The notes beneath the pieces are model-generated. The model searched no databases and had not been told where the DNA came from. It was given only the letters and a program-made list of their open reading frames with translations. A stretch of 64,000 bases of DNA from Chrysophaeum taylorii (lineage: Eukaryota; Sar; Pelagophyceae; Pelagomonadales; Pelagomonadaceae): positions 62,001-126,000 of the forward strand of contig JAQMWT010000356.1 in assembly GCA_029834535.1 (NCBI GenBank). Reading direction: 5' to 3'. Shown in pieces: positions 1 through 64,000 of the stretch (positions are counted from its first letter, which is position 1; every line of letters begins with the position of its first letter). The position numbers and the translations under genes are program-made.

Positions 1-1829
1 ACGTGGGAGGCAAGATTGGATGCGCGGCGGCGGGTATGGAAACGAGTAATTTCGTTGCGTTGCAGCGGGACTTAACGGCAAAGGTTCCCAATCAAACTCG
101 GCGTCGGCGTTTTGAACACGGGAAGGCGTGACCCATACCGACGCAAGAGACCGTAACGACCGTGGCTTTCGGGGGGACAAACCATGCTGCAGGATCCCAG
201 TCAAGTGACAAATCATAGGAAAGCACACGAAACTGTCGCACAGCCTTCGGGATCTTACTGGTCACCGCCAGCGCAAAAAAGGGTGCGTGTGTGTCTGCCG
301 CGGCCCGTGACACCGTGGATACGACCCTCGTACCAAACTCCGTAGTTTGCCGTCAGCTGTACCTGGCTGCAGCTCGCGTTGATATGTCTGGGATTCCAAT
401 TCAAAGACGAGCGCGATTTATCACCGTCCGTGTCTTGCACTTCAACTATGCGCAGGTGGCCGTCAAACATGCACAAGGCAACGTCACCACGGATGATACC
501 GGCCATGGCGCGATCGGCCCGAAAAAATTCGGGCCCAACAAGGCCGGCAGCATCCACATGGAGTAATGTCTTCAAACGCGTTACGAACCAAGCACGGTCC
601 ACCGCTGAAGGAGGAATATATCCGTCATGGAAGGTATATCCGTCCGCCGCAAGGAAGGAGGTGGACCACCAGACCTCGTTCTCGTGGCACAGCCGCTGCA
701 GCTTGATAATACCAGGGACCGGCCAACCAACAGCGAGCGCAAGATCGACAACAGTGCGATCAGATGGAGCAGCGGAGCCAGGGAGTGGACCACCCGCAGT
801 AAGTTGCACGTTATTTGCACTGGCCCATGCGACATGGTGCCCTCGACCCACCCGAAACACACGTGTGCGGTCCGTGGCAATAGAGGTGTGTTCCATTTGG
901 CATTTGCAGCATATGGCTGGATTCGAAGACGGGGGAACGAACTGGCGCCAAAACCCATTTGAGCCTGACGAATGAGCGCCTCAATCAACCGTGTCGCGAG
1001 GCCACCCCGATGCAACAAACGCGCCATCCACTCCTGACGATCTCTATGAATTTTGTCAACCCAGGATGGTAAGCCGACACCTCCGAGGTTTGCGGGGGTT
1101 TCGTCGTAAGAAGACTAACCTTCGATTAGTTCGTTCGCCCAAACGTGCTCGCTTCAACAACAGAGACTCCACTTCACGTTGACGTGAATCCACAAAGCGC
1201 TGTTCGAAACGTTCAAAACGAAAACGATAGCCAAGCTTGCTCCAGAGCAGCACTTGGTCACGAAGGTCGCGTGTGCTATCCGGGGATACCGGAACGGCGC
1301 GGAGCATAGCCACAAAATCGTCAACAATATGACGAATTGAATCTGCAACGTCAAGATACTCGCTTGCGGGAGACCACTGGATCCCCAAGTACCGCACACC
1401 GTGGTCAAAAGGAATAACAGAAATTTCACCACGTTTGGCTGATAAATTCCCAATGTGACCCGGGTCATCAACACCGAGCCTTGAGCGTCCATGGCAAAAT
1501 AACACGGCGGTATCGTACACCCAAGGCCGCCGCCAGGTCTGTGCCGCGAGATCGAGGGGGCCCTTGAACCACTCGAGTCCCAGCGCTTTGGTTTTCGTGA
1601 TGTTGAATTGGATTGCGAAGAACTCAATTAAGAGGTTGCAAACGGTTGTTGCAAACGGTTGCAAACATTGACCCGTAGCTCCAAGCCGCGGCGCGTAATC
1701 GAATACCACAAAAAAGCATCATCAACAAAGCATAAGCCGGTCGTGGTGCGAGTGAGGTTATGGGTGGCAAGAGTGGGAACACAAGGAGAACCAAACTCGG
1801 GAGGGCGCCGCAATCCCAACCCCTGCCTG
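1..1829 (-). mobile_element. LINE (non-LTR retrotransposon) reverse-transcriptase fragment, cut by the window edge
   Basis: Read on the minus strand, this holds the palm and thumb part of a non-LTR reverse transcriptase followed by its C-terminal extension. The polymerase motif appears as FVDD (1718-1729), followed by the typical spacing to the thumb motif VRYLGIQW near 1.37 kb. Further downstream (about 255-1030) the frames continue with Trp/His-rich sequence that I cannot assign. The frame changes between the FVDD part and the thumb part, next to a short tandem duplication of caaacggttg around 1634-1664, and again near 1.0 kb, so this copy is dead. Its 5' part is missing and is replaced at about 1830 by a hAT scrap; its 3' end lies beyond base 1. 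The clade was not determined. Confidence 0.55.
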
Positions 1830-2086
1830 CAGTTGATAGTCCAAAAGTCAAGAAGGAAGGCAATCAACTCGCGATCGTTGAATTCGTAGTTGAAGTGACG
1901 CACGTAGTTCTCATTATTCCCGCAAAACCGACGCTCACATTCGAGTATAGCCCGCTCAAGAAAAAGGTTTTGCTGGTCTCGCTGAGGTCGTCAACATCGA
2001 CAATGCTACATGGCATGGATTTCCCAGTTATGTTCGGAGTGACTTCTAGCGTCCCAACTCGCAGAGACTCGATCATGTTGTGCTTT
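1830..2086 (-). mobile_element. hAT transposase fragment, homologous to part of the 11.3-14.2 kb hAT
   Basis: On the minus strand this piece encodes the series IESLR-GTLEV, NIT-KSMP, DVDDLSET and EFNDRELIAFLL, matching in order the hAT transposase region at about 12935-13190 on the plus strand of this window. It has neither terminal repeat and is joined directly to the LINE fragment, so that one open frame (1628-1903) runs from hAT sequence into LINE sequence. It has several substitutions and small indels against the longer copy, so it is an older or independently decayed copy of the same family. Confidence 0.7.
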
Positions 2087-2145
2087 AGTTTTCATGCAAG
2101 TAGCCTGCCGACCGGATTTCTCGCAAGCTCTAGGGCGATGTTCTA

Positions 2146-2880
2146 GTGGTATGCACTCTCCTACGTACGTGCATGTTCAGATGCTCCAACACCTCCTACG
2201 GAATCTCAGGAAACCGGAGAACAGAGCTCTTCGCCTTTGGTTCCACCCTAAAGGCAAATGCTAACGAGAATCACGTGCGCGTCATTTCCGCAGCAGAGTT
2301 GACTTGTCTACCATCGTTGACTACCAGGATAAAGATGCTGCTACTGGCAAATTTGACCCTCTGGTTGCTATGGTCGATGCTGACAATGCTCCATCAATGT
2401 CCACTACAGGTTTTGTCTTCTATCTCTTTAACTGCCTCATTTCATGGAAAGGTAAACTTCAACCGATTGTTTCGTGCTCTACCCCCGAAGCTGAGCTCAT
2501 CGCTCTAAGCATCTGTGCTGATGAAGCAGTCTGGCTCCGCAAATTACTACTTGAGCTTTCTTTCGTGGTTAATCACACATTCTTTATTTCCGTCTTTATT
2601 CGCACGCGTGCAGATAAGGATCCTCCATCCGACGTCGACGCAGACAACAACCCTATTGCTCTGAGGATATGCGCCTTATTCGGAGCTTACCTCTCTTGTC
2701 GGATAATGCTACAGCTGCACATACTTCTAGCAATCCTGATATCTCTTCTCGTATTAAAGCCCTGTCTACGCGCTGGTTTAAAATTCGCGAGTATGTCGCA
2801 TTGGAAAAGATTCGAGTTCACCATGTCCCTGGCAAAAAAATTAAATGTGGCTGATGGTTTCGCCTAACCTCTTGCAGCCG
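2146..2880 (+). mobile_element. Ty1/copia-type RNase H fragment (fossil)
   Basis: A plus-strand piece of a Ty1/copia pol gene, essentially only RNase H. Visible landmarks are VDADNAPSMSTTGFVF (copia DADWA..STSGY motif), ISWKGKLQPIVSCST.EAE.IAL and, near the end, REYVALEKIRVHHVPGKK (the usual ..IR..FIRE....HVP.. of copia). No LTR, integrase or polymerase core is attached, so this is a broken remnant with a few breaks. It lies between the hAT scrap and an unassigned stretch. Confidence 0.7.
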
Positions 2881-4392
2881 ACTTTGCTACGTTCCGTTTT
2901 CTCCTAGGTATGCATCATGTGAACTCCGATTCAAACCAAGGTGAACCCTATGGTGACCGCAATGTCGTTAACTAGCCTGTTCTTTTTACCACTACTTCTA
3001 CTTGGATGTCGCCAATGCCTTACTCAGCAGTGCGTCCCTCTCTCCCTAGGGGAGTATCACCTGCACGACGCGAGCCCCTCGTTCTCTTATCCCAGTTGAA
3101 TCTCAGACGACTACCCCAGATTCAGGTCGCAGGAAACCCAGCCGAGATGATATTACGCAGTTCCTATCTCGCTCTGCTACGTCGATGCGAGCGGAAATTT
3201 CAACCCTTTTTTTATCACCTTATGACCTTTTTTTTTTCCCGCTTGATAAAATCACTGATGCTTCTCCAACCAGCACTACTCATGAAGAAGACATTTCGTG
3301 TATTCTGCAGCCTACTGGATCTGCTATCTACCCTCCCGATCTCATGCTCGCAGTCTAGCACTTGGACTTCACTAACTCAGTTGCAGCTACACGCCTCATT
3401 ATTAACCGAGGCATACCACCTTCCAAACTCACTTGGAATATGGCGATGTAGACCTCCATGTCTCTGCACGCACAGCTTGGCATGTCGTCGTCATCATTGG
3501 AGGATTACAGTATCATGAAAGTGTCTCGTCTTCTCGCAAGCGCGTTGATCAACAGCGTACCATCGTGGCTACATGACCAACAGCCTGTCATCGTGGCAAC
3601 ATGCAAAATTAACCTCATACTTCGCACCATTACATGCAGACTCTTTTTTGTGGGACACTCTGCAATTTACGGACGGACATACTGAAACTAAACGTTGCTC
3701 TTCGAGCTGGCTAAATACGCGTGTGTCACACTTTGACTTGGCTGCCTTCACTCTTCCATGTCAATTTTTAGCATTATAAAAGAGTATGGCGGATGCCCTA
3801 CTTCCATCTGAGCCGGCCTCTTGCAAAAGAAACAGTTTCGCTTTTGTTCAGTGCACAATAGTAACGTACATCATTATCGAAAATGTTCTACGTAACACGC
3901 GAGCACCCGAATACACACAGCTTCGCTCTGCACTATTAAATGCATTGGCTACTTCGGTCATTTGGTACCTATAACACCTCGACCTCTGGTTATGCTGTTC
4001 CTAAGCATTGCAACAACGCCACTTTGTTTGCTCGGCGCCCACTGGACACTAAAGATCTCGAAGGATCCACTCTTCGTTGGGTAACTTTACCGCCCAACAT
4101 TGCATCCTCCTAGAGACGGACTACGTAGTGCTTATGGCTCACGGACACCACCTCCATGGTACCGTATCGTCCACGACCGTCGTCTACTATGGGCATAAGG
4201 CGCGAATTCCTTACTGTCACGCGATTCCTCCTCAACTCACTACATATATTTCCGACAATACCCGACTATGTCAGATGTTGTCACGATTCTTTGTTCCCTA
4301 CATAATCTCAGATTGGATTCTAAGAGCACCCTTCTTGAGTCCATGGAGACTATCTCTAACATACTGGTCTTCATCATTCTCTTTTGTATCAC
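2881..4392. other. Unassigned stretch, probably decayed retroelement DNA
   Basis: I find no supportable gene here. Short open frames (for example 3006-3518 and 4077-4415, plus) have no recognisable motif and mixed codon use unlike the GC3-rich host genes. It is less GC-rich than the host gene island. It ends at the insertion point of the LTR element whose target duplication ATCAC occupies 4388-4392, so it belongs to DNA that was already in place before that insertion and continues at 14335. Confidence 0.4.
4388..4392. repeat. Target-site duplication ATCAC of the LTR element (left copy)
   Basis: Five bases ATCAC directly before the left LTR; the same five bases follow the right LTR at 14335-14339. 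Five bp is the usual duplication size for LTR-element integrases. Confidence 0.85.
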
Positions 4393-4589
4393 TAGAGATA
4401 GATAATTCCATTTAGGGTTAGGACCCCCCCCCCCTTGACCTCATTCACACCTACAACCACTACATCGCTGTGTCGTACACCACCGTGCTGCTCTTTGTGT
4501 TGTCGTTAGAGGACAGGACGAAAGGCAGCACTACCACTGCCACCATTCTTCTCTACCAGAGGCACAGTGATGATTTTTACTGTTCTCTA
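4393..4589 (+). repeat. Left (5') LTR of the pol-less element
   Basis: 197 bp, TAGAGATAG... to ...GTTCTCTA, with a C-run at about 4424-4434. It is the uninterrupted version of the LTR found at 11256-11318 plus 14201-14334, and so also shows the empty site of the hAT insertion (cacacctacaaccact). Just inside, near 4597, TGGACCCAGTCCGG could be a tRNA primer-binding site; I could not match it to a tRNA. Confidence 0.8.
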
Positions 4590-4811
4590 GGTTTTTTGGA
4601 CCCAGTCCGGTACTGGTAGAGAAACAACGTCCTCCTCCTCCGAAAGACATCGATCTCGATCGACGTCTCGGACAAAGAAACAGGATTTCCAGAAAAGAGC
4701 AATCTCCTGAAGTTCCTGAAAGTTTAAGACCGTAGTCAAGTCTCATCGCTTGCTACTGGTGAAAAAGTGTGAAAGGCAACCAACAACGCGCAAAACGCAA
4801 CCCCGAAAACG

Positions 4812-5705
4812 ATGGCGACTCACGACCCACAAGTCCCGAGACTGGAAGTAGCGACGCAATTCGCTACACAACAAGCTCTCATACAACAGTTCAAAGCCGA
4901 TTTCTTTGATCAGCTCGCCGCTGAAATCGCCGCTGATCACGCTGCCTTACAAGCCAAATTCGCCGCTGAAATCGCTGATGAGTACGCTGTTCTAAGAGCC
5001 AAAATCACTACCGCAATCCAAGCTCAAGACGAGCAACTCGATCAAGATGCCACCCACCCCACCCAAGATGCTGCATCGCATCTTTCACCTCCTTTCCCCA
5101 TCCACAACCAACCTTCATCCCCTTCCGAACCGGCTGCTCCAATGCCTCTCCCCCGATTCTCCCCGAGTATCATCACCACCTCCACGGATGCCCCGGACCT
5201 GGTTCTCCTGGTTCACCACCCACTCCGTCTCTCTGTTCTCAACCCCCCGCTATCTCTGGCCCCTCCTCCTCTACCCACTCACTCTTCGCCTCTTTGGCAC
5301 CCCCTGATCGCCTTATCAGCTATCTGGTTCATTCCAACTCGACCACCTCCCCGCGTCCGAGTTGCGAGGGCGTACATTCAACACCGGCGACCGTACCCCT
5401 ACCACCAGCGACGATCTCCACGTGCAAAGTCCCACCAAGAATCAAGACCACCCACATCAAGAGTCGACAAGTTCCGAACTATCAAAAGACAGCTCTTCGC
5501 CAGATGGTCATGCTCACCATCATGCTGCCAAGACATGCATAAGGGCTTCTTCTCTCTTCGGGCACAACGGCCCAGGAAGCAATCTTGTCGAAGAAACACC
5601 AAGCCATCTCGTTCCCACTTTCGACAAGTCAAAGAACAAGACACCTCGAGATGTTCCCGAGTATTACGCCTACATCGACTATGGCAACCACACCCAAGAA
5701 TCTAA
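4812..5705 (+). CDS. gag-like first open frame of the pol-less LTR element
   Basis: 297 codons starting ATG at 4812. The N-terminal ~80 residues are helical and charged with a repeated unit (AAEIAADHAALQAKF / AAEIADEYAVLRAKI), predicted coiled coil; then a Pro/Ser/Thr-rich tail with basic end. Position as first frame after the 5' LTR and the coiled coil suggest a gag-like structural protein, but there is no zinc knuckle. The helical part is the only convincingly protein-like section; the tail may be open only because the strand is poor in G. Confidence 0.4.
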   Translation: MATHDPQVPRLEVATQFATQQALIQQFKADFFDQLAAEIAADHAALQAKFAAEIADEYAVLRAKITTAIQAQDEQLDQDATHPTQDAASHLSPPFPIHNQPSSPSEPAAPMPLPRFSPSIITTSTDAPDLVLLVHHPLRLSVLNPPLSLAPPPLPTHSSPLWHPLIALSAIWFIPTRPPPRVRVARAYIQHRRPYPYHQRRSPRAKSHQESRPPTSRVDKFRTIKRQLFARWSCSPSCCQDMHKGFFSLRAQRPRKQSCRRNTKPSRSHFRQVKEQDTSRCSRVLRLHRLWQPHPRI

Positions 5706-7893
5706 GGCTCCGCCGTATTCCATGCACCGGGCACAAGAGCCGCAGGCCACTGACAACATCAACATCCCCCCTGATTCAGTCCCCTGGTATGATGCATACA
5801 GCGAAGTACCTAGACCCACTTCACAAGTCTCGAAGATGGTCTCCTCGAGCATTCCAGATCAGCCGCCTGATCCAAGCACCACCAATGACCCCGCAAATGC
5901 CGAATCCACAAGGACAAGACACACGCTGTCAACGGTCCCACGGTCAACATACTCGCAGGCACTCACCGCACCTGCAGGTATCAGCTCAGATTCACCAGGC
6001 ACTCCCGCCTTGTTCGATATCTCTCGATTAGCAGCTCCCGATCACTTCGAAGCTGGTTCCGCCTCGCCGCCTCCCCTCCTCGAAGACAGGCGCGCACTGC
6101 CGCTCACCGGCGCTTGCTGCTGCACCCACCATCCACCTTCTCGGTTGGATGCACTGGATGACACTGCTCACCAGGTTGCATGGGCCCATCTGCGACCACC
6201 GTGTAACGATTTGATGGATGTCTTCGCACGAGCACCAGTCGCAACACCTGATCACCCGCTCCCCAACTCTCAGTCAGAGGACGCACTCCTTTTGACTGCC
6301 GATCCTTATGTCTCACCGCGACCAAGCCTCAGGCAAGTTTTCCCCATGGCTGCAGTAACAGACACAAATTTCGAGAGATCTGAACGACCCGTTCAGCCGC
6401 AAACTATGCACGATTTCATTGCGACCACTTCGTTCCTGTATGTCCCCTTGCATAGCTCTCTTCTGGACGCCACACGCTTGCGCTGCCTCCGGAAAATCGA
6501 CGTTGCGCTCTCAGGAAACATTCCCCGCGCACTATGCACAGATTCGCTCCAACTGACCCGCTTCTGTAAGCATTTTTGTATCACTGGAATGCACGACAAA
6601 CGCTCCACGCCAGCTGCCGGCTCCACCACAAACATGCACCCAAGTCACGCACGTTGCCTCCCTCAAAAGCGTCTTATCGCTCAGCACGTCACTCCTCGTT
6701 TGAGGACGCATGTCACATGCCCGCACCTTCGAATGCTCTACACGCCTAAGGGCAACCCTGGTCACTACGGCACTCACCGCTCTGGTCCCAGCATCTCCGC
6801 TATTGAGGATGCACCCAGCAGGACTGACCCTTACATCGCCTTTGGTTCAACTGCACTCTCCTTCGGGGACCCCTCTTTTCGAATCCCCGCACTGGACCCC
6901 AAGCATTTCAGGCCGGATACTCTCCACCACGGGATCTCAGCTCACGCGCCCATCTGCCCTACCTTGCAGACAGGTCAGCCGCGAGCCACACTCCTTTTGG
7001 CACTGACTTCGGACCACCCGCATCACGCGCTTTTGCTCTTGGAGCATGACACGCTTTTTGATGCTCTCCGCGTCACCGCCTCTAACACCACGACACTCGT
7101 CATTTCCACCGACACTCCGCGCCGCAACGTATCTCACGCCCTTCAGATCACCAACATAAGTCGCTCGCGCCCGCACCACGCCGCGCACGCCTTACGAGGG
7201 CGTATTTCAATTGGTGACCTCACAGGTCTTTCGATGCATTTTCCGACGTCCGACTTTGAACTTACGAGTTACTTTATGGCAACCCCCAATGCCAAGACGT
7301 CTGAAGCTGCGCAATCATGTCTCTGGAACTCCAAAGCAACAGAAACTGCCAGACAAGAGAGCACTAAACTCTCAACAGCTGCTCAACAGCTCCTAATAAT
7401 CTCGCACATAGCAACCAGTACTATCTCGCAGTCTCTATTGGACGACAAGACGAAAGATAAGACCACAACGGCCAGCTACACCAGCCAGCTCATTGATGTA
7501 GCAGACGAGACAATGCAAACCAACTGCACAGCACGGTTCCAGACTATGCAGACGATGCTCAGGTCCAACGCTCAATTACTCGACCACGCAAACGTTCTGT
7601 CACCTGACTTTACACTGCTGCTGGCTCCTGTCTCATTCATACCTAATGTACCCCATCCGATGGACCAATCCCTAAGATATGTCCCGCTCGCAGAAGCACC
7701 ACCACAGGACACAAAGGTACATCATGAAGACACAGGTAAGCGCACTACGATCATGCGCACACGCTCATTGCGCCTATCCGATCACGACGAGACGAAGCTA
7801 CAGCTTTGCTTGACCCCTTCGCCTCTGGAAGACAAAGGCCGCCTCTCAGCCCCCCAGGCACCCGACCCTTCCCTGTCGCTGCAATCCGTATAA
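5362..7893 (+). CDS. 843-codon Pro/Ser/Thr/His-rich open frame inside the LTR element
   Basis: A very long open frame with no recognisable domain: no aspartic protease D(T/S)G in context, no HHCC or DDE integrase core, no YxDD polymerase motif. Composition is dominated by Pro, Ser, Thr, His, Ala and Leu. The first ATG given overlaps the preceding frame. Because the plus strand is depleted in G, the TAG and TGA stop codons are rarer than usual and long open frames are expected by chance, so coding status is uncertain. Confidence 0.3.
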   Translation: MRGRTFNTGDRTPTTSDDLHVQSPTKNQDHPHQESTSSELSKDSSSPDGHAHHHAAKTCIRASSLFGHNGPGSNLVEETPSHLVPTFDKSKNKTPRDVPEYYAYIDYGNHTQESKAPPYSMHRAQEPQATDNINIPPDSVPWYDAYSEVPRPTSQVSKMVSSSIPDQPPDPSTTNDPANAESTRTRHTLSTVPRSTYSQALTAPAGISSDSPGTPALFDISRLAAPDHFEAGSASPPPLLEDRRALPLTGACCCTHHPPSRLDALDDTAHQVAWAHLRPPCNDLMDVFARAPVATPDHPLPNSQSEDALLLTADPYVSPRPSLRQVFPMAAVTDTNFERSERPVQPQTMHDFIATTSFLYVPLHSSLLDATRLRCLRKIDVALSGNIPRALCTDSLQLTRFCKHFCITGMHDKRSTPAAGSTTNMHPSHARCLPQKRLIAQHVTPRLRTHVTCPHLRMLYTPKGNPGHYGTHRSGPSISAIEDAPSRTDPYIAFGSTALSFGDPSFRIPALDPKHFRPDTLHHGISAHAPICPTLQTGQPRATLLLALTSDHPHHALLLLEHDTLFDALRVTASNTTTLVISTDTPRRNVSHALQITNISRSRPHHAAHALRGRISIGDLTGLSMHFPTSDFELTSYFMATPNAKTSEAAQSCLWNSKATETARQESTKLSTAAQQLLIISHIATSTISQSLLDDKTKDKTTTASYTSQLIDVADETMQTNCTARFQTMQTMLRSNAQLLDHANVLSPDFTLLLAPVSFIPNVPHPMDQSLRYVPLAEAPPQDTKVHHEDTGKRTTIMRTRSLRLSDHDETKLQLCLTPSPLEDKGRLSAPQAPDPSLSLQSV

Positions 7894-8085
7894 GCACAGA
7901 CGATTTCGCCTCCCTACACGACTGCAGATCAGGCACAAGCCAATGTCAGCACTCTACAGAGTTATGCGCACCCGCTGGAATCTTACCAGCACGGCTACCT
8001 CAGCCAGTCAGGTCACTGCAACACCTCGGTCTCCCCTGACACCAGGTCGACGTATCGCTCATTCGCGACCACCTCAAGTCATCTA

Positions 8086-9633
8086 ATGGACGACTATGAT
8101 CTCGAGCATGAACTCATTGCAACGCCTGAGTCATACCCAAGAAGGAATCCTACTTTGGAGTCACCTCAACCACTCCCACATGAACTTTGGCCACCAGACG
8201 CCACCCATGTGCTCGTGGTTTCTCCATTGGTTTCCTCCAAAGCATTTGACTGCAGCAGAGACAAAATGCTACCTTCCCATGCGACTATAACCGCGTTCTC
8301 GTTTAGGACACAAGCATTTACCTCGTGTCGTTTGTTTACGCCCATAGTACCGCGACACACGGCAACCAAGATAGAAGTGGACTGCGTTCCACCCTCATCT
8401 CTGAGCGCCACCCCCGACATGCTGCTCCCGGCACTACTAGCCAGTCCCATCACGTCTGATTCAGCTCCCATCGCTTTGTATGACGTCATATGTCATATTC
8501 CGATTAAAGCCCACACACCGCACAGGCTACAATGCACTCGCGACGGCACGCTCACCGTCCCTCTCGGTTTAGACTACAAACATTGCGCCATACCCATGGT
8601 ACACACACAGTCAACTGAGACGCACGCTCGCTTGTCGCACAGTACGATGCTCAAACACCTTTTGATTCATGATACGCAGAACACTGTCGTCTCAACCACC
8701 GCTGAAGCGCCTCCTCCGACCGCCGCCCGGCTCCGCGCTCGTTTCGCAATCATGGTCTCTCGGTCTCACCGGCAATTCGAAGATTTCACCCAGTTCGAAT
8801 TACGAGGGCGCATTAGTTTTCCACCGACGACAAGATTCGTTTCGATTCGTATCAGTCATGCCTCCTATGGCTACTCTGGCTACATCGGAACTCAATTCAA
8901 GGCACGTACCGAAGTCCCTCTTTCTAAGGACCTCTGTCACACGCCAAGACCTGATGAGTATTCGTCGTTCCTCCCCGCTTCAACGCGACTCCCGACGATC
9001 AAATCCCCGACGATTTGTGATGACACCAAGTTCCGTCATCAATGCAATTCAGAGCCTCCCACGCTCCTCCGTCAGTCTCTCGCAGGTCACACCTCTCAAG
9101 TTTCAGCATTCCATCCTCGCTCGATTTTATCCAGCATGCTGCCATATGCAAACGAAGTTCTATCACGCCAAAGCCACATGTCGCAGTTATCGCTAGTCTC
9201 GCGCAATAAATGCCCGCCACCAAATGATAGCTGCACGCAGAGTCCTTTGATCACCTCTATTCACGTCCCTCCCAGCACTATGCTTGACGTTGAAGCTCTG
9301 CACCACTGTGGTTCGGTTACAACACAACTTCACGCGAAATCCTCGTCCAGTTCTGATCATATCTCGCATCTGTCGACATTGCTATCGAATCATGCTTCGG
9401 ACACAGCTCAGACTGCACTAGCGTATTACGCTCCTATGACGCACTCGGTTCGCTCCTCTCCGTTCGCACTGCGGGTTCCATCTTGCAGAACTCCGAGCCC
9501 AACAGCCGCCATTGCGTTTCGCACCCAGTCGACGCTTTCCGTAGCACCCGCGAGGATAACTCCCAATCTCCACAGGCTGGACACGCGCTCTGCTCTCAGC
9601 ATTCCACCGAATCTCACTGCCGCACACCGCTAG
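8086..9633 (+). CDS. 515-codon open frame of similar odd composition inside the LTR element
   Basis: Same features as the preceding long frame: rich in His, Ser, Thr and Pro, no recognisable retroelement domain, plus strand poor in G. Shorter frames of the same character follow at 9483-10364 and 10187-10834. No function proposed; may be compositional rather than coding. Confidence 0.25.
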   Translation: MDDYDLEHELIATPESYPRRNPTLESPQPLPHELWPPDATHVLVVSPLVSSKAFDCSRDKMLPSHATITAFSFRTQAFTSCRLFTPIVPRHTATKIEVDCVPPSSLSATPDMLLPALLASPITSDSAPIALYDVICHIPIKAHTPHRLQCTRDGTLTVPLGLDYKHCAIPMVHTQSTETHARLSHSTMLKHLLIHDTQNTVVSTTAEAPPPTAARLRARFAIMVSRSHRQFEDFTQFELRGRISFPPTTRFVSIRISHASYGYSGYIGTQFKARTEVPLSKDLCHTPRPDEYSSFLPASTRLPTIKSPTICDDTKFRHQCNSEPPTLLRQSLAGHTSQVSAFHPRSILSSMLPYANEVLSRQSHMSQLSLVSRNKCPPPNDSCTQSPLITSIHVPPSTMLDVEALHHCGSVTTQLHAKSSSSSDHISHLSTLLSNHASDTAQTALAYYAPMTHSVRSSPFALRVPSCRTPSPTAAIAFRTQSTLSVAPARITPNLHRLDTRSALSIPPNLTAAHR

Positions 9634-10834
9634 CCCCACCCAGTTGTGTTACGAATGAAGGGAAGTTAACCACCATGACTATTCACTTCTTCATTCCCAC
9701 ACTCTCGCCGCTAGCCACAGTCTCACATGACTCATTGCCGGACAGTTCTCGCATTATGGACAGGACCTCACATCATGTTCATTCTTCGGACATCCCCCGT
9801 CCACAGATCAATCCTCTCTTGAAACATACGCTCCCTACACGTTGTATACTGTACAGCTCTCGCATATCGACAACACCCTTCTGTCGAATGTCTCCCCTTT
9901 CAGTCACTGGACGATTCACCAGGGATGCACAACGCTCTCTCGCGCTTGTACATCAAGGGAAGTTTGATTCTGGCGAAAACGCTTTGTTTGATTCTGATAA
10001 AAACGACTCCGGACATGAAATACACACGGGATCAGTCGATACTGGATCAGTCGATCGTCACAGCTCAGGATTACTATATCGAACAGAATACAAAAGATGC
10101 GACTTTGACCATATCTTCGAAGTCAACTCTCCCCCTGGCACGGACACTATCTTCAAGCAGTCCATCGCCTTCAGGCATTTTTTCTGTTGCCCAACTCTTC
10201 TGCATTTTCTGCGCAGGGCACCGACTCGTCAGCACAGGACACACGCCTGTATCCACCATCATTCGCGATACACTCGCAAATCTCGGTCTCCGCCCAATCA
10301 TCTTTCGACGATAGCCACTGGCGACTTACACGAGACTACGAACCCAAAGCTACAGCACATTTAGAGTTTTCATCTTTATGGCCATCCCCAGACAATTTTA
10401 TCCCGATATCCTCATCGCGCTACGATTATCCGCATATTATTTTAGACGCTCATAGCCTAGATTCAGCTGTCCCACGCTACACTCAGGACGACAGCTTTGA
10501 CACGTATGTGACAGGCAATTCTGGTTCCCTCATCTTCCAGAAACAGCTCCGCCTTACTCGCTCTCATTACGACGATTACCTTACCATGTCGCAACCGATT
10601 TGGTTAAATGGTCATATCTCTTCATGGGATCACGCTGGCGCTCCGTCACATCGTCAAATCTTTACTAGCCCAACATTAGCCACAATAGAATCTCATCCCT
10701 ACGGCCACTCTCATTATTCGCCTTTCGATCAACCATTGGTCTGCTGCACAATTCCCGACTGCCTGACCCATGATCCCTCCTGTTATTATTCGTTAGATCA
10801 CCTGCTCTACTCAGATGCTCCCCTAGCCACTTAG

Positions 10835-11255
10835 GATTTATCCACCGGCACGCACCGTCTCCTATCTCATTAGCCACTGAGCAAGATGATGATCTGATCT
10901 CTCACACAACATTCGCCATACTTCATCGTTAGCCTACCTAGCATCTTCCTCCACTTTTCTTCTTACTCACGATCGATGCTTTTTCCTTTCTTTAATCATC
11001 CACATCTTCTTGCAATACCCTCTTTCTTCTGCTTCCCATCTCAACCGATTCTACACTCGACTTCACGCTCTTTCCGCTCTTTCTCCTTTCTCACTTCACA
11101 CACTACCCGCGTTTCGTTTTCCTCTATCTCTTTCATGCACTTCGCACACTTTCCTTCAACGCCTCCTCACGACTCGACATCCATTTGTCCCTGGCCAGAC
11201 ATTTGTTTTGTTTGTCCCAGATTTCGCTCATCACCGAGTTCAATCTGCGAGGGCG
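10835..11255 (+). other. 3' untranslated part of the pol-less LTR element
   Basis: Pyrimidine-rich (many TTC, CTT, CACTT runs) non-coding segment directly before the right LTR. The last bases before the LTR, cgagggcg, are mostly purine and sit where a polypurine tract is expected, though it is short. Confidence 0.4.
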
Positions 11256-11318
11256 TAGAGATAGAAAATTCCATTTAGGGTTAGGACCCCCCCCCTTAAC
11301 CTCATTCACACTTACAAC

Positions 11319-11336
11319 CAGCGTTGGGAATTCACT
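11319..11336 (+). repeat. hAT left terminal inverted repeat (18 bp)
   Basis: Identical as reverse complement to 14183-14200; begins CAGCG. Confidence 0.9.
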
Positions 11337-11589
11337 GGGCTCACTTCACTAGATTCACTTCACTTCACTTCACCGAAAAATTTCGTCCGAAGTCCAATGT
11401 TCACTTCACGTTCATTCACTTCGGCTGACGGCCTGACCCTGACCCCGTCTGATGAGCGAAGTCGAGCCGCGCTACCTGGAGGTTGAGGATAATGTTGATG
11501 ATGAGGAGGAATACGCGGAACAGATGGAGGAGCACAAGAACGAGCCGATTGCGACGTCGATGTTGTGACGTGGAACACACCCGGCAATA

Positions 11590-13912
11590 GTGGACGATCA
11601 ACCAGGTTTTTCCAAGGTGTGGGACTGCGTGCGTCGACCGAAGGAAAATCATCCTGACCGCGTTGACCAGTGGGAAGGCGACGACGCATGTGTGTATCCG
11701 GTGCTGGGAGCGCCTGAAGGTGACGAGAGACTTCAAGAAAGGCACATGGCGGACGACCAAGCCCTCTTGGGGCCCACTTCAAGGCTGCGCATCCGGAGGA
11801 CGAGCTTGGATGTCGACAGCTCACCAAGAAACAGAAGACAGACCAAGAAAAGGAGGGTGTTATGGCGGCCGTCGGCGTTGTGGCAGTCTCGAAGGGTAAA
11901 TCGGATATTACGAGTTACTTCATGGCCATGCCCAGCCAGGCAAAGCACTCTTCCCTAATGGCTTTCTCGGCTCGGCACTGCGTGTACACGTCGCAGCGGA
12001 TTTCCAAGCGCACCTTTGACGACGAAGATCATCGCTGCCTAATTGAGGCGTATTACCGCGGCGGTGGCGGGAAAGGCAAGTGCCCGTTCATGACTCGAAA
12101 GGCGCTGTTTGAATGGGTGGACGCTGAATATCGTTGCTTTGTTCGAATCTTGAAGCACGTCGTTACGGAGTGTTATGAAGCGGCTTTCGGCAATCCATTC
12201 GCCCAGGTGCTGCATGACGGCGGGAAACTCGAGGATAAGTTCAAGCGACAGGCCATTGGCCTATCCTTCATCTGGCCCGATTGGAGTGGCGTTGAGACGG
12301 TGTGCGTGGGCCTCGTTCCAGCTGACGACGGAACCGATTCCGGCACAGATTTTCTGCTCCGTTCTGTTGTCGCGGAGCGTGCGGGAATCGATATCGATTT
12401 GGCGGCCGCAACCATTGTTCAAGAGACCGGGCTGCAATTAGCGTCGCCGAAGAATTTTTTGTTGAGGTCGAAGCGTGTGACATGCAGGATATCTCAAAAA
12501 TCTCGGCAGCGGCATGTGGCGACTTGACACGATCCAGAGGCAAGCAGGTGATCAATCCAGTCCCAGCTGGCCAGGAGCTGCTGAACATTGCCCACGATGG
12601 AGCCAAGTTCTTTTCTTACGGCACACGTTTGAAGGATCTGCATGCGCTTTTGCCATTACAGCCGGGGAAATAAATCGCCGAAGCTCAAGCTCGACCTCAA
12701 TAAGACGAGGTTCCGGGCGCGATACCAACTTATTCGTTCCTTGCTACGTATGCACCACGTCGTGCTCAAACTGTACACGGCTACCAACATTGGACTACCC
12801 TGGACAATCAGTGACGAGCAATGGGTGGCGTTGGCTTAATTCGAGGCGATTTTTGCTATAACGGATGCGGCCGTTGTTTTCGTGCAACACGAACACTTAT
12901 ACCTGGGGGCGTGCGCCGCATTGACCGAGCACAGCATCATCGAGTCTCTGCGAGCTGGGACGCTAGAAGTCATTGATCTCCCGAACATAACTGCGAAATC
13001 CATGCCACGTAAGACTATCGATGTTGACGACCTCAGCGAGACCGGCAAAATCTGTCTAGAGCGGGCTATTCTCGAATGTGAGCGTCGGTTTTGCGGGAAT
13101 AATGAAAACTACGTGCGTCACTTCGACTACGAATTCAACGATCGCGAGCTGATTGCCTTCCTTCTTAACTTTCGGACTATCAACTACCGGCGCCTGTCGT
13201 CCAATCAGAGAGCTCAGGCCAGGAAGTTGCTCAAGGGAGAATATGTGATTTACGCACGGACTGCATTCCACCACGAAAAGGCAAAGACTTCCTCCGAGTC
13301 TGCGCCGCCCTCCGAGCCTGCGCCTGCCCGCAGTCTCTTGGCGGCACTCGACGCACCCGACGCTTGGGACGACATTAGTGGCGACGTGCCTTCTTTTGCT
13401 ATGCCTGAGAACCAGATGCCCGATTTCAACGTGGAGTTTGAACAGGTCTTCACTCAATGGATCAGGCTGTCGAGATCGCTCAACTGGAAAGAGCATTATC
13501 CTGAACTTGAGAAGAAGGATGAAGTCGGCTTCGTAGATCTGGCTGTGCTCTACGTTGGAAAGCTGTATCGACCGCTCACCAAGGGGCAGTATAGGTTCCT
13601 TCCGGACATGGCGAGAGCCTCTAAGGGTTCAATTGGTACACATGGCGCGCAGAGCTACTGTGAGCGCTGCCTGAGAATTGGAAATCTTGTCCTGACTGAA
13701 GGAAACAAGTTGCTCAGCGCGGACGAGACGGACAAAGCTGCCCTACTGCGCATGAACAAGAATTTCATTGCGGCGGCCCGGATTAAGTGAAGGGACCTCG
13801 GACACGAGACCGAGTTCAAAAACGCCGAGAGCACCATCCCCGAAGACTCTTCGGAGATGGAGGTTGATGAGGAAGAACCAGACGAAGATACAGAGGTCGT
13901 TCACATCGCCTA
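11590..13912 (+). pseudogene. hAT transposase, inactivated
   Basis: Domain order is that of a hAT transposase. A BED zinc finger is recognisable but its parts lie in three different frames: SKVWD (about 11613), CIRC (about 11690) and HFKAAHPE (about 11783). The central catalytic region is open at 11862-12527 (WPDWSGVETVCVGLVP), moves to another frame at about 12470-12640 (the part with DMQDISKISAAACGDL), and returns to the first frame, where a TAA at 12837-12839 interrupts it. 12882-13790 carries the C-terminal dimerisation region (LYRPLTKGQYRFLPDMARAS, CERCLRIGNLVLTEGNKLLS), then a stop at 13788 and an acidic tail to about 13912. At least four frame changes and two stops, so it cannot be active. 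Confidence 0.75.
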
Positions 13913-14182
13913 AAGTAAGAAACACTGAACCCCATCCACGGTAACTCCTCCTTCGCCCCGAAACGCGAAAGAATCTAAGAGCACCAGACCTAGGCAATAG
14001 CGCGCGGAGGGCACGGAACTGACGGGGCGCGGCAGGGACCGGCGCTGGCGTTAAAATAATAAAAATAAAAAGTGGCGTTCACTTCATGAAGGTTCACGAT
14101 GGCCACGTAGGGTGACGTGTTCACTTCAAATCACTTCACCAATATTGAGTGGCTGGTGAAGTGGTTCACGTTCACTTGCTAA

Positions 14183-14200
14183 AGTGAATTCCCAACGCTG
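14183..14200 (-). repeat. hAT right terminal inverted repeat (18 bp)
   Basis: Reverse complement of 11319-11336, followed by the 8-bp duplication cctacaac. Confidence 0.9.
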
Positions 14201-14339
14201 CCTACAACCACTAAATCGCTGTGTCGCACACCACCGCGCTGCTCTTTGTGTCGTCGTTAGAGGACAGGACGAAAGGCAGCACTACCACTGCCACCATTCT
14301 CTACCAGAGGCACAGTGATTTTTACTGTTCTCTAATCAC

Positions 14340-15254
14340 CACGCACAGTATCATTCCGGACTTGCCTTCTACCCATATTAACAACCGTCTTCTGATTACA
14401 ACCCTGGTGACACCTATCAATGAAGATAATTATTTTCAGGCTATCAATGCAGCTGATGATCCTCTGTTTGAACATGAGCAGAGAGAAAGTGTGTTTCCTC
14501 TGTAGTTTCACTCCTTTCTTGCTGTTCATCACCAGATCACAACTTTCATTGTTTGGCCGTTCTTACTAATAAGACTGCAACCCCGACCTAACTTACAGCA
14601 GCTTCATTTCTTCGACGTCGCATTCAAATGAAACAGCGACTCTTAGAGAAAACATGATGCTCAGGTTGAAGTCTTCCATCCTCGCCACATTTCGAGCAGA
14701 CAGAAAGTGTGGCACTTCATGTGACCTCTGTAGTTCCAGTCCTTTCTTGATGTTCATCAACGGCTTCCTCAGACTGAGGCTCAGTCTCACCACATTTCTC
14801 AGGAGATATCAGATTGCCTTACATTCTAGACATCTCGTGCAGAGAAGTCTGCTGACTCCTACCTATATTCCATAAGTTGAGAACGCGATCTCTCCCTTAC
14901 CCTTCTTCTTCCCTCTCTGACACAAACAATTAGTCCTCTGATTTGTGCGCAGGCTCATCAACATATGGTCTAGCGCGTCCCGTAGGTATGTAGGACATCA
15001 CATGTTAACCTAGGCGTGTTTCTATGTACCGTCTGTCGTGTGCTGAGGCTAGGGGGACTTAACCTTGTTCCCTGAACTTAAGCTGCCAGACTCACACGAC
15101 GGTGAGACAGAAGGGATGGTTCTTCAGTGACTTTATACCACTGCCTTGCGGAAGGAATACTCTGCAGAGTTGACCCAGGCGCTGGGATTAATGAGCCTAC
15201 GCCCCATGCATTGCCATTGGGGGGCTGGCCTCTAGTAAGTAAGTAAGTAAGTAA
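14340..15254 (+). mobile_element. Retroposon-like stretch ending in a (GTAA)5 tail
   Basis: Non-coding or weakly coding DNA that ends in five perfect GTAA units (15235-15254), the type of simple-repeat 3' tail left by LINE or SINE target-primed insertion. Two diverged copies of a ~60-bp unit (agagaaagtgtg...cctttcttg.tgttcatca) lie at about 14473-14533 and 14693-14760. The first ~150 bp may encode a short peptide (TPINEDNYFQAINAADDP). The left edge is unclear because the older sequence was split by the LTR element. No tRNA-like A or B box was identified with confidence, so LINE versus SINE is open. Confidence 0.35.
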
Positions 15255-15313
15255 TACTAATAGTTAGGTTGTTGAAGCAGTAGAGGGCCAAAAAAGCATC
15301 CTACAAAAGCATC

Positions 15314-16450
15314 CTACGTAGGGTTTGCGGCGGACCAGTAGAAGTTGTCCGGGCGACTCGCCCGTTGTTTTTTTGCGTCGGCGAGCTTGTGCATGAGGTC
15401 GTCGAGGCGCTGGCGGTAGAGGTTGTCGATGACAGGCTCGGCGTACTTGGGGTCCCACATGTCGTCCACGTCGTCATCTCTGTCTGGCTTTTTCGTCTCG
15501 TCATCCTCGTCAACAAACCCAAAGTCTTTTACGGGCTGGATCCCGTAGGCGTGGGTGACCGCCTGCACGGCGACCCTGTAGGCCTGGTCGTGCGTCGTGC
15601 CGAAATGGGCGATGGGACCGGCTTCGGCGATGGCGGCGAAGGTGTCGGAGCCGACCGGGACGTAGACCGGAGCCTCGTGGTCTGTCGATGGGGGTGTCTT
15701 GGGGTCTGATTTGAGAAAGAGCGCGTACCCCAGCAAGGTCCGGAATTTTGTTTGCATGGGCTTGTCGCGCGCGCTCGCGTACGCGAGGGTCGCGCCGTGC
15801 GAATGAGCCAAGTATCGCAGCGCTTGTCCCACCACCTTCTTGCGCGCCGCGTCCTCGTTTTTGAAGAGGTCCCACTTGTTTGCGATGATGAGAAGCGGCG
15901 TCGCGAGGGGATCCACGCTCCGCGCGTCGGGGTGCGGCTTAGTCTTGCCGTAGCGTCGCTTGGCTGCTTCGATCATCGCGTTCGCCGTTTCCTCGTTTTC
16001 GCGCCGCAACTCGCCCAAGCACGTGCTGACGTGGCTCCTGTAGAATCGGAGCCACCGCGCGAGCCAGTTGACGGCGTCGACGGGACTCGAAAGGTCCACG
16101 ACTACGCCGAGCAGCGCCTTTTGGAGCCTTCTCGCCGGAATCGCTACCCCCGCGAGCTCTTCGATTTCGCCTCCGAGCTCCCAGATGTTCGCGACGTCCT
16201 TCTGATTCGTCTTGTTGTTCGTGCGCCGCGCGAACGAAAAGTCCAGCGCGAGTGTCGGCTTCACCTCTCGCTCGCCCTTGTGCATGATCCCCAACAACGA
16301 TGTCTTCCCCGAACGAGGCTGACCGACGAACAACGAAAACGTCTCAATCTTCTTCGCCTCCTTCTTCTCGGCCTCGTCGGCGAGCTCCCGCAGCTTCCCG
16401 AACAGCGCCGACTTCTCGATGTCCCGCTTCTCGGCAGCGGTCAGCGCCAT
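15314..16450 (-). CDS. DYNC2LI1: Cytoplasmic dynein 2 light intermediate chain 1 (retrograde intraflagellar transport)
   Basis: 378 residues, close to the animal protein (about 350). This subunit belongs to the dynein-2 motor that returns cargo from tip to base of cilia. The Ras-like fold shows a P-loop GQPRSGKTSLL (about residues 43-53), the family signature PTLALDFSFARRTN followed by KDVANIWELGGE, and the guanine-specificity-like NKWD. ATG at 16450 is in a good position with no upstream in-frame extension needed. The frame is a single exon with high GC at third positions. It is divergent from the PrsW-like gene, with 388 bp between the starts. The presence of this gene shows that the organism makes a motile or sensory cilium at some stage. 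Confidence 0.9.
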   Translation of the reverse strand: MALTAAEKRDIEKSALFGKLRELADEAEKKEAKKIETFSLFVGQPRSGKTSLLGIMHKGEREVKPTLALDFSFARRTNNKTNQKDVANIWELGGEIEELAGVAIPARRLQKALLGVVVDLSSPVDAVNWLARWLRFYRSHVSTCLGELRRENEETANAMIEAAKRRYGKTKPHPDARSVDPLATPLLIIANKWDLFKNEDAARKKVVGQALRYLAHSHGATLAYASARDKPMQTKFRTLLGYALFLKSDPKTPPSTDHEAPVYVPVGSDTFAAIAEAGPIAHFGTTHDQAYRVAVQAVTHAYGIQPVKDFGFVDEDDETKKPDRDDDVDDMWDPKYAEPVIDNLYRQRLDDLMHKLADAKKQRASRPDNFYWSAANPT

Positions 16451-16643
16451 TTGCGTGCGATGGGGACCACCGGAATTTTTTTTTTGACGAGCGCGTGTCA
16501 GGAGTAGGAGTCCGTTGCAGTCGCTTCAAGTTGAACGAACCCTCCTCCTCAAGCCGGGGGGGTGGACGTGCACCTACCTACCTCTTCGCCGCTCGCGACA
16601 ACAACAACGTCCTTCCGCTCGCTTCTCTCCATCCATCCGAGTC

Positions 16644-16697
16644 GTCCTCCTCGTCCTCCTCGTCCTCCTCGTCCTCCTCGTCCTCCTCGTCCTCCTT
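16644..16697 (+). repeat. 9-bp tandem repeat gtcctcctc, six units
   Basis: Five perfect units and one variant, in the 388-bp region between the divergent dynein and PrsW-like genes. Likely a microsatellite within a shared promoter region. Confidence 0.85.
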
Positions 16698-16838
16698 GTC
16701 TCCTCATGGTCGTCGACTGTGGTGTGTGGATGTGCTTGTATCTAATTCGCCTCCGCTTGCTGCAAGAACAAAAAGATATTTTTTTGTCCAAGGGTAATAA
16801 TAACTAACGCCTGTGAGTGGATCCGTTTGGAACGGAAC

Positions 16839-17882
16839 ATGATGTCTCGAGACGACGAGGAGATGCGTCCCCTCAAGCCGTGGTCGTGGCTTTTCGTGGG
16901 CTCGATCCCAGTGTTGCTGGTGCTGATGTGCTTCTGGTACTGGCAGTTCGCTTTGGTGTCGCTCGCGCTGTTTTTGCCGTCGATTCGATTATTCGTCTGG
17001 TGGCGGCAGAACAAGGACTACGCCGGTCCTTTGGATCATGTTATCTCGAGCTATGCCCAGGGGTTTTACGTGATCTTTGCCGTGTCGAACGTGTCGGCCC
17101 TCTTCGCCTTCGTGGTTACGAACACCCTGCTGTCCTGGACGGCTGTTTTGCTGTCGGGCGGCGCGTGGCACGGCGGCCCCCCCGTCGTGCACCTCGTCGA
17201 AGGGTGCTCGTGGGCCGCCTTCGTGCTGACCGAGGAGGCCTGGAAGGTGACGTTTGCCTACTGGGCCAAGCGGCGCCGGGCACACGTGATCACGCGGACG
17301 CGGGAGACGAAGGCTTGGGTGTCCGCGGCCACCGCCACGGCTTTCGGATACGCGACGGCGCAGTCCATACTATTCGTATGCCTCTTCACCTGGTTGTTTG
17401 CGAGGGACGGAAAGGTCACGCTCCAGGAGCTGGGATGGTTGATACTCTTGGGGTTTTTGTTCGGAGCCGTCTCCCAGCCGCTCTCGATTCTCGCGAGTTA
17501 TCTGGTCGGCCTCGAGCTCACGCGAGACGCGCAACCGGCCATGGCTATTCTGTGGCCCGCTGCCCTCCGCTGCGCCTACGTCTTCCAGTTCTTTTTGTGG
17601 CTCGCCTGCTTCGACTCGTGGATTCCTATCCTCGTCCTCATCGCCTTTACCGTCGCCGCCATCTACGCGATCCTCATCAAGCGCATCCTCGTCGTCGAGG
17701 CCGTCCTCCCCTTCGACTTCATGCGCGAGGCCGCGCGCCTCCGCCGCCACTTTGGCTTCGCCCTCCTTCCGGGCGACACTCCGCCGGACCCCCCCGAGCG
17801 AGAGATGGTCAACGTCGTCCCAAACCCCCTCCCCACGCTTCAAGATCAAGACCCCCCCAAAGACAACATCGTTGAGCTCTAA
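16839..17882 (+). CDS. Polytopic membrane protein related to PrsW-family intramembrane proteases, probably catalytically dead
   Basis: 347 residues from ATG 16839 (a second ATG follows directly). About eight hydrophobic segments. Mid-protein carries EEAWK, matching the EExxK motif of PrsW/CPBP-like intramembrane proteases, followed 40 residues later by ATAFGYATAQSILF where active PrsW proteins have G.GFA..E, and by GAVSQPLSILASYLVG where they have a His. So the second acidic residue and the His appear to be absent (Q and L/S instead). I infer a non-proteolytic relative; the assignment rests on motif order and could be wrong. The stop is only 10 nt before the ATG of the next gene on the same strand. 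Confidence 0.45.
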   Translation: MMSRDDEEMRPLKPWSWLFVGSIPVLLVLMCFWYWQFALVSLALFLPSIRLFVWWRQNKDYAGPLDHVISSYAQGFYVIFAVSNVSALFAFVVTNTLLSWTAVLLSGGAWHGGPPVVHLVEGCSWAAFVLTEEAWKVTFAYWAKRRRAHVITRTRETKAWVSAATATAFGYATAQSILFVCLFTWLFARDGKVTLQELGWLILLGFLFGAVSQPLSILASYLVGLELTRDAQPAMAILWPAALRCAYVFQFFLWLACFDSWIPILVLIAFTVAAIYAILIKRILVVEAVLPFDFMREAARLRRHFGFALLPGDTPPDPPEREMVNVVPNPLPTLQDQDPPKDNIVEL

Positions 17883-17892
17883 TAATAATAAT

Positions 17893-18588
17893 ATGTATTT
17901 CTTCATCTTCTTCTTGTGTGGCGGCGGCGGCGGCGGCAGCGCGTTGTTGCAGCACCACCACTCCCCGCGGATAACGGTGGCTGCGGCGGCGACGCGGAAC
18001 CGGCCCAAGGGCGAGGGTCGCCTCGCGCAGAACGAGCGCCGGGGCCGGCTGATTCGCGGCATAATCGAAGACCCGCCGCCCGTAGTGTCAACCGCAGGAC
18101 CGGAGAAACTTATTCCGATTGTCGAGTGCATCGCCCGCGCCGCCGACATGCGCAAGGCCACGGAGACGGTGGCCTATCACGTCGCCCCGCTCACGACAAT
18201 CGCATCGGTCGTCGTCGTGGTCACCGGCCGATCCCGTCCGCAGAACGACGCCATCAGCGCCGCCGTCGTCGACGACGTCCAGGAGGCTTTCAGCCGCGCC
18301 CCGAACCATGTCGAGGGTGGCGCCGACGGCGGCTGGACCCTCATCGATTTTGGGGATATTATCGTTAACGTCATGACCCCCGCCTCGAGGGACTTCTATG
18401 CCCTCGACAACCTCTGGCGCAACGCTGCTCCCCTCAACCTCGACCACGTCCTCACCCCCGATCACCTCAAGGCCCCCGACCTCGATTTCATCCTCGACAA
18501 CCGCCACGACGATCACGACGACGCCGACTGGGCCTACGACCTCGACGACCTCCTCCTGGACGAGGAGGAAGATTCCATAACTAACTAA
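17893..18588 (+). CDS. rsfS: RsfS/Iojap-family ribosomal silencing factor, organelle-targeted
   Basis: 231 residues from ATG 17893. The core reads VTGRSRPQNDAI..AV, then VEGGADGGWTLIDFGDIIVN and VMTPASRDFYALDNLW, which are the hallmark sequences of RsfS (bacteria) and Iojap (plastids, mitochondria). These bind ribosomal protein L14 of the large subunit and block subunit joining, to save energy or help assembly. The first ~75 residues are extra compared with bacteria: a hydrophobic start, a Gly run, then a basic stretch, consistent with an organelle presequence. The C-terminal tail is rich in Asp (DDHDDADWAYDLDDLLLDEEE). The frame stays open upstream to an in-frame ATG at 17752 inside the preceding gene, but that would be a shadow. 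A structured repeat begins 2 nt after the stop. Confidence 0.85.
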   Translation: MYFFIFFLCGGGGGGSALLQHHHSPRITVAAAATRNRPKGEGRLAQNERRGRLIRGIIEDPPPVVSTAGPEKLIPIVECIARAADMRKATETVAYHVAPLTTIASVVVVVTGRSRPQNDAISAAVVDDVQEAFSRAPNHVEGGADGGWTLIDFGDIIVNVMTPASRDFYALDNLWRNAAPLNLDHVLTPDHLKAPDLDFILDNRHDDHDDADWAYDLDDLLLDEEEDSITN

Positions 18589-18590
18589 CT

Positions 18591-18722
18591 AACTAACTTC
18601 AGACCTCTCCCGAGCATGGGAGCCAGGCCGGACCGACAGGAGCCAGTCCGGAATCACGGGCCTGTAGACGAGGGGCGCCGAAAGGTGGGTCGGCGGAGAG
18701 TGATCATCAAGCTTGTCGCCAT
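18591..18722 (+). repeat. Structured ~135-bp dispersed repeat, copy 1
   Basis: Matches 49797-49933 almost base for base while the flanks differ. Contains three potential hairpins: ctcccgagcatgggag; a nested pair with outer caggcc/ggcctg and inner ggac/gtcc; and gccga...tcggc. In both copies it lies between two plus-strand genes. It may be a transposon-like element or a non-coding RNA/UTR element; family not recognised. Confidence 0.75.
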
Positions 18723-18856
18723 ACCCCGAGGATTATTATTTACAGACGACAACTGTAGGTACGAAGGAAGAGAAAGAAACACTTATTATCTATCATTCAT
18801 TACCCTCGTCATATCACCATCACATCATCATCGCCGAAAAGAAGGTGAAAGGAGAG

Positions 18857-20536
18857 ATGCTTGTTGTTGTTGTTGTCGGAGGCTGCGCCGGGGCGTACTT
18901 GACTGCCATTACCTTGCGATGGGCGTACAAGCGCATCGTGACGGTGGTAGCGATGGACCCGACGCCCTACGTCGTGCGCGTGATGGCGCCGATTCTCCGT
19001 TCGTACTCGTTCACGGGCGAGCAGTACTACGCTGCGGACGGCGTCGACGCAAAGATCGCGGCGAAGCGCAAGCAGGGGGCCGAGAAGCTCGCGCAGAAGT
19101 ACGACAAGCTGATGGGGACGTCCGCGCAGGCTTTGAACGAGACGCTCCGGACTTCGTTGTCGGACATCCGGTTCACCGACACGAACCGCGTGCCGTTCCA
19201 GTTCCAAAAAGTGACGCGACAGATGTTCCGGGTGGCAACGATCGCCCGGGCCTCGGAGGGCCCCAAGCTCATCGACGTGGACAACCAGGCCTCGATCGAC
19301 GTGAGCGGGTCGTACGGGGTGAACGTGTGCGGATACGATCAGTACAAGAGGTTTGTGGATGCCGCGTGGAAGCGGTGCAGAGCGCTCGGGCCCAACGTCC
19401 TCGGCCCCGTGCACCCCGTGATCGCCGAGGTGCTGCCGAAGCTCAAGGCTATTTCCAGAAAAGAGGAGATATCGTTCCACATGTCGGGGACGGAGGCGAT
19501 GATGTGCGCGATCAGGCTGGCCCGGTTCAACACGAGGAGGCCGCTGATCGTGCAGTTCGCGGGCGCGTATCACGGCTGGTGGGACGGCGTGCAGCCTGGT
19601 CCGGGCTCGGAACGCGCGAATTCGGACGTCCTGTACTTGAAGGATATGAAGGAGGCGTCGTTGCGGGTGATTCGGGCTCGCGCCTCTGAAATCGCGGCCG
19701 TTTTGGTTTCGCCTCTCCAGGGGTTGAACCCCGGGAAACCCCCGCCCTCGGACCTGGTGCTTCTAGACGCCAAGGCCCGCGACACCGCCAAGTCGAGGGA
19801 CGAGTACCGCGATTGGCTTCACGTTCTGCGCGCCACGTGCGCGCGATGCGACGTTCCGTTGATTTTTGACGAGGTTTATACTGGATTTCGCATGGCCAAA
19901 GGCGGCGCTCAAGAATACTACGGCGTCACGTCGGATGTTGTGGTGTATGGCAAAACGTTGGGTGGAGGTCTGGCGGTGGGCGTTGTCTGCGGGCCGTCGC
20001 GCCTCATGCGCCGCTTTGATCCCGAACGTCCGCTGCGCGTGGCTTACGTCATCGGGACCTTCTCGGCGGCGCCTTTGACCGTGGCGGCGATGGCCGAGTT
20101 CTTGAAGTGGCTCGACGAGACTGCGGACTACTACAAGACGATGGAAAAAAAGACGGACGCCTGGATCCGCGACGTGAACCAAACCCTCGTCGACGGCGAC
20201 TTCCCGATCCGCCTCGACAACCTCACTACGGTCTGGACCGTCCTCTTCAAGCAGCCCGGTCGCTACCACTGGATGTTCCAGTATTATCTCCGCGCCGAGA
20301 ACATCGCTCTTTCCTGGGTCGGGACGGGGAGGTGCCTCTTCTCGCTCGACTTCAAGGACGCCGACTTCGAGGCCGTCAAGACTGCCATCGTGAACGCCGC
20401 GACCGCGATGCGCGACGACGGCTGGTGGGACGGCAACGTGACCTCCAAGTCCATCTCCACCAAGATCGCCAAGGAACTCGTCTACCACACCGTCGGCTCC
20501 TTCTTTGCCGACGATAATAATAATAATAATACGTAG
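18857..20536 (+). CDS. Class III PLP-dependent aminotransferase, glutamate-1-semialdehyde-aminomutase-like, with N-terminal membrane anchor
   Basis: 559 residues from ATG 18857. The start MLVVVVVGGCAGAYLTAITL is a membrane or signal segment. About 180 residues later the class III aminotransferase fold begins: SGTEAMMCAIRLAR (cofactor phosphate site), GAYHGWWDG, DEVYTGFR (Asp contacting the pyridine nitrogen) and YGKTLGGGLAVG with the Schiff-base Lys. Closest well-known family is glutamate-1-semialdehyde 2,1-aminomutase, but the long N-terminal extension with a heme-free, unassigned ~180-residue part and the hydrophobic anchor are not typical of the plastid haem-pathway enzyme, so the substrate is unknown. 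Similar modules accompany polyketide or lipid pathways elsewhere. It converges on the plastid-protein gene with 4 nt between stops. Confidence 0.75.
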   Translation: MLVVVVVGGCAGAYLTAITLRWAYKRIVTVVAMDPTPYVVRVMAPILRSYSFTGEQYYAADGVDAKIAAKRKQGAEKLAQKYDKLMGTSAQALNETLRTSLSDIRFTDTNRVPFQFQKVTRQMFRVATIARASEGPKLIDVDNQASIDVSGSYGVNVCGYDQYKRFVDAAWKRCRALGPNVLGPVHPVIAEVLPKLKAISRKEEISFHMSGTEAMMCAIRLARFNTRRPLIVQFAGAYHGWWDGVQPGPGSERANSDVLYLKDMKEASLRVIRARASEIAAVLVSPLQGLNPGKPPPSDLVLLDAKARDTAKSRDEYRDWLHVLRATCARCDVPLIFDEVYTGFRMAKGGAQEYYGVTSDVVVYGKTLGGGLAVGVVCGPSRLMRRFDPERPLRVAYVIGTFSAAPLTVAAMAEFLKWLDETADYYKTMEKKTDAWIRDVNQTLVDGDFPIRLDNLTTVWTVLFKQPGRYHWMFQYYLRAENIALSWVGTGRCLFSLDFKDADFEAVKTAIVNAATAMRDDGWWDGNVTSKSISTKIAKELVYHTVGSFFADDNNNNNT

Positions 20537-20540
20537 ATCG

Positions 20541-21107
20541 CTAACAGTCCCCGAATTCCAAGCAGATAGGAAGCTCGATGATCCGTTGGACGCCTCTCTT
20601 GGCAAAATCGAATCCCGCGTCGACCTGAGGTAGGACGACGTCGTTCACAAAGGGGATCTTGTCGGCGATCCCGCGAAGAATAGGAAACAGGGTTATCCCG
20701 ACGGCAACGGGGAGCGCATACGACGTAAACAGATTCACCATCTCGACGGGAGTGAGCTTCGCCCGCTCCTTTGCGGCCTCCTGCAGCACGGGCTTCCACT
20801 TGGAGGCGAGGGGTTCGTCGGCCATGAACGCCTGCACGTCCCTCTGGGCCTCGGCGACCGATATCGGCTTGCCGCGCGACGCAGAGTACGCCACGTACAT
20901 CTCGATCATCTCCTGCGCCGAGCTCGGGAAGTAATCGGCGTCGAACGGCGCCCCGACCAGCGGCATGCTCGACTCGTTCTCCGCGGTGGCCAACATCCGT
21001 AGTTGATGATGCTTCGGACGGACCGCCGCCGGCGCCCAGGCCGTCGCAACACAACAAACGAGAGCGATGATCATCATCATCTTCTTCAAACCAAGGGTTA
21101 GGGTCAT
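20541..21107 (-). CDS. Plastid-targeted protein of unknown function (ASAFAP-type presequence)
   Basis: 188 residues from ATG 21107. The start is a hydrophobic signal (MMMIIALVCCVATA) ending ATAWAPAAV, close to the ASAFAP signal-cleavage motif of plastid preproteins in algae with secondary red plastids; the aromatic residue after the cleavage site is Trp here. The mature part has a soluble helical region (SSAQEMIEMYVAYSASRGK, EAQRDVQAFM) and a C-terminal hydrophobic helix (YALPVAVGITLFPILRGIAD). I recognise no family. The ORF can be extended upstream only through a GTG. Divergent from the small secreted-protein gene with 62 nt between the starts, so the promoters must overlap. Confidence 0.75.
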   Translation of the reverse strand: MTLTLGLKKMMMIIALVCCVATAWAPAAVRPKHHQLRMLATAENESSMPLVGAPFDADYFPSSAQEMIEMYVAYSASRGKPISVAEAQRDVQAFMADEPLASKWKPVLQEAAKERAKLTPVEMVNLFTSYALPVAVGITLFPILRGIADKIPFVNDVVLPQVDAGFDFAKRGVQRIIELPICLEFGDC

Positions 21108-21169
21108 AATAAGCCGAAGAAGAAAAAAATAATTAATTCTTCTTCTTCTCACTCGAGACTATTATTATT

Positions 21170-21673
21170 ATGTTGTTCTTGTTTTTGTTCGTGGTCGTCG
21201 CGGAGGACTGGCACCGCACCGTCGTGAGCCGCGTCCACTGGGGTGGCGAGTCCTGCAAGAGTTGCTTCGACTGGCCGCCGTCGTGCTGCGACACGGAACC
21301 GTTTGTGGTGAGCGAACGCCTCTCGATGGGCTTCGCGGCCAAGTCAGCGGCCTGCGGCGAGTGCTACGAGCTAAAGCAAAAAAACTCTTCGCACGTCGTC
21401 CAGGTGACGAGCGACCTCGATCATCAATTCTCGCTCTCTGTACCCCCGGAAAAAATGCCGCCGCCCCTCGGGGGACTCTTCAACAAATCCATAAAACTAC
21501 GAAGAGTTCGATGTCCCGAGAGTCTCGTCCGCATCTCCCGCAAGAGACCCCAAGACGACGATCTCTGGCCCCTCCACAAACAGCACCACCTTGGCGGTGG
21601 TGGTGGTGGGGGGAAATATCGTCTCTTCACCACCACCGCCGAACACTACGCCGATAGTCAGCTCTTTATTTAA
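21170..21673 (+). CDS. Small secreted Cys-rich protein, possibly double-psi beta-barrel (expansin/barwin-like)
   Basis: 167 residues starting with a hydrophobic signal MLFLFLFVVVAEDW. Six Cys in the first half (ESCKSCFDW, PSCCDTE, SAACGECYEL). ACGECYELKQ...VVQVTSD...FSLSV resembles the core of expansin-like double-psi beta-barrels (CG.CYE..., V.VTD.C, F.LS), but the usual Asp-Cys following the second strand is not present, so the fold is only suggested. The C-terminal third is basic with a Gly run. Its TAA stop overlaps the formin stop through a TTAA palindrome. Confidence 0.45.
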   Translation: MLFLFLFVVVAEDWHRTVVSRVHWGGESCKSCFDWPPSCCDTEPFVVSERLSMGFAAKSAACGECYELKQKNSSHVVQVTSDLDHQFSLSVPPEKMPPPLGGLFNKSIKLRRVRCPESLVRISRKRPQDDDLWPLHKQHHLGGGGGGGKYRLFTTTAEHYADSQLFI

Positions 21674-24600
21674 TCCCACTCGTTATCTTCGTCGTCGGCG
21701 ACGCACTTCCGGATCTTCTGGCACGCGTGCTGGAAGTTGGCCACGATCTCGTCGGTCGACATGGTCTGCGACGCCGCGAGCGCGCTGAAGAGGTTGTCCG
21801 TCGGACGTGCGACGTCCTCTGCGTCCTCGCTCTTTCGCGGCGGCGGCGGCGGCGTCTGAGGCAAATTCTGCTTTTTGTTCCGCGCCAGCGCCTTCAAATT
21901 TTCGGCGCGCGCGCGGATGTAGGCGTCCGAGAAGTCGCGGAAGGTCACGAACAGCTTCCTGACGCGGCACCCGCCGTCCTCCGGCGACTCCTGGCGCGCT
22001 CCGAGCCGCTCGCACAGCGATTCCCCCGCGGCCTGGGTCGCGTCGAGCTGCGCTTTCGCGGCCTCGAGCCGCGAAAGCGCCGCGACGACGAACGGCCGGG
22101 CTATCGACGCAAAGGCGCCTTCTTCTTCTTCTTTGGTACTTTCGTGCTCTACGATCCGCGTCGACGCTTCGAGCCGGCGCAGGTCCGCCGCGAGCTCGGC
22201 GAGGTCGACGCGCGTGGCAGCGCGCACCGCGTTGAGATCCTCGAGAGCGACATCGACCGTCGAGGCGACGAAATGCATGAGCGTCGTGCCGTCGCTCGCC
22301 TTGATCGTCGCGAGCTTGGGCAAAGCCTCGGGGTCGAAGCCCAGCGCCTCTCCGCGCGCCGTGCCCTGGTTCATGCGGTTCCCTATCGCGAGGGTCGCGC
22401 AGAGAATAGGACGCAGCGGCGCGCACGTATCGAGCTGCGTCGTCGCGTCCGCGACCAGACTCGTCTTGAACTCCAAATCGGACGCGAGCTCGTCGAATTT
22501 ACGGATCGAAGCGAGCGCCGACAGCTGGAAACGCACGCGCGGCACCTTGCGGCGCACCACGTCGAAAAACCGCTCCACCTTTCCGAGCTTGGAGGCGTCG
22601 TGCTTCGCGCAGTACGTCGCCACCGTCGATACCTCCTCCTCGGTTGGCACGAGCTGCAGCCACAGTTCGACGCCCGACGCGCTACCGAGCTCGGGCAGCG
22701 CGAGATCCCGCAGCGCGTCCCCGATCTCCTCGAGGCTCTGCTTGACGCGGCCCAGCCCGATCAGCACATTCTGCTTCCGCTTGCCGTCGATCAGGTTTAC
22801 GCTCTCCTCCTTCTCCACCTTCTGCTGCGGCCGAAGGTTCTTCTTATTCGCCCCGCCGCCTTTTGACGAGGACGCGTACGTCGCCTCCAGCCGCTTGACG
22901 TCCACCCTCGGCGTCTCGCCGAGGTCGGCCCAGATCGTCCCCTCGACTCCCACCACTTTGGTCCAAAACAGGCCCTTCAGCTTTATCCCTTCGGGTTTCT
23001 TGCTCGCGGTGGCCGCCTCGCGGGGGTTGGAATCGCCGCCGTCCAGCACCGACGGATCGAGCCCGTCGGCGCGCATTTTTTGTTCGACGGCCCCGCGAGG
23101 CAAGTGCATCTCGAGCATCTTGAAGTACTTGGCATATTTTGGGTCGTTGAGCACTTTTGCAGCCCCCGCTGCCTCCGTCTGACCGCCGCCGTCCAGCACC
23201 GACGGATCGAGCCCGTCGGCGCGCATTTTTTGTTCGACGGCCCCGCGAGGCAAGTGCATCTCGAGCATCTTGAAGTACTTGGCATATTTTGGGTCGTTTA
23301 GCACTTTTGCCGTTGCCGGCTTGGTCGTCGAATCTTCTGGCGCAGGCTTGGTCGGGTCGGCGTCGAGAATCGATGGGTCGACGCCGTCCGCTCGCATCTT
23401 CTGTTCGACGGCTTCTCGCGGGAGGTGCATATTCAACATCTTGACGTACTTGGCACATTCCTTGGGATTATTGCCGTCCTTGGAAGAAGGCGGCGTACTC
23501 GGCGGCTCACCTTTCAGCCACCCGGGATCGATGCCGTCTGCGCGCATCTTTTGTTCCACCGCTCCGAGCGGAACGTGCACGTCCAACATCTTCATGTACT
23601 TGCCAACCTCCTTGGGCGGTGGACGTGTCATCGACGGTTTTTGTTGTTGTTGTTGTTGTTGTTCGAAGCGCGGGGCGTTGGTTTGCGCTTCGGCGACAAA
23701 CTTGTCGAGTTCGAGGGCGTGGTCGGTCCAGGCGCTGGGCGGGAGCGCGGCGTCCTCGTCGCGAAGCTCCGGCACGATTGATGAGCGGTGACGCGTGTAG
23801 GCGAGCGCTCGCAGGGCGAGCCTCCAGGCGCCCGCAGCTCCGAGCGAAGGATCCACCGGCCAACAGAGAAGTTCGTGCAAGAGGCGAAGCGCGACGTCCT
23901 GCGCTCCAGCGCGCGAGGCGGCTCGGATGATCAGCGTCGCCACGGTCTCCGGGTCGGCTCCATCCACTTGCGAAAACACCGTCATCTCGCGATCGGCGTC
24001 GGCGACGGCACGAAACACGTCGAGCTGCTTGCGCAGGGCCGCCTCGTTCTCGGGCGATTCTTCGGAGGAATTTTTTTGTTTTTTCTTCTTCCGTTGTTTT
24101 CTGGCTTTGTTGAAGGCGGCGCACCACGCCTCGTGCTCGGCCTGCGTGTCGACTCCGAGGACCAGCGGTGGCCTCGGGGGCGCGAAGGCGAGCTCGATCG
24201 CGTACGACTTGCGCAACTCGGAATTGGTCGAGCACGGTCGCACCTCGACAACCTCGTCCATGCGAACGACGCCTTCGCCCGCGGAAGGCCACGTCAGCCT
24301 TCCGTCCCGCAGCACAAACTCGCGGTGTTTCGTCGCCTTGCTACCAAAGGCCTTGGCCATTCTATTCACCGTCGCGTCCCGCTGCTTGACTGCCATGAGC
24401 TCGCCGCGCATCTCGACGTCCTCTTCGCGGGCGAGATGAGCGTCTAGCGGAAAAACGTCGCCAGTAGCGGCGCGCGTGACACCGGCGGCCAGCATCGCGT
24501 TCCGGAGTGCCACGCGCTGTTCCAAGTCCGGGGTCTTCATGATGAGCTGGTTGCACAAGAGGAGCGTGTCGGCGCTGACGCAGCGCGCGGCCCAAGCGAA

Positions 24601-25131
24601 AGGCGGCTCGCGCCGCGATTCCGAGTAACGTCGCAACGCCGCCAGGACGGCGGGCGTCTCCGCGGCCCACACGGCGACCCCCAGGATCCGGACCGCGTCG
24701 GGCGCGAGCTCCACACTTCTCGCCACCGCGTCCAGCGCGGGGCTCGCGACAAGCGCGCGGAGGCCTTGGGCGTTGTTCGCGACGCGCGTCAAGCACCGGA
24801 TCGCGCCCTCCGGCTCCGTCTCCGCCGCCCTCGCGAGGATTGAAAGTCCGTCGTGTCGCACGAAGGCTGCCTGGAAGTCGCGGTTCGCCGTCGCGAGCCG
24901 CGTGTGGAGCGCGTCGAGGTCCAGCCGGGACAGCAGTTTGTCGTCCGCCGCCGTCCAACGGCTCTTGCTCGCTGCGTTCGCATCGGAGAGCAGCGAAGCG
25001 TGCATCGCGATCATCTGCTCCTTCTTCTCCGTCGAGAGCGTCGCGATCAGCCGCGCCTGGGCATCGCCGGGGATGAGCTGCAGCTCGAGCAATTTGCGGA
25101 ATGTAGTCTCCGTCGCAGGATTTTGCTCCAT
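21670..25131 (-). CDS. Formin with FH3-like, PH and four CCDC53-like repeats before FH2
   Basis: 1153 residues from ATG 25131. Formins nucleate and elongate unbranched actin filaments. Order: helical armadillo-like region (about 1-240); PH domain (about 255-360, HREFVLRDGRLTW...ELAFAPPRPPLVLG..., ending with the Trp in EAWCAAF); a Gln run; four copies of a ~30-residue unit of the WASH-complex CCDC53 type (core YAKYFKMLEMHLPRGAVEQ, then RADGLDPSVLD) at about 510-700; FH2 (about 714-1095) starting IKLKGLFWTKVVG; and an acidic end. There is no long polyproline FH1 between the repeats and FH2; the repeats occupy that place. Two of the repeats are near-exact DNA duplicates. Single exon. The stop shares TTAA with the convergent neighbour. 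Confidence 0.9.
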   Translation of the reverse strand: MEQNPATETTFRKLLELQLIPGDAQARLIATLSTEKKEQMIAMHASLLSDANAASKSRWTAADDKLLSRLDLDALHTRLATANRDFQAAFVRHDGLSILARAAETEPEGAIRCLTRVANNAQGLRALVASPALDAVARSVELAPDAVRILGVAVWAAETPAVLAALRRYSESRREPPFAWAARCVSADTLLLCNQLIMKTPDLEQRVALRNAMLAAGVTRAATGDVFPLDAHLAREEDVEMRGELMAVKQRDATVNRMAKAFGSKATKHREFVLRDGRLTWPSAGEGVVRMDEVVEVRPCSTNSELRKSYAIELAFAPPRPPLVLGVDTQAEHEAWCAAFNKARKQRKKKKQKNSSEESPENEAALRKQLDVFRAVADADREMTVFSQVDGADPETVATLIIRAASRAGAQDVALRLLHELLCWPVDPSLGAAGAWRLALRALAYTRHRSSIVPELRDEDAALPPSAWTDHALELDKFVAEAQTNAPRFEQQQQQQQKPSMTRPPPKEVGKYMKMLDVHVPLGAVEQKMRADGIDPGWLKGEPPSTPPSSKDGNNPKECAKYVKMLNMHLPREAVEQKMRADGVDPSILDADPTKPAPEDSTTKPATAKVLNDPKYAKYFKMLEMHLPRGAVEQKMRADGLDPSVLDGGGQTEAAGAAKVLNDPKYAKYFKMLEMHLPRGAVEQKMRADGLDPSVLDGGDSNPREAATASKKPEGIKLKGLFWTKVVGVEGTIWADLGETPRVDVKRLEATYASSSKGGGANKKNLRPQQKVEKEESVNLIDGKRKQNVLIGLGRVKQSLEEIGDALRDLALPELGSASGVELWLQLVPTEEEVSTVATYCAKHDASKLGKVERFFDVVRRKVPRVRFQLSALASIRKFDELASDLEFKTSLVADATTQLDTCAPLRPILCATLAIGNRMNQGTARGEALGFDPEALPKLATIKASDGTTLMHFVASTVDVALEDLNAVRAATRVDLAELAADLRRLEASTRIVEHESTKEEEEGAFASIARPFVVAALSRLEAAKAQLDATQAAGESLCERLGARQESPEDGGCRVRKLFVTFRDFSDAYIRARAENLKALARNKKQNLPQTPPPPPRKSEDAEDVARPTDNLFSALAASQTMSTDEIVANFQHACQKIRKCVADDEDNEWD
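23034..23310 (-). repeat. Tandem 150-bp duplication inside the formin gene
   Basis: 23034-23160 and 23184-23310 are 127-bp copies that differ at one base. They encode the last two CCDC53-like units. Such identity implies a recent duplication or gene conversion within the gene. Confidence 0.9.
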
Positions 25132-25464
25132 CACTGTGTGGTAAATGTACCGGATCACACTACCGGTCACTCACTCACTCATTCACTCACTGTATCTCCC
25201 TCCAAGCGCCAGCCGCGCGTCAAGACAGCGGCAGCGGGAACCTTCCTACCTTCCTTTCTTCCTGCAAAGCCGACGACGACGAGGACAGCGCCATTGATGA
25301 AGACAGTTCTAAATTTGTAGCCGGCCAGGTCACGCAAGCGCGCGCGCGATTTTCGTGGTGGAGGGCAATGCAGCAGCGATTCTCGGGGTGGGACGACATA
25401 GTGCGCCTTTCGCTCTTGGAGGCCGACCCGTTACAACAACGCCTCGAGTGATGGCCTCCATCGA

Positions 25465-25496
<32 letters not shown>

Positions 25497-25898
25497 AATC
25501 CTCTTCTTCTTCTTCTTCTTCTCCTTCTTCTTCTTCTTCGAGTAGTTCGGAGGTAGTCGCGAAGGTCTGTGACGCCACGAGGCCGACGCTGTTCTAAAGT
25601 CTCCAAGGGTCTCGCTTCCAATGATCTCTGGAGGCCCGCACGGCATCAAACAAGTCGAGGTGCGAAGGAAGAATTTCAAAAAAATCCTGTTCGTAATGTA
25701 CCGGAAATTCAAAAAATCTGGGACCACTTCAGCCCAACAGATAACACGTGCGATCGCCATCGCCCCCTTCCATCGGGCAACCGCTCCCATCGGAGACAGA
25801 CCGATCGCCCGCCCGGCGGACCACGTCCTCCCAGATCGCAGAGAGAACACACGGGGGAGGTATATATAGGGAGGGTGATTTTTTTTCATTTGTTCAGT
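25132..25898. other. Intergenic region with GAAA and CTT microsatellites
   Basis: No gene is supported. 25464-25498 is a run of GAAA units followed directly by CTT units up to about 25540, a purine run next to a pyrimidine run on one strand. Short TCAC repeats at 25170-25190 lie in the formin 5' region. At 25861-25870 TATATATAGG is a TATA-like box. Confidence 0.5.
25861..25870 (+). promoter_or_regulatory. TATA-like box
   Basis: TATATATAGG in a purine-rich setting. If used, transcription would begin about 30 nt downstream, giving the phosphoribosyltransferase gene a ~390-nt 5' leader that crosses the minus-strand candidate gene. Uncertain. Confidence 0.25.
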
Positions 25899-26236
25899 TC
25901 AGAGGAGACGGTGGAAGCGGCCTTGGGAAACGATAAACCTGAGGGTGACGAGGAGCGCGCTCATCGCGACGAGCTCGCGTATCGGCGACATCGTGAGCCA
26001 AGCAATGGCGTCGTCGAAAATAACGGGTTCAAGAATTTCTTTTTGCGCTTGCGCCGCCGCCAGGAAGTCGCAGCGTTGCTGCTCCTTGACGGCGGCGGCA
26101 TCGTCGTCGACGTAGTCCTCGGGAACCTCGAGGACGACGATGGAGGAGACGACGACGACGACGACGACGACGAGGAGTCGGCGGCGACGACCTCCACGGC
26201 GGGCAACTCCACGAACTCCCACTCGATCTCTGTCAT
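25899..26236 (-). CDS. Candidate two-exon small membrane protein gene
   Basis: Exon 1, 26236-26192, reads MTEIEWEFVELPAVE. A 65-nt stretch rich in GTC/TCG repeats (26191-26127) has GT at its start and AG at its end and is in phase 0. Exon 2, 26126-25899, reads from VPEDYVDDDAAAVKEQ to a hydrophobic C-terminal helix (MSALLVTLRFIV). Both parts use GC-rich third positions like the host genes. Without splicing the frames do not connect, so the alternative is a length change in the microsatellite. About 90 residues; family unknown. Its start is 52 nt from that of the divergent phosphoribosyltransferase gene. Confidence 0.4.
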
Positions 26237-26288
26237 CTCTTCCCCGCTTCCCCCTACGCTCAACTGTCAACGAGGGTTTACATTATTA

Positions 26289-27584
26289 ATGATTTTTGTG
26301 CTCGGCCTCCTCGTGTCGCCCAAGCTGAAAGCTTTCAAGGCACCCGCCTCCCTGAGCGATGGGCTCGAGGCAGTGTGGGTCGGGTCTTTTCCCGCGGACG
26401 TCGAGACGATGGCCGTGCACCATCTTAGGGAGTGGGGTGTAGAGCTGCACTCCTTCCACGACATCCACTGCGACGAGAACGAAAGCGCCGCGACTGTTGC
26501 CGAGTGGCTCCACCGCCAGACAGGGTACCCGGCGCTGGCCGAACACACGACCCTCGAGATTGGCGACGATTACTTCGTGAGTCCCGTCGATGATCGCGCG
26601 GATGCGCTGCTGGCAAAGTTGGCGACGTCTTCTGGCGTAGCTACGTTTTCGTCCACCGTCGCGTTCCACGATGGTACGCGGTGCAAGACCGCAAACGCGA
26701 GTGTGACGGTGGTCCTGCAGCTCGCCAAAGTATCGACGGCTCTCTGCTCCAAGACAGAAGCGATTCATTCGCTGACTATGACCTTGGCCGAAGATTCCGA
26801 GTTCGTTTCTCAATATTCCCATTTCGTTTTCGAATGGTTCGAACATAGACGCCAGAGAGCCCTGACCCCGCGACGTCGTTACACGGGCGCCGCACTACTC
26901 CGCGAGCGCATACGAGACGCGGCGCGCGTCCTTCCGAACGGTGACGTCGACGTTTCGTCGTTTGTCGGAAGCTCCGTAGACGTCCAACTTTTGGACGCGT
27001 GTGCCGAAGAGACGATATCGCGGCTCGACGTTGGTGCCATCACAAAAATTCTTACCACAGGCGCCTCGGGCCAGCAGTTCGCCCTGCCAATCGCGCGACA
27101 GCTCTCGGTGCCTCTAGTTTGCGCTCGACGCGAGAATCAGATTCAAACCCAAAAGCTCTCGAGTCCGTTGGGGAGAGTTGCGTATGCCGATTCCGTCGAC
27201 GTCACCTACCAATCCAAGCACTTTGGTCCCGGCCAGCAGCTCTTCGTGCCGCAGCACCTTTTCTCCGCAAACGACAACGTCCTCGTCGTCGACGACTTTC
27301 TCGCTTCGGGGTCGTGCCAGGAAGCGATGCTCCGCCTCGTCGCGCGCGCCGGCGCCACACCCTTTGCTCTCGCCGTCCTCATCGAAAAAAAGTTCGAGCG
27401 CGCCCGCGACTTCCTCGCTGGCTACGACATCCCCGTCATCTCGCTCGCGACCATCCTCTCCGTAGACAACAACTACATCGACCTCGAGGAGCCCCCCCCG
27501 GAAAAAATGCGCCGCAATCAACAACAACTCCAAACCAGGGGGACCAGCGTAGTCTGGGTCTCGACGACGACGACGACGACCTAA
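26289..27584 (+). CDS. Xanthine phosphoribosyltransferase (Xpt-type) with N-terminal extension
   Basis: 431 residues from ATG 26289. The C-terminal half (from about residue 200) follows bacterial Xpt: LRERIRDAARVL, DVSSFV, ITKILTTGASGQQFALPIA, LSVPLVCARR and the PRPP loop NVLVVDDFLASGSC, then VLIEKKFERARDFL. Xpt converts xanthine and PRPP to XMP. The first ~190 residues are additional; I do not recognise their domain (VWVGSFPADVETMAV..., TFSSTVAFHDGTRC). The very start MIFVLGLLVSPKLKAFKAP looks like a short signal ending in an AFxAP motif, possibly a plastid presequence. The frame is open upstream to 25569 through microsatellites, which I regard as non-coding. The following WW and GMP synthase genes are on the same strand. 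Confidence 0.8.
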   Translation: MIFVLGLLVSPKLKAFKAPASLSDGLEAVWVGSFPADVETMAVHHLREWGVELHSFHDIHCDENESAATVAEWLHRQTGYPALAEHTTLEIGDDYFVSPVDDRADALLAKLATSSGVATFSSTVAFHDGTRCKTANASVTVVLQLAKVSTALCSKTEAIHSLTMTLAEDSEFVSQYSHFVFEWFEHRRQRALTPRRRYTGAALLRERIRDAARVLPNGDVDVSSFVGSSVDVQLLDACAEETISRLDVGAITKILTTGASGQQFALPIARQLSVPLVCARRENQIQTQKLSSPLGRVAYADSVDVTYQSKHFGPGQQLFVPQHLFSANDNVLVVDDFLASGSCQEAMLRLVARAGATPFALAVLIEKKFERARDFLAGYDIPVISLATILSVDNNYIDLEEPPPEKMRRNQQQLQTRGTSVVWVSTTTTTT

Positions 27585-28652
27585 TTGTCGCCGCTTTTTT
27601 ATCTTAAAACCCAACCTCGTCCGGAATTTTTATTGATCATGTCCTCATTTTTGTCCCCCCCCCCCCAGGATTCTGACTGACTTGATGGTGCTGTCGGCGG
27701 CAATCAGTGCTCATCGGGCGTAGTACGACGACGACGCCGCGTGGAGATATATCTAGAGTGCGTGCTGAATAATGAGGCCGTGCATGACGCTGCTCTATAT
27801 CTCTCGAGAGGTTTTTCTTCGCCAAGACACTCGACCACGAGAGTGAGTGTCTCGGCTTTTATAGAGGCAGGACCGTCGTCCGACTTGTGCTGACGCGACC
27901 TCTTCCGCAAGATCTTCAGCGTGCGTGAAGATGGCACGGAGTGAAGACGCGAGCATTCCAAGGAACAACAACAACAAAAAAATGAAAAGCATGGGTCCTG
28001 TTTTCTCTAAGTTTGGCGTGAAACTCGTACGCCTCATCCTCGCGGGGCTTGTCGAAAGAAAAAGGGTCGGTCGTTTGTTTTCCGCGTCGATCGATCGACC
28101 CAGTCATGAGCGTCAACTGTCTAGACTGACGTCCTTCTATTTCACAGGGGCGGCCTTGATATCATGGCAACACAACGTCGGGAGCAAAAACGTGCGTTAT
28201 CTTTAAAACAAAGCGCAGGGTGGTTGGTGGTGCTCTCCTCGCTGGGCATTGTCGTCGTCGTTAGAAAATGCGAAAAAAGGTAGTTTTGTATGTCGCGCTC
28301 GAAGAAGAAGAGAGAAGTATGAGAGCGAGGAGACGTCTCGTCTCATCAGGCATGTTGCTAGATGCGGCAAGAAGCAGTCCGCCGTCCGGGATAAAGTAGT
28401 CCAGAATGCTCACGAGCTTTCTCCTCCAGGAGACTGATCTTCGTTTGTTGTTCATAAATAGTAGTAGTGCGTCCTCCGACCGACCCTCTCGTCCTCCACA
28501 ATTAATGCGGAATCAATCATGGCGCGCGTCGGTACTTTTGATGTGCTGGCAGAAGAAAAGACATTGCGTATCTTGAAGGCAAGCAAGATACAAGGATATT
28601 AATATATATCATCTGAAGAAGAAGTAGAAGAAGAAGATCGTCGTTGAACGAT
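27585..28652. other. Intergenic, no convincing gene
   Basis: A C12 run at 27655-27666 may mark the end of the upstream gene. On the minus strand, short frames around 27704-27992 (one starting with a hydrophobic segment MLFIFLLLLFLGMLASS, ATG 27992) and 28261-28455 look mildly protein-like but do not connect; a CTATAAAAG box lies at about 27855-27863 on the minus strand. I cannot support a specific gene. Confidence 0.4.
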
Positions 28653-29177
28653 ATGGAGGAGGAGGGGGGTTCGGCCGTCGCTGCCGTGCGCAAGGTGGTG
28701 ATCCCCACCAAGGAGGTGATGCGCGCTGAAGAAGCGACCAGGACCTGGGAACGGTTCCGCGATCCTGCGAGTGGAAACGAGTACGACTTTTGCGCTGCGA
28801 CGGGAGAGAGCCGCTGGGTCGTCGAATTGGAGGAATCTTGCCTGGGCGTGGTCGCCGAAACGGTGTGTTGCCTGCAGCCGCTGGGCTTTGTCGAGGCGGT
28901 TTTGCGGGGGACCTGGAGCCTTGGCGCGGGCCTCGTTCTCGCGCCCTGCAGGCCGGCGCGCGCCCGCGGGTACGCGATGGACGCGGGGACCTTTTTTGCC
29001 GCAGGGTTGACGCTCGCCGTGCCGTGCGCATCGATCGTGCTGTTCTGCCGCGAGGACGACGAGGGCCTGCCGACGGTGTGCGGACCCGTCGATCCCCACC
29101 GCCTCTGGGCCTTTGGCCCGCGCCGCGAGGTTCACCCCAAGGACGACACCCCCCCCGATGATGGCATATTGCTGTAA
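28653..29177 (+). CDS. WW-domain-like membrane protein
   Basis: 174 residues from ATG 28653. Residues about 28-55 (TWERFRDPASGNEYDF..ATGESRWV) have the WW pattern: first W, G-x-x-Y, and S-x-W at the end, normally binding proline-rich ligands. Then a Cys-containing region with two hydrophobic stretches (ETVCCLQPLGFVEAVL and TFFAAGLTLAVPCASIVLF). The tail is Pro/Asp-rich. Function unknown. The stop is 36 nt before the GMP synthase ATG, with no room for a separate promoter outside this gene. Confidence 0.6.
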   Translation: MEEEGGSAVAAVRKVVIPTKEVMRAEEATRTWERFRDPASGNEYDFCAATGESRWVVELEESCLGVVAETVCCLQPLGFVEAVLRGTWSLGAGLVLAPCRPARARGYAMDAGTFFAAGLTLAVPCASIVLFCREDDEGLPTVCGPVDPHRLWAFGPRREVHPKDDTPPDDGILL

Positions 29178-29213
29178 CTACTTAACCCTCCTGTGTTTTT
29201 TTTCGCGACCGTG

Positions 29214-31052
29214 ATGATCAAGGCGGTTTATGTCGTTGATTGTGGGGGCCAGTACTGCCACCTGATCGCTTCTCGGATCCGACAGCACGAAGCGCTGTCG
29301 AAGGTGGTGCCCTGCGACGTGGCGGCCTCGTCGCTCCTCGGGGACGTCGGGGCCGTCATCGTGAGCGGCGGACCCGAGTCGGTGTTCGATCCATCCTCGA
29401 GACGCGTCGACCCCGCCCTCTGGGACCTCGAGGTCCCTATCCTTGGGATTTGCTACGGGTGCCAGATGCTGTGCCAGGACCTCGGGGGACGCGTCGAGGC
29501 CGCCCCAGTGGGCGAGTTCGGTCGAGCCCGGCTCTTCGTTTCTCGCGAAAATAATTCTCTTCTCCTAACGCCCGAGCACGACGGGTCCGTGGTGTGGATG
29601 TCGCACCGCGACCGCGTCACGGCACTCCCCCCGGACTTCGAGACCATCGCAACCACCGAGCACTCGCCGCACGCGGCGGTCGCACACAAGAAAAAACCGT
29701 TGTTTGGTCTTCAACTGCACCCCGAAGTCGCTCACACCGAGCGCGGCTTGGAAATTCTTCGGAATTTCGTGGATCTCGCGGGGCTCCGCGGGACCTGGCG
29801 GTGTGCCGATGTCGCCCAGCACCAGATCTCGCGAATCCAAGAGAAAACTGGCGAGAATTTGTCTGTTTTTGTTCTGGTTTCGGGCGGCGTCGACAGCGCG
29901 GTCGCGTTCGCTCTGATCGCCAAAGCCCTTCCCGCGCACCGGGTGGCTGGCCTCTACGTAGACACCGGGATGATGCGAAAGGACGAAACTGCGAAAGTCA
30001 AAGCCTCGCTGCGCGCGTTGGGCGGCAACTTGAAGTTCGTCGACGCGAGCGATTTGTTTTTGAAAAACCTCGAGGGAGTCACCAATCCCGAGGCCAAACG
30101 ACGCGTCATCGGCGATACCTTTCTCCAAGTACAGAAAGAGGAGTGCGGCTTTTTGAGCGATGACACCCACTGGCTTCTGGGCCAGGGGACAATATACCCC
30201 GACACCATCGAATCGGGCAAGGGCGGCGCCGACGTCATCAAGACGCATCACAACAGGGTGCCCGAAATCGAGAGGCTCCTGCGCGCGGGCCAGGTTGTCG
30301 AACCTCTGGCCCAACTCTACAAGGACGAAGTGCGCGCGGTGGGGGAAAAGCTTGGCCTGCCAAAGCACCTCGTCTGGCGCCACCCCTTCCCGGGCCCCGG
30401 TCTCGGCGTGCGCCTCTTGTGCGTCGAAGACGAACGACCGCCTCCCTCTCGAGTTGTTGTCCTCAGAAATCATCGGGGCGTCGTCAAAGTCGACATACCG
30501 CCCCTCAGGTCCGTTGGCTGCCAGGGCGACTCGCGAACCTACAAGAATTTTGTCGTTTTTAAGACTGGCTATCCGCGCGACTGGGTAGAGCTCGATCGAA
30601 TGGCGACCGACGTCATCAACGAGCACGACGCGATCAACCGTGCAACCATATCCCTCACCAACAACGCTACCCCCTTCGTAATAACGCCCGGCGCCCCCCA
30701 CACGGTCACGCGCTCGCGCCTCGACCTCCTCCGCGAGGCCGACGCTCTGGTCCACCAAGCCTTTGTCGACGCTGATCTTATGACTTCGATATGGCAATGT
30801 CCCGTGGCGATGGCCCCCCTCACCTTTCACGACAATGCCGCTGCTGCTGCTTCTTCTTCTTCTTCTTCGAAAGAGACCATCATCCTGCGCCCGGTCGACT
30901 CTACCGAAGCTATGACCGCCTCCTTCTCCAAGCTCCCGTGGGACCTCCTCGACCACCTCACCAACGCCCTCTTCGACAAACTCGGCGACCGCATATCCGA
31001 CGTCCTCTTCGACATCACCAACAAGCCCCCCGGCACCATCGAGTGGGAGTAG
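29214..31052 (+). CDS. GMPS: GMP synthase (glutamine-hydrolysing)
   Basis: 612 residues from ATG 29214; between bacterial (about 525) and human (693) lengths. It amidates XMP to GMP with ATP and glutamine in the cytosol. Class I glutaminase: GICYGCQMLCQ with the nucleophilic Cys (about residue 80) and LHPEVAHT with the His-x-Glu pair. ATP pyrophosphatase P-loop LVSGGVDSAVAF (about residue 222). The synthetase part has GQGTIYPD and HHNRVPE; the dimerisation domain ends in the signature PPGTIEWE at the very C-terminus. A Ser run (AAAASSSSSSKE) is inserted before the last part. Single exon. A xanthine phosphoribosyltransferase, which makes the substrate XMP, is 1.6 kb upstream on the same strand. 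Confidence 0.95.
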   Translation: MIKAVYVVDCGGQYCHLIASRIRQHEALSKVVPCDVAASSLLGDVGAVIVSGGPESVFDPSSRRVDPALWDLEVPILGICYGCQMLCQDLGGRVEAAPVGEFGRARLFVSRENNSLLLTPEHDGSVVWMSHRDRVTALPPDFETIATTEHSPHAAVAHKKKPLFGLQLHPEVAHTERGLEILRNFVDLAGLRGTWRCADVAQHQISRIQEKTGENLSVFVLVSGGVDSAVAFALIAKALPAHRVAGLYVDTGMMRKDETAKVKASLRALGGNLKFVDASDLFLKNLEGVTNPEAKRRVIGDTFLQVQKEECGFLSDDTHWLLGQGTIYPDTIESGKGGADVIKTHHNRVPEIERLLRAGQVVEPLAQLYKDEVRAVGEKLGLPKHLVWRHPFPGPGLGVRLLCVEDERPPPSRVVVLRNHRGVVKVDIPPLRSVGCQGDSRTYKNFVVFKTGYPRDWVELDRMATDVINEHDAINRATISLTNNATPFVITPGAPHTVTRSRLDLLREADALVHQAFVDADLMTSIWQCPVAMAPLTFHDNAAAAASSSSSSKETIILRPVDSTEAMTASFSKLPWDLLDHLTNALFDKLGDRISDVLFDITNKPPGTIEWE

Positions 31053-31275
31053 AGACTCCCTCAATGATGTGGACCCCCCTAATTACGTTTTCTTTTGTTG
31101 TTGCTCTGATCGATCTCTTGAGAGCAGCGATTTTTTTTCTCGTCGTGAAAGAAAGAAAGAAAGGAAAAAAAAAACAAACCCTCCTCGAGACTCTCGACTC
31201 ATCCTCTCTATGTGTCTATTCATCCTAAAGAAAACGCCGCCGCCGCCGCCGCCCGAGACCTTCTTCTTCTTCTTC

Positions 31276-32137
31276 TTACTTCTTCGTGTTGATGAAAGTG
31301 TCGAGGGCCATCATGCTACTCTGCTCCAAAGCACAAACACGGTCGAGAACGCCATTCTTTGCTTTGGTAGGCGACGAACTCCTCGCACCTCTGGACTAAT
31401 TTTTAAAGCTCGAGCTATTATTGTGGACTCCTTGTTGTCCCGACGCCGCGCTCGTAGTAAAGTCACAGCAACTAACAGGATTACTTCGTCGCTCGATGAA
31501 CTTCAACGAAAGACGACATCGAAGAGCCAGGTGCCGAGACGTGCAGCGGGGAAGATGATGTACACGGTGATCGGGCGAACCATGACGAAGACGGCGACAT
31601 CGAGATCCATCTTATTATTGCCAACGGTTTTTACCACCCACCACACAAACAGCAGTACTGTGGTCAATTTGAGCGCCGACCAATTGTCGTGGGCCATAAG
31701 AAGTTCGTTCTTCTTCTTTTCTGCAACATGCGGTACGTATACGCTAAGTAACAAAAAAAGAAAGGAGTGCAACGTGTTAGTTCTTTGTGAGAAGAAGCTT
31801 AAGTAAAAAAATTCCTCCTCTTCGAACCACCTATGATGTGATATCTTTTCAAGAAGAGCGAACATCCTACGAAACTCGGTTCCGAGCAGCGAACGCCTCC
31901 GGTCGCCCCCAAAATGCTCTTTTTGTCTGGTTGTGGTCCGAGCACCTCGAGGAGGAGGAGGGCATCGACAGAAAGAAAAGTGAGCTTCGAGGTGCTTTTT
32001 TTGCTGAGGTGGTGGTGGTGGTGGCCTTTCTCAACACCCTCGATCGTTGGGTTCGCGTCTTTCGCAAGTCTTCTGCTGATGCGCGCTATTTTTTGGCGTG
32101 ACGCTCTGGCGTACTGATCCACGCGTGGATTGGCCAT
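31276..32137 (-). CDS. Candidate spliced gene for a small membrane protein
   Basis: Low confidence. On the minus strand, protein-like pieces appear in several frames: an ATG at 32137 starting MANPRVDQYARASRQK; an ATG at 31697 starting MAHDNWSALKLTTVLLFVWW with two hydrophobic helices, ending at 31503; and a last piece NGVLDRVCALEQSSMMALDT ending at TAA 31276-31278. They would need two or more short introns to join, and I could not fix the splice sites. Alternatives are separate small genes or a decayed gene. The plus-strand frame 31069-31806 is less protein-like. Confidence 0.25.
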
Positions 32138-32565
32138 CGTCGTGTCTAGCTGTGTCCTTCATGCCTTCTTTTTTTGCGCAGGGCAGGCAGCACCGCGGTC
32201 GCGCAAACGTCGACAAAGACTCAACGTACCAAAACACAGCAGCAGCGGGCTTTGGTGGTGAACGTGATGGGATCATCACACGAAATAATAATTTAAAAAG
32301 CTGCTGTATCGATCTCCGCTGCTGCCATCATCATCGAAAAGAGGTTTTACCGCGCGCGCAGAGGCACGTATTATTCGACACCCAAAAATACATCATCATC
32401 ATCATCATCATCATCGCAGTTGCATATGGTAAAGAACCACATAGACGACACACACACGAGGGTCGTCGTTCGTTCCCTACCAGCGCTAGAGGGTGCTGGA
32501 CCCTCCACCACCACCACCACCACAAGAAGATACTTCTTCAACGTCGTAGTACAAACATATGATGA
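32138..32565. other. Intergenic with ATC microsatellite
   Basis: No gene seen. ATC repeats at about 32391-32416 and CCA repeats at about 32509-32522. Confidence 0.5.
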
Positions 32566-34530
32566 TCAGGATCGGTCGTTTTGGGCGGCAGACGCGGAGG
32601 ATATGCGCACGAGGAGCGTGATGACGAGGGCGGCAATGGCGAGGGACTCGAAGAAGCTCTGTATTTTCCTTGCGCGCGGGGGGGTTCGTTTCGGGGGTCG
32701 TCGGAGCGTGAAGTGAGTCGGCACGAAGAGTCTCGTGTTGACGTGCGAGACGTGCTCGTACTCGAGCCTGAAGAAACCCCAGACGCAGCGCCGCGCCAGC
32801 TCCGCCAACGCGAGCATCGGCACGAGGGGTTCGGGGATTATCTTTTTGAGTCGGTCGGCAAACTCCATCGGGGGGATGAGAGTCGCGAGCCATACAAACC
32901 TTCCGAAAACGTCGAAAACGACGGCCGTCGCGTACCACCACGACGGGTACATGCGCGACCTCTCCGTAGTGCCGAGACCCCAGTCGAGGAAGACGTCCCA
33001 GTACCAAGAGTAGGCCGAGGATAAGCAGAAGACGACGAGCCACGTGGTTCCCGTGAGCTGGAGGGCCGAGGATAAGGCGACGAAGAGAGAGAGCGCGTAC
33101 TTGGCCGCGTTAAAGAGCTGCTTCTTCTCGTGATCGTCGTGGTACTTGCGCAGACATTGCGCGAACCGAAACCAGACGGGCAAGAGACAGACGACGGCCA
33201 TCGTCTGGCGGGACTCTTTGACTCCTCCCAGCAAAAAGCAGAAAGACCACATTGCGTCCCCGAGGATTCGAACCATCGAACTCGCGACGTCGGCGACGTA
33301 CGCGTCTACGAAGCGGGCCGCGCGGCACGGAGCCGCAACGACGCGGCCTAAGGACCCCCAGAGCGGCTTGCGGCGGTGCCAGGGGAGGACGAGGCGCATG
33401 ACCGCCACACAAACTACGACTACTGGTGCGAGGGTGGCGATCGTGGCGGGCCGGACGTAAGCCGCGACGCAAGCGGGCAGGCCGTCGCGGTACGTCGCCT
33501 TGTAGTACACCAACAACAGCGCCAACAACAGGATCGTCTCCATCGCCGCTTCGTCGTAGACTTCGAAGGGGTTGCGCTGCGGGGCGCGGGGGTCGGTATC
33601 GAACAAAAAATCTACGTTCACTCTGTAGGTCGTCCAGACGTGAACGCACGCGCCCCACATCCAGTGCCACGCGACGAGCTCGCCCGCGACGCGGAACACG
33701 GGCCACGCCGGCTTGGATGCCACGGAGTCCCTGTTGTCGCCCACGACCTCGACGCAATCCCACAGCACCCACACCGACAGCATGGCCGCGACGCCTGCGC
33801 GGTACCCTAACCTCAACGAGTCCCGCGAATATCCCAGAGGCTGATCCCTCAGCCTCAGCTCGGCTTCGGACAGATCGTCGTCGCAGTACAATCGCGCGAA
33901 TTCCAGCTGGATTCCAGCCAGGGTGGACCGAAGATCTTCGGCCCGCTGGAGCGCCTGGACCTGCGGGCTCCCGACAAACAGGTCGCGAATCGGCGGCTCG
34001 TCCGGCAGCATTTTGTCTCGTTTCTTCGTTATCTTCGCAAACGCCGTAAAGTTCCAGAGCACGAACTCCAATATTTCGTTCGCGTCCGAATGGAGCTGCG
34101 ACAGAGCGCGCCGGAGGGACGTCTCCTCGGCACCAAACTCTTCGCCCTCCCGGAATGATTCCAGGTCTTCGGCCCGATGGTGCGCCCAACGATCCTTCAG
34201 AAAGCTCGACTCGCTCAGAGCGAGGGCCTCCACCTTCTCGAACTCGAGCACCAAACCCAAGTCAAACACCTGCACGAGCACCGCGTAGCTCCCGCGAACG
34301 CTCCACCACTCCTTCACCACCCTCTCGCCGCCGCACCCGCATTCCGTCAACGCCTTCTCGATCACCGCCCGAGACAATCCGTTCTCAAAGTTTCTCGCCC
34401 CCACTGCCTTCTCTTTCTTCTTCTTCGACACCACCACCCCCAGCAAACCCTTCAACCGATCGTAGTCCACGTACTTGGACGCCCACTTCTTCTGCTTGGC
34501 CTCGGTCAGGCGCGAACCGAACTGGACCAT
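32566..34530 (-). CDS. SPX-EXS phosphate transporter/exporter (XPR1/SYG1/PHO1 family)
   Basis: 654 residues from ATG 34530 (an upstream TTG/GTG run is not needed). SPX domain in residues 1 to about 170, with the basic N-terminal helix (KQKKWASKYVDYDRLKGLL) and FEKVEALALSES.., HSDANEILEFVLWNF..AKITKKRDK, the inositol-pyrophosphate sensor. Several membrane helices follow. The EXS domain has FRFAQCLRKYHDD, LFNAAKYALSLFVAL and YSWYWDVFLDWGL, all hallmarks. Family members export phosphate across the plasma or vesicle membrane in response to cell phosphate status. Single exon, GC-rich third positions. Its upstream region contains the 86-bp sequence that is repeated beyond the copia composite. Confidence 0.92.
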   Translation of the reverse strand: MVQFGSRLTEAKQKKWASKYVDYDRLKGLLGVVVSKKKKEKAVGARNFENGLSRAVIEKALTECGCGGERVVKEWWSVRGSYAVLVQVFDLGLVLEFEKVEALALSESSFLKDRWAHHRAEDLESFREGEEFGAEETSLRRALSQLHSDANEILEFVLWNFTAFAKITKKRDKMLPDEPPIRDLFVGSPQVQALQRAEDLRSTLAGIQLEFARLYCDDDLSEAELRLRDQPLGYSRDSLRLGYRAGVAAMLSVWVLWDCVEVVGDNRDSVASKPAWPVFRVAGELVAWHWMWGACVHVWTTYRVNVDFLFDTDPRAPQRNPFEVYDEAAMETILLLALLLVYYKATYRDGLPACVAAYVRPATIATLAPVVVVCVAVMRLVLPWHRRKPLWGSLGRVVAAPCRAARFVDAYVADVASSMVRILGDAMWSFCFLLGGVKESRQTMAVVCLLPVWFRFAQCLRKYHDDHEKKQLFNAAKYALSLFVALSSALQLTGTTWLVVFCLSSAYSWYWDVFLDWGLGTTERSRMYPSWWYATAVVFDVFGRFVWLATLIPPMEFADRLKKIIPEPLVPMLALAELARRCVWGFFRLEYEHVSHVNTRLFVPTHFTLRRPPKRTPPRARKIQSFFESLAIAALVITLLVRISSASAAQNDRS

Positions 34531-34582
34531 TGGTGCATGCACCACCACCAACTAAGTCCCTATTTGCCTAACCCACCTTCAA

Positions 34583-34668
34583 TACGACGACGACGACTTA
34601 TCATCAAAATAAACCCTCTCCTCTTCTTTTGCCCCTATAATACCTTAAATAATCATTGACATTGAGTG
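34583..34668 (+). repeat. 86-bp direct repeat, left copy
   Basis: Identical over 86 bp to 45707-45792. It begins with an ACG run and lies 53 bp upstream of the SPX-EXS start codon, so it is probably host promoter or upstream sequence. The retroelement composite begins directly after it. Confidence 0.95.
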
Positions 34669-34723
34669 TGTGAGGAAGCTATGACACTTACCCCTGCACC
34701 ACGTCCCCATTATAGTTCTCACA
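34667..34723 (+). repeat. 57-bp LTR form, left of block P1
   Basis: TGTGTGAGGAAGC to GTTCTCACA. Its exact reverse complement is at 36849-36905, so P1 is bounded by a perfect 57-bp inverted pair. Confidence 0.85.
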
Positions 34724-36848
34724 TGCCACCAGGTGCTCGTTCACGATCGAGCCTCTGCTTGACTTCGTGGCGACACCTCCTCGGCTTCAGTTCATTGCTA
34801 CGTGTTCGGTTCGTTTCGTCTACCATGTCCTCGATCGAAATTAAAGATTGCAAGCTTTCGCAAAACCTTGATGCCTTCAGCGGTGAGCGACATTTTTTTT
34901 TTTCCACCAATGGACACGTCGTCGCGAACATGATCATCACTACCGGCGATCACATTATCTCGACCAACAATCCTTGGACTAGCATCTCAGCATCTCGCTG
35001 CTCTGCAGAAGCATCTCGCTGCTCTGAAGAAGAATTTCGCGTCAAGCAACAACGTTGATATCCATGAAAACCGCGACATGAACTTCACGCGAACAACATG
35101 ACAACCGCGACATGAACTTCACGCGACTTTACAAGCGCATTACTGATGTCTACATGGGCCGTGGGGATCGCGTAGCGAACTTCCTCAACAAGTTCATCAT
35201 CGGAGTATACAAGTTGCTCGGCATTGTACCTATCACCGGAGTTCAAGTTGCTCGGCATTGTACCTGATCCGACGTACCCTCGAGTGTGTCCTCGCATTTG
35301 ACTACGTGCATCGTGCTTCAAGCCTTACTGGCTTTGTTTTATCGTCTCGCGTTTCGTACCGACAACTTGTGGTTGTACCCTTGAGAAGTTCAACACCAAT
35401 CAATTTACATGGCATGCACAACCACTTCCGCCGCGCTATCCGCCGCGTCGTCAGCCACGACTTCAGACTCTTCCAACTGACCTACCCTAGACGCTCCCCT
35501 TTCCCAACAACCTGGCTCTACTCGATTCCGACGCACTACCCGATGTCCTTTTGGCGGCTGCAAGGATCACTTTAAGGGGGACTGCCGCAAGTTTCAAAGT
35601 TCCTAGCTATTCCACGACAACGCCCTACCCACCATCGCCGTTCTTCTCAACAGCGCAACACTTCCAATGACTCCAAAAACACCCAACAACACCAACCCAA
35701 ACCCACCACCACTAACACTGCCTTTTCTGCTCCTATGCCTACTCCCACCTTGACTGATTCTAGTTCCACTCCGCCGCTTTTCTTAATACCACCATCTATT
35801 CCACCCCCTTCACCGCCTTAAACGGCCACACCCACCGTCTCACATACCCCTCCCGATACTCTGCCTCATGCCAATCAAGTTAATTCCAAGTCGGCGTGTG
35901 TACCGCCGAATGTCTGATGCAAGCACATCAACAACCCCATCCCACGGAAGCCCCTCGTTTTTGTTTTTAGCTCCCATTGCACAGGCGCCTCGTTCTGTAT
36001 TTTCCGCTATTCGTTGCTCAGCCCCTCGTTCTGTATTTCCCCCGCGTCGTTGCTCCTCTCCTCGTTCTGTCTTTTCACCTCGTCGTTGCTCCTCTCCTCG
36101 TTCTGTATTTCGCCTATTCGTTGCTCCACTCCCCGTTGTGCATTTTCAGCTATTCGTTGATCCACTCCTCGTTGTGCTTATCGGTTTTTGGTAAAACCAG
36201 CGAATCACGTTCCATCGCGCATTTCACCCGCCACAACTAAGCCGTGCCTCTCAATTTTTCGCGTGCGCAGTTTTCGTGCTTCCTATGTGGTTGGATCGCT
36301 CATCTTCGGGATCCTGGACAAACGCTTCTTTGCTGTGTGATTTGTGGTTCTCCTTCACGCACTTTTTCGCCGCTTTTCTGACCTTTAAAATTCGGTTTTG
36401 CTATCGACGTGAATTCCGTGCTCCGCACCCGCGACGCTATCTGCAACGTTCTTACGTGCCACGACTGTTTTGCCACTGTCGCCAACTTCTACCGGAGTCT
36501 ATTCGAGTATGACGAACGAAGCTCACCGCTTGCTCCTCCAACGTTGGCCCATGAAGCTCACGTTTGTCGATGATCATACGCGCCGCCGCACGCGTTACTT
36601 TGCTCCACGACACGATGCCCTTACGAACGCTCGTCAACTCGAACTTTTTCTGTCTACCGTGGTTCGCCCATTCGGAGGTCCTGTCATCCACACCTCGATT
36701 GATGTTGTTTTTGACGAAAATTTCGCTCTGCGTAAGTCACTGTCCACCCAACCCCTTCCTCCGTCTCTCGTAGATTCTCGTTTTCCTGACTTGTTTTATT
36801 ACGACCCTCGTCTATCTTCGGCCGTAGCTGTGAGAACTGAAATGGAGA
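34724..36848 (+). mobile_element. Copia-type block P1: gag and following region, plus strand
   Basis: Contains a gag start (MSSIEIKDCKLSQNLDAFSG at about 34825), a zinc-knuckle-like CKDHFKGDC near 35.55 kb, then Pro/Thr-rich and unassigned sequence that matches block A in reverse (about 39.3-41.6 kb). No polymerase. Broken, several breaks. Confidence 0.6.
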
Positions 36849-36905
36849 TGTGAGAACTATAATGGGGACGTGGTGCAGGGGTAAGTGTCATAGCTTCCTC
36901 ACACA
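36849..36905 (-). repeat. 57-bp LTR form at the P1/A junction
   Basis: Exact reverse complement of 34667-34723; serves as the 3' LTR of block A on the minus strand. Confidence 0.85.
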
Positions 36906-38753
36906 GGTGCTGGAAAAAGAAAGAAAATGAAAAAGGGGTAAGTGAGATCCTCACAGAGGAGAAGCTTGAAGGAAGACGTCACAGAGGCATTGTGGCAAGA
37001 AAACAGCAGAGATCAGGCGAAGATCACGAAGTGAGGTAAAGAGCGCGAAGCCGGAGGAAGGAAGGAGCTTCCGTACTGCGGGTGAAAATGTCGCTAAGAT
37101 TGTGAAGGCGGGGTATGTGTTTGAGATCAATGATGTGGTTGCGATGATATTCGGCGGTACTGTAAAAGCGAATGTCAATATGGCGGGTGCGCCGTGTGAG
37201 ACATTGGAGACGGACTTGGGTGACGGTGGTGCTATTATCATCATACATTGGGACGGTGTGACGAGGGAGATCAAAGTCATCACAAAAGTTTGAGAAACCA
37301 AGAGAGCTCAGCAGTAGCGGCGTAAAGAGCGAGCAATTCAGCTTCAAAAGAAGAGCGAGCAAGTAAGTACTGCGAGCGGGAGCAGTAGGCGATCATAGAG
37401 CCAGCAGAGAAAACAAAGAAACAGCTGTGGAGTGGCGGTCATCAGGGTCGTCGGCCCAGCTGGAGTCGGAATAACCACAGAGACGAAGGGTAGAATCGCG
37501 ACCAAGAACAAGGGCAAGATCGTGAGAGCCATTGAGATAACGTAGAGTGGGAGATAAAGCGTGCCAAGCGTGCCAGTGGGGTTTACCAGGATTGTGTGAA
37601 AAACGCGCACACTGATTGACGGACCAAGTGATATCAGGACGAGTCATGATGGAGATGAAGAGGACACAGCCAACAATACGGCGAAAAGGGATGCGTGCCA
37701 TGAAGATGTGATCTGGAGAACCAGGAGCCGGACAATCAGCCGCAGAAAGATGAAGACCTTTGGGAGCGGGAGTGAGTTCGGGTTTACTGTTGATGAAGCG
37801 ATGTTCGGTAAGGATTTCACGGATAGCATGGGATTGGTCAAGAGTGAGGGTTCTCCGAGGGCGAGCACGCGTGATGCAAAGACCAACGTAAGAGGTGAGA
37901 TCAAGATCATTGACGTCAGTGAAAGCGCGGAAACGGAGGAAAAAGGCTTGGTAATGGCCAATGCAATGACGAGGGTGCGCCACAAGAAGATCATCAACGA
38001 CCAGAACGAGACGTAGAAGGACGGTAGAATTGAGCACGAGCTTGTAATGGCAAGTGTCACCAGATCCGCGGACGAAGCCACAGTCATTGACGAGAAAGCG
38101 TGCCAAAAAAGCCACCAATTACGACAAGCTTGTTTGCAACCATACCAAGAGCGACGGAGCTTGTAAACGATTTTGGAACCATCGGTGGGTTGTGGGAGCT
38201 TGAATAAAGGCGGAGCTGACATCCAACTTGTGCAAATCCCAGTCATGAACAGCGACAAAGGTTAGAAAGAAGCGGATCGTGACGATGTTGGCAACCGGTG
38301 ACGATGTTGGCAACCGGTGAGTAGGTGTCATGATAATCAATGCCGTGAACCTGCGTGTAACCGCGGACAACGAGGCGAGCCTTGTACGATTTGAAGCGGC
38401 CAGAGTCATACTTCTTGCGGAGGATCCACTTGAGAGTACAAATGTTGCCAGAAAACGTCGAAGGAAGGCGCACAACATCCCAGCAACCAAGCTGACCAAG
38501 AGAGCTGTATTCGTTAGCGATGGCTTGCAACCAGCCAGGACGCTCAGGATTGGTCGGAGCTAAAGCTTCACGTAAATGGAAGTAATAGTAGTTTCGTCAA
38601 GGTAATACTGAGAGATTTCTTCAGAAGCAGAGTAATAAACGTGTGCATGGGGATCAACAAGGGTGTTAGCTAAACAAAGGGGAAGGAAGACACAATGAAC
38701 TAACAAACGAAAGCTAACAGAAGAGACATACAAAGAGTTACAGGGGGAAACAG

Positions 38754-38945
38754 AATGGCCCATATCGACATCAGAATGGCCCGTATCAACATCAGAATGG
38801 CCCGTATCAACATCAGAATGGCCCGTATCAACATCAGAATGGCCCGTATCAACATCAGAATGGCCCGTATCAACATCAGAATGGCCCGTATCAACATTAG
38901 AATGGCCCGTATCAACATTGTGACAGGATGAAACAGAATGGCCCG
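38754..38945 (-). repeat. 21-bp minisatellite in copia block A, eight units
   Basis: Tandem units of aatggcccgtatcaacatcag, read on the minus strand as VDTGHSD-type heptapeptides, located just upstream of the polymerase region. Block B has six units at 43536-43688. Confidence 0.9.
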
Positions 38946-41635
38946 TAAAAAGTTTGTTGGTTGTTGCAACGCGCGTTGGTCGACTTTGCGCGGTCGGCCC
39001 CGTTTGGCACGACTTTGTTTTGCACTTTCTGTTGTTTTCTCTCTTTTGCACTTTCAGTTGTTTTCTCTCGAGCTCGTAGAATGGTCGGTTCACGTGATGG
39101 GGTGATCAGTCCCAGTGAAACCGGCGCATTCTCATCAAACAAGGGGCAAGGGGGCAACAGCGAACAAGGGGGCAACAGCGGAAGAACAGGTGACAATGGG
39201 GCAACAGTAGACGAGAGCTTGGAAGCGTGATTCGAGAAAGTCAGAACAACGTTGAAGTTCCTTCGGTGGTTGACATTGCAGGAAATCGGGTAAGTGAAAC
39301 TGTCAGCAAAATCGAGGTCTGAAGAACGATAGCGACAAAAGTGCCTGGGATGACGTGCGTTAGACGATTGTTGCCACTGAGGATCGCAGCGGGGCAAAGA
39401 TAGCGGAAACACAAGCTGGTACATATGATGGCGGTGTACCAGACGTCTGATGAGAACATGGCCTTTGGGCAGATATGTTGCATGGTGACCAGGGTATGAC
39501 GATGGTCGGAGTCGACAGAATCCAAAACAGGCGTAAACAGGTTTGATGCGAACGTGGGTGTTTGGTTTTTGTGGCGCGAGCAAGTTGCCATGGGCACGAC
39601 CGCGTCCTGTACGCGAAGATGGAAGACTTCGGACGCGCCAGCGGTGTAAGGAACGAACACAGGTAGACCAGGCTGCTGTATGCCAGCCTGCTGTGACAGA
39701 TAAGAAAGTGGCCCGTTTTCGCATTCGCAAGAACGAAATTGCCATATGGGCCAACGTTGGAGGAGCAAGCGGCGAGCTTCGCTCGTCATACTCGAATAGG
39801 CTGCGGTAGAAGTTGGCGACAGTGGCAAAACAGTTGTGGCACGTAAGAACGTTGCAGATAGCTTGCAGATAGCGTCGCGGGTGCTGAACACGGAATTCAC
39901 GTCGATAGCAAAACCGAATTTTAAAGGTCAGAAAAACGGCGAAAAAGTGCGTGAAGGAGAACCACAAATCACACAGCAAAGAAGCGTCTGTCCAGGATCC
40001 CGAAGATGAGCGATCCAACCACATAGGAAGCACGAAAACTGCGCACGCGAAAAATTGACAGGCACAGCTTAGTTGTGGCAGGTGAAATGTGCGATGGAAC
40101 GTGATTCGCTGGTTTTACCAAAACCGACAAGCACAACGAGGAGTGGATCAACGAATAGCTGAAAATGCACAACGGGGAGTGGAGCAACGAATAGGCGAAA
40201 TACAGAACGAGGAGGGGAGCAACGACGAGGTGAAAAGACAGAACGAGGAGAGGAGCAACGACGAGGGGGAAATACAGAACGAGGGGCTGAGCAACGAATA
40301 GCGGAAAATACAGAACGAGGCGCCTGTGCAATGGGAGCTAAAAACAAAAACGAGGGGCTTCCGTGGGATGGGGTTGTTGATGTGCTTGCATCAGACATGC
40401 GGCGGTACACACGCTGACTTGGAATTAACTTGGTTGGCATGAGACAGAGTATCGGGAGGGGTATGTGAGACGGTGGGTGTGGCCGTTTAAGGCGGTGAAG
40501 GGGGTGGAATAGATGGTGGTATTAAGAAAAGCGGCGGAGTGGAACTAGAATCAGTCAAGGTGGGAGTAGGCATAGGAGCAGAAAAGGCAGTGTTAGTGGT
40601 GGTGGGTTTGTGTTGGTGTTGTTGGGTGTTTTTGGAGTCATTGGAAGTGCTGCGCTGTTGAGAAGAACGGCGATGGTGGGTAGGGCGTTGTCGTGGAATA
40701 GCTAGGAACTTTGAAACTCGCGGCAGTCCCCCTTAAAGTGATCCTTGCAGCCGCCAAAAGGACATCGGGTAGTGCGTCGGAATCGAGCAGAGCCAGGTTG
40801 TTGGGAAAGGGGAGCGTCTAGGGTAGGTCAGTTGGAAGAGTCTGAAGTCGTGGTTGACGACGCGGCGGATAGCGCGGCGGAAGTGGTTGTGCATGCCATC
40901 GAAATTGATTGTTGTTGAACTACTCAAGGGTAGAACCACATTCATCGTTGTTGTTGAACTTCTCAAGGGTAGAACCACATTCATCGGTACGAAACGCGAG
41001 ACGATAAAACAAAGCCAGTAAGGCTTGAAGCACGATGCACGTAGTCAAATGCGAGGACACACTCGAGGGTACGTCGGATCAGGTACAATGCCGAGCAACT
41101 TGAACTCCTTTGATAGGTACAATGCCGAGCAACTTGTATACTCCGATGATGAACTTGTTGAGGAAGTTCGCTACGCGATCCCCACGGCCCATGTAGACAT
41201 CGGTAATGCGTTTGTAAAGTCGCGTGAAGTTCATGTCGCGGTTGTCATGTTGTTCGCGTGAAGTTCATGTCGCGGTTTTCATGGATATCAACGTTGTTGC
41301 TTGACGCGAAATTCTTCTTCAGAGCAGCGAGATGCTTCTGCAGAGCGAGATGCTGAGATGCTAGTCCAAGGATCGTTGGTCGAGATAATGTGATCGCCGG
41401 TAGAGATGATCATGTTCGCGACGACGTGTCCATTGGTGGAAAAAAAAAATGTCGCTCACCGCTGAAGGCATCAAGGTTTTGCGAAAGCTTGCTATCTTTA
41501 ATTTCGATCGAGGACATGGTAGACGAAACGAACCGAACACGTAGCAATGAACTGAAGCCGAGGAGGTGTCGCCACGAAGTCAAGCAGAGGCTCGATCGTG
41601 AACGAGCACCTGGTGCCATGTGAGAACTTGTGCCA

Positions 41636-41741
41636 TGTGAGAATGTGACGAATGGTATGAGGCGTTAGACTAGCGATAAGAGAAAGACGTAAGGATACTG
41701 GATACGTGGTGCAGGGGTAAGTGTCATAGCTTCTTCACACA
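41636..41741 (-). repeat. 106-bp LTR shared by copia blocks A and B
   Basis: Begins TGTGTGAAG and ends ATTCTCACA on the minus strand. It is a longer version of the 57-bp LTRs and lies between the 3' end of B and the 5' end of A, as expected for tandem elements made by LTR recombination. TGGCAC just inside block A could be a primer-binding site. Confidence 0.7.
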
Positions 41742-44700
41742 GGTGCTGGAAAAGAAGGAAAAGGAAAAAGGGGTAAGTGAGGTCCTCACACAGGTGCTGG
41801 AAAAGAAGGAAAAGGAAAAAAAAAAGGGGGTAAGTGAGACGCTCACAGAGGAGAAGCTTTGAGGAAGACGTCACATTTGAGGAAGACGTCACAGAGGCAT
41901 TGTGGCAAGAAAAAGAGACAACAGAGATCAGGGCGAAGATCACGAAGTGAGGTAACGAGCACGAAGCCGGAGGAAGGAAGGAGTTCCGTACTGCGGGTGA
42001 AAATGTCGCTAAGATTGTTAAGGCGGGGTATGTGCTTGAGATCGATGATGTGGTTGCGATGGTACTCGGCGGTACTGTAAAAGCGAATGTCAATATGGCG
42101 GGTGCGCCGTGTGAGACATTGGAGACGAACTTGGGTGACGGTGGTGCTATTATCAACATACATTGGGACCGTGTGACGAGGGAGATCAAAGTCATCAAAA
42201 AGTTTGAGAAGCCAAGAGAGCTCAGCAGTAGCAGCGTAAAGAGCAAGCAATTCAGCTTCGAAAGAAGAACGAGCAAGTAAGTACTGCGAGCGGGAGCAGT
42301 AGGCGATCATAGAGCCAGCAGAGAAAAAGAAACAGTTGTGGAGTGGTGGTCATCAGGGTCGTCGGCCCAGCGGGAGTCGGAATAACCACAGAGACGAAGG
42401 GTAGAATCGCGACCAAGAACAAGGGCAAGATCGTGAGAGCCATTGAGATAACGCAGAGTGTGGGATAAAGTGTGCCAAGCGTGCCAGTGGGGTTTACCAG
42501 GATTGTGGGAAAAACGCGCACACTGATTGACGGACCAAGTGATATCAGGGCGAGTCATGATGGAGATGAAGAGGACACAGCCAACAATACGGCGAAAAGG
42601 GACACGCGTAATGCGAAGACCAACGTAAGAGGTGAGATCGAGTTCATTTACGTCAGTGAAAGCGCGGAAACGGAGGAAAAAGGCTTGGTAATGGCCAATG
42701 CAATGACGAGGGTGCGCCACAAGAAGATCATCAACGACTAAAACAAGACGTAGAACGACGGTAGAATTGAGCACGAGCTTGTAATGGCAAGTGTCACCAG
42801 ATCCGCGGACGAAGCCACAGTCATTGACGAGAAAGCGTGCCAAATAAAGCCACCAATTGCGACAAGCTTGTTTGCAACCATACCAAGAGCGACGGAGCTT
42901 GTAAACGATTTTGGAACCATCGGTGGGTTGGCGAGGAGCATAGCCTTCGGGTGGCCAGACATAGATGTCTTCGTCATGGGAGCTTGAATAAAAGCGGAGC
43001 TGACATCCAACTTGTGCAAATCCCAGTCATGAACAGCGACAAAGGTCAGAAAGAAACGGATCGTGACGATGTTGGCAACCGGTGAGTAGGTGTCATGATA
43101 ATCAATGCCGTGAACCTGGGTGTAACCGCGGACGACAAGGCGAGCCTTGTACGATTTGAAGCGGCCAGAGTCATACTTCTTGCGGAGGATCCACTTGAGG
43201 GTACAAATGTTGCCAGAAAACGTCGAAGGAAGGCGCATAACATCCCAGCAACCAAGCTGACCAAGAGAGCTGTATTCTTTAGCGATGGCTTGCAACCAGC
43301 CTCACGCTTAGGATTGGTCGGATAGTCGTTTCGTCAAGGTCTGATACTGAGACATTTCTTCGGAGCAGAGTAATAAACGTGTGCATGAGGATCAACAAGG
43401 GTGTTAGCTAAACAAAGGGGAAGGAAGACCTAATGAACTAACAAACAAAAGCTAACAGAAGAGACATACAAGGAGTTACAGGGGGAAACAGAAGCGACAG
43501 AGGAAACAGAATCAACATCGCGACAGGAGGAAACAGAATGGCCCGTATCGACATCAGAATGGCCCGTATCAACATCAGAATGGCCCGTATCAACATCAGA
43601 ATGGCCCGTATCAACATCAGAATGGCCCGTATCAACATCAGAATGGCCCGTATCAACATTGTGACAGGATGAAACAGAATGGCCCGTAAAAGTTTGTTGG
43701 TTGGTCGACTTTGCGCGGTCGGCTCCGTTTGGCGCGACTTTGTTGTGCACTTTCTGTTGTTTTCTCTCTTTGGTGCTCTTTTGTACTTTTCTCTCGAGCT
43801 CGTAGAATGGTCGGTTCACGTGATGGGGTGATCAGTCCCAGTGAAACCGGCGCATTCTCATCAAACACAGGGGGCAAGGGGGCAACAGGGGGCAAGGGGG
43901 CAACAGCGGACAAGGGGGCAACAGCGGAAGAACAGCGGACAATGGGGGAACAATAGACGAGAGCTTGGAAGCGTGATTCGAGAAAGTCAGAACAACGTTG
44001 AAGTTCCTTCGGTGGTTGACATTGCAGGAAATCGGGTAAGTGAAACTGTCAGCAAAATCGAGGTCTGAAGAACAATAGCGACAAAAGTGCCTGGGATGAC
44101 GTGCGTTAGACGATTGTTGCAGCGGGGCAAAGATAGCGGAAACACAGGCTGGTACATATGATGGCGGTGTACCAGACGTCTGATGAGAACGTTGCCTTTG
44201 GGCAGATAGGTTGCATGGTGCATGGTGACCAGGTTATGACGATGGTTGGAGTCGACAGAAGCAAAAACAGGCGTAAGCAGGTTTGATACGAACGTGGGTG
44301 TTTGGTTGTTGTGGTGCGAGCAAGTTGCCATGGGCACGACCGCGTCCTGTACGCGAAAATGGAAGACTTCGGACGCGCCAGCGGTGTAAGGAACGAACAC
44401 AGGTAGACCAGGCTGCTGTATGCCAGCCTGCTGTGACAGATAAGAAAGTGGCCCGTTTTCGCATTCGGAAGAACGAAGTTGCCATATGGGCCAACGTTGG
44501 AGGAGCAAGCGGCGAGCTTCGCTCGTCATACTCGAATAGGCTGCGGTAGAAGTTGGCGACAGTGGCAAAACAGTTGTGGCACGTAAGAACGTTGCAGATA
44601 GCTTGCAGATAGCGTCGCAGTGGCACGTAAGAACATTGCAGATAGAGTCGCGGGTGCTGAGCACGGAATTCACGTCGATAGCAAAACCGAATTTTAAAGG

Positions 44701-45420
44701 TCAGAAAAGCGGCGAAAAAGCGATAGTGGGTGAAGGAGAACCACAAATCACACAGCAAAGAAGCGTTTGTCCAGGATCCCGAAGATGAGCGATCCAACCA
44801 CATAGGAAGCACGAAAACTGCGCACGCGAAAATTGACAGGCCGCTTAGTTGTGGCAGGTGAAATGAGCGATGGAACGTGATTCGCTGGTTTTACCAAAAC
44901 CGACAAGCACAACGAGGAGTGGATCAACGAATAGCTGAAAATGCACAACGGGGAGTGGATCAACGAATAGGCGAAATACAGAACGAGGAGGGGAGCAACG
45001 ACGAGGTGAAAAGACAGAACGAGGAGAGGAGCAACGACGAGGGAAAATACAGAACGAGGAGTGGATCAACGAATAGCCGAAAATAGAGAACGAGGCGCCT
45101 GTGCAATGGGAGCTAAAAACGCCGGTTGTTGGGAAAGGGGGCGTCTAGGGTAGGTCAGCTGGAAGAGTCTGAAGTCGTGGCTGACGACGCGGCGGATAGC
45201 GCGGCGTCGGTCATGCAGCCATCGAAATTGGTTGTTGTTGAACTTCTCAAGGGTAGAACCACATTCATCGGTACGAAACGCGAGACGATAAAACAAAGCC
45301 AGTAAGGCTTGAAGCACGATGCACGTAGTCAAATGCGAGGACACACTCGAGGGTGCGTCGGATCAGGTACAATGCCGAGCAACTTGAACTCCGGTGATAG
45401 GTAAAATGCCGAGCAACTTG
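41742..45420 (-). mobile_element. Copia-type block B, minus strand, 5'-truncated
   Basis: Same order as block A: RNase H (about 41.9-42.35 kb), reverse transcriptase (about 42.35-43.3 kb, with ILRKKYDSGRFKSYKARLVV and VVDDLLVAHP), six-unit minisatellite (43536-43688), unassigned middle, and the last part of gag up to about 45.4 kb. It lacks the gag start and its own 5' LTR. It differs from A by several larger deletions. Broken, many breaks. Confidence 0.75.
43536..43688 (-). repeat. 21-bp minisatellite in copia block B, six units
   Basis: Same unit as in block A, two units fewer, encoding VDTGHSD-type heptapeptides on the minus strand. Confidence 0.9.
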
Positions 45421-45706
45421 AACGGCGCACCCGCCATATTGACATTCGCTTTTACAGTACCGCCGAATATCATCGCAACCACATCATTGATCTCAAACAC
45501 ATACCCCCCCTCTTCCGTGCTCGTTTCCTCACCTCGCGACTTCGCCCGATATCTCCGTCTCTTTCTGCCACACTGCCTCTCCTGACGTCTTCCTTCAAGC
45601 TTCTCCTCTGTGAGGATCTCACTTACCCTTTTTTCCTTTTCTTTGCTTTCCGGCACCTTGTGAGGACCACACACCACCTTTACCTATTCTTTCTTTTCCA
45701 GCACCT
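45421..45706 (+). mobile_element. Copia-type block P2: 3' end of a plus-strand copy
   Basis: Matches in reverse complement the RNase H end and 3' non-coding end of block A (about 36.9-37.2 kb), through ttttccagcacc, and stops where the LTR should start. It is followed at once by the second 86-bp repeat. Confidence 0.7.
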
Positions 45707-45792
45707 TACGACGACGACGACTTATCATCAAAATAAACCCTCTCCTCTTCTTTTGCCCCTATAATACCTTAAATAATCATTGACATTGAGTG
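45707..45792 (+). repeat. 86-bp direct repeat, right copy
   Basis: Identical to 34583-34668. Followed by GTG and a T-run. Much longer than the 5-bp duplication of copia integrases. Confidence 0.95.
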
Positions 45793-47389
45793 GTGTTTTT
45801 TTTTTTTTTTTTAAAGTGTGTTTTTTTTGTTGTTGTTCTAGGCGATTATGTATAGAGGAGTAAGCGCCTGTCCTGGGCACACCATTCATTTCATTCGCGC
45901 GGGTCGGGTCGGGTCGGGTCGACTCCACTTGCTCAACACGGCACTCCGCGACACACCAACGAAGGCATGGTACTCTCTCGCTCAAGACAGACCGCAATTT
46001 CCAGCTGAAGACAGACCAGCAACCTCAATCCTCCTACTAGCCTACAGCTGCTGGGCCAGACGACGACGACGACGCGACAGAACATCAGGACGCGACGACG
46101 ACGATAGAGTGAAGTGAGCGAGTGAGTTCCCGGTCTCGACATTACGACCAAGGCGCAGTATGCGAACTCGACCGTCCGCGACCAAAACCCGGTCCTGATT
46201 TTTGAAAGCAAGGGATGCACACAGATCGATGAAGCCCCTCTTGGTCTTCCAGGAGGTGTTCACAGAAATGCGGATGCCGCTTCTCTCTCATAGCTTTTAT
46301 CGTCAAATACTACATCCCCATCTTCCTTCAATCAAAAATTCGACTTCTTCAAAATTTTTTTTGGCGCTAAGTTGTCTTCGCCTTTGGAAGGAAGAACTCC
46401 TACGCGAGCGCGACGACAAGTAGGGGTCGATGAGTCAGTCTTCTTAACGTCCTCTCGCTCCGCCTAAAACCTGTCTGTCCTCCTAGGACATTTTTTCTTA
46501 TGCCCTCTTGCTTCGTCACGTGTCGCAGTCGGGAGCGACGACGACGACGACGACGACGACGCGGGCTCTCGAGAGCGCTCTCTTCTGGCCAGCTCCCTCC
46601 GGCTCTCGGCGGGCTTTTTCAACATCCCTGCAGAATAAACAACAGACTCTTATTAATTGTGGTTTCATCAATTAGGACGTAATTTTTTTTTTTTCGACAG
46701 GGCATAAATTTTGTGGCAAGAATCGAATTCGAAGCGCGGGCGCAGATCTTCCTTACAATTGTGCGAGATCGCGCCCGCGACGTTCACGACGACGACGACG
46801 ACGTGGCAGCAATGGAAGGAATACGGCGCAGGAATGAATCCGACGCCGTCGCGGCTTGATTTGATTCCCGCTCAACAACAATTCTGTTGTGGAGAAGAAG
46901 GCACATCCTACGTTTGTTTTTAAATCGTCTGGAGTCGCCGTGTATGCTTCTCATTTCTTGTTGGGGTGACGACGAAAATGTGCTTGGTGCGAGACGCGTC
47001 CAAAAATAGGTCACCTCGATGTCAGTTGGTGATCTCTCTCTCGGATGTCAGAACCCGCATCTTCGAGACGAGTCCTCGTAGTCATAACAATATGCTCGGC
47101 GTCGCATAATATGCCTGAATGCAAAGTAGTTGCCTCTTATTCTCAGGTGAGTCAAGGGGAAATGCGAGCGAGCGGGCGTACGAGCGATGTGCTCGGCCAT
47201 TCGACCCGCAAACGGCTGGCTCAAAACGACGACTGATATGATGCTCCTGAGAAAGAAGAAGCTGGGGTCGAACGGCGGCGCCTCATCCGAGTAATCAATC
47301 GGGCACGAAAATGGCCACACCGACGGTGATTGATTTTCTGGGGGTTGAATTGCGCGGGTTTCTGGAGGAAAGTTGCGAGCGGCCTCCTC
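45793..47389. other. Intergenic, no gene supported
   Basis: Contains a T-run at about 45797-45813, four GGGTC units at 45901-45920 (potential G-quadruplex), ACG/GAC repeats at about 46060-46075 and 46535-46560, and a T-run near 46683. Short frames on both strands do not look coding. Confidence 0.5.
45901..45920 (+). repeat. (GGGTC)4, potential G-quadruplex
   Basis: Four G3 tracts separated by TC, fitting the G3N2 quadruplex pattern. Confidence 0.7.
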
Positions 47390-48549
47390 CTACGAGTCAG
47401 TGGACAACGCCCCGACGCCGGAACTTTGTGGCGAGCTCTGTTGTATGTTTCCGGCAGGCAGGGGGCGCCCACATAAGTTCGAAGCGAAGGTTAGCGGAGT
47501 GTACGAGAGTCCGAGGGCGAACTCAGACACTCGAGCTGGAAGCTCGAACGGGGGAAAAGCGAGCGGCACCCGATATTTGCTTTCGAGAGACGCGCTTGGA
47601 CTTGGCTTCTATGCACTCCTCGGCCTTGGCTTCTTTGAGTTGGAAGGCGCCTATGTCGTCGTCGTCTGGCTTCTTTTTTTTCTTTCTTGGGCGGCGACAA
47701 AACGCCTCCCGTTCTTCTCGCTGCCGGGGTGGCAAACTTTGGCTCTCGGGAAGCCAGGAGAGGAGGAGTTTCATTCTGGGCTTCGAGGTGTTGAAGGAGG
47801 GCGATCTAGCCGGCGTTGGGAGCTTCGGATTCTGGGTCGGCATCCGGGGTGGCGTCGGCGGCGGGGGTGGCGCGTTTTTTTTTCCGAGAAGAAGAAGGGA
47901 ACAGCGTCAGCGCGTTCAGAACTTACCGCGGAGAGTTCGCCCGCCGGAGCCGCGCGGGCGGCGTCCTGCTGCTGCTCCCGGTAGAGCTGGATCCCCAATA
48001 GGAGGCCTCGTTGGTTCAAGGGGGAGAGGCCGGACTTAGGCCTTGCGGTTAATCTCGTATGTTTGCTGGAGCGCCGCAGCCCGCGCCTTAAGAAGCTTAA
48101 GCACTCGAGCGTCTTTTGGAGAGAGAGAGAGAGAGAGAGAGATTCAAAGCGACGCGACGTAGATCCGATCTTCACCGAGGTTTTTGTACGATCACTTCGC
48201 GTCCTCGCCGTAAAGCGCGCTGCGGCTGTGGATCTTCTTCTTCTCGAGGTCGGCAGCGAGAGAGTACTGACCGTCAGCCAAGACGCCCGCCCCGTCCGCG
48301 CTCGCCGTTTTGATCCAGAAGAGCTCCCGGCGCTAAAACCTCGAGTGGCAGCTCCGTCGGCGGCGGCACGTTTTCTTTGATGATCGACGCAAGGCCGGCC
48401 TTCTTCTTTATCGTCGCGACGCGATCTGCGACCGCCCAGGCCGCAGTCTCGGCCTGCGCCTTGTTCAAAGCGCTCGCGACAGGATCCCCGATGGCCACGA
48501 CACGCATCGCCGCCTCACGGCTTGGCCTTGTCGCGGAGGCATAGGCCAT
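47390..48549 (-). CDS. Candidate multi-exon gene of unknown function
   Basis: Minus-strand, protein-like pieces in GC-rich codons: ATG 48549 (MAYASATRPSREAAMRV, then ALNKAQAETAAWAVADRV) to about 48290; a piece VLADGQYSLAADLEKKKI near 48.25 kb; KDARVLKLLKARAAALQQ near 48.1 kb; and LLLGIQLYREQQQDAAR near 47.98 kb. A good intron follows: 5' splice GTAAGT at 47926-47921, 3' splice CAG at 47834-47832, 95 nt, phase 0, leading to a basic exon (NPKLPTPARSPSFNTSKP) and Lys-rich sequence. A final piece, ASNLCGRPLPAGNIQQSS, ends at TAG 47390-47392. Other joints were not resolved, so the model is incomplete; a decayed gene is the alternative. Confidence 0.35.
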
Positions 48550-48587
48550 AGCGACTCCTTGCCATCTCGAGATCGCACACCTAACGC

Positions 48588-49670
48588 ATGATGAGGGTAA
48601 CAACCGTAGTAATAATGGTGATTGGCGGCGCGCCGCAGGGGTCGTCGTCGTCTTTCTGGCAGCTGTGGCCAGACTCGTTCATGAGGGGGGGCGGTCATTG
48701 CAACCAAATCGAGCAGCTCCTCGGGCGGCTCCAGTGCTTCTGCGAGAGAGACTCGCGACCCGAACGCCGTCTCGTGCTGAGCGACTGGCGGCAAGACAGG
48801 CCAACGGCGAGACGGTGGCGGTTTGAGGAGATATACGACGTCGAAAGACTGAGATTAGCCTGCGACGTGGCGACGTGGCGCGAGATGCTCGCGGCGTGCG
48901 ACGAGGTGTCGTTGTTGGGTGACTGCCGCGACCCAGAAGGCGCGGCGCGCGAGCACGCGCGCGGCTACGAGCAGGCGAGATGGCGAAGATGCGAGGACGT
49001 AAAAGGAGAGCCGGAATGTGCCGTCGGGCTCCGGTACGCGCCCTTTCTTCGGTTCGTGTGCCCGCGGGGCGAACGGAGCCGCCTCTTTAAGAACGGTAGG
49101 CGCTGCGAGACCGCGTCTGCGTGTCGGCGCGGCTTCGACTGGAACTCGTCGCTCGATTCGCCGAGGTTTAAGGGGTTCGTGATCGAGGGGAGGATCGTAC
49201 ACAACTTCGAACCCTGTCGACGCACGGCCCTCGCTCGCCTCGACGCGATGAGCGCGAGACACGTCCTAGAGGCTTTTTGGATTCGTTTTCGAGCGCCTTT
49301 TATCTCGAACTACGACGCCGTTCACGTAAGATTGGGCGATTTTTCTTCGCTCTGTCGAACCCGTGGCCGCACGCGCAAATTCTGTCCCCCGTCGCTCCGG
49401 GACCTCCGCCTCGCCGGATCGGTCGTCGGCCGCGACAGACCTCTCCTTTTGCTTAGCGACGATCCCGTGCTGGCCCGGCGCCACCTCCGCGCAAACCACC
49501 AAATCCTCTTCAATATCTCCGCCGAGGAGGGCCTCCCCAGGCTGGTCGTCGAGATGCACCTGGCCGTCCGCGCCCACACATTTCTCGGGGTCGCTTGCTC
49601 GACGGTCTCCCAGTGGATCATCAAGCAGCGGGACGCCCTCGGTCTCGGTTCCTTCTACCTCTGGCCCTAA
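48588..49670 (+). CDS. Secretory-pathway O-fucosyltransferase-like protein (GDP-fucose O-FucT superfamily)
   Basis: 360 residues from ATG 48588 (second ATG at 48591). Hydrophobic start MMRVTTVVIMVIGGA is a signal or anchor. GGGHCNQIEQLLGRL (about residues 34-48) is the GDP-sugar-binding G-G-x-x-N-Q start of the O-FucT fold; VHVRLGDF has the H-x-R with the catalytic-type Arg; and FLGVACSTVSQWI matches the C-terminal S-T-x-S donor loop. Eleven or so Cys suggest disulfides in the lumen. Likely acceptor unknown. Divergent from the preceding candidate gene (39 bp between starts). Single exon. Confidence 0.75.
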   Translation: MMRVTTVVIMVIGGAPQGSSSSFWQLWPDSFMRGGGHCNQIEQLLGRLQCFCERDSRPERRLVLSDWRQDRPTARRWRFEEIYDVERLRLACDVATWREMLAACDEVSLLGDCRDPEGAAREHARGYEQARWRRCEDVKGEPECAVGLRYAPFLRFVCPRGERSRLFKNGRRCETASACRRGFDWNSSLDSPRFKGFVIEGRIVHNFEPCRRTALARLDAMSARHVLEAFWIRFRAPFISNYDAVHVRLGDFSSLCRTRGRTRKFCPPSLRDLRLAGSVVGRDRPLLLLSDDPVLARRHLRANHQILFNISAEEGLPRLVVEMHLAVRAHTFLGVACSTVSQWIIKQRDALGLGSFYLWP

Positions 49671-49710
49671 TAACAATGTGTTGTGGCTCCGAGGAGGAGG
49701 AGGAGGAGAA

Positions 49711-49753
49711 TCGAATCGAATCGAATCGCGAATCGAATCGCGAATCGAATCGA
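49711..49753 (+). repeat. GAATC-type tandem repeat
   Basis: Units of GAATC with some CGC interruptions directly after the fucosyltransferase-like gene. Confidence 0.8.
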
Positions 49754-49796
49754 CGGTAGCAAGTATATTTTATGACTTAATACGTACTAACTAACG

Positions 49797-49933
49797 AACT
49801 AACTTCAGACCTCTCCCGAGCATGGGAGCCAGGCCGGACCGACAGGAGCCAGTCCGGAATCACGGGCCTGTAGACGAGGAGCGCCGAAAAAAAAGGTCGG
49901 TCGGCGGAGAGTGACCATCAAGCTTGTCGCCAT
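49797..49933 (+). repeat. Structured ~135-bp dispersed repeat, copy 2
   Basis: Near-identical to 18591-18722; about one substitution in the first 85 bases, while the third hairpin keeps its gccga/tcggc stem although its loop is longer by several A. Lies 126 nt after the fucosyltransferase-like stop and 297 nt before the RCC1 gene start. Confidence 0.75.
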
Positions 49934-50229
49934 GCGACGACGAGGAGACCGCGGTGTGACTGACAACCAACTCGTCGATAACCTTCCGTCTTCGCCCCCC
50001 CGGCCATACCCCGTCCCACTGCGAACGTTCCGGCTGCCAACCGGCCCGCCCGGGAGGCGAATAGGTGCCAACCTACGCCGGGAGGGCGGATGCCCTCGCA
50101 AGGCTCAGGATTCATGACGCACCGTCCTCCATCGCAACCAACCGCAGTCGGCGGGCGATCAGGGTAAGGTTAATACACGACACGAGTGGTGGTGCACCGT
50201 TTAAACAAAAAGACTTATCATCATCGATC

Positions 50230-52959
50230 ATGGTGCAGAGCTTGATACTGTTCACGCACCTCGAGCGGCGACGGCTGGTGGTTTCGCCGTCGTGGGGCGC
50301 CGTATGCTACTCGATCCGACTCCGCGTGCCTCCAGCGCAGGTCGTGCGGGTGACGATCGAGTGCAAATCAGCACTGCTCAAGGTATCGCCGTCGTCGATG
50401 CGGTTTACCGCGCGCGACTGGGAGCGGAACCAGCAGGTGTTTGTGGTCGCGCGGCTGTTTCCGGCACTCGCGGGGTCCGAGGGGTGCGTGGCGCGGCTCC
50501 AGCACGTGGTCCATTCCGAGGACGAGCGATTCGTCGAACGGATTCCGTGGCTCGAGGTCGAGTTCCATCGAGGTGCTTCGGGAAGTCTGTTGAGTTTCGG
50601 GGGATCGTGGTTGGGGGAAGTCGAGGCGGCCCGCGACGATCAGCAGGAGCTCGTGTCGTCCGACAGCGAGATCGAGGAGAACGCGGAAGCATACGCGGAG
50701 CGAGCGATCCGACGGGCGCGGGGCGGCGCGTGGTGCGGCGCGGGCGCGGGCGACTCGCACGCCCTCGTGGTCAAAGCCAACGGGCGGGTTTTCGCGTGCG
50801 GGGCGAACGACGCGGGGCAGCTGGGGGTCGGGGACCGGCGCGACCGGGCCGCGCCCGTCGAGCTCGCCGATTTCTTCGGCTCGAGGGTTATAGTTTCTGC
50901 CGTCGCGTGCGGCGCGTTTCACTCGGCCGCCGTGACGTCCGAAGGCGAGGTTTACACCTGGGGCTCCAACGCGAGCGGCCAGCTCGGCTGCTCGGAGGCC
51001 CCCGATCCGTGTCCGACGCCCCGGAGGGTCGAGGGCTTGGCGGACTACGCCGTCACGAGGATTTCGTGCGGGGCGGCGCACGCGATGTGCGCCGCCGAGT
51101 CGCCACGAACTCTAACGAGCGTCCTCTTCGCCTGGGGTAACGCGAGAACCGGCGCCCTCGGGATTCCAGGTGTCGGCGGCGTCGTGCGGACGCCGACGAG
51201 GGTGCCAGTCCGAGGCGACTTTGTTGTCGACGTCTCGTGCGGCGCTCTCCATAGCGCGGTCGTCGATTCGGAGGGGAGGCTGCTGACCTGCGGCGCGGAC
51301 GACGCCGGCCAGCTCGGAAGGGTGAATGGCAAACGGGACGTGTTCGTGCCGGTGGTCCTCCCCGGAGTTGCGACGCAAGCGGCGCTCGGCGGCGCCCACA
51401 CGCTGGTTTTGCTCTCGACCTCGGAGATCTTCGCGTGCGGCGACAACAGCTACGGCCAGCTCGGCCTCGGGAAGGACGCGGCGGCGGGACGCCGCAAGAT
51501 GACGCGCGTCGACCCTCTTGGAGGGGTGGCCGTCGCGGCGATCGTCGCCGGCTTTTCCTCGAGCGCGGCGCTCACGAGGTGCGGAAGGTGCTACGTCTGG
51601 GGACAATGCGGTCTCCCGTCGTCGTCGTCCGCGAGGATTAAAAATAACGTGTCCGAGGACCTGTGGCTTCCGTCGCTCGCGCCTACGATATCGTCGTGCC
51701 GCGCGATGCATCTCGCGCTCGGTCGCGCGCATTTCCTTGCCCTCACCGCTCTCTCGACGCAGCGCGTCCGCGTTTTGCGCGGCCAGGTTCGCAAGTTTGC
51801 GAGAGACGTCAAGCACCACGTCAAGATGCTCGCGTACGAAACAAAAAATCTCGCGGCGCGCCAGCGCGACGCGTTGAGGCAAGCGCGACGCTCGTGGGTC
51901 AAGGCCCGCAAGCTCGCCAAGCTTTTCGAGCAAATCAAGGTCGACGACCTGACGCGGCGACGCGTTCGCGACCGCGCCGTGTCGCGTTTGGAACGCGCGC
52001 GCCTCGACAGAATTCTCCACAAAAAAGAAACCACTACCGCGCGCCGGCGAGACCTCTTCGCCTCGACGCGGTCCGACCGCCTCTGGGTAAGAGCGCAGCT
52101 CCAGCTGCGGTTTGCGAGAGCCTTGTATCCGCGAAAGCGCGCTCTTCTTCTCGAAGAGGACGACTCGGGGGTTATTCGACATAACTTCGAAGCCATTTTT
52201 TTCGTCGCGGGCGCCAAGGCGACGACGCCTCTTCGAGCCGTCTCTTCGCTCTTCCGCGCGAGCTTCGACCTCGCGCTCCTCGCATACCTCGAAAATCTCC
52301 TCAGGCTCGACAAAACCTCGCGTCGAAGAGAAGCCAAGGCTGGAGTCGCGAGGAGGGCGATGCTCGTCTCTTCCTTTGTCAAGAAGAACAACAACCGACT
52401 CTCCGCGTCCCCGCCAATGATCGTGCCGCGGAGGAGGGCCTACGCGCCGCTCCCCGCACAACGAGAAGAAGAAGAAGAAGAAAAAGTGGTTTTTCGAGAC
52501 GACGTCGCGATCGTCGTCGCCGAGGCGCCCGTTCCGGTCGAGCGCCCTCCTCCTTCTCCGGTGGTGGTGGAATCCAAAGTACGACGCCCCCCGCGGAGAA
52601 CCACCGAGGCGCTGCCCCCCGAAATCCCCCGCCTCCTCGAGGCCGCAATCTTGGATCGTCGCTACTCGAAAGGGGCGCGCCTCGAGATCCCGGATACCGT
52701 CAAGGCTAAGCGCCTCGCCGACTACCAGAGGAAACGCCGCCAACTTGCCGATCGCCGCCAACGCCAGAAGCAATCCGAAACAGAGGAATGGCGCACGCGC
52801 CAGTTCGGTAGGTGGCTCAAGCTCGCTGGACGCGAGCTTCGCGACGCCCTCGACCCGACCATCACAATCTCGAGACCTTCCTCTGCTGCTGCGCTCCGTG
52901 CGAGGCCGCCCTCGGCATCACGCGCCCGCCGCGCCAGGGTCCTGGTCGTCCCAAGATAG
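50230..52959 (+). CDS. RCC1-repeat protein with N-terminal beta domain and long basic C-terminal helices
   Basis: 909 residues from ATG 50230. N-terminal ~110 residues: CYSIRLRVPP..VVRVTIECKS..LKVSPSSMRFTARDWERNQQV, a pattern seen in Calx-beta/cadherin-like beta-sandwich repeats (SSLTFT..NWN.PQ.V), usually extracellular, here without a signal peptide. Residues about 170-475 hold six to seven RCC1 blades (HALVVKANGRVFACGANDAG, EVYTWGSNASGQLG, LLTCGADDAGQLG, IFACGDNSYGQLGLG). The rest is Arg/Lys-rich, mostly helical. RCC1 blades act as scaffolds or exchange factors; no catalytic domain is attached. Converges on the secreted-protein gene, 311 bp between stops. Confidence 0.8.
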   Translation: MVQSLILFTHLERRRLVVSPSWGAVCYSIRLRVPPAQVVRVTIECKSALLKVSPSSMRFTARDWERNQQVFVVARLFPALAGSEGCVARLQHVVHSEDERFVERIPWLEVEFHRGASGSLLSFGGSWLGEVEAARDDQQELVSSDSEIEENAEAYAERAIRRARGGAWCGAGAGDSHALVVKANGRVFACGANDAGQLGVGDRRDRAAPVELADFFGSRVIVSAVACGAFHSAAVTSEGEVYTWGSNASGQLGCSEAPDPCPTPRRVEGLADYAVTRISCGAAHAMCAAESPRTLTSVLFAWGNARTGALGIPGVGGVVRTPTRVPVRGDFVVDVSCGALHSAVVDSEGRLLTCGADDAGQLGRVNGKRDVFVPVVLPGVATQAALGGAHTLVLLSTSEIFACGDNSYGQLGLGKDAAAGRRKMTRVDPLGGVAVAAIVAGFSSSAALTRCGRCYVWGQCGLPSSSSARIKNNVSEDLWLPSLAPTISSCRAMHLALGRAHFLALTALSTQRVRVLRGQVRKFARDVKHHVKMLAYETKNLAARQRDALRQARRSWVKARKLAKLFEQIKVDDLTRRRVRDRAVSRLERARLDRILHKKETTTARRRDLFASTRSDRLWVRAQLQLRFARALYPRKRALLLEEDDSGVIRHNFEAIFFVAGAKATTPLRAVSSLFRASFDLALLAYLENLLRLDKTSRRREAKAGVARRAMLVSSFVKKNNNRLSASPPMIVPRRRAYAPLPAQREEEEEEKVVFRDDVAIVVAEAPVPVERPPPSPVVVESKVRRPPRRTTEALPPEIPRLLEAAILDRRYSKGARLEIPDTVKAKRLADYQRKRRQLADRRQRQKQSETEEWRTRQFGRWLKLAGRELRDALDPTITISRPSSAAALRARPPSASRARRARVLVVPR

Positions 52960-53270
52960 TATTTTGAATACTACTTCCCGAGCGGCGATCCTCGTACTCT
53001 CGTATAGTCGCCGCGGTGGTAATACGCGTCGCAAACTCATTTTTTCTATGCCACTTCGGCCCCACGCCCTCGGCACATGCGCACCAACTTGAAGTCAGCC
53101 AAAGTCAGCCTGGAATAAATAATAAGCGGCATTTTGAGGAGACCGGTTTTCTTCTTCTTCTTCTTCTTAAAATTCTCGCGCGAGAATTGAGATGCCCCGA
53201 GTCTCGACCAAAGGAAAAAAGCGCGCGGCGCCGGCCGGCTTTTATGGTAGTGACGAAAATGGAGGGAACT

Positions 53271-54333
53271 TTAGTTGTCGTATGTGATAGTCGGGTAGAT
53301 GTCCGGGATGAGGGCGCTGGTCTGGGCGGGGTCGAGTGGGCCCGTGTAGTTAATGGCGTCGTAGTCGTAGGTGATGATGCGCACGAGAATGAGGGGAAAC
53401 TCGTTGTCGTCGGCCCATCGGATTGTGTTATTGGAAACTGGTCCGGTGTAAGAAGCGCTAGCCGCGGTGAGGACGTAGGAACCGTCCGGCTGGATGAAAT
53501 CGTAGAAGGGCAGCGCGTCTTCGGTAGCCGTGGTGTTCTGGTTGACGGCGATGAAATCGAAGAAGGGCCGAACGCCGGTAATGTTGAAGGTGCCCGTGAT
53601 GGTGGCGACCTGGCCGGAGCCGACAATGGAGAAGAGGTAGACATGGGACGGGTCGGAGAAGAGGGAGCTGGTGTCGCCGGGCAGCGCAAATTGAGTGGGC
53701 TCGGCCGAGGTCACGGTCGCGCTGGAGGCGGCGATAATGTCCTGGATAAAACCCTCGAGAAAGCGGGAGAGGATTGTGCGGAGTGTCGTCGAGAGGGGCG
53801 GGACGGCGGCGGATGTGAACTCTTCTATCTTCGTCACGTTGAAGAGGTTTGCCTCGAGGTCGGCATCCGAAAAAATCTCGGGATCGAGATAGTAGCGCTG
53901 GAGGACGAATTTTATCGAGTCGTTGGTCGCGACGTCCATGGAGACCTGCGCCGAGTCAGGCCGGCGCCATTGGCCAGCGCACCTTGCCATTCGAACCCCG
54001 ATCGAAGATGGGCGGTATCGACGGATCCGCGTTGCCGTTCTCGTCGTACGCTATCAAGTTGACCTGGTAAACGCCCTCGCCGCTCGGGAACGTGCCCTCG
54101 AAGACGTATCGGCTGTTCTTGGGCACCAACGTCACGAAGTACGATGCGATGCTCGATGGGTAAGCGACGTTCAATATGTCGCGCGCAGGATCCGCATAAT
54201 CAAACTCGGACAATACGATCCACGACCGTGCAAAACAGGCTTCGAGCAGCTCGCCGCGCGCCGCCTCGAGAATCTGATCCGCTAACTTTGCTCGCACGCC
54301 CGCCAAGGCGAGAAACGCAACAACCGATTTCAT
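53271..54333 (-). CDS. Secreted glycoprotein of unknown family, two exons with a 37-nt intron
   Basis: Exon 1 is 54333-53983 (signal MKSVVAFLALAGVRA, then RYVFEGTFPSGEGVYQVNL), exon 2 is 53945-53271. Between them a 37-nt intron (53982-53946) begins GTGCGC and ends GCAG; it is phase 0 and joins ...GSNGK to VSMDVATNDS..., 341 residues in total. Exon 2 has several N-glycosylation sequons (NTTA, NNTI, NYTG) and strands typical of a beta-rich extracellular protein (FSIVGSGQVATITGTFNITG). I recognise no family. A second copy of exon 2 is at 62748-63416. The neighbouring gypsy-type element starts 1.17 kb upstream. Confidence 0.7.
53946..53982 (-). other. 37-nt GT-AG intron
   Basis: Without it the two halves of the secreted-protein gene lie in different frames; with it they join in phase 0. 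Confidence 0.7.
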
Positions 54334-55502
54334 CGCGTTGTTCGGCTTCTTTTTTCTTACTTCTTACAGGATCTGCCCCGTGCTTCTCATTGGGAAATGT
54401 TTTGCGTGTTTGTCTGTCTGTTTGTTTTTAAATTTTTAAAAGGTCGGCTGCTAAGAGGGGGGTGTGTGTTTATTAGTCTGTCTGTTTGTTTTTAATAAAG
54501 GTCGACTGCTAAGAGCGGGGGGGTGGTGCATGAAAGGATGTGTGTGGTTTTGTGGGGTAGGAGGGATGGGCGTAGATAGGTATGCGGGACCTAGTCGGGG
54601 TCATCGCCGAGTCGTGGGGCAGGCGAAGAGAGGACGGGCCCCGCCCGTATGTCGTACGCATGCTGCCGCCGGACGTATGTGCGACGAAGGGTTTGTTTTA
54701 TTAGGGCCGGCGGGGTAGGGCCTTGAAGTTTTGAGCTAACGCGTCAGTCATGAATGGCAAGGCTAGGCACGTCCGCTGGCGCAAGAATGGTGCTTAGCGG
54801 ACAAATACCCCCTGCTCTGATCTCCCGCTCTCATCGTCACATGTATAGAATTCTTTACAAAACAAATCACTTTTCTTGTGGATTTCTCGAAAGTAGGTCA
54901 TGTAACTAACTCCGCCTTCTTATTCCACTCAGCCACATGTACTCTCATAATTTTTTGCGACGAAATCCGCCCGCCATGTCGCCGCGGCGATACATCGCAT
55001 AGTAGTTCTTTGATCCTGCAGTTGATGGCACCGAGCTCAGCTACACATTCGGTCCCACACCCTCGGTATGTCTCAAAACAGAACGCAACTGGACGCCAGC
55101 CAGCCTGGAAGAATCGATGTTTTGAGGAGGCCGGTATTCTCCTCTCGCAAGAATTGATGCACCGCTTCGCAACCACTAAGCGCGCGCGTTTGCTGTCGGA
55201 AACTCCGTCGAAATAGTAATTTGAATGGAGCTCCGCGCACAGCTTTTTTTGTCTGAAAGTCATCGTCTGGAATACGAGGGCGCTTGTGCTGCCAATCGGG
55301 AGCAACAGCACACTCTGCTGAGCTGTGTGTTAAAAGCAGCGGACACGAAGACGCGCATCAAACACGCAGACGATCCATAGACGTAGTAGTATAAATATGT
55401 ATATATGCTGGCGGCGTCCAACACGCTTAACCCGGGGGCCGACACGCGGTCAGCCTCCCTTGTTAAAGTCATTAACACCACGCTCGTGTTCCTTCTGTGC
55501 GC
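54334..55502. other. Intergenic, no gene; contains small duplications
   Basis: A ~50-bp unit (gtctgtctgtttgtttttaa ... ctgctaagag) occurs at about 54412-54461 and again at 54477-54519. 55103-55160 resembles 53106-53195 (agcctggaa ... ttttgaggag ... gaattga). No supported coding frame. Confidence 0.5.
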
Positions 55503-55833
55503 TGTAGTGGTTTTCTCAGATACCCGCCCCTCTTGGCCGGGCCAGAGGCCTCAACAACCCTCTCTCCCAACCCGAACCGCGGGTGAAACCACCACACGCC
55601 CGATCTCATCGTAAACACTCACGCCATCTCAAAATCGGACAATAAAATTGAGGGTAATAACAAGAAGACAGCAAGAAAGCAATATAAAAGCCTGGTACAT
55701 TGGGTTCAGTGGAAGCGCAGGTGAGGGTGTCAAGGTGACACCCCCCCCATAATCGCAAGGTCAGTGCCAGGGCAACAATCAGGGTGAGTGATGTGGCAGG
55801 CAGGCAAGTGGGGGGATGGGCGTTACTGCCACA
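55503..55833 (-). repeat. 3' LTR of the gypsy-type element
   Basis: 331 bp; about 93% identical by eye to 62311-62642, with a run of C at about 55740. Confidence 0.9.
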
Positions 55834-58800
55834 GGAGCCATCTACTTGAGATGAAGTCGTCCTCGACTTCAAGAGTGACGAAGGTCACGCTCACGAATGG
55901 TACGATAAGCTCGGTCAGCTACATCAGCAGGAACTTTGTTGCTGTGGAGGGCCGAAGTTACTGACGAGGACATCGATTTCATCCGGGCGAAAATCAGTCA
56001 CACTGGGTTCACAGCCTTCCATGTTTGGTCGTAGGCGTGTGAAGCTACCTCCGTCAGGGTCCTTGTATTCTGGTCTTAAGCGTCGCTCGGCCAGGGGCTT
56101 ATTAGTAGGATCAAAAACACGAGGATCATCGATCGCGCGGTCCCAAATCGGTATAGCAGGGAAGCGTAACTGTATCATTGTCGTGATCATATTCTTCATA
56201 GACTTCGGCAACGTAGATACGCTTCTTCCACGCGTTGGATCGTCCTTTAACCCTGAAAATCACGAACTTGCCATCTTTGAAACGGTCGCGGTCTGAAGGT
56301 AAATGCAGAGGGGCTGAAGAAGTGTCGATGGTTGGCACTTTCAAAGGCACAATCTGTTGTACAGATACTACAACCGACCCAGAATCACCGTCGTTGACGT
56401 CCTGAATTTCGTAAACGACGGGAGAGATCCTTCTGGTAACTATGTAAGGCCCGCGCCAAATGGGCCGTAGCTTGTGGCGCGTCTTAGGCACGAAACGCAG
56501 AACATAATCACCTGAGGGAAACTGAATGTCAATTTGGTGGGCATCATAGTTGAGTTTTTGGCTCTCCTGTGCCTTTTGGTGAGATCGTGTAACGAGTCGA
56601 CTATAAAATTCAAGCTTGTTCTTAAAGTCCATCAAAATCTGCTGACGCGATTGCGGTAGATCACGCTGTACACTCAAAAGATTGTAATCGGGTGGTAACA
56701 GGGGTTGTTTGCCGGTACGCATCATGAAAGGTGAAATCTTCGTTCCCGGAATGTACATTCTATTGTACATGAATGCAACATATGGGAGGAAATTCGACCA
56801 ATCTGGCTGACGCTGTTCATCGATCGCAGCCCTCAAGAAGGCTTTGATAAATCGGTTGACACGTTCAGTGTGGTTACTCTGAGGGTGATACGGAAGGGTA
56901 GTACGATAACGTACGTTGAATTGACGAACAAATGTGCGAAATAACCTGTTCGCGAACTCATTTCCATTATCCGTGACAATGCACCGTGGGAGACACCCCT
57001 CAAGTAAAATCTTGTCCACAAACACGTTCAAAATTGAATAATCATGCTTGGTGTTGATCAGAGCCAATTTCAAGAAATGCGACGCTGCATCGTACATCGC
57101 AAGTATGTACGTGTACAAGTCAGCACCTCGCAGAGGTCCAATCAGATCCATACCTAGGACATAACAATCTCCGACGCGATTCGGTTGACAGAGCAAGCCA
57201 TGACGCTTATGCATGGTGGATCGAATTTTCTGGCTGCAAATAATGCAAGCATTGACGACCTCATTAACTGACGATGAGACGTTTGGCTGCCAATACCGTT
57301 CTAAAATTTGACTCGCTGTGGAGTCTCGTCCTACATGGCCTCCGAACAATCCTCGGTGATACATGGCGATTACACGCTTTCGCATCGACTGAGGGACCAC
57401 AATAAGACGTTGAGAATCCAAATCATCGACCTTATCAACTTCATACTGTACGGATGACTGCTCGTCTTGATCTTTCTGTTCAGAATCGAGATTTCGTCCG
57501 ATTCGCTTGCATGTGTCATCTTCAGCTTGTTTTTTCGCTATCGCATCGAGAGTGATCTCATCCTCAGCTTGATCCGCAAAAGGAAGACGTTCGACGGAGT
57601 CAACTGGCTCAGACTCGTACGAGAATTAAGGCGGTTGTACGTTCTGTCGCGTACTAACTGCTGCCATAGCTGCGGTGGGTCCGCTGTCCGTCGGTATAGG
57701 CATCGTCACCGAAGAGAAGGTGAAGCAGGCTGTGTCAGGTACATCGGTGGGGATTTCCTCGAAGATCAAATAAACTTCATTGATCGGTTCCCCGTCTTCG
57801 TCTTTCTCGATCAACTTGTCGATAGGGTTGCGCGACAGACAATCCGGGATGCGCATGCCAGGGGAATTTCCAGGCTTGTATCCGAGCTCCCGGTCGGACG
57901 CAGCAAGCCGCATAGCCCATCGCGCTAATTGTCCAGACGTATGGTTTGAATCCCGAAGAAATATCAAATTACGATGATCCGTCTCTAATTTCGTCTGATG
58001 TCTTTCGATATAAAATCGGAAATTCTCAAGAGCGGAGAGTACTGCGAGGAGTTCCAAGCGCCGAGGATCATACTTCCTCGTCGATTTAGGCACGGTTCGA
58101 CTCCAGTACTCATTAACTCTCTCTTCTATTCTTTCTCTTCCATAGTCGTCAACGACTGGTACCTTTTGAAATAGGTAAGCACCCAACCCATGCGCGGAAG
58201 CATCAGTTCGAATGTAGAAAGGCAACGAGTAATCAGGTTGGTAGACATCCTTCGAAGTGACAATAGCCTCGATGATGGCATCCCAAGCTCCCTGACACTC
58301 TTTCGTCCATTCGAATTTACGTCCGGCAACGTCAGTTGTCCTAATGGCTCTGCAACCTTCGCAAAATTCCTTACATAACGACGGCAAAAACTCCCCATTC
58401 CAAGGAAAGACCGCACTTGCTTCTTAGGGTCAGCATCCGACAAAGTGCCGGGAATTGGCATGTGTCTGATGGCTTCTAAAGATCTCGGTGATGGAAGCAG
58501 TCCGTTCGGGGTGGACAAATGACCCAAAAACTCAATGACTTCTTGCATGAAGTGTATCTTCTTGATCTTGGCGCTGTACCCTTTCAAGGCGAGATGGGGA
58601 AGAACTTGCACAAGGCACTGCAAGTGATTCTTTGTATCCGCGTGACCGGCGAGAGTATCGTCGATATATGCCACGAGATCACGATATAGCCATTTCGACT
58701 AGTCAGTGTTTAACTGCTTACAAAACAAACTTCCGGCTGGTTTGACTCCCAAAGGTAGACGCATGTGGCTGTACGCTCCCAGAGGACTAGTGAAGGTTAC

Positions 58801-59743
58801 CACATCTTGTGCATCTAGCGACAATCGTAAATTGAGATAGCCCCAACGAATATCCAAGCTGGAACGACAGAACTTGTCGATGAGAAACATCAACGCGTCC
58901 GCCATGCTCACACTCGGCCAGCTATCATGCTTGAGCAATGCATTGAGGCGCCGCAGGTCGACAGCTGCCCTAAAACATTGGAAGTGCCAGGTTCAGCACC
59001 TTTCTTAGGCAACATCAAAATAGGGAAACCGCATGGAGAATTCGCGGGACGAATAACTCCGTCTCGGGTCCATTCTTCAATCTGCATCCGCAGGCATTCA
59101 ATCTTCTCTTTCGACAACCGATATGGCGAGAGTTTGACTGGAGTCGGGTTCTCTTCTTTGAACCGGAGCGTCACTTCAGGTGAATCAACAGGTCTCATCA
59201 CATCATCAAAAAATGCCCACGAATACGAAATTGGATGCTTCATCATCAGCTTCTCGTCATCATCTAAAGCAGGGTGCTCTGTAATACCCAACTCAGCCAT
59301 CACCTCTTCGACCTGCGCGACGGTCGGAGGGATGACCTGCATGCTCTCCTGATCCGCAAAATGAGGAGGCATCACCGGTAAAGGTTGGCCATGTTCGTCG
59401 TGAGGCGCGTCCGCCCACGGAACGTCGTACTTATTGAAATACGCAGGTCGCTCCTTCGCGGTGCATTCTTCTTCAGCAGTTGCGGAGGGCTGGTTGTTGG
59501 TTTGGTTGCTCTGCATAACAGCAGTAGCGACGGTGCCCCCTGCAAAAGATTGAGCCGTCCCAGGCGATGTAACCAAAGGTGGTGGTGGGGTGGTGGTGGC
59601 AGCAGCTGATGGTGCAGGACTCGCAGGAGAGTAGAGTTCATCGGGCGAAATCCATGACACACTTCGAGTGGCAGGGTCGAGCGTTGGAATGCGCGACTCG
59701 ACAGCAAAGAGCGAAAACCGTAGAATACGGTGATCAGGTTGTG

Positions 59744-61258
59744 CTATCGTAGTCGTCGCAATATTCCGCAACTTACGAAATTTCGAAGTGAAGGATCAAA
59801 CGAATTGTGCACTGCTAGCGCGATCCGCGCCATAGTCGCGGGTGGCACTATACTGCCAAGCATCTTCATAGTTGCTGTCTCCGAGACTTTCTCACCACAT
59901 TGCCACGTAGCAGGAACGGTCATAATTTCCTGGTGCATCTGCAACGTGAGTGGACGGGTGTTCGAGAAGTGAGGTCCCATTTGTAGTTTATTGCGCGTCA
60001 CCGTGAAGGCAGGGCCGATAGCCGAGCGCGTAGATGAAAAACTGTTCACTAGAATGAGCGGGTGACCACCCGTAAATCCCAACGCTGGCCCAAAACGGTT
60101 CCGTAAATTCGGTGGTACACGCGATAATAACGGCAGTTCCAAGCGAACATTGCAAGCAAGTAGGCGCGTGCGCGAGCACAGCAATTCTGGTGTAATACTA
60201 TAAAAATCGACAATGCGCGGCACATAAAATTTGTGATGCACAAAAGGGATCACTGATGGTTCCTGCTCGAGCGTCCATCGTCCAATTACATAAGGTGCGT
60301 TGCGGAAATGACGCAGGATCCAAGAAGTAATAGTAGCGCCCTTGCGTGCGTCCCTGTAGTGCAAATTGGCAGTCGAACCATAGATACACGGAGGACTTGC
60401 GTGAAAATAAGAATGCTTCCAAAATTCTGAATGTAAATACGACAACACCAAGTCGTATGTACGACGATGAGATTTCCCCAACTCGTGCAAAACATAGGGA
60501 ATCTTAGGAAAATTGAGCGCAAAGGTGGCTCGGGCTTGTGGACAAGCATCCAAAGCCAAGACAATGCGAAATGAAGTGGTGTAAAGTTCATTGCATCGCC
60601 GGATACCCAACGTTGATCCTCCAGAGCCAGCAAAAGAGACGAAGACAAAGATGTAGGTGATGGGTATCCAAACCAAGGAGGCATGCTTAGATAGGAGCTC
60701 CTTAGCAGTCGCCTCCATCTCCATTTCTGGTGTTTTTTTTTTTACTTCTTCATCTGGAGGTGGCTCAGGAGGAGGTCTATCACTCAAGACATCCTCCTCG
60801 ACTTCATTCTCGTCAACAGCAGCCATGAAAGTCGCATGACAAACGTCCTCAGTGGCTTCTAGCTGCATGTTGACAAATCCTTCTTGTGGCATGATCTCGC
60901 CTTCCACCTTACGCTGCAACTGCATAAACCACGCGTTAACCTCATCCTGGGTCTTGGTGATTTGCCCGGTGAGAGGCGAAAACGTGATACGAGTCATACC
61001 AGCAGCTCCCTTCTTGATCTGAAGTATCTCTTCTTCGTCACGAGGATGTGCCGAACAAGGTTCAGTATGATGCTGCGGGGTAGGCTCCGGTCGACTTCGC
61101 GGTGGCTGATCATCGGTTAGCGCCGATACAGCGTCATCCTCTTCGGGCGAAACACGCGTGGCATCCGGAGAGGTTGGCCGTGCCTCTCGAGCATGCGCCC
61201 GCGTGGATTCCTCCACCATTCGTCGGAGTCGGTCGATGTCGATCCGCTGCTGCTCCAC
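59744..61258 (-). CDS. Cytosine-C5 DNA methyltransferase frame inside the gypsy-type element
   Basis: 504 codons. Residues 1-200: coiled, charged segment (MEQQRIDIDRLRRMVEEST), Pro/Glu-rich linker, then FVFVSF. From about 203 to 490 the C5-methyltransferase motifs occur in order: motif I FAGSGGSTLG (208-218, S-adenosylmethionine loop); LALDACPQARATFALNFP (acidic residue and following helix as in motif II/III); motif IV ASPPC with the catalytic-type Cys (287-291); a motif VI-like stretch WTLEQEPSV; motif VIII-like CSRTRLLACN; motif IX-like LTLQMHQEIMTVPATW; and motif X LGSIVPPATMARIA. Position before the polymerase makes it a part of the element rather than a host gene. Such captures are known in a few eukaryotic lineages; element-borne C5 methyltransferases are thought to methylate the element's own DNA. 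Confidence 0.85.
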   Translation of the reverse strand: MEQQRIDIDRLRRMVEESTRAHAREARPTSPDATRVSPEEDDAVSALTDDQPPRSRPEPTPQHHTEPCSAHPRDEEEILQIKKGAAGMTRITFSPLTGQITKTQDEVNAWFMQLQRKVEGEIMPQEGFVNMQLEATEDVCHATFMAAVDENEVEEDVLSDRPPPEPPPDEEVKKKTPEMEMEATAKELLSKHASLVWIPITYIFVFVSFAGSGGSTLGIRRCNELYTTSFRIVLALDACPQARATFALNFPKIPYVLHELGKSHRRTYDLVLSYLHSEFWKHSYFHASPPCIYGSTANLHYRDARKGATITSWILRHFRNAPYVIGRWTLEQEPSVIPFVHHKFYVPRIVDFYSITPELLCSRTRLLACNVRLELPLLSRVPPNLRNRFGPALGFTGGHPLILVNSFSSTRSAIGPAFTVTRNKLQMGPHFSNTRPLTLQMHQEIMTVPATWQCGEKVSETATMKMLGSIVPPATMARIALAVHNSFDPSLRNFVSCGILRRLR

Positions 61259-62310
61259 TTCTGAGCGTTGTTGCTGCGCGTCGCGGCGGGCGCGCTCTAT
61301 TTCACGTAGGACTTGCTCGATCTATTTCACGTAGGACTTGCTCGATCTGCGACTGGTACATCTCGAATCGTTCGTTGATGGTCTGCAGAATCTCGGGGTC
61401 GGTATCAAATCGACGATCTGTCGCAGCTCTCGTATTCGCGGATGGTGGCCTAGGAGGTGCACTCTCCTCTGGAGCACGCACCGCAGTAGAAAATCCAGGT
61501 CCGCTCGAAATGACTCCGTAGCATTCATCGCACGTTCGTAGGGTCGCGCGTACGGGAACGTCGGCTCACCCGGTCTTGAGGTTGCGTCTGGCGCAACCGT
61601 AGCTCCCCCTTCGCCGGCGCGTGGATCCGGAAGGATGACCACGCTTGGGGGGCTGTCGAGGCTATCAGATGATCTTGCCTCTCTTCTGATGCCGCTTTCC
61701 TCGGCTTCCGGCCGTTAAAAGGGCGTGCTGAACGGTGTTCTTCCAATGGACGAAAAATGGAGTCTCTGCACTGAATCGTTGCAGACGCTCCTGTGCGTCC
61801 CGAAACCACTGCGGTCGTTCTGTCATTGGCCCTTCTACCATGACCGCGCTTTGCCCGGATAATAGGATTAATCCGAACGCTGACAGCTCGCTTGTTGTAC
61901 TCTTTCCGTCAGACGACAAGATGCCGGCAGCCGTCTGACTGCGCGCCGTACCGGTGCGCTGGACTCACGAAGTTTTTGCCTTGCGCGTGAAGGCTATGGA
62001 CGGCCTTCCCGGTGCTGTCGCTCGCCGTCAGGGAGGTGGTCTGCCTCGCGCGAGCTAGGTTAGGTCTTACTCTTTCTTTGCCTGGTTAGGTCTTACGATG
62101 TTTTGCCTGGTTGAGTCGTAGTGACTCCGCTCCCCGTTCGATCCGAATCACGTAAAATGAACCCTGCAGCGGTACCCGTGATCCCCTGGATCTTCACCCT
62201 CAAATGCGTCGGCTTCGCACTCACTCGACCGTTACGAACCGACTCGCCGCCGAAAAACAGGAGATCGATAGTCCGGGAGTTGGACTATCGATTCCCGTTT
62301 ATGAGACCAC

Positions 62311-62642
62311 TGTAGCGGTTTTCTCAGATACCCGCCCCTCTTGGCCGGGCCAGAGGCCTCAACAACCCTCTCTCCCAACCCGCACCGCGGGTGAAACCAC
62401 CACACGCCCGATCTCAGCGTAAACACTCACGCCATCTCAAAATCGGACAATCAAAATGAGGGTAATAACAACAAGAAGACAGCAAGAAAGCAATACAAAT
62501 GCCTTGTACATTGGGTTCAGTGCAAGCGCAGGTAAGGGTGTCAATGCGACACCCCCCCCATAATCGCAAGATCAGCGCCAGGTCAACAACCAGGTAAGTC
62601 AGGTGGCAGGAGGCAAGTGGGGGGATGGGCGTTACTGCCACA
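62311..62642 (-). repeat. 5' LTR of the gypsy-type element
   Basis: 332 bp, partner of 55503-55833; the internal region begins at its left side with gTGGTCTCATAAACGGG on the minus strand. Confidence 0.9.
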
Positions 62643-62747
62643 GCACCTGCAGGCACCTCGCCTCTCCGTAAATCTAAAGGGCAGCAGCATAAGTCCGAGC
62701 GCGCGGGCGGGCGGGCGGCTTATGGTAGTGACGAAAATGGAGGGAAC
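62643..62747. other. Junction between gypsy LTR and duplicated host segment
   Basis: 105 bp including a GGGC run (about 62703-62715); similarity to the 3' flank of the secreted-protein gene begins near 62700 (gcgcg...ggctt..atggtagtgac). Confidence 0.4.
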
Positions 62748-63416
62748 TTAGTTGCCGTATGTGATAGTCGGGTAGATGTCCGGGATGAGGGCGCTGGTCT
62801 GGGCGGGGTCGAGTGGGCCCGTGTAGTTAATGGCGTCGTAGTCGTAGGTGACGATGCGCACGAGAATGAGGGGAAACTGGTTGTCGTTGGCCCATCGGAT
62901 TGTGTTGTTGGAAACTGGCCCGGTGTAAGAAGCGCTAGCCGCGGTTAGGACGTAGGAACCGTCCGGCTGGATGAAATCGTAGAAGGGCAGCGCGTCTTCG
63001 GTAGCCGTGGTGTTCTGGTTGACGGCGATGAAATCGAAGAAGGGCCGAACGCCGGTAATATTGAAGGTGCCCGTGATGGTGGCGACCTGGCCGGAGCCGA
63101 CAATGGAGAAGAGGTAGACATGGGACGGGTCGGAGAAGAGGGAGCTGGTGTCGCCGGGCAGCGCAAATTGAGTGGGCTCGGCCGAGGTCACGGTCGCGCT
63201 GGAGGCGGCGATAATGTCCTGAAAAAAAACCTCGACACGGTGGGAGAGGATTGTGCGGAGTGTCGTCGAGAGGGGCGGGACGGCGAAGGATAAGAACTTA
63301 TACTTCTTCGTCACTTTGAAGAGGTTTGCTTCGAGGTCAGAATCCGAAAAAATCTTGGGATCGAGATAGTAGCGCTGGAGGACGAATTTGATCGAGTCGT
63401 TGGTCGCGACGTCCAT
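62748..63416 (-). pseudogene. Truncated duplicate of the secreted-protein gene (exon 2 only)
   Basis: 222 codons from MDVATNDSIKF, more than 90% alike to exon 2 at 53271-53945, including stop and 3' flank. The match ends at the ATG codon, 6 bp inside the exon 2 start; exon 1, the signal peptide and the intron are absent, so the product could not enter the secretory pathway. Changes cluster near the new N-terminus (for example KYKFLS in place of IEEFTS). The frame remains open, so the duplication is recent or retains some use. Confidence 0.75.
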
Positions 63417-63418
63417 TT

Positions 63419-64000
63419 GTCGTCGTCGCAGAAAACGGCGGCTTGTCTCGCACCCTGGACGGGAAGTCCCTGGACGAGGCTCTGAGCATCGTCGCGGCGG
63501 CCCACGTCCTCAAAAAGGCTGGACCCGGACATCAATCGCCCACGTTCTACACGTGCAGCTGCCCCAAATTCTGGCACTATTACAAGTGCAAGCACGTTCT
63601 CGCTCTCACAATCCGCCTCAAGCACGCTCAAGTCTCAGAAAACACAATTATCCTGCCCTTCCGCAAGCGCGGCCGTGGTCGCGGTGCCAAAGCGCACGGC
63701 GGAGAGGCGTTGAGCGCGAAGCCTGCTCGACAGCGGCCGCGGCCGCGGCCGCAACTAAGCGCGCTGCCATTCCAGGCTCGGCTGCCACCCCACCCCACAC
63801 CACACCACCCCACCCCACCCCACACCACACCACACCACACCACCCCACACCACACCACACCACACCACACCACACCACACCACACCACACCACACGACCT
63901 CTGTGCGCGTGCCCACACACCACACCAAAACCTTCAAGCACCCGCACCGCCACCACTGTGCGCGTCCCAATTTCTAGAGCGGTTTCAAGCGAGTCAGGGC
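63419..64000 (+). CDS. Partial SWIM zinc-finger frame (incomplete at both ends)
   Basis: Open from the duplication junction to the window end, no start codon seen and no stop. Early part reads SLDEALSIVAAAHVLKKAG followed by a SWIM zinc finger, YTCSCPKFWHYYKCKHVLAL (C-x-C...C-x-H). SWIM fingers occur at the C-terminal side of MULE transposases and in some host regulators. After a basic FRKRGRGRGAK segment the frame runs through a CCACA repeat encoding His/Thr/Pro, and ends in LCASQFLERFQASQG at the edge. The 5' part of this gene was presumably replaced by the duplicated secreted-gene segment. Confidence 0.5.
63783..63897 (+). repeat. CCACA/CCCCA pentamer tandem repeat
   Basis: More than 20 pentamer units; in the plus frame gives His/Thr/Pro repeats, on the minus strand CGVVW repeats. 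Strong strand asymmetry. Confidence 0.9.

Follow-up and report, generated by a model that had tools for sequence, protein, structure and literature searches.

C5-cytosine methyltransferases within the Pol region of Gypsy and Copia retroelements in one algal genome

Retrotransposons are usually silenced by DNA methylation, and a retroelement that keeps a methyltransferase of its own under selection presents a paradox, which is reported for few lineages. The locus considered here raises the question of whether its C5-cytosine methyltransferase (MTase) belongs to such an element or to the host. It lies in the window, i.e. the whole 64,000-nucleotide stretch that was analysed (C356:62001-126000, from a genome of 70.8 Mb in 697 contigs), and comprises the following features, given in the direction of the element.

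Positions 62310-62643, minus strand: 5' LTR, 334 bp, aligned to the 3' LTR, with TG...CA ends
Positions 62295-62309, minus strand: stretch resembling a primer-binding site, recognized by position, beginning with TGG immediately past the LTR
Positions 60894-60908, minus strand: deletion junction, 15 bp common to both sides; the remainder of gag is absent here, as is the protease region
Positions 59744-61258, minus strand: 504-aa ORF, an N-terminal remnant of gag fused to a C5-MTase (ORF list, Pfam, comparison with other copies)
Positions 59777-60664, minus strand: C5-MTase domain, residues 199-494 (PF00145, motif counts, predicted fold)
Positions 60386-60388, minus strand: codon of the catalytic Cys of the C5-MTase
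Positions 58400-59255 (approximate boundaries), minus strand: reverse transcriptase (RT), broken by a stop and frame changes
Positions 57626-58387, minus strand: RNase H frame (PF17917, 5.4e-23)
Positions 56126-57421, minus strand: integrase frame with H2C2, rve and C-terminal domain (PF17921, 5.7e-14; PF00665, 3.9e-7, 30.7 bits, below the cut-off of 32.6)
Positions 55502-55834, minus strand: 3' LTR, 333 bp, aligned to the 5' LTR, with TG...CA ends

According to their alignment, the LTRs are direct repeats with 312 identical and 19 different positions in 331 aligned columns (K2P 0.060), and another copy, L062, ends in a 3' LTR (L062:7633-7961) that is 85% identical to the 5' LTR of the window. 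The sequences flanking the element, compared as a target-site duplication, are GTGC and GCGC (1 mismatch in 4). The longest stop-free stretch on the element strand has 525 codons, against a maximum of 269 in 200 two-base-block shuffles. As for RT, RVT_1 matches only its end part with 23.7 bits (below the cut-off of 29.6); the relatives L062 and L064 have 49.1 and 47.7 bits, respectively. The LTR alignment and Pfam matches thus bear out the initial annotation, which had placed the MTase between two LTRs and upstream of RT, RNase H, and integrase, although RT is present in a broken form. Its further placement of the enzyme between gag-like and pol regions holds in part: a gag remnant does precede the MTase, but in less damaged copies the enzyme lies within Pol, between protease and RT. 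Regarding identity and architecture, we conclude with high confidence that the window element is a degenerate, internally deleted Ty3/Gypsy copy from a family whose Pol has a fixed C5-MTase between protease and RT.

Within the window, ARAGORN (bacterial code) reports no tRNA, and no Rfam family reaches its gathering score. On either side of the element (53271-53570 and 62748-63047), 300 bp belonging to a ~220-aa ORF occur as direct repeats of 98% identity; these may reflect duplication of a host gene or of the region surrounding the inserted element. Positions 63648-63956 contain a long CCCCAC/CACCACA-like simple repeat with low-complexity ORFs on both strands.

The 504-aa ORF is matched by PF00145 (7.5e-8, 32.6 bits, above the cut-off of 22) and by phrog_116, a phage DNA methyltransferase family (4.5e-9), so the enzyme class proposed by the initial annotation stands in the profile search. 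As also proposed there, the C5-MTase motifs follow one another in a single open frame (I at residue 209, IV, SPPC, at 288, VIII-like SRTR at 362, IX at 434, and X at 467), and the spacing between VIII and IX is indeed compact, with ~70 residues. The names of these motifs and the roles of the Cys, Glu, and RxR residues belong to general knowledge of C5-MTases, in which the Pro-Cys of motif IV provides the nucleophile and motif VI normally contains Glu-Asn (ENV/ENP). In the window enzyme, motif VI is EQEP in place of ENV/ENP. The structure predicted from the copies, 2 metagenome relatives, the sequence of a second Gypsy family (A', below), and 3 remote C5-MTases has a C5-MTase fold across the entire domain. 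Prediction from close copies alone, however, yields no usable fold (pLDDT 27), which counts against the explanation that we prefer, a C5-MTase fixed in the Pol of the element that would act on the element's cDNA. The nearest fold matches include DNMT2, with the folds of several classes tied. By sequence, neither the window ORF nor A1 matches a PDB chain, whatever its class.

The fusion of gag and MTase in the window is explained by comparison with the less damaged copies L062 and L065, which have ~2.6 kb extra at the window's junction. Gag accounts for just ~115 residues at the N-terminus of the ORF, and the deletion joins the gag start in frame to the MTase part. Among the 30 loci L001-L030, 8, including the window itself (L001), have this junction within a match of 347-350 nt, a value that is no frequency because the window ORF matches these loci best. 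The shortened element kept its MTase and multiplied, presumably relying on proteins supplied by complete copies.

As to the number of similar elements, a point raised by the initial annotation, the window ORF has at least 95 match rows at ~85 places in its own genome (85 of 1082 candidates scored), and such genome counts may include alternative haplotypes because some contigs look like mutual duplicates. In particular, the contig pairs C10/C297, C25/C521, and C6/C268 have matches at nearly equal coordinates, as if both haplotypes were assembled. Among the copies of this family (A), L064 contains protease, MTase, RT, RNase H, and integrase in one 1965-aa stretch that is open to the locus end (rve 29.4 bits, below cut-off; protease recognized by eye, not by Pfam). 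The Ty3/Gypsy order of protease, RT, RNase H, and integrase is thus found in one frame, and the direct LTRs are seen in the window copy. In L062, gag, protease, MTase, and RT share a single 1812-aa stretch with integrase in another frame (gag Pfam value 0.039, below cut-off; protease by eye).

The RT of family A accounts for 73 rows among the matches listed, with 72-100% identity. An MTase lies upstream on the same strand in 55 of these (35, plus 20 from a second MTase listing) at a distance of 499-1889 bp, the commonest value among the 35 rows of the first listing being 618 bp. The remaining 18 listed RT rows have no listed MTase upstream, which counts against the preferred explanation; they may be truncated, or their MTases may be unscored. 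A host MTase gene that an element merely hit, which the window copy taken alone would permit, is rejected as having a negligible chance of being correct, given the number of listed places, the pairing with RT, and the frames shared with RT and integrase.

Selection keeps the MTase domain in family A. Comparison of 38 near with 5 far copies (190 pairs, Nei-Gojobori) gives a median Ka of 0.107, Ks of 1.56, and ratio of 0.070 (range 0.05-0.11). Ratios rise within the near clade (median 0.23 at a Ks of 0.11), which is what copies in decay should show. Between L062 and L064 the ratios are rough, because most Ks values exceed 1, and the telling point is the MTase (0.059) versus the flanking linkers: 0.19 for the protease-MTase linker, 0.31 for the pre-MTase part, and 0.39 for the MTase-RT linker. 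Protease, RT, RNase H, and integrase have 0.086, 0.025, 0.11, and 0.048, respectively, and gag Ks is saturated. Among 44 distinct copies, the motif IV Cys is present in 44, the motif VI Glu in 42, and both Arg of RxR in 44, with SPPC, EQEP, and SRTR found in 41, 40, and 41; a stop inside the MTase domain occurs in 13. The contention that the MTase is borne by a retroelement rather than being a lone host gene is supported by this purifying selection and by the recurrence of the domain beside the element's RT. Together with PF00145, these results add it to the known C5-MTases of retroelements, as initially annotated, and independent acquisition by this element is plausible.

The same numbers bear on whether the MTase could lack catalytic activity and be retained in Pol for nucleic-acid binding or for folding. 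Such a role would fit the Asn-to-Gln change of ENV in A and A', SPSC rather than SPPC in the metagenome ORF P0005, and the weak Pfam scores. The Cys, Glu, and RxR pair, however, are conserved in A, A', and remote C5-MTases, and the Ka/Ks of the MTase is near that of integrase in the L062-L064 comparison, so that we consider a dead enzyme highly improbable.

The second Gypsy family, A', was reached via RT matches of 65% identity, and L084 (C5:522001-530500) is the sole copy of it that was read. Its 2540-aa stretch has protease (by eye), MTase, RT, and RNase H in the same order as in A, with identities to L064 of 38%, 41%, 64%, and 73%, respectively; A' frames are very long, reaching 3067 aa for L084. 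Its MTase has at least 130 genome matches of 80-100% identity (130 of 1019 candidates scored). The motifs are FSGAGG (I), ASPPC (IV), and EQEA (VI). The A' MTase alone scores 19.5 bits with PF00145, below the cut-off of 22, which again weighs against the preferred explanation, and its identity therefore rests on A. The common domain order suggests a single MTase capture before the split of A and A'. The protease active-site motif, which is usually DSG/DTG, is unusual by eye in these elements (DGMA in Gypsy L064 and L084, DGGA in the Copia element L063).

Scanning the genome with PF00145 gives at least 57 matches (123 of 474 candidates scored). Of 30 that were examined, 28 belong to one family (B), 1 is DNMT2-like (L031), and 1 is DNMT5-like (L032); the remaining 27 coincide with listed places of the family B MTase, as compared by eye. 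The copy of B that was characterized is the following.

L063:399-8842 (contig C96): Ty1/Copia element with its own C5-MTase between protease and integrase

Its first frame is gag-like and has no match in Pfam. The next, of 1952 aa, contains LIDGGAS, which resembles a protease motif by eye, and then MTase (1.1e-7), integrase (rve at 0.0061 and 17.2 bits, below cut-off), and RVT_2 (1.6e-38). The order of protease, integrase, and RVT_2 is that of Ty1/Copia. The L063 MTase has at least 140 genome matches (132 of 629 candidates scored), and an MTase lies 3.2-4.2 kb upstream in 45 of the first 59 B RT rows (the best 59 of 153 matches). LPCQ and VEN are found in 28 of 28 distinct copies, nearly all of which were found via PF00145, which favours intact motifs, and Ka/Ks is 0.13 (75 pairs with Ks of at least 1). 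Similarity to bacterial C5-MTases is weak (best E 0.02). Profile-profile comparison of the A and B MTases reveals no relation, a weak test with both profiles shallow (Neff about 1.2-1.3).

It is fairly probable that Ty3/Gypsy and Ty1/Copia elements of one algal genome hold different C5-MTases in the same slot directly after protease, likely by independent captures, which selection has maintained across a few hundred copies and which serve as a convergent 'cDNA-marking' step. Although no relation between the Copia and Gypsy enzymes is detectable, they occupy the same slot and so constitute a repeated natural experiment on the use of an MTase to an LTR element. Three element families (two Gypsy and one Copia), some copies having long open frames, are present in a small 71 Mb genome.

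In the mechanism that we propose, the MTase, as a part of Pol, would be packaged with RT into the particle, as the slot after protease in both superfamilies suggests. It would then methylate cytosines of the new cDNA (or RNA:DNA hybrid) before integration, and the methylated copy could be marked as own, protected, or passed to host maintenance methylation. We give roughly even chances to element cDNA being the target.

If the cDNA is CpG-methylated and the mark is kept, CpG transitions should rise. For family A (538 alignments among L001-L030), C/T differences per site are 0.067 at CpG, 0.068 at CpT, 0.054 at CpC, and 0.045 at CpA; for Copia B they are 0.103 at CpG and 0.120 at CpT. Relative to other C sites, the CpG C/T rate is 1.22-fold in A and 1.20-fold in B. 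In A, however, transversions at CpG are raised 1.42-fold, which exceeds the C/T excess, so it is not specific to transitions. No clear CpG-methylation footprint is therefore seen between copies of A or B, which counts against the preferred explanation. The CpG observed/expected ratio is 1.02-1.10 in five Gypsy A stretches (TG/CA 1.09-1.16) and 1.05 in L063 (TG/CA 1.12), a slight CpG deficit compared with the window's first 53 kb (1.21 and 0.98). A', with 1.32 and 0.94, shows the opposite of CpG decay, which also counts against the preferred explanation. According to these data, the mark would be transient, in another context, or on RNA, or its decay would be well repaired.

The lack of a clear footprint also agrees with an enzyme acting on RNA, which, inside the particle, would introduce m5C into the primer tRNA or the genomic RNA of the element and so aid translation, packaging, or priming. 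DNMT2, one of the nearest fold matches, is RNA-associated according to PMC12344493 (section 5), and PMC5890265 proposes RNA as target for dinoflagellate LINE enzymes; we regard an RNA target as possible but rather unlikely. Somewhat less probable still is a weapon directed, by methylation, at rival elements, at DNA viruses that invade the cell, or at the chromatin of the host instead of at the element itself. It matches the high copy number and a general proposal for retrotransposon methylases (PMC6338049), but the natural place of an enzyme inside Pol would be the particle. Any target or role other than these, cDNA, and a dead enzyme appears improbable.

The same organism also encodes a DNMT5-type enzyme. 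The host gene L032 (C621:16962-20237) has MTase and SNF2 matches (SNF2 at C621:19899-20237) on one strand, with frames both of 2086 aa, and a RING-like Cys pattern by eye; section 5 of PMC12344493 gives MTase plus SNF2 as the layout of DNMT5.

Regarding relatives in other organisms, a single-sequence protein search finds none with E<=0.01 in 7705 candidates. Searched by profile, a set of 5.8 billion proteins yields as significant only the metagenome ORFs P0001 (7e-9 with the family A profile), P0004, and P0005; the second profile contained P0001 as a row, and P0004 and P0005 were found through P0001. P0001 and P0004 have a target-recognition stretch in common, motif VI contains ENVP in P0001 and P0005, and P0005 has SPSC in motif IV. 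The N-terminal stretch of P0005 resembles the Gypsy protease-MTase segment by eye, so P0005 may belong to an element of this kind from a different organism. Scans of viral contigs with A1, A2, A3, and P0001 and of prokaryote genomes with A3 confirm no relative.

Among the titles and abstracts found, a scope that excludes subscription papers and preprints, none mentions the Gypsy/Copia pair or this MTase type. Among the closest known systems is KnitGypsy-Dnmt3 of Klebsormidium nitens (PMC5890265), with a DNMT3 inside Gypsy Pol. Like family A, it has Ty3/Gypsy domains, a C5-MTase in Pol, several copies, and purifying selection (Ka/Ks < 0.2 there). In contrast, its enzyme is a DNMT3 and its repeats have a DIRS-like arrangement (figure legend), whereas family A has a much diverged type (EQE) and plain direct LTRs; as for DNMT3 kinship of the family A enzyme, no PDB chain is matched by sequence and several fold classes are tied. 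Section 5 of PMC12344493 names 'LTR Copia and DIRS' elements as carriers of DNMT3 with reference to PMC5890265, which describes Gypsy. The element labelled Copia there resembles B in its superfamily, but its enzyme is called DNMT3, while that of B is a PF00145 find with weak bacterial matches. DIRS adenine (Dam-like) methylases (PMC5890265) are likewise accessory methylases in a retroelement polyprotein, but represent an unrelated enzyme class. In Symbiodinium, the same source describes DNMTs in LINE (SymbioLINE-Dnmt) and DIRS (SymbioDIRS-Dnmt3) elements, the SymbioLINE enzymes being termed 'orphans' in the section of PMC12344493 cited above. As in the present elements, these are retroelement-borne C5-MTases with very many copies in an alga. 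SymbioDIRS, however, uses a tyrosine recombinase and SymbioLINE is a LINE, whereas the present elements are of the LTR/integrase type, and SymbioLINEs are CG-depleted (PMC5890265), while CpG observed/expected in the present elements is at least 1.
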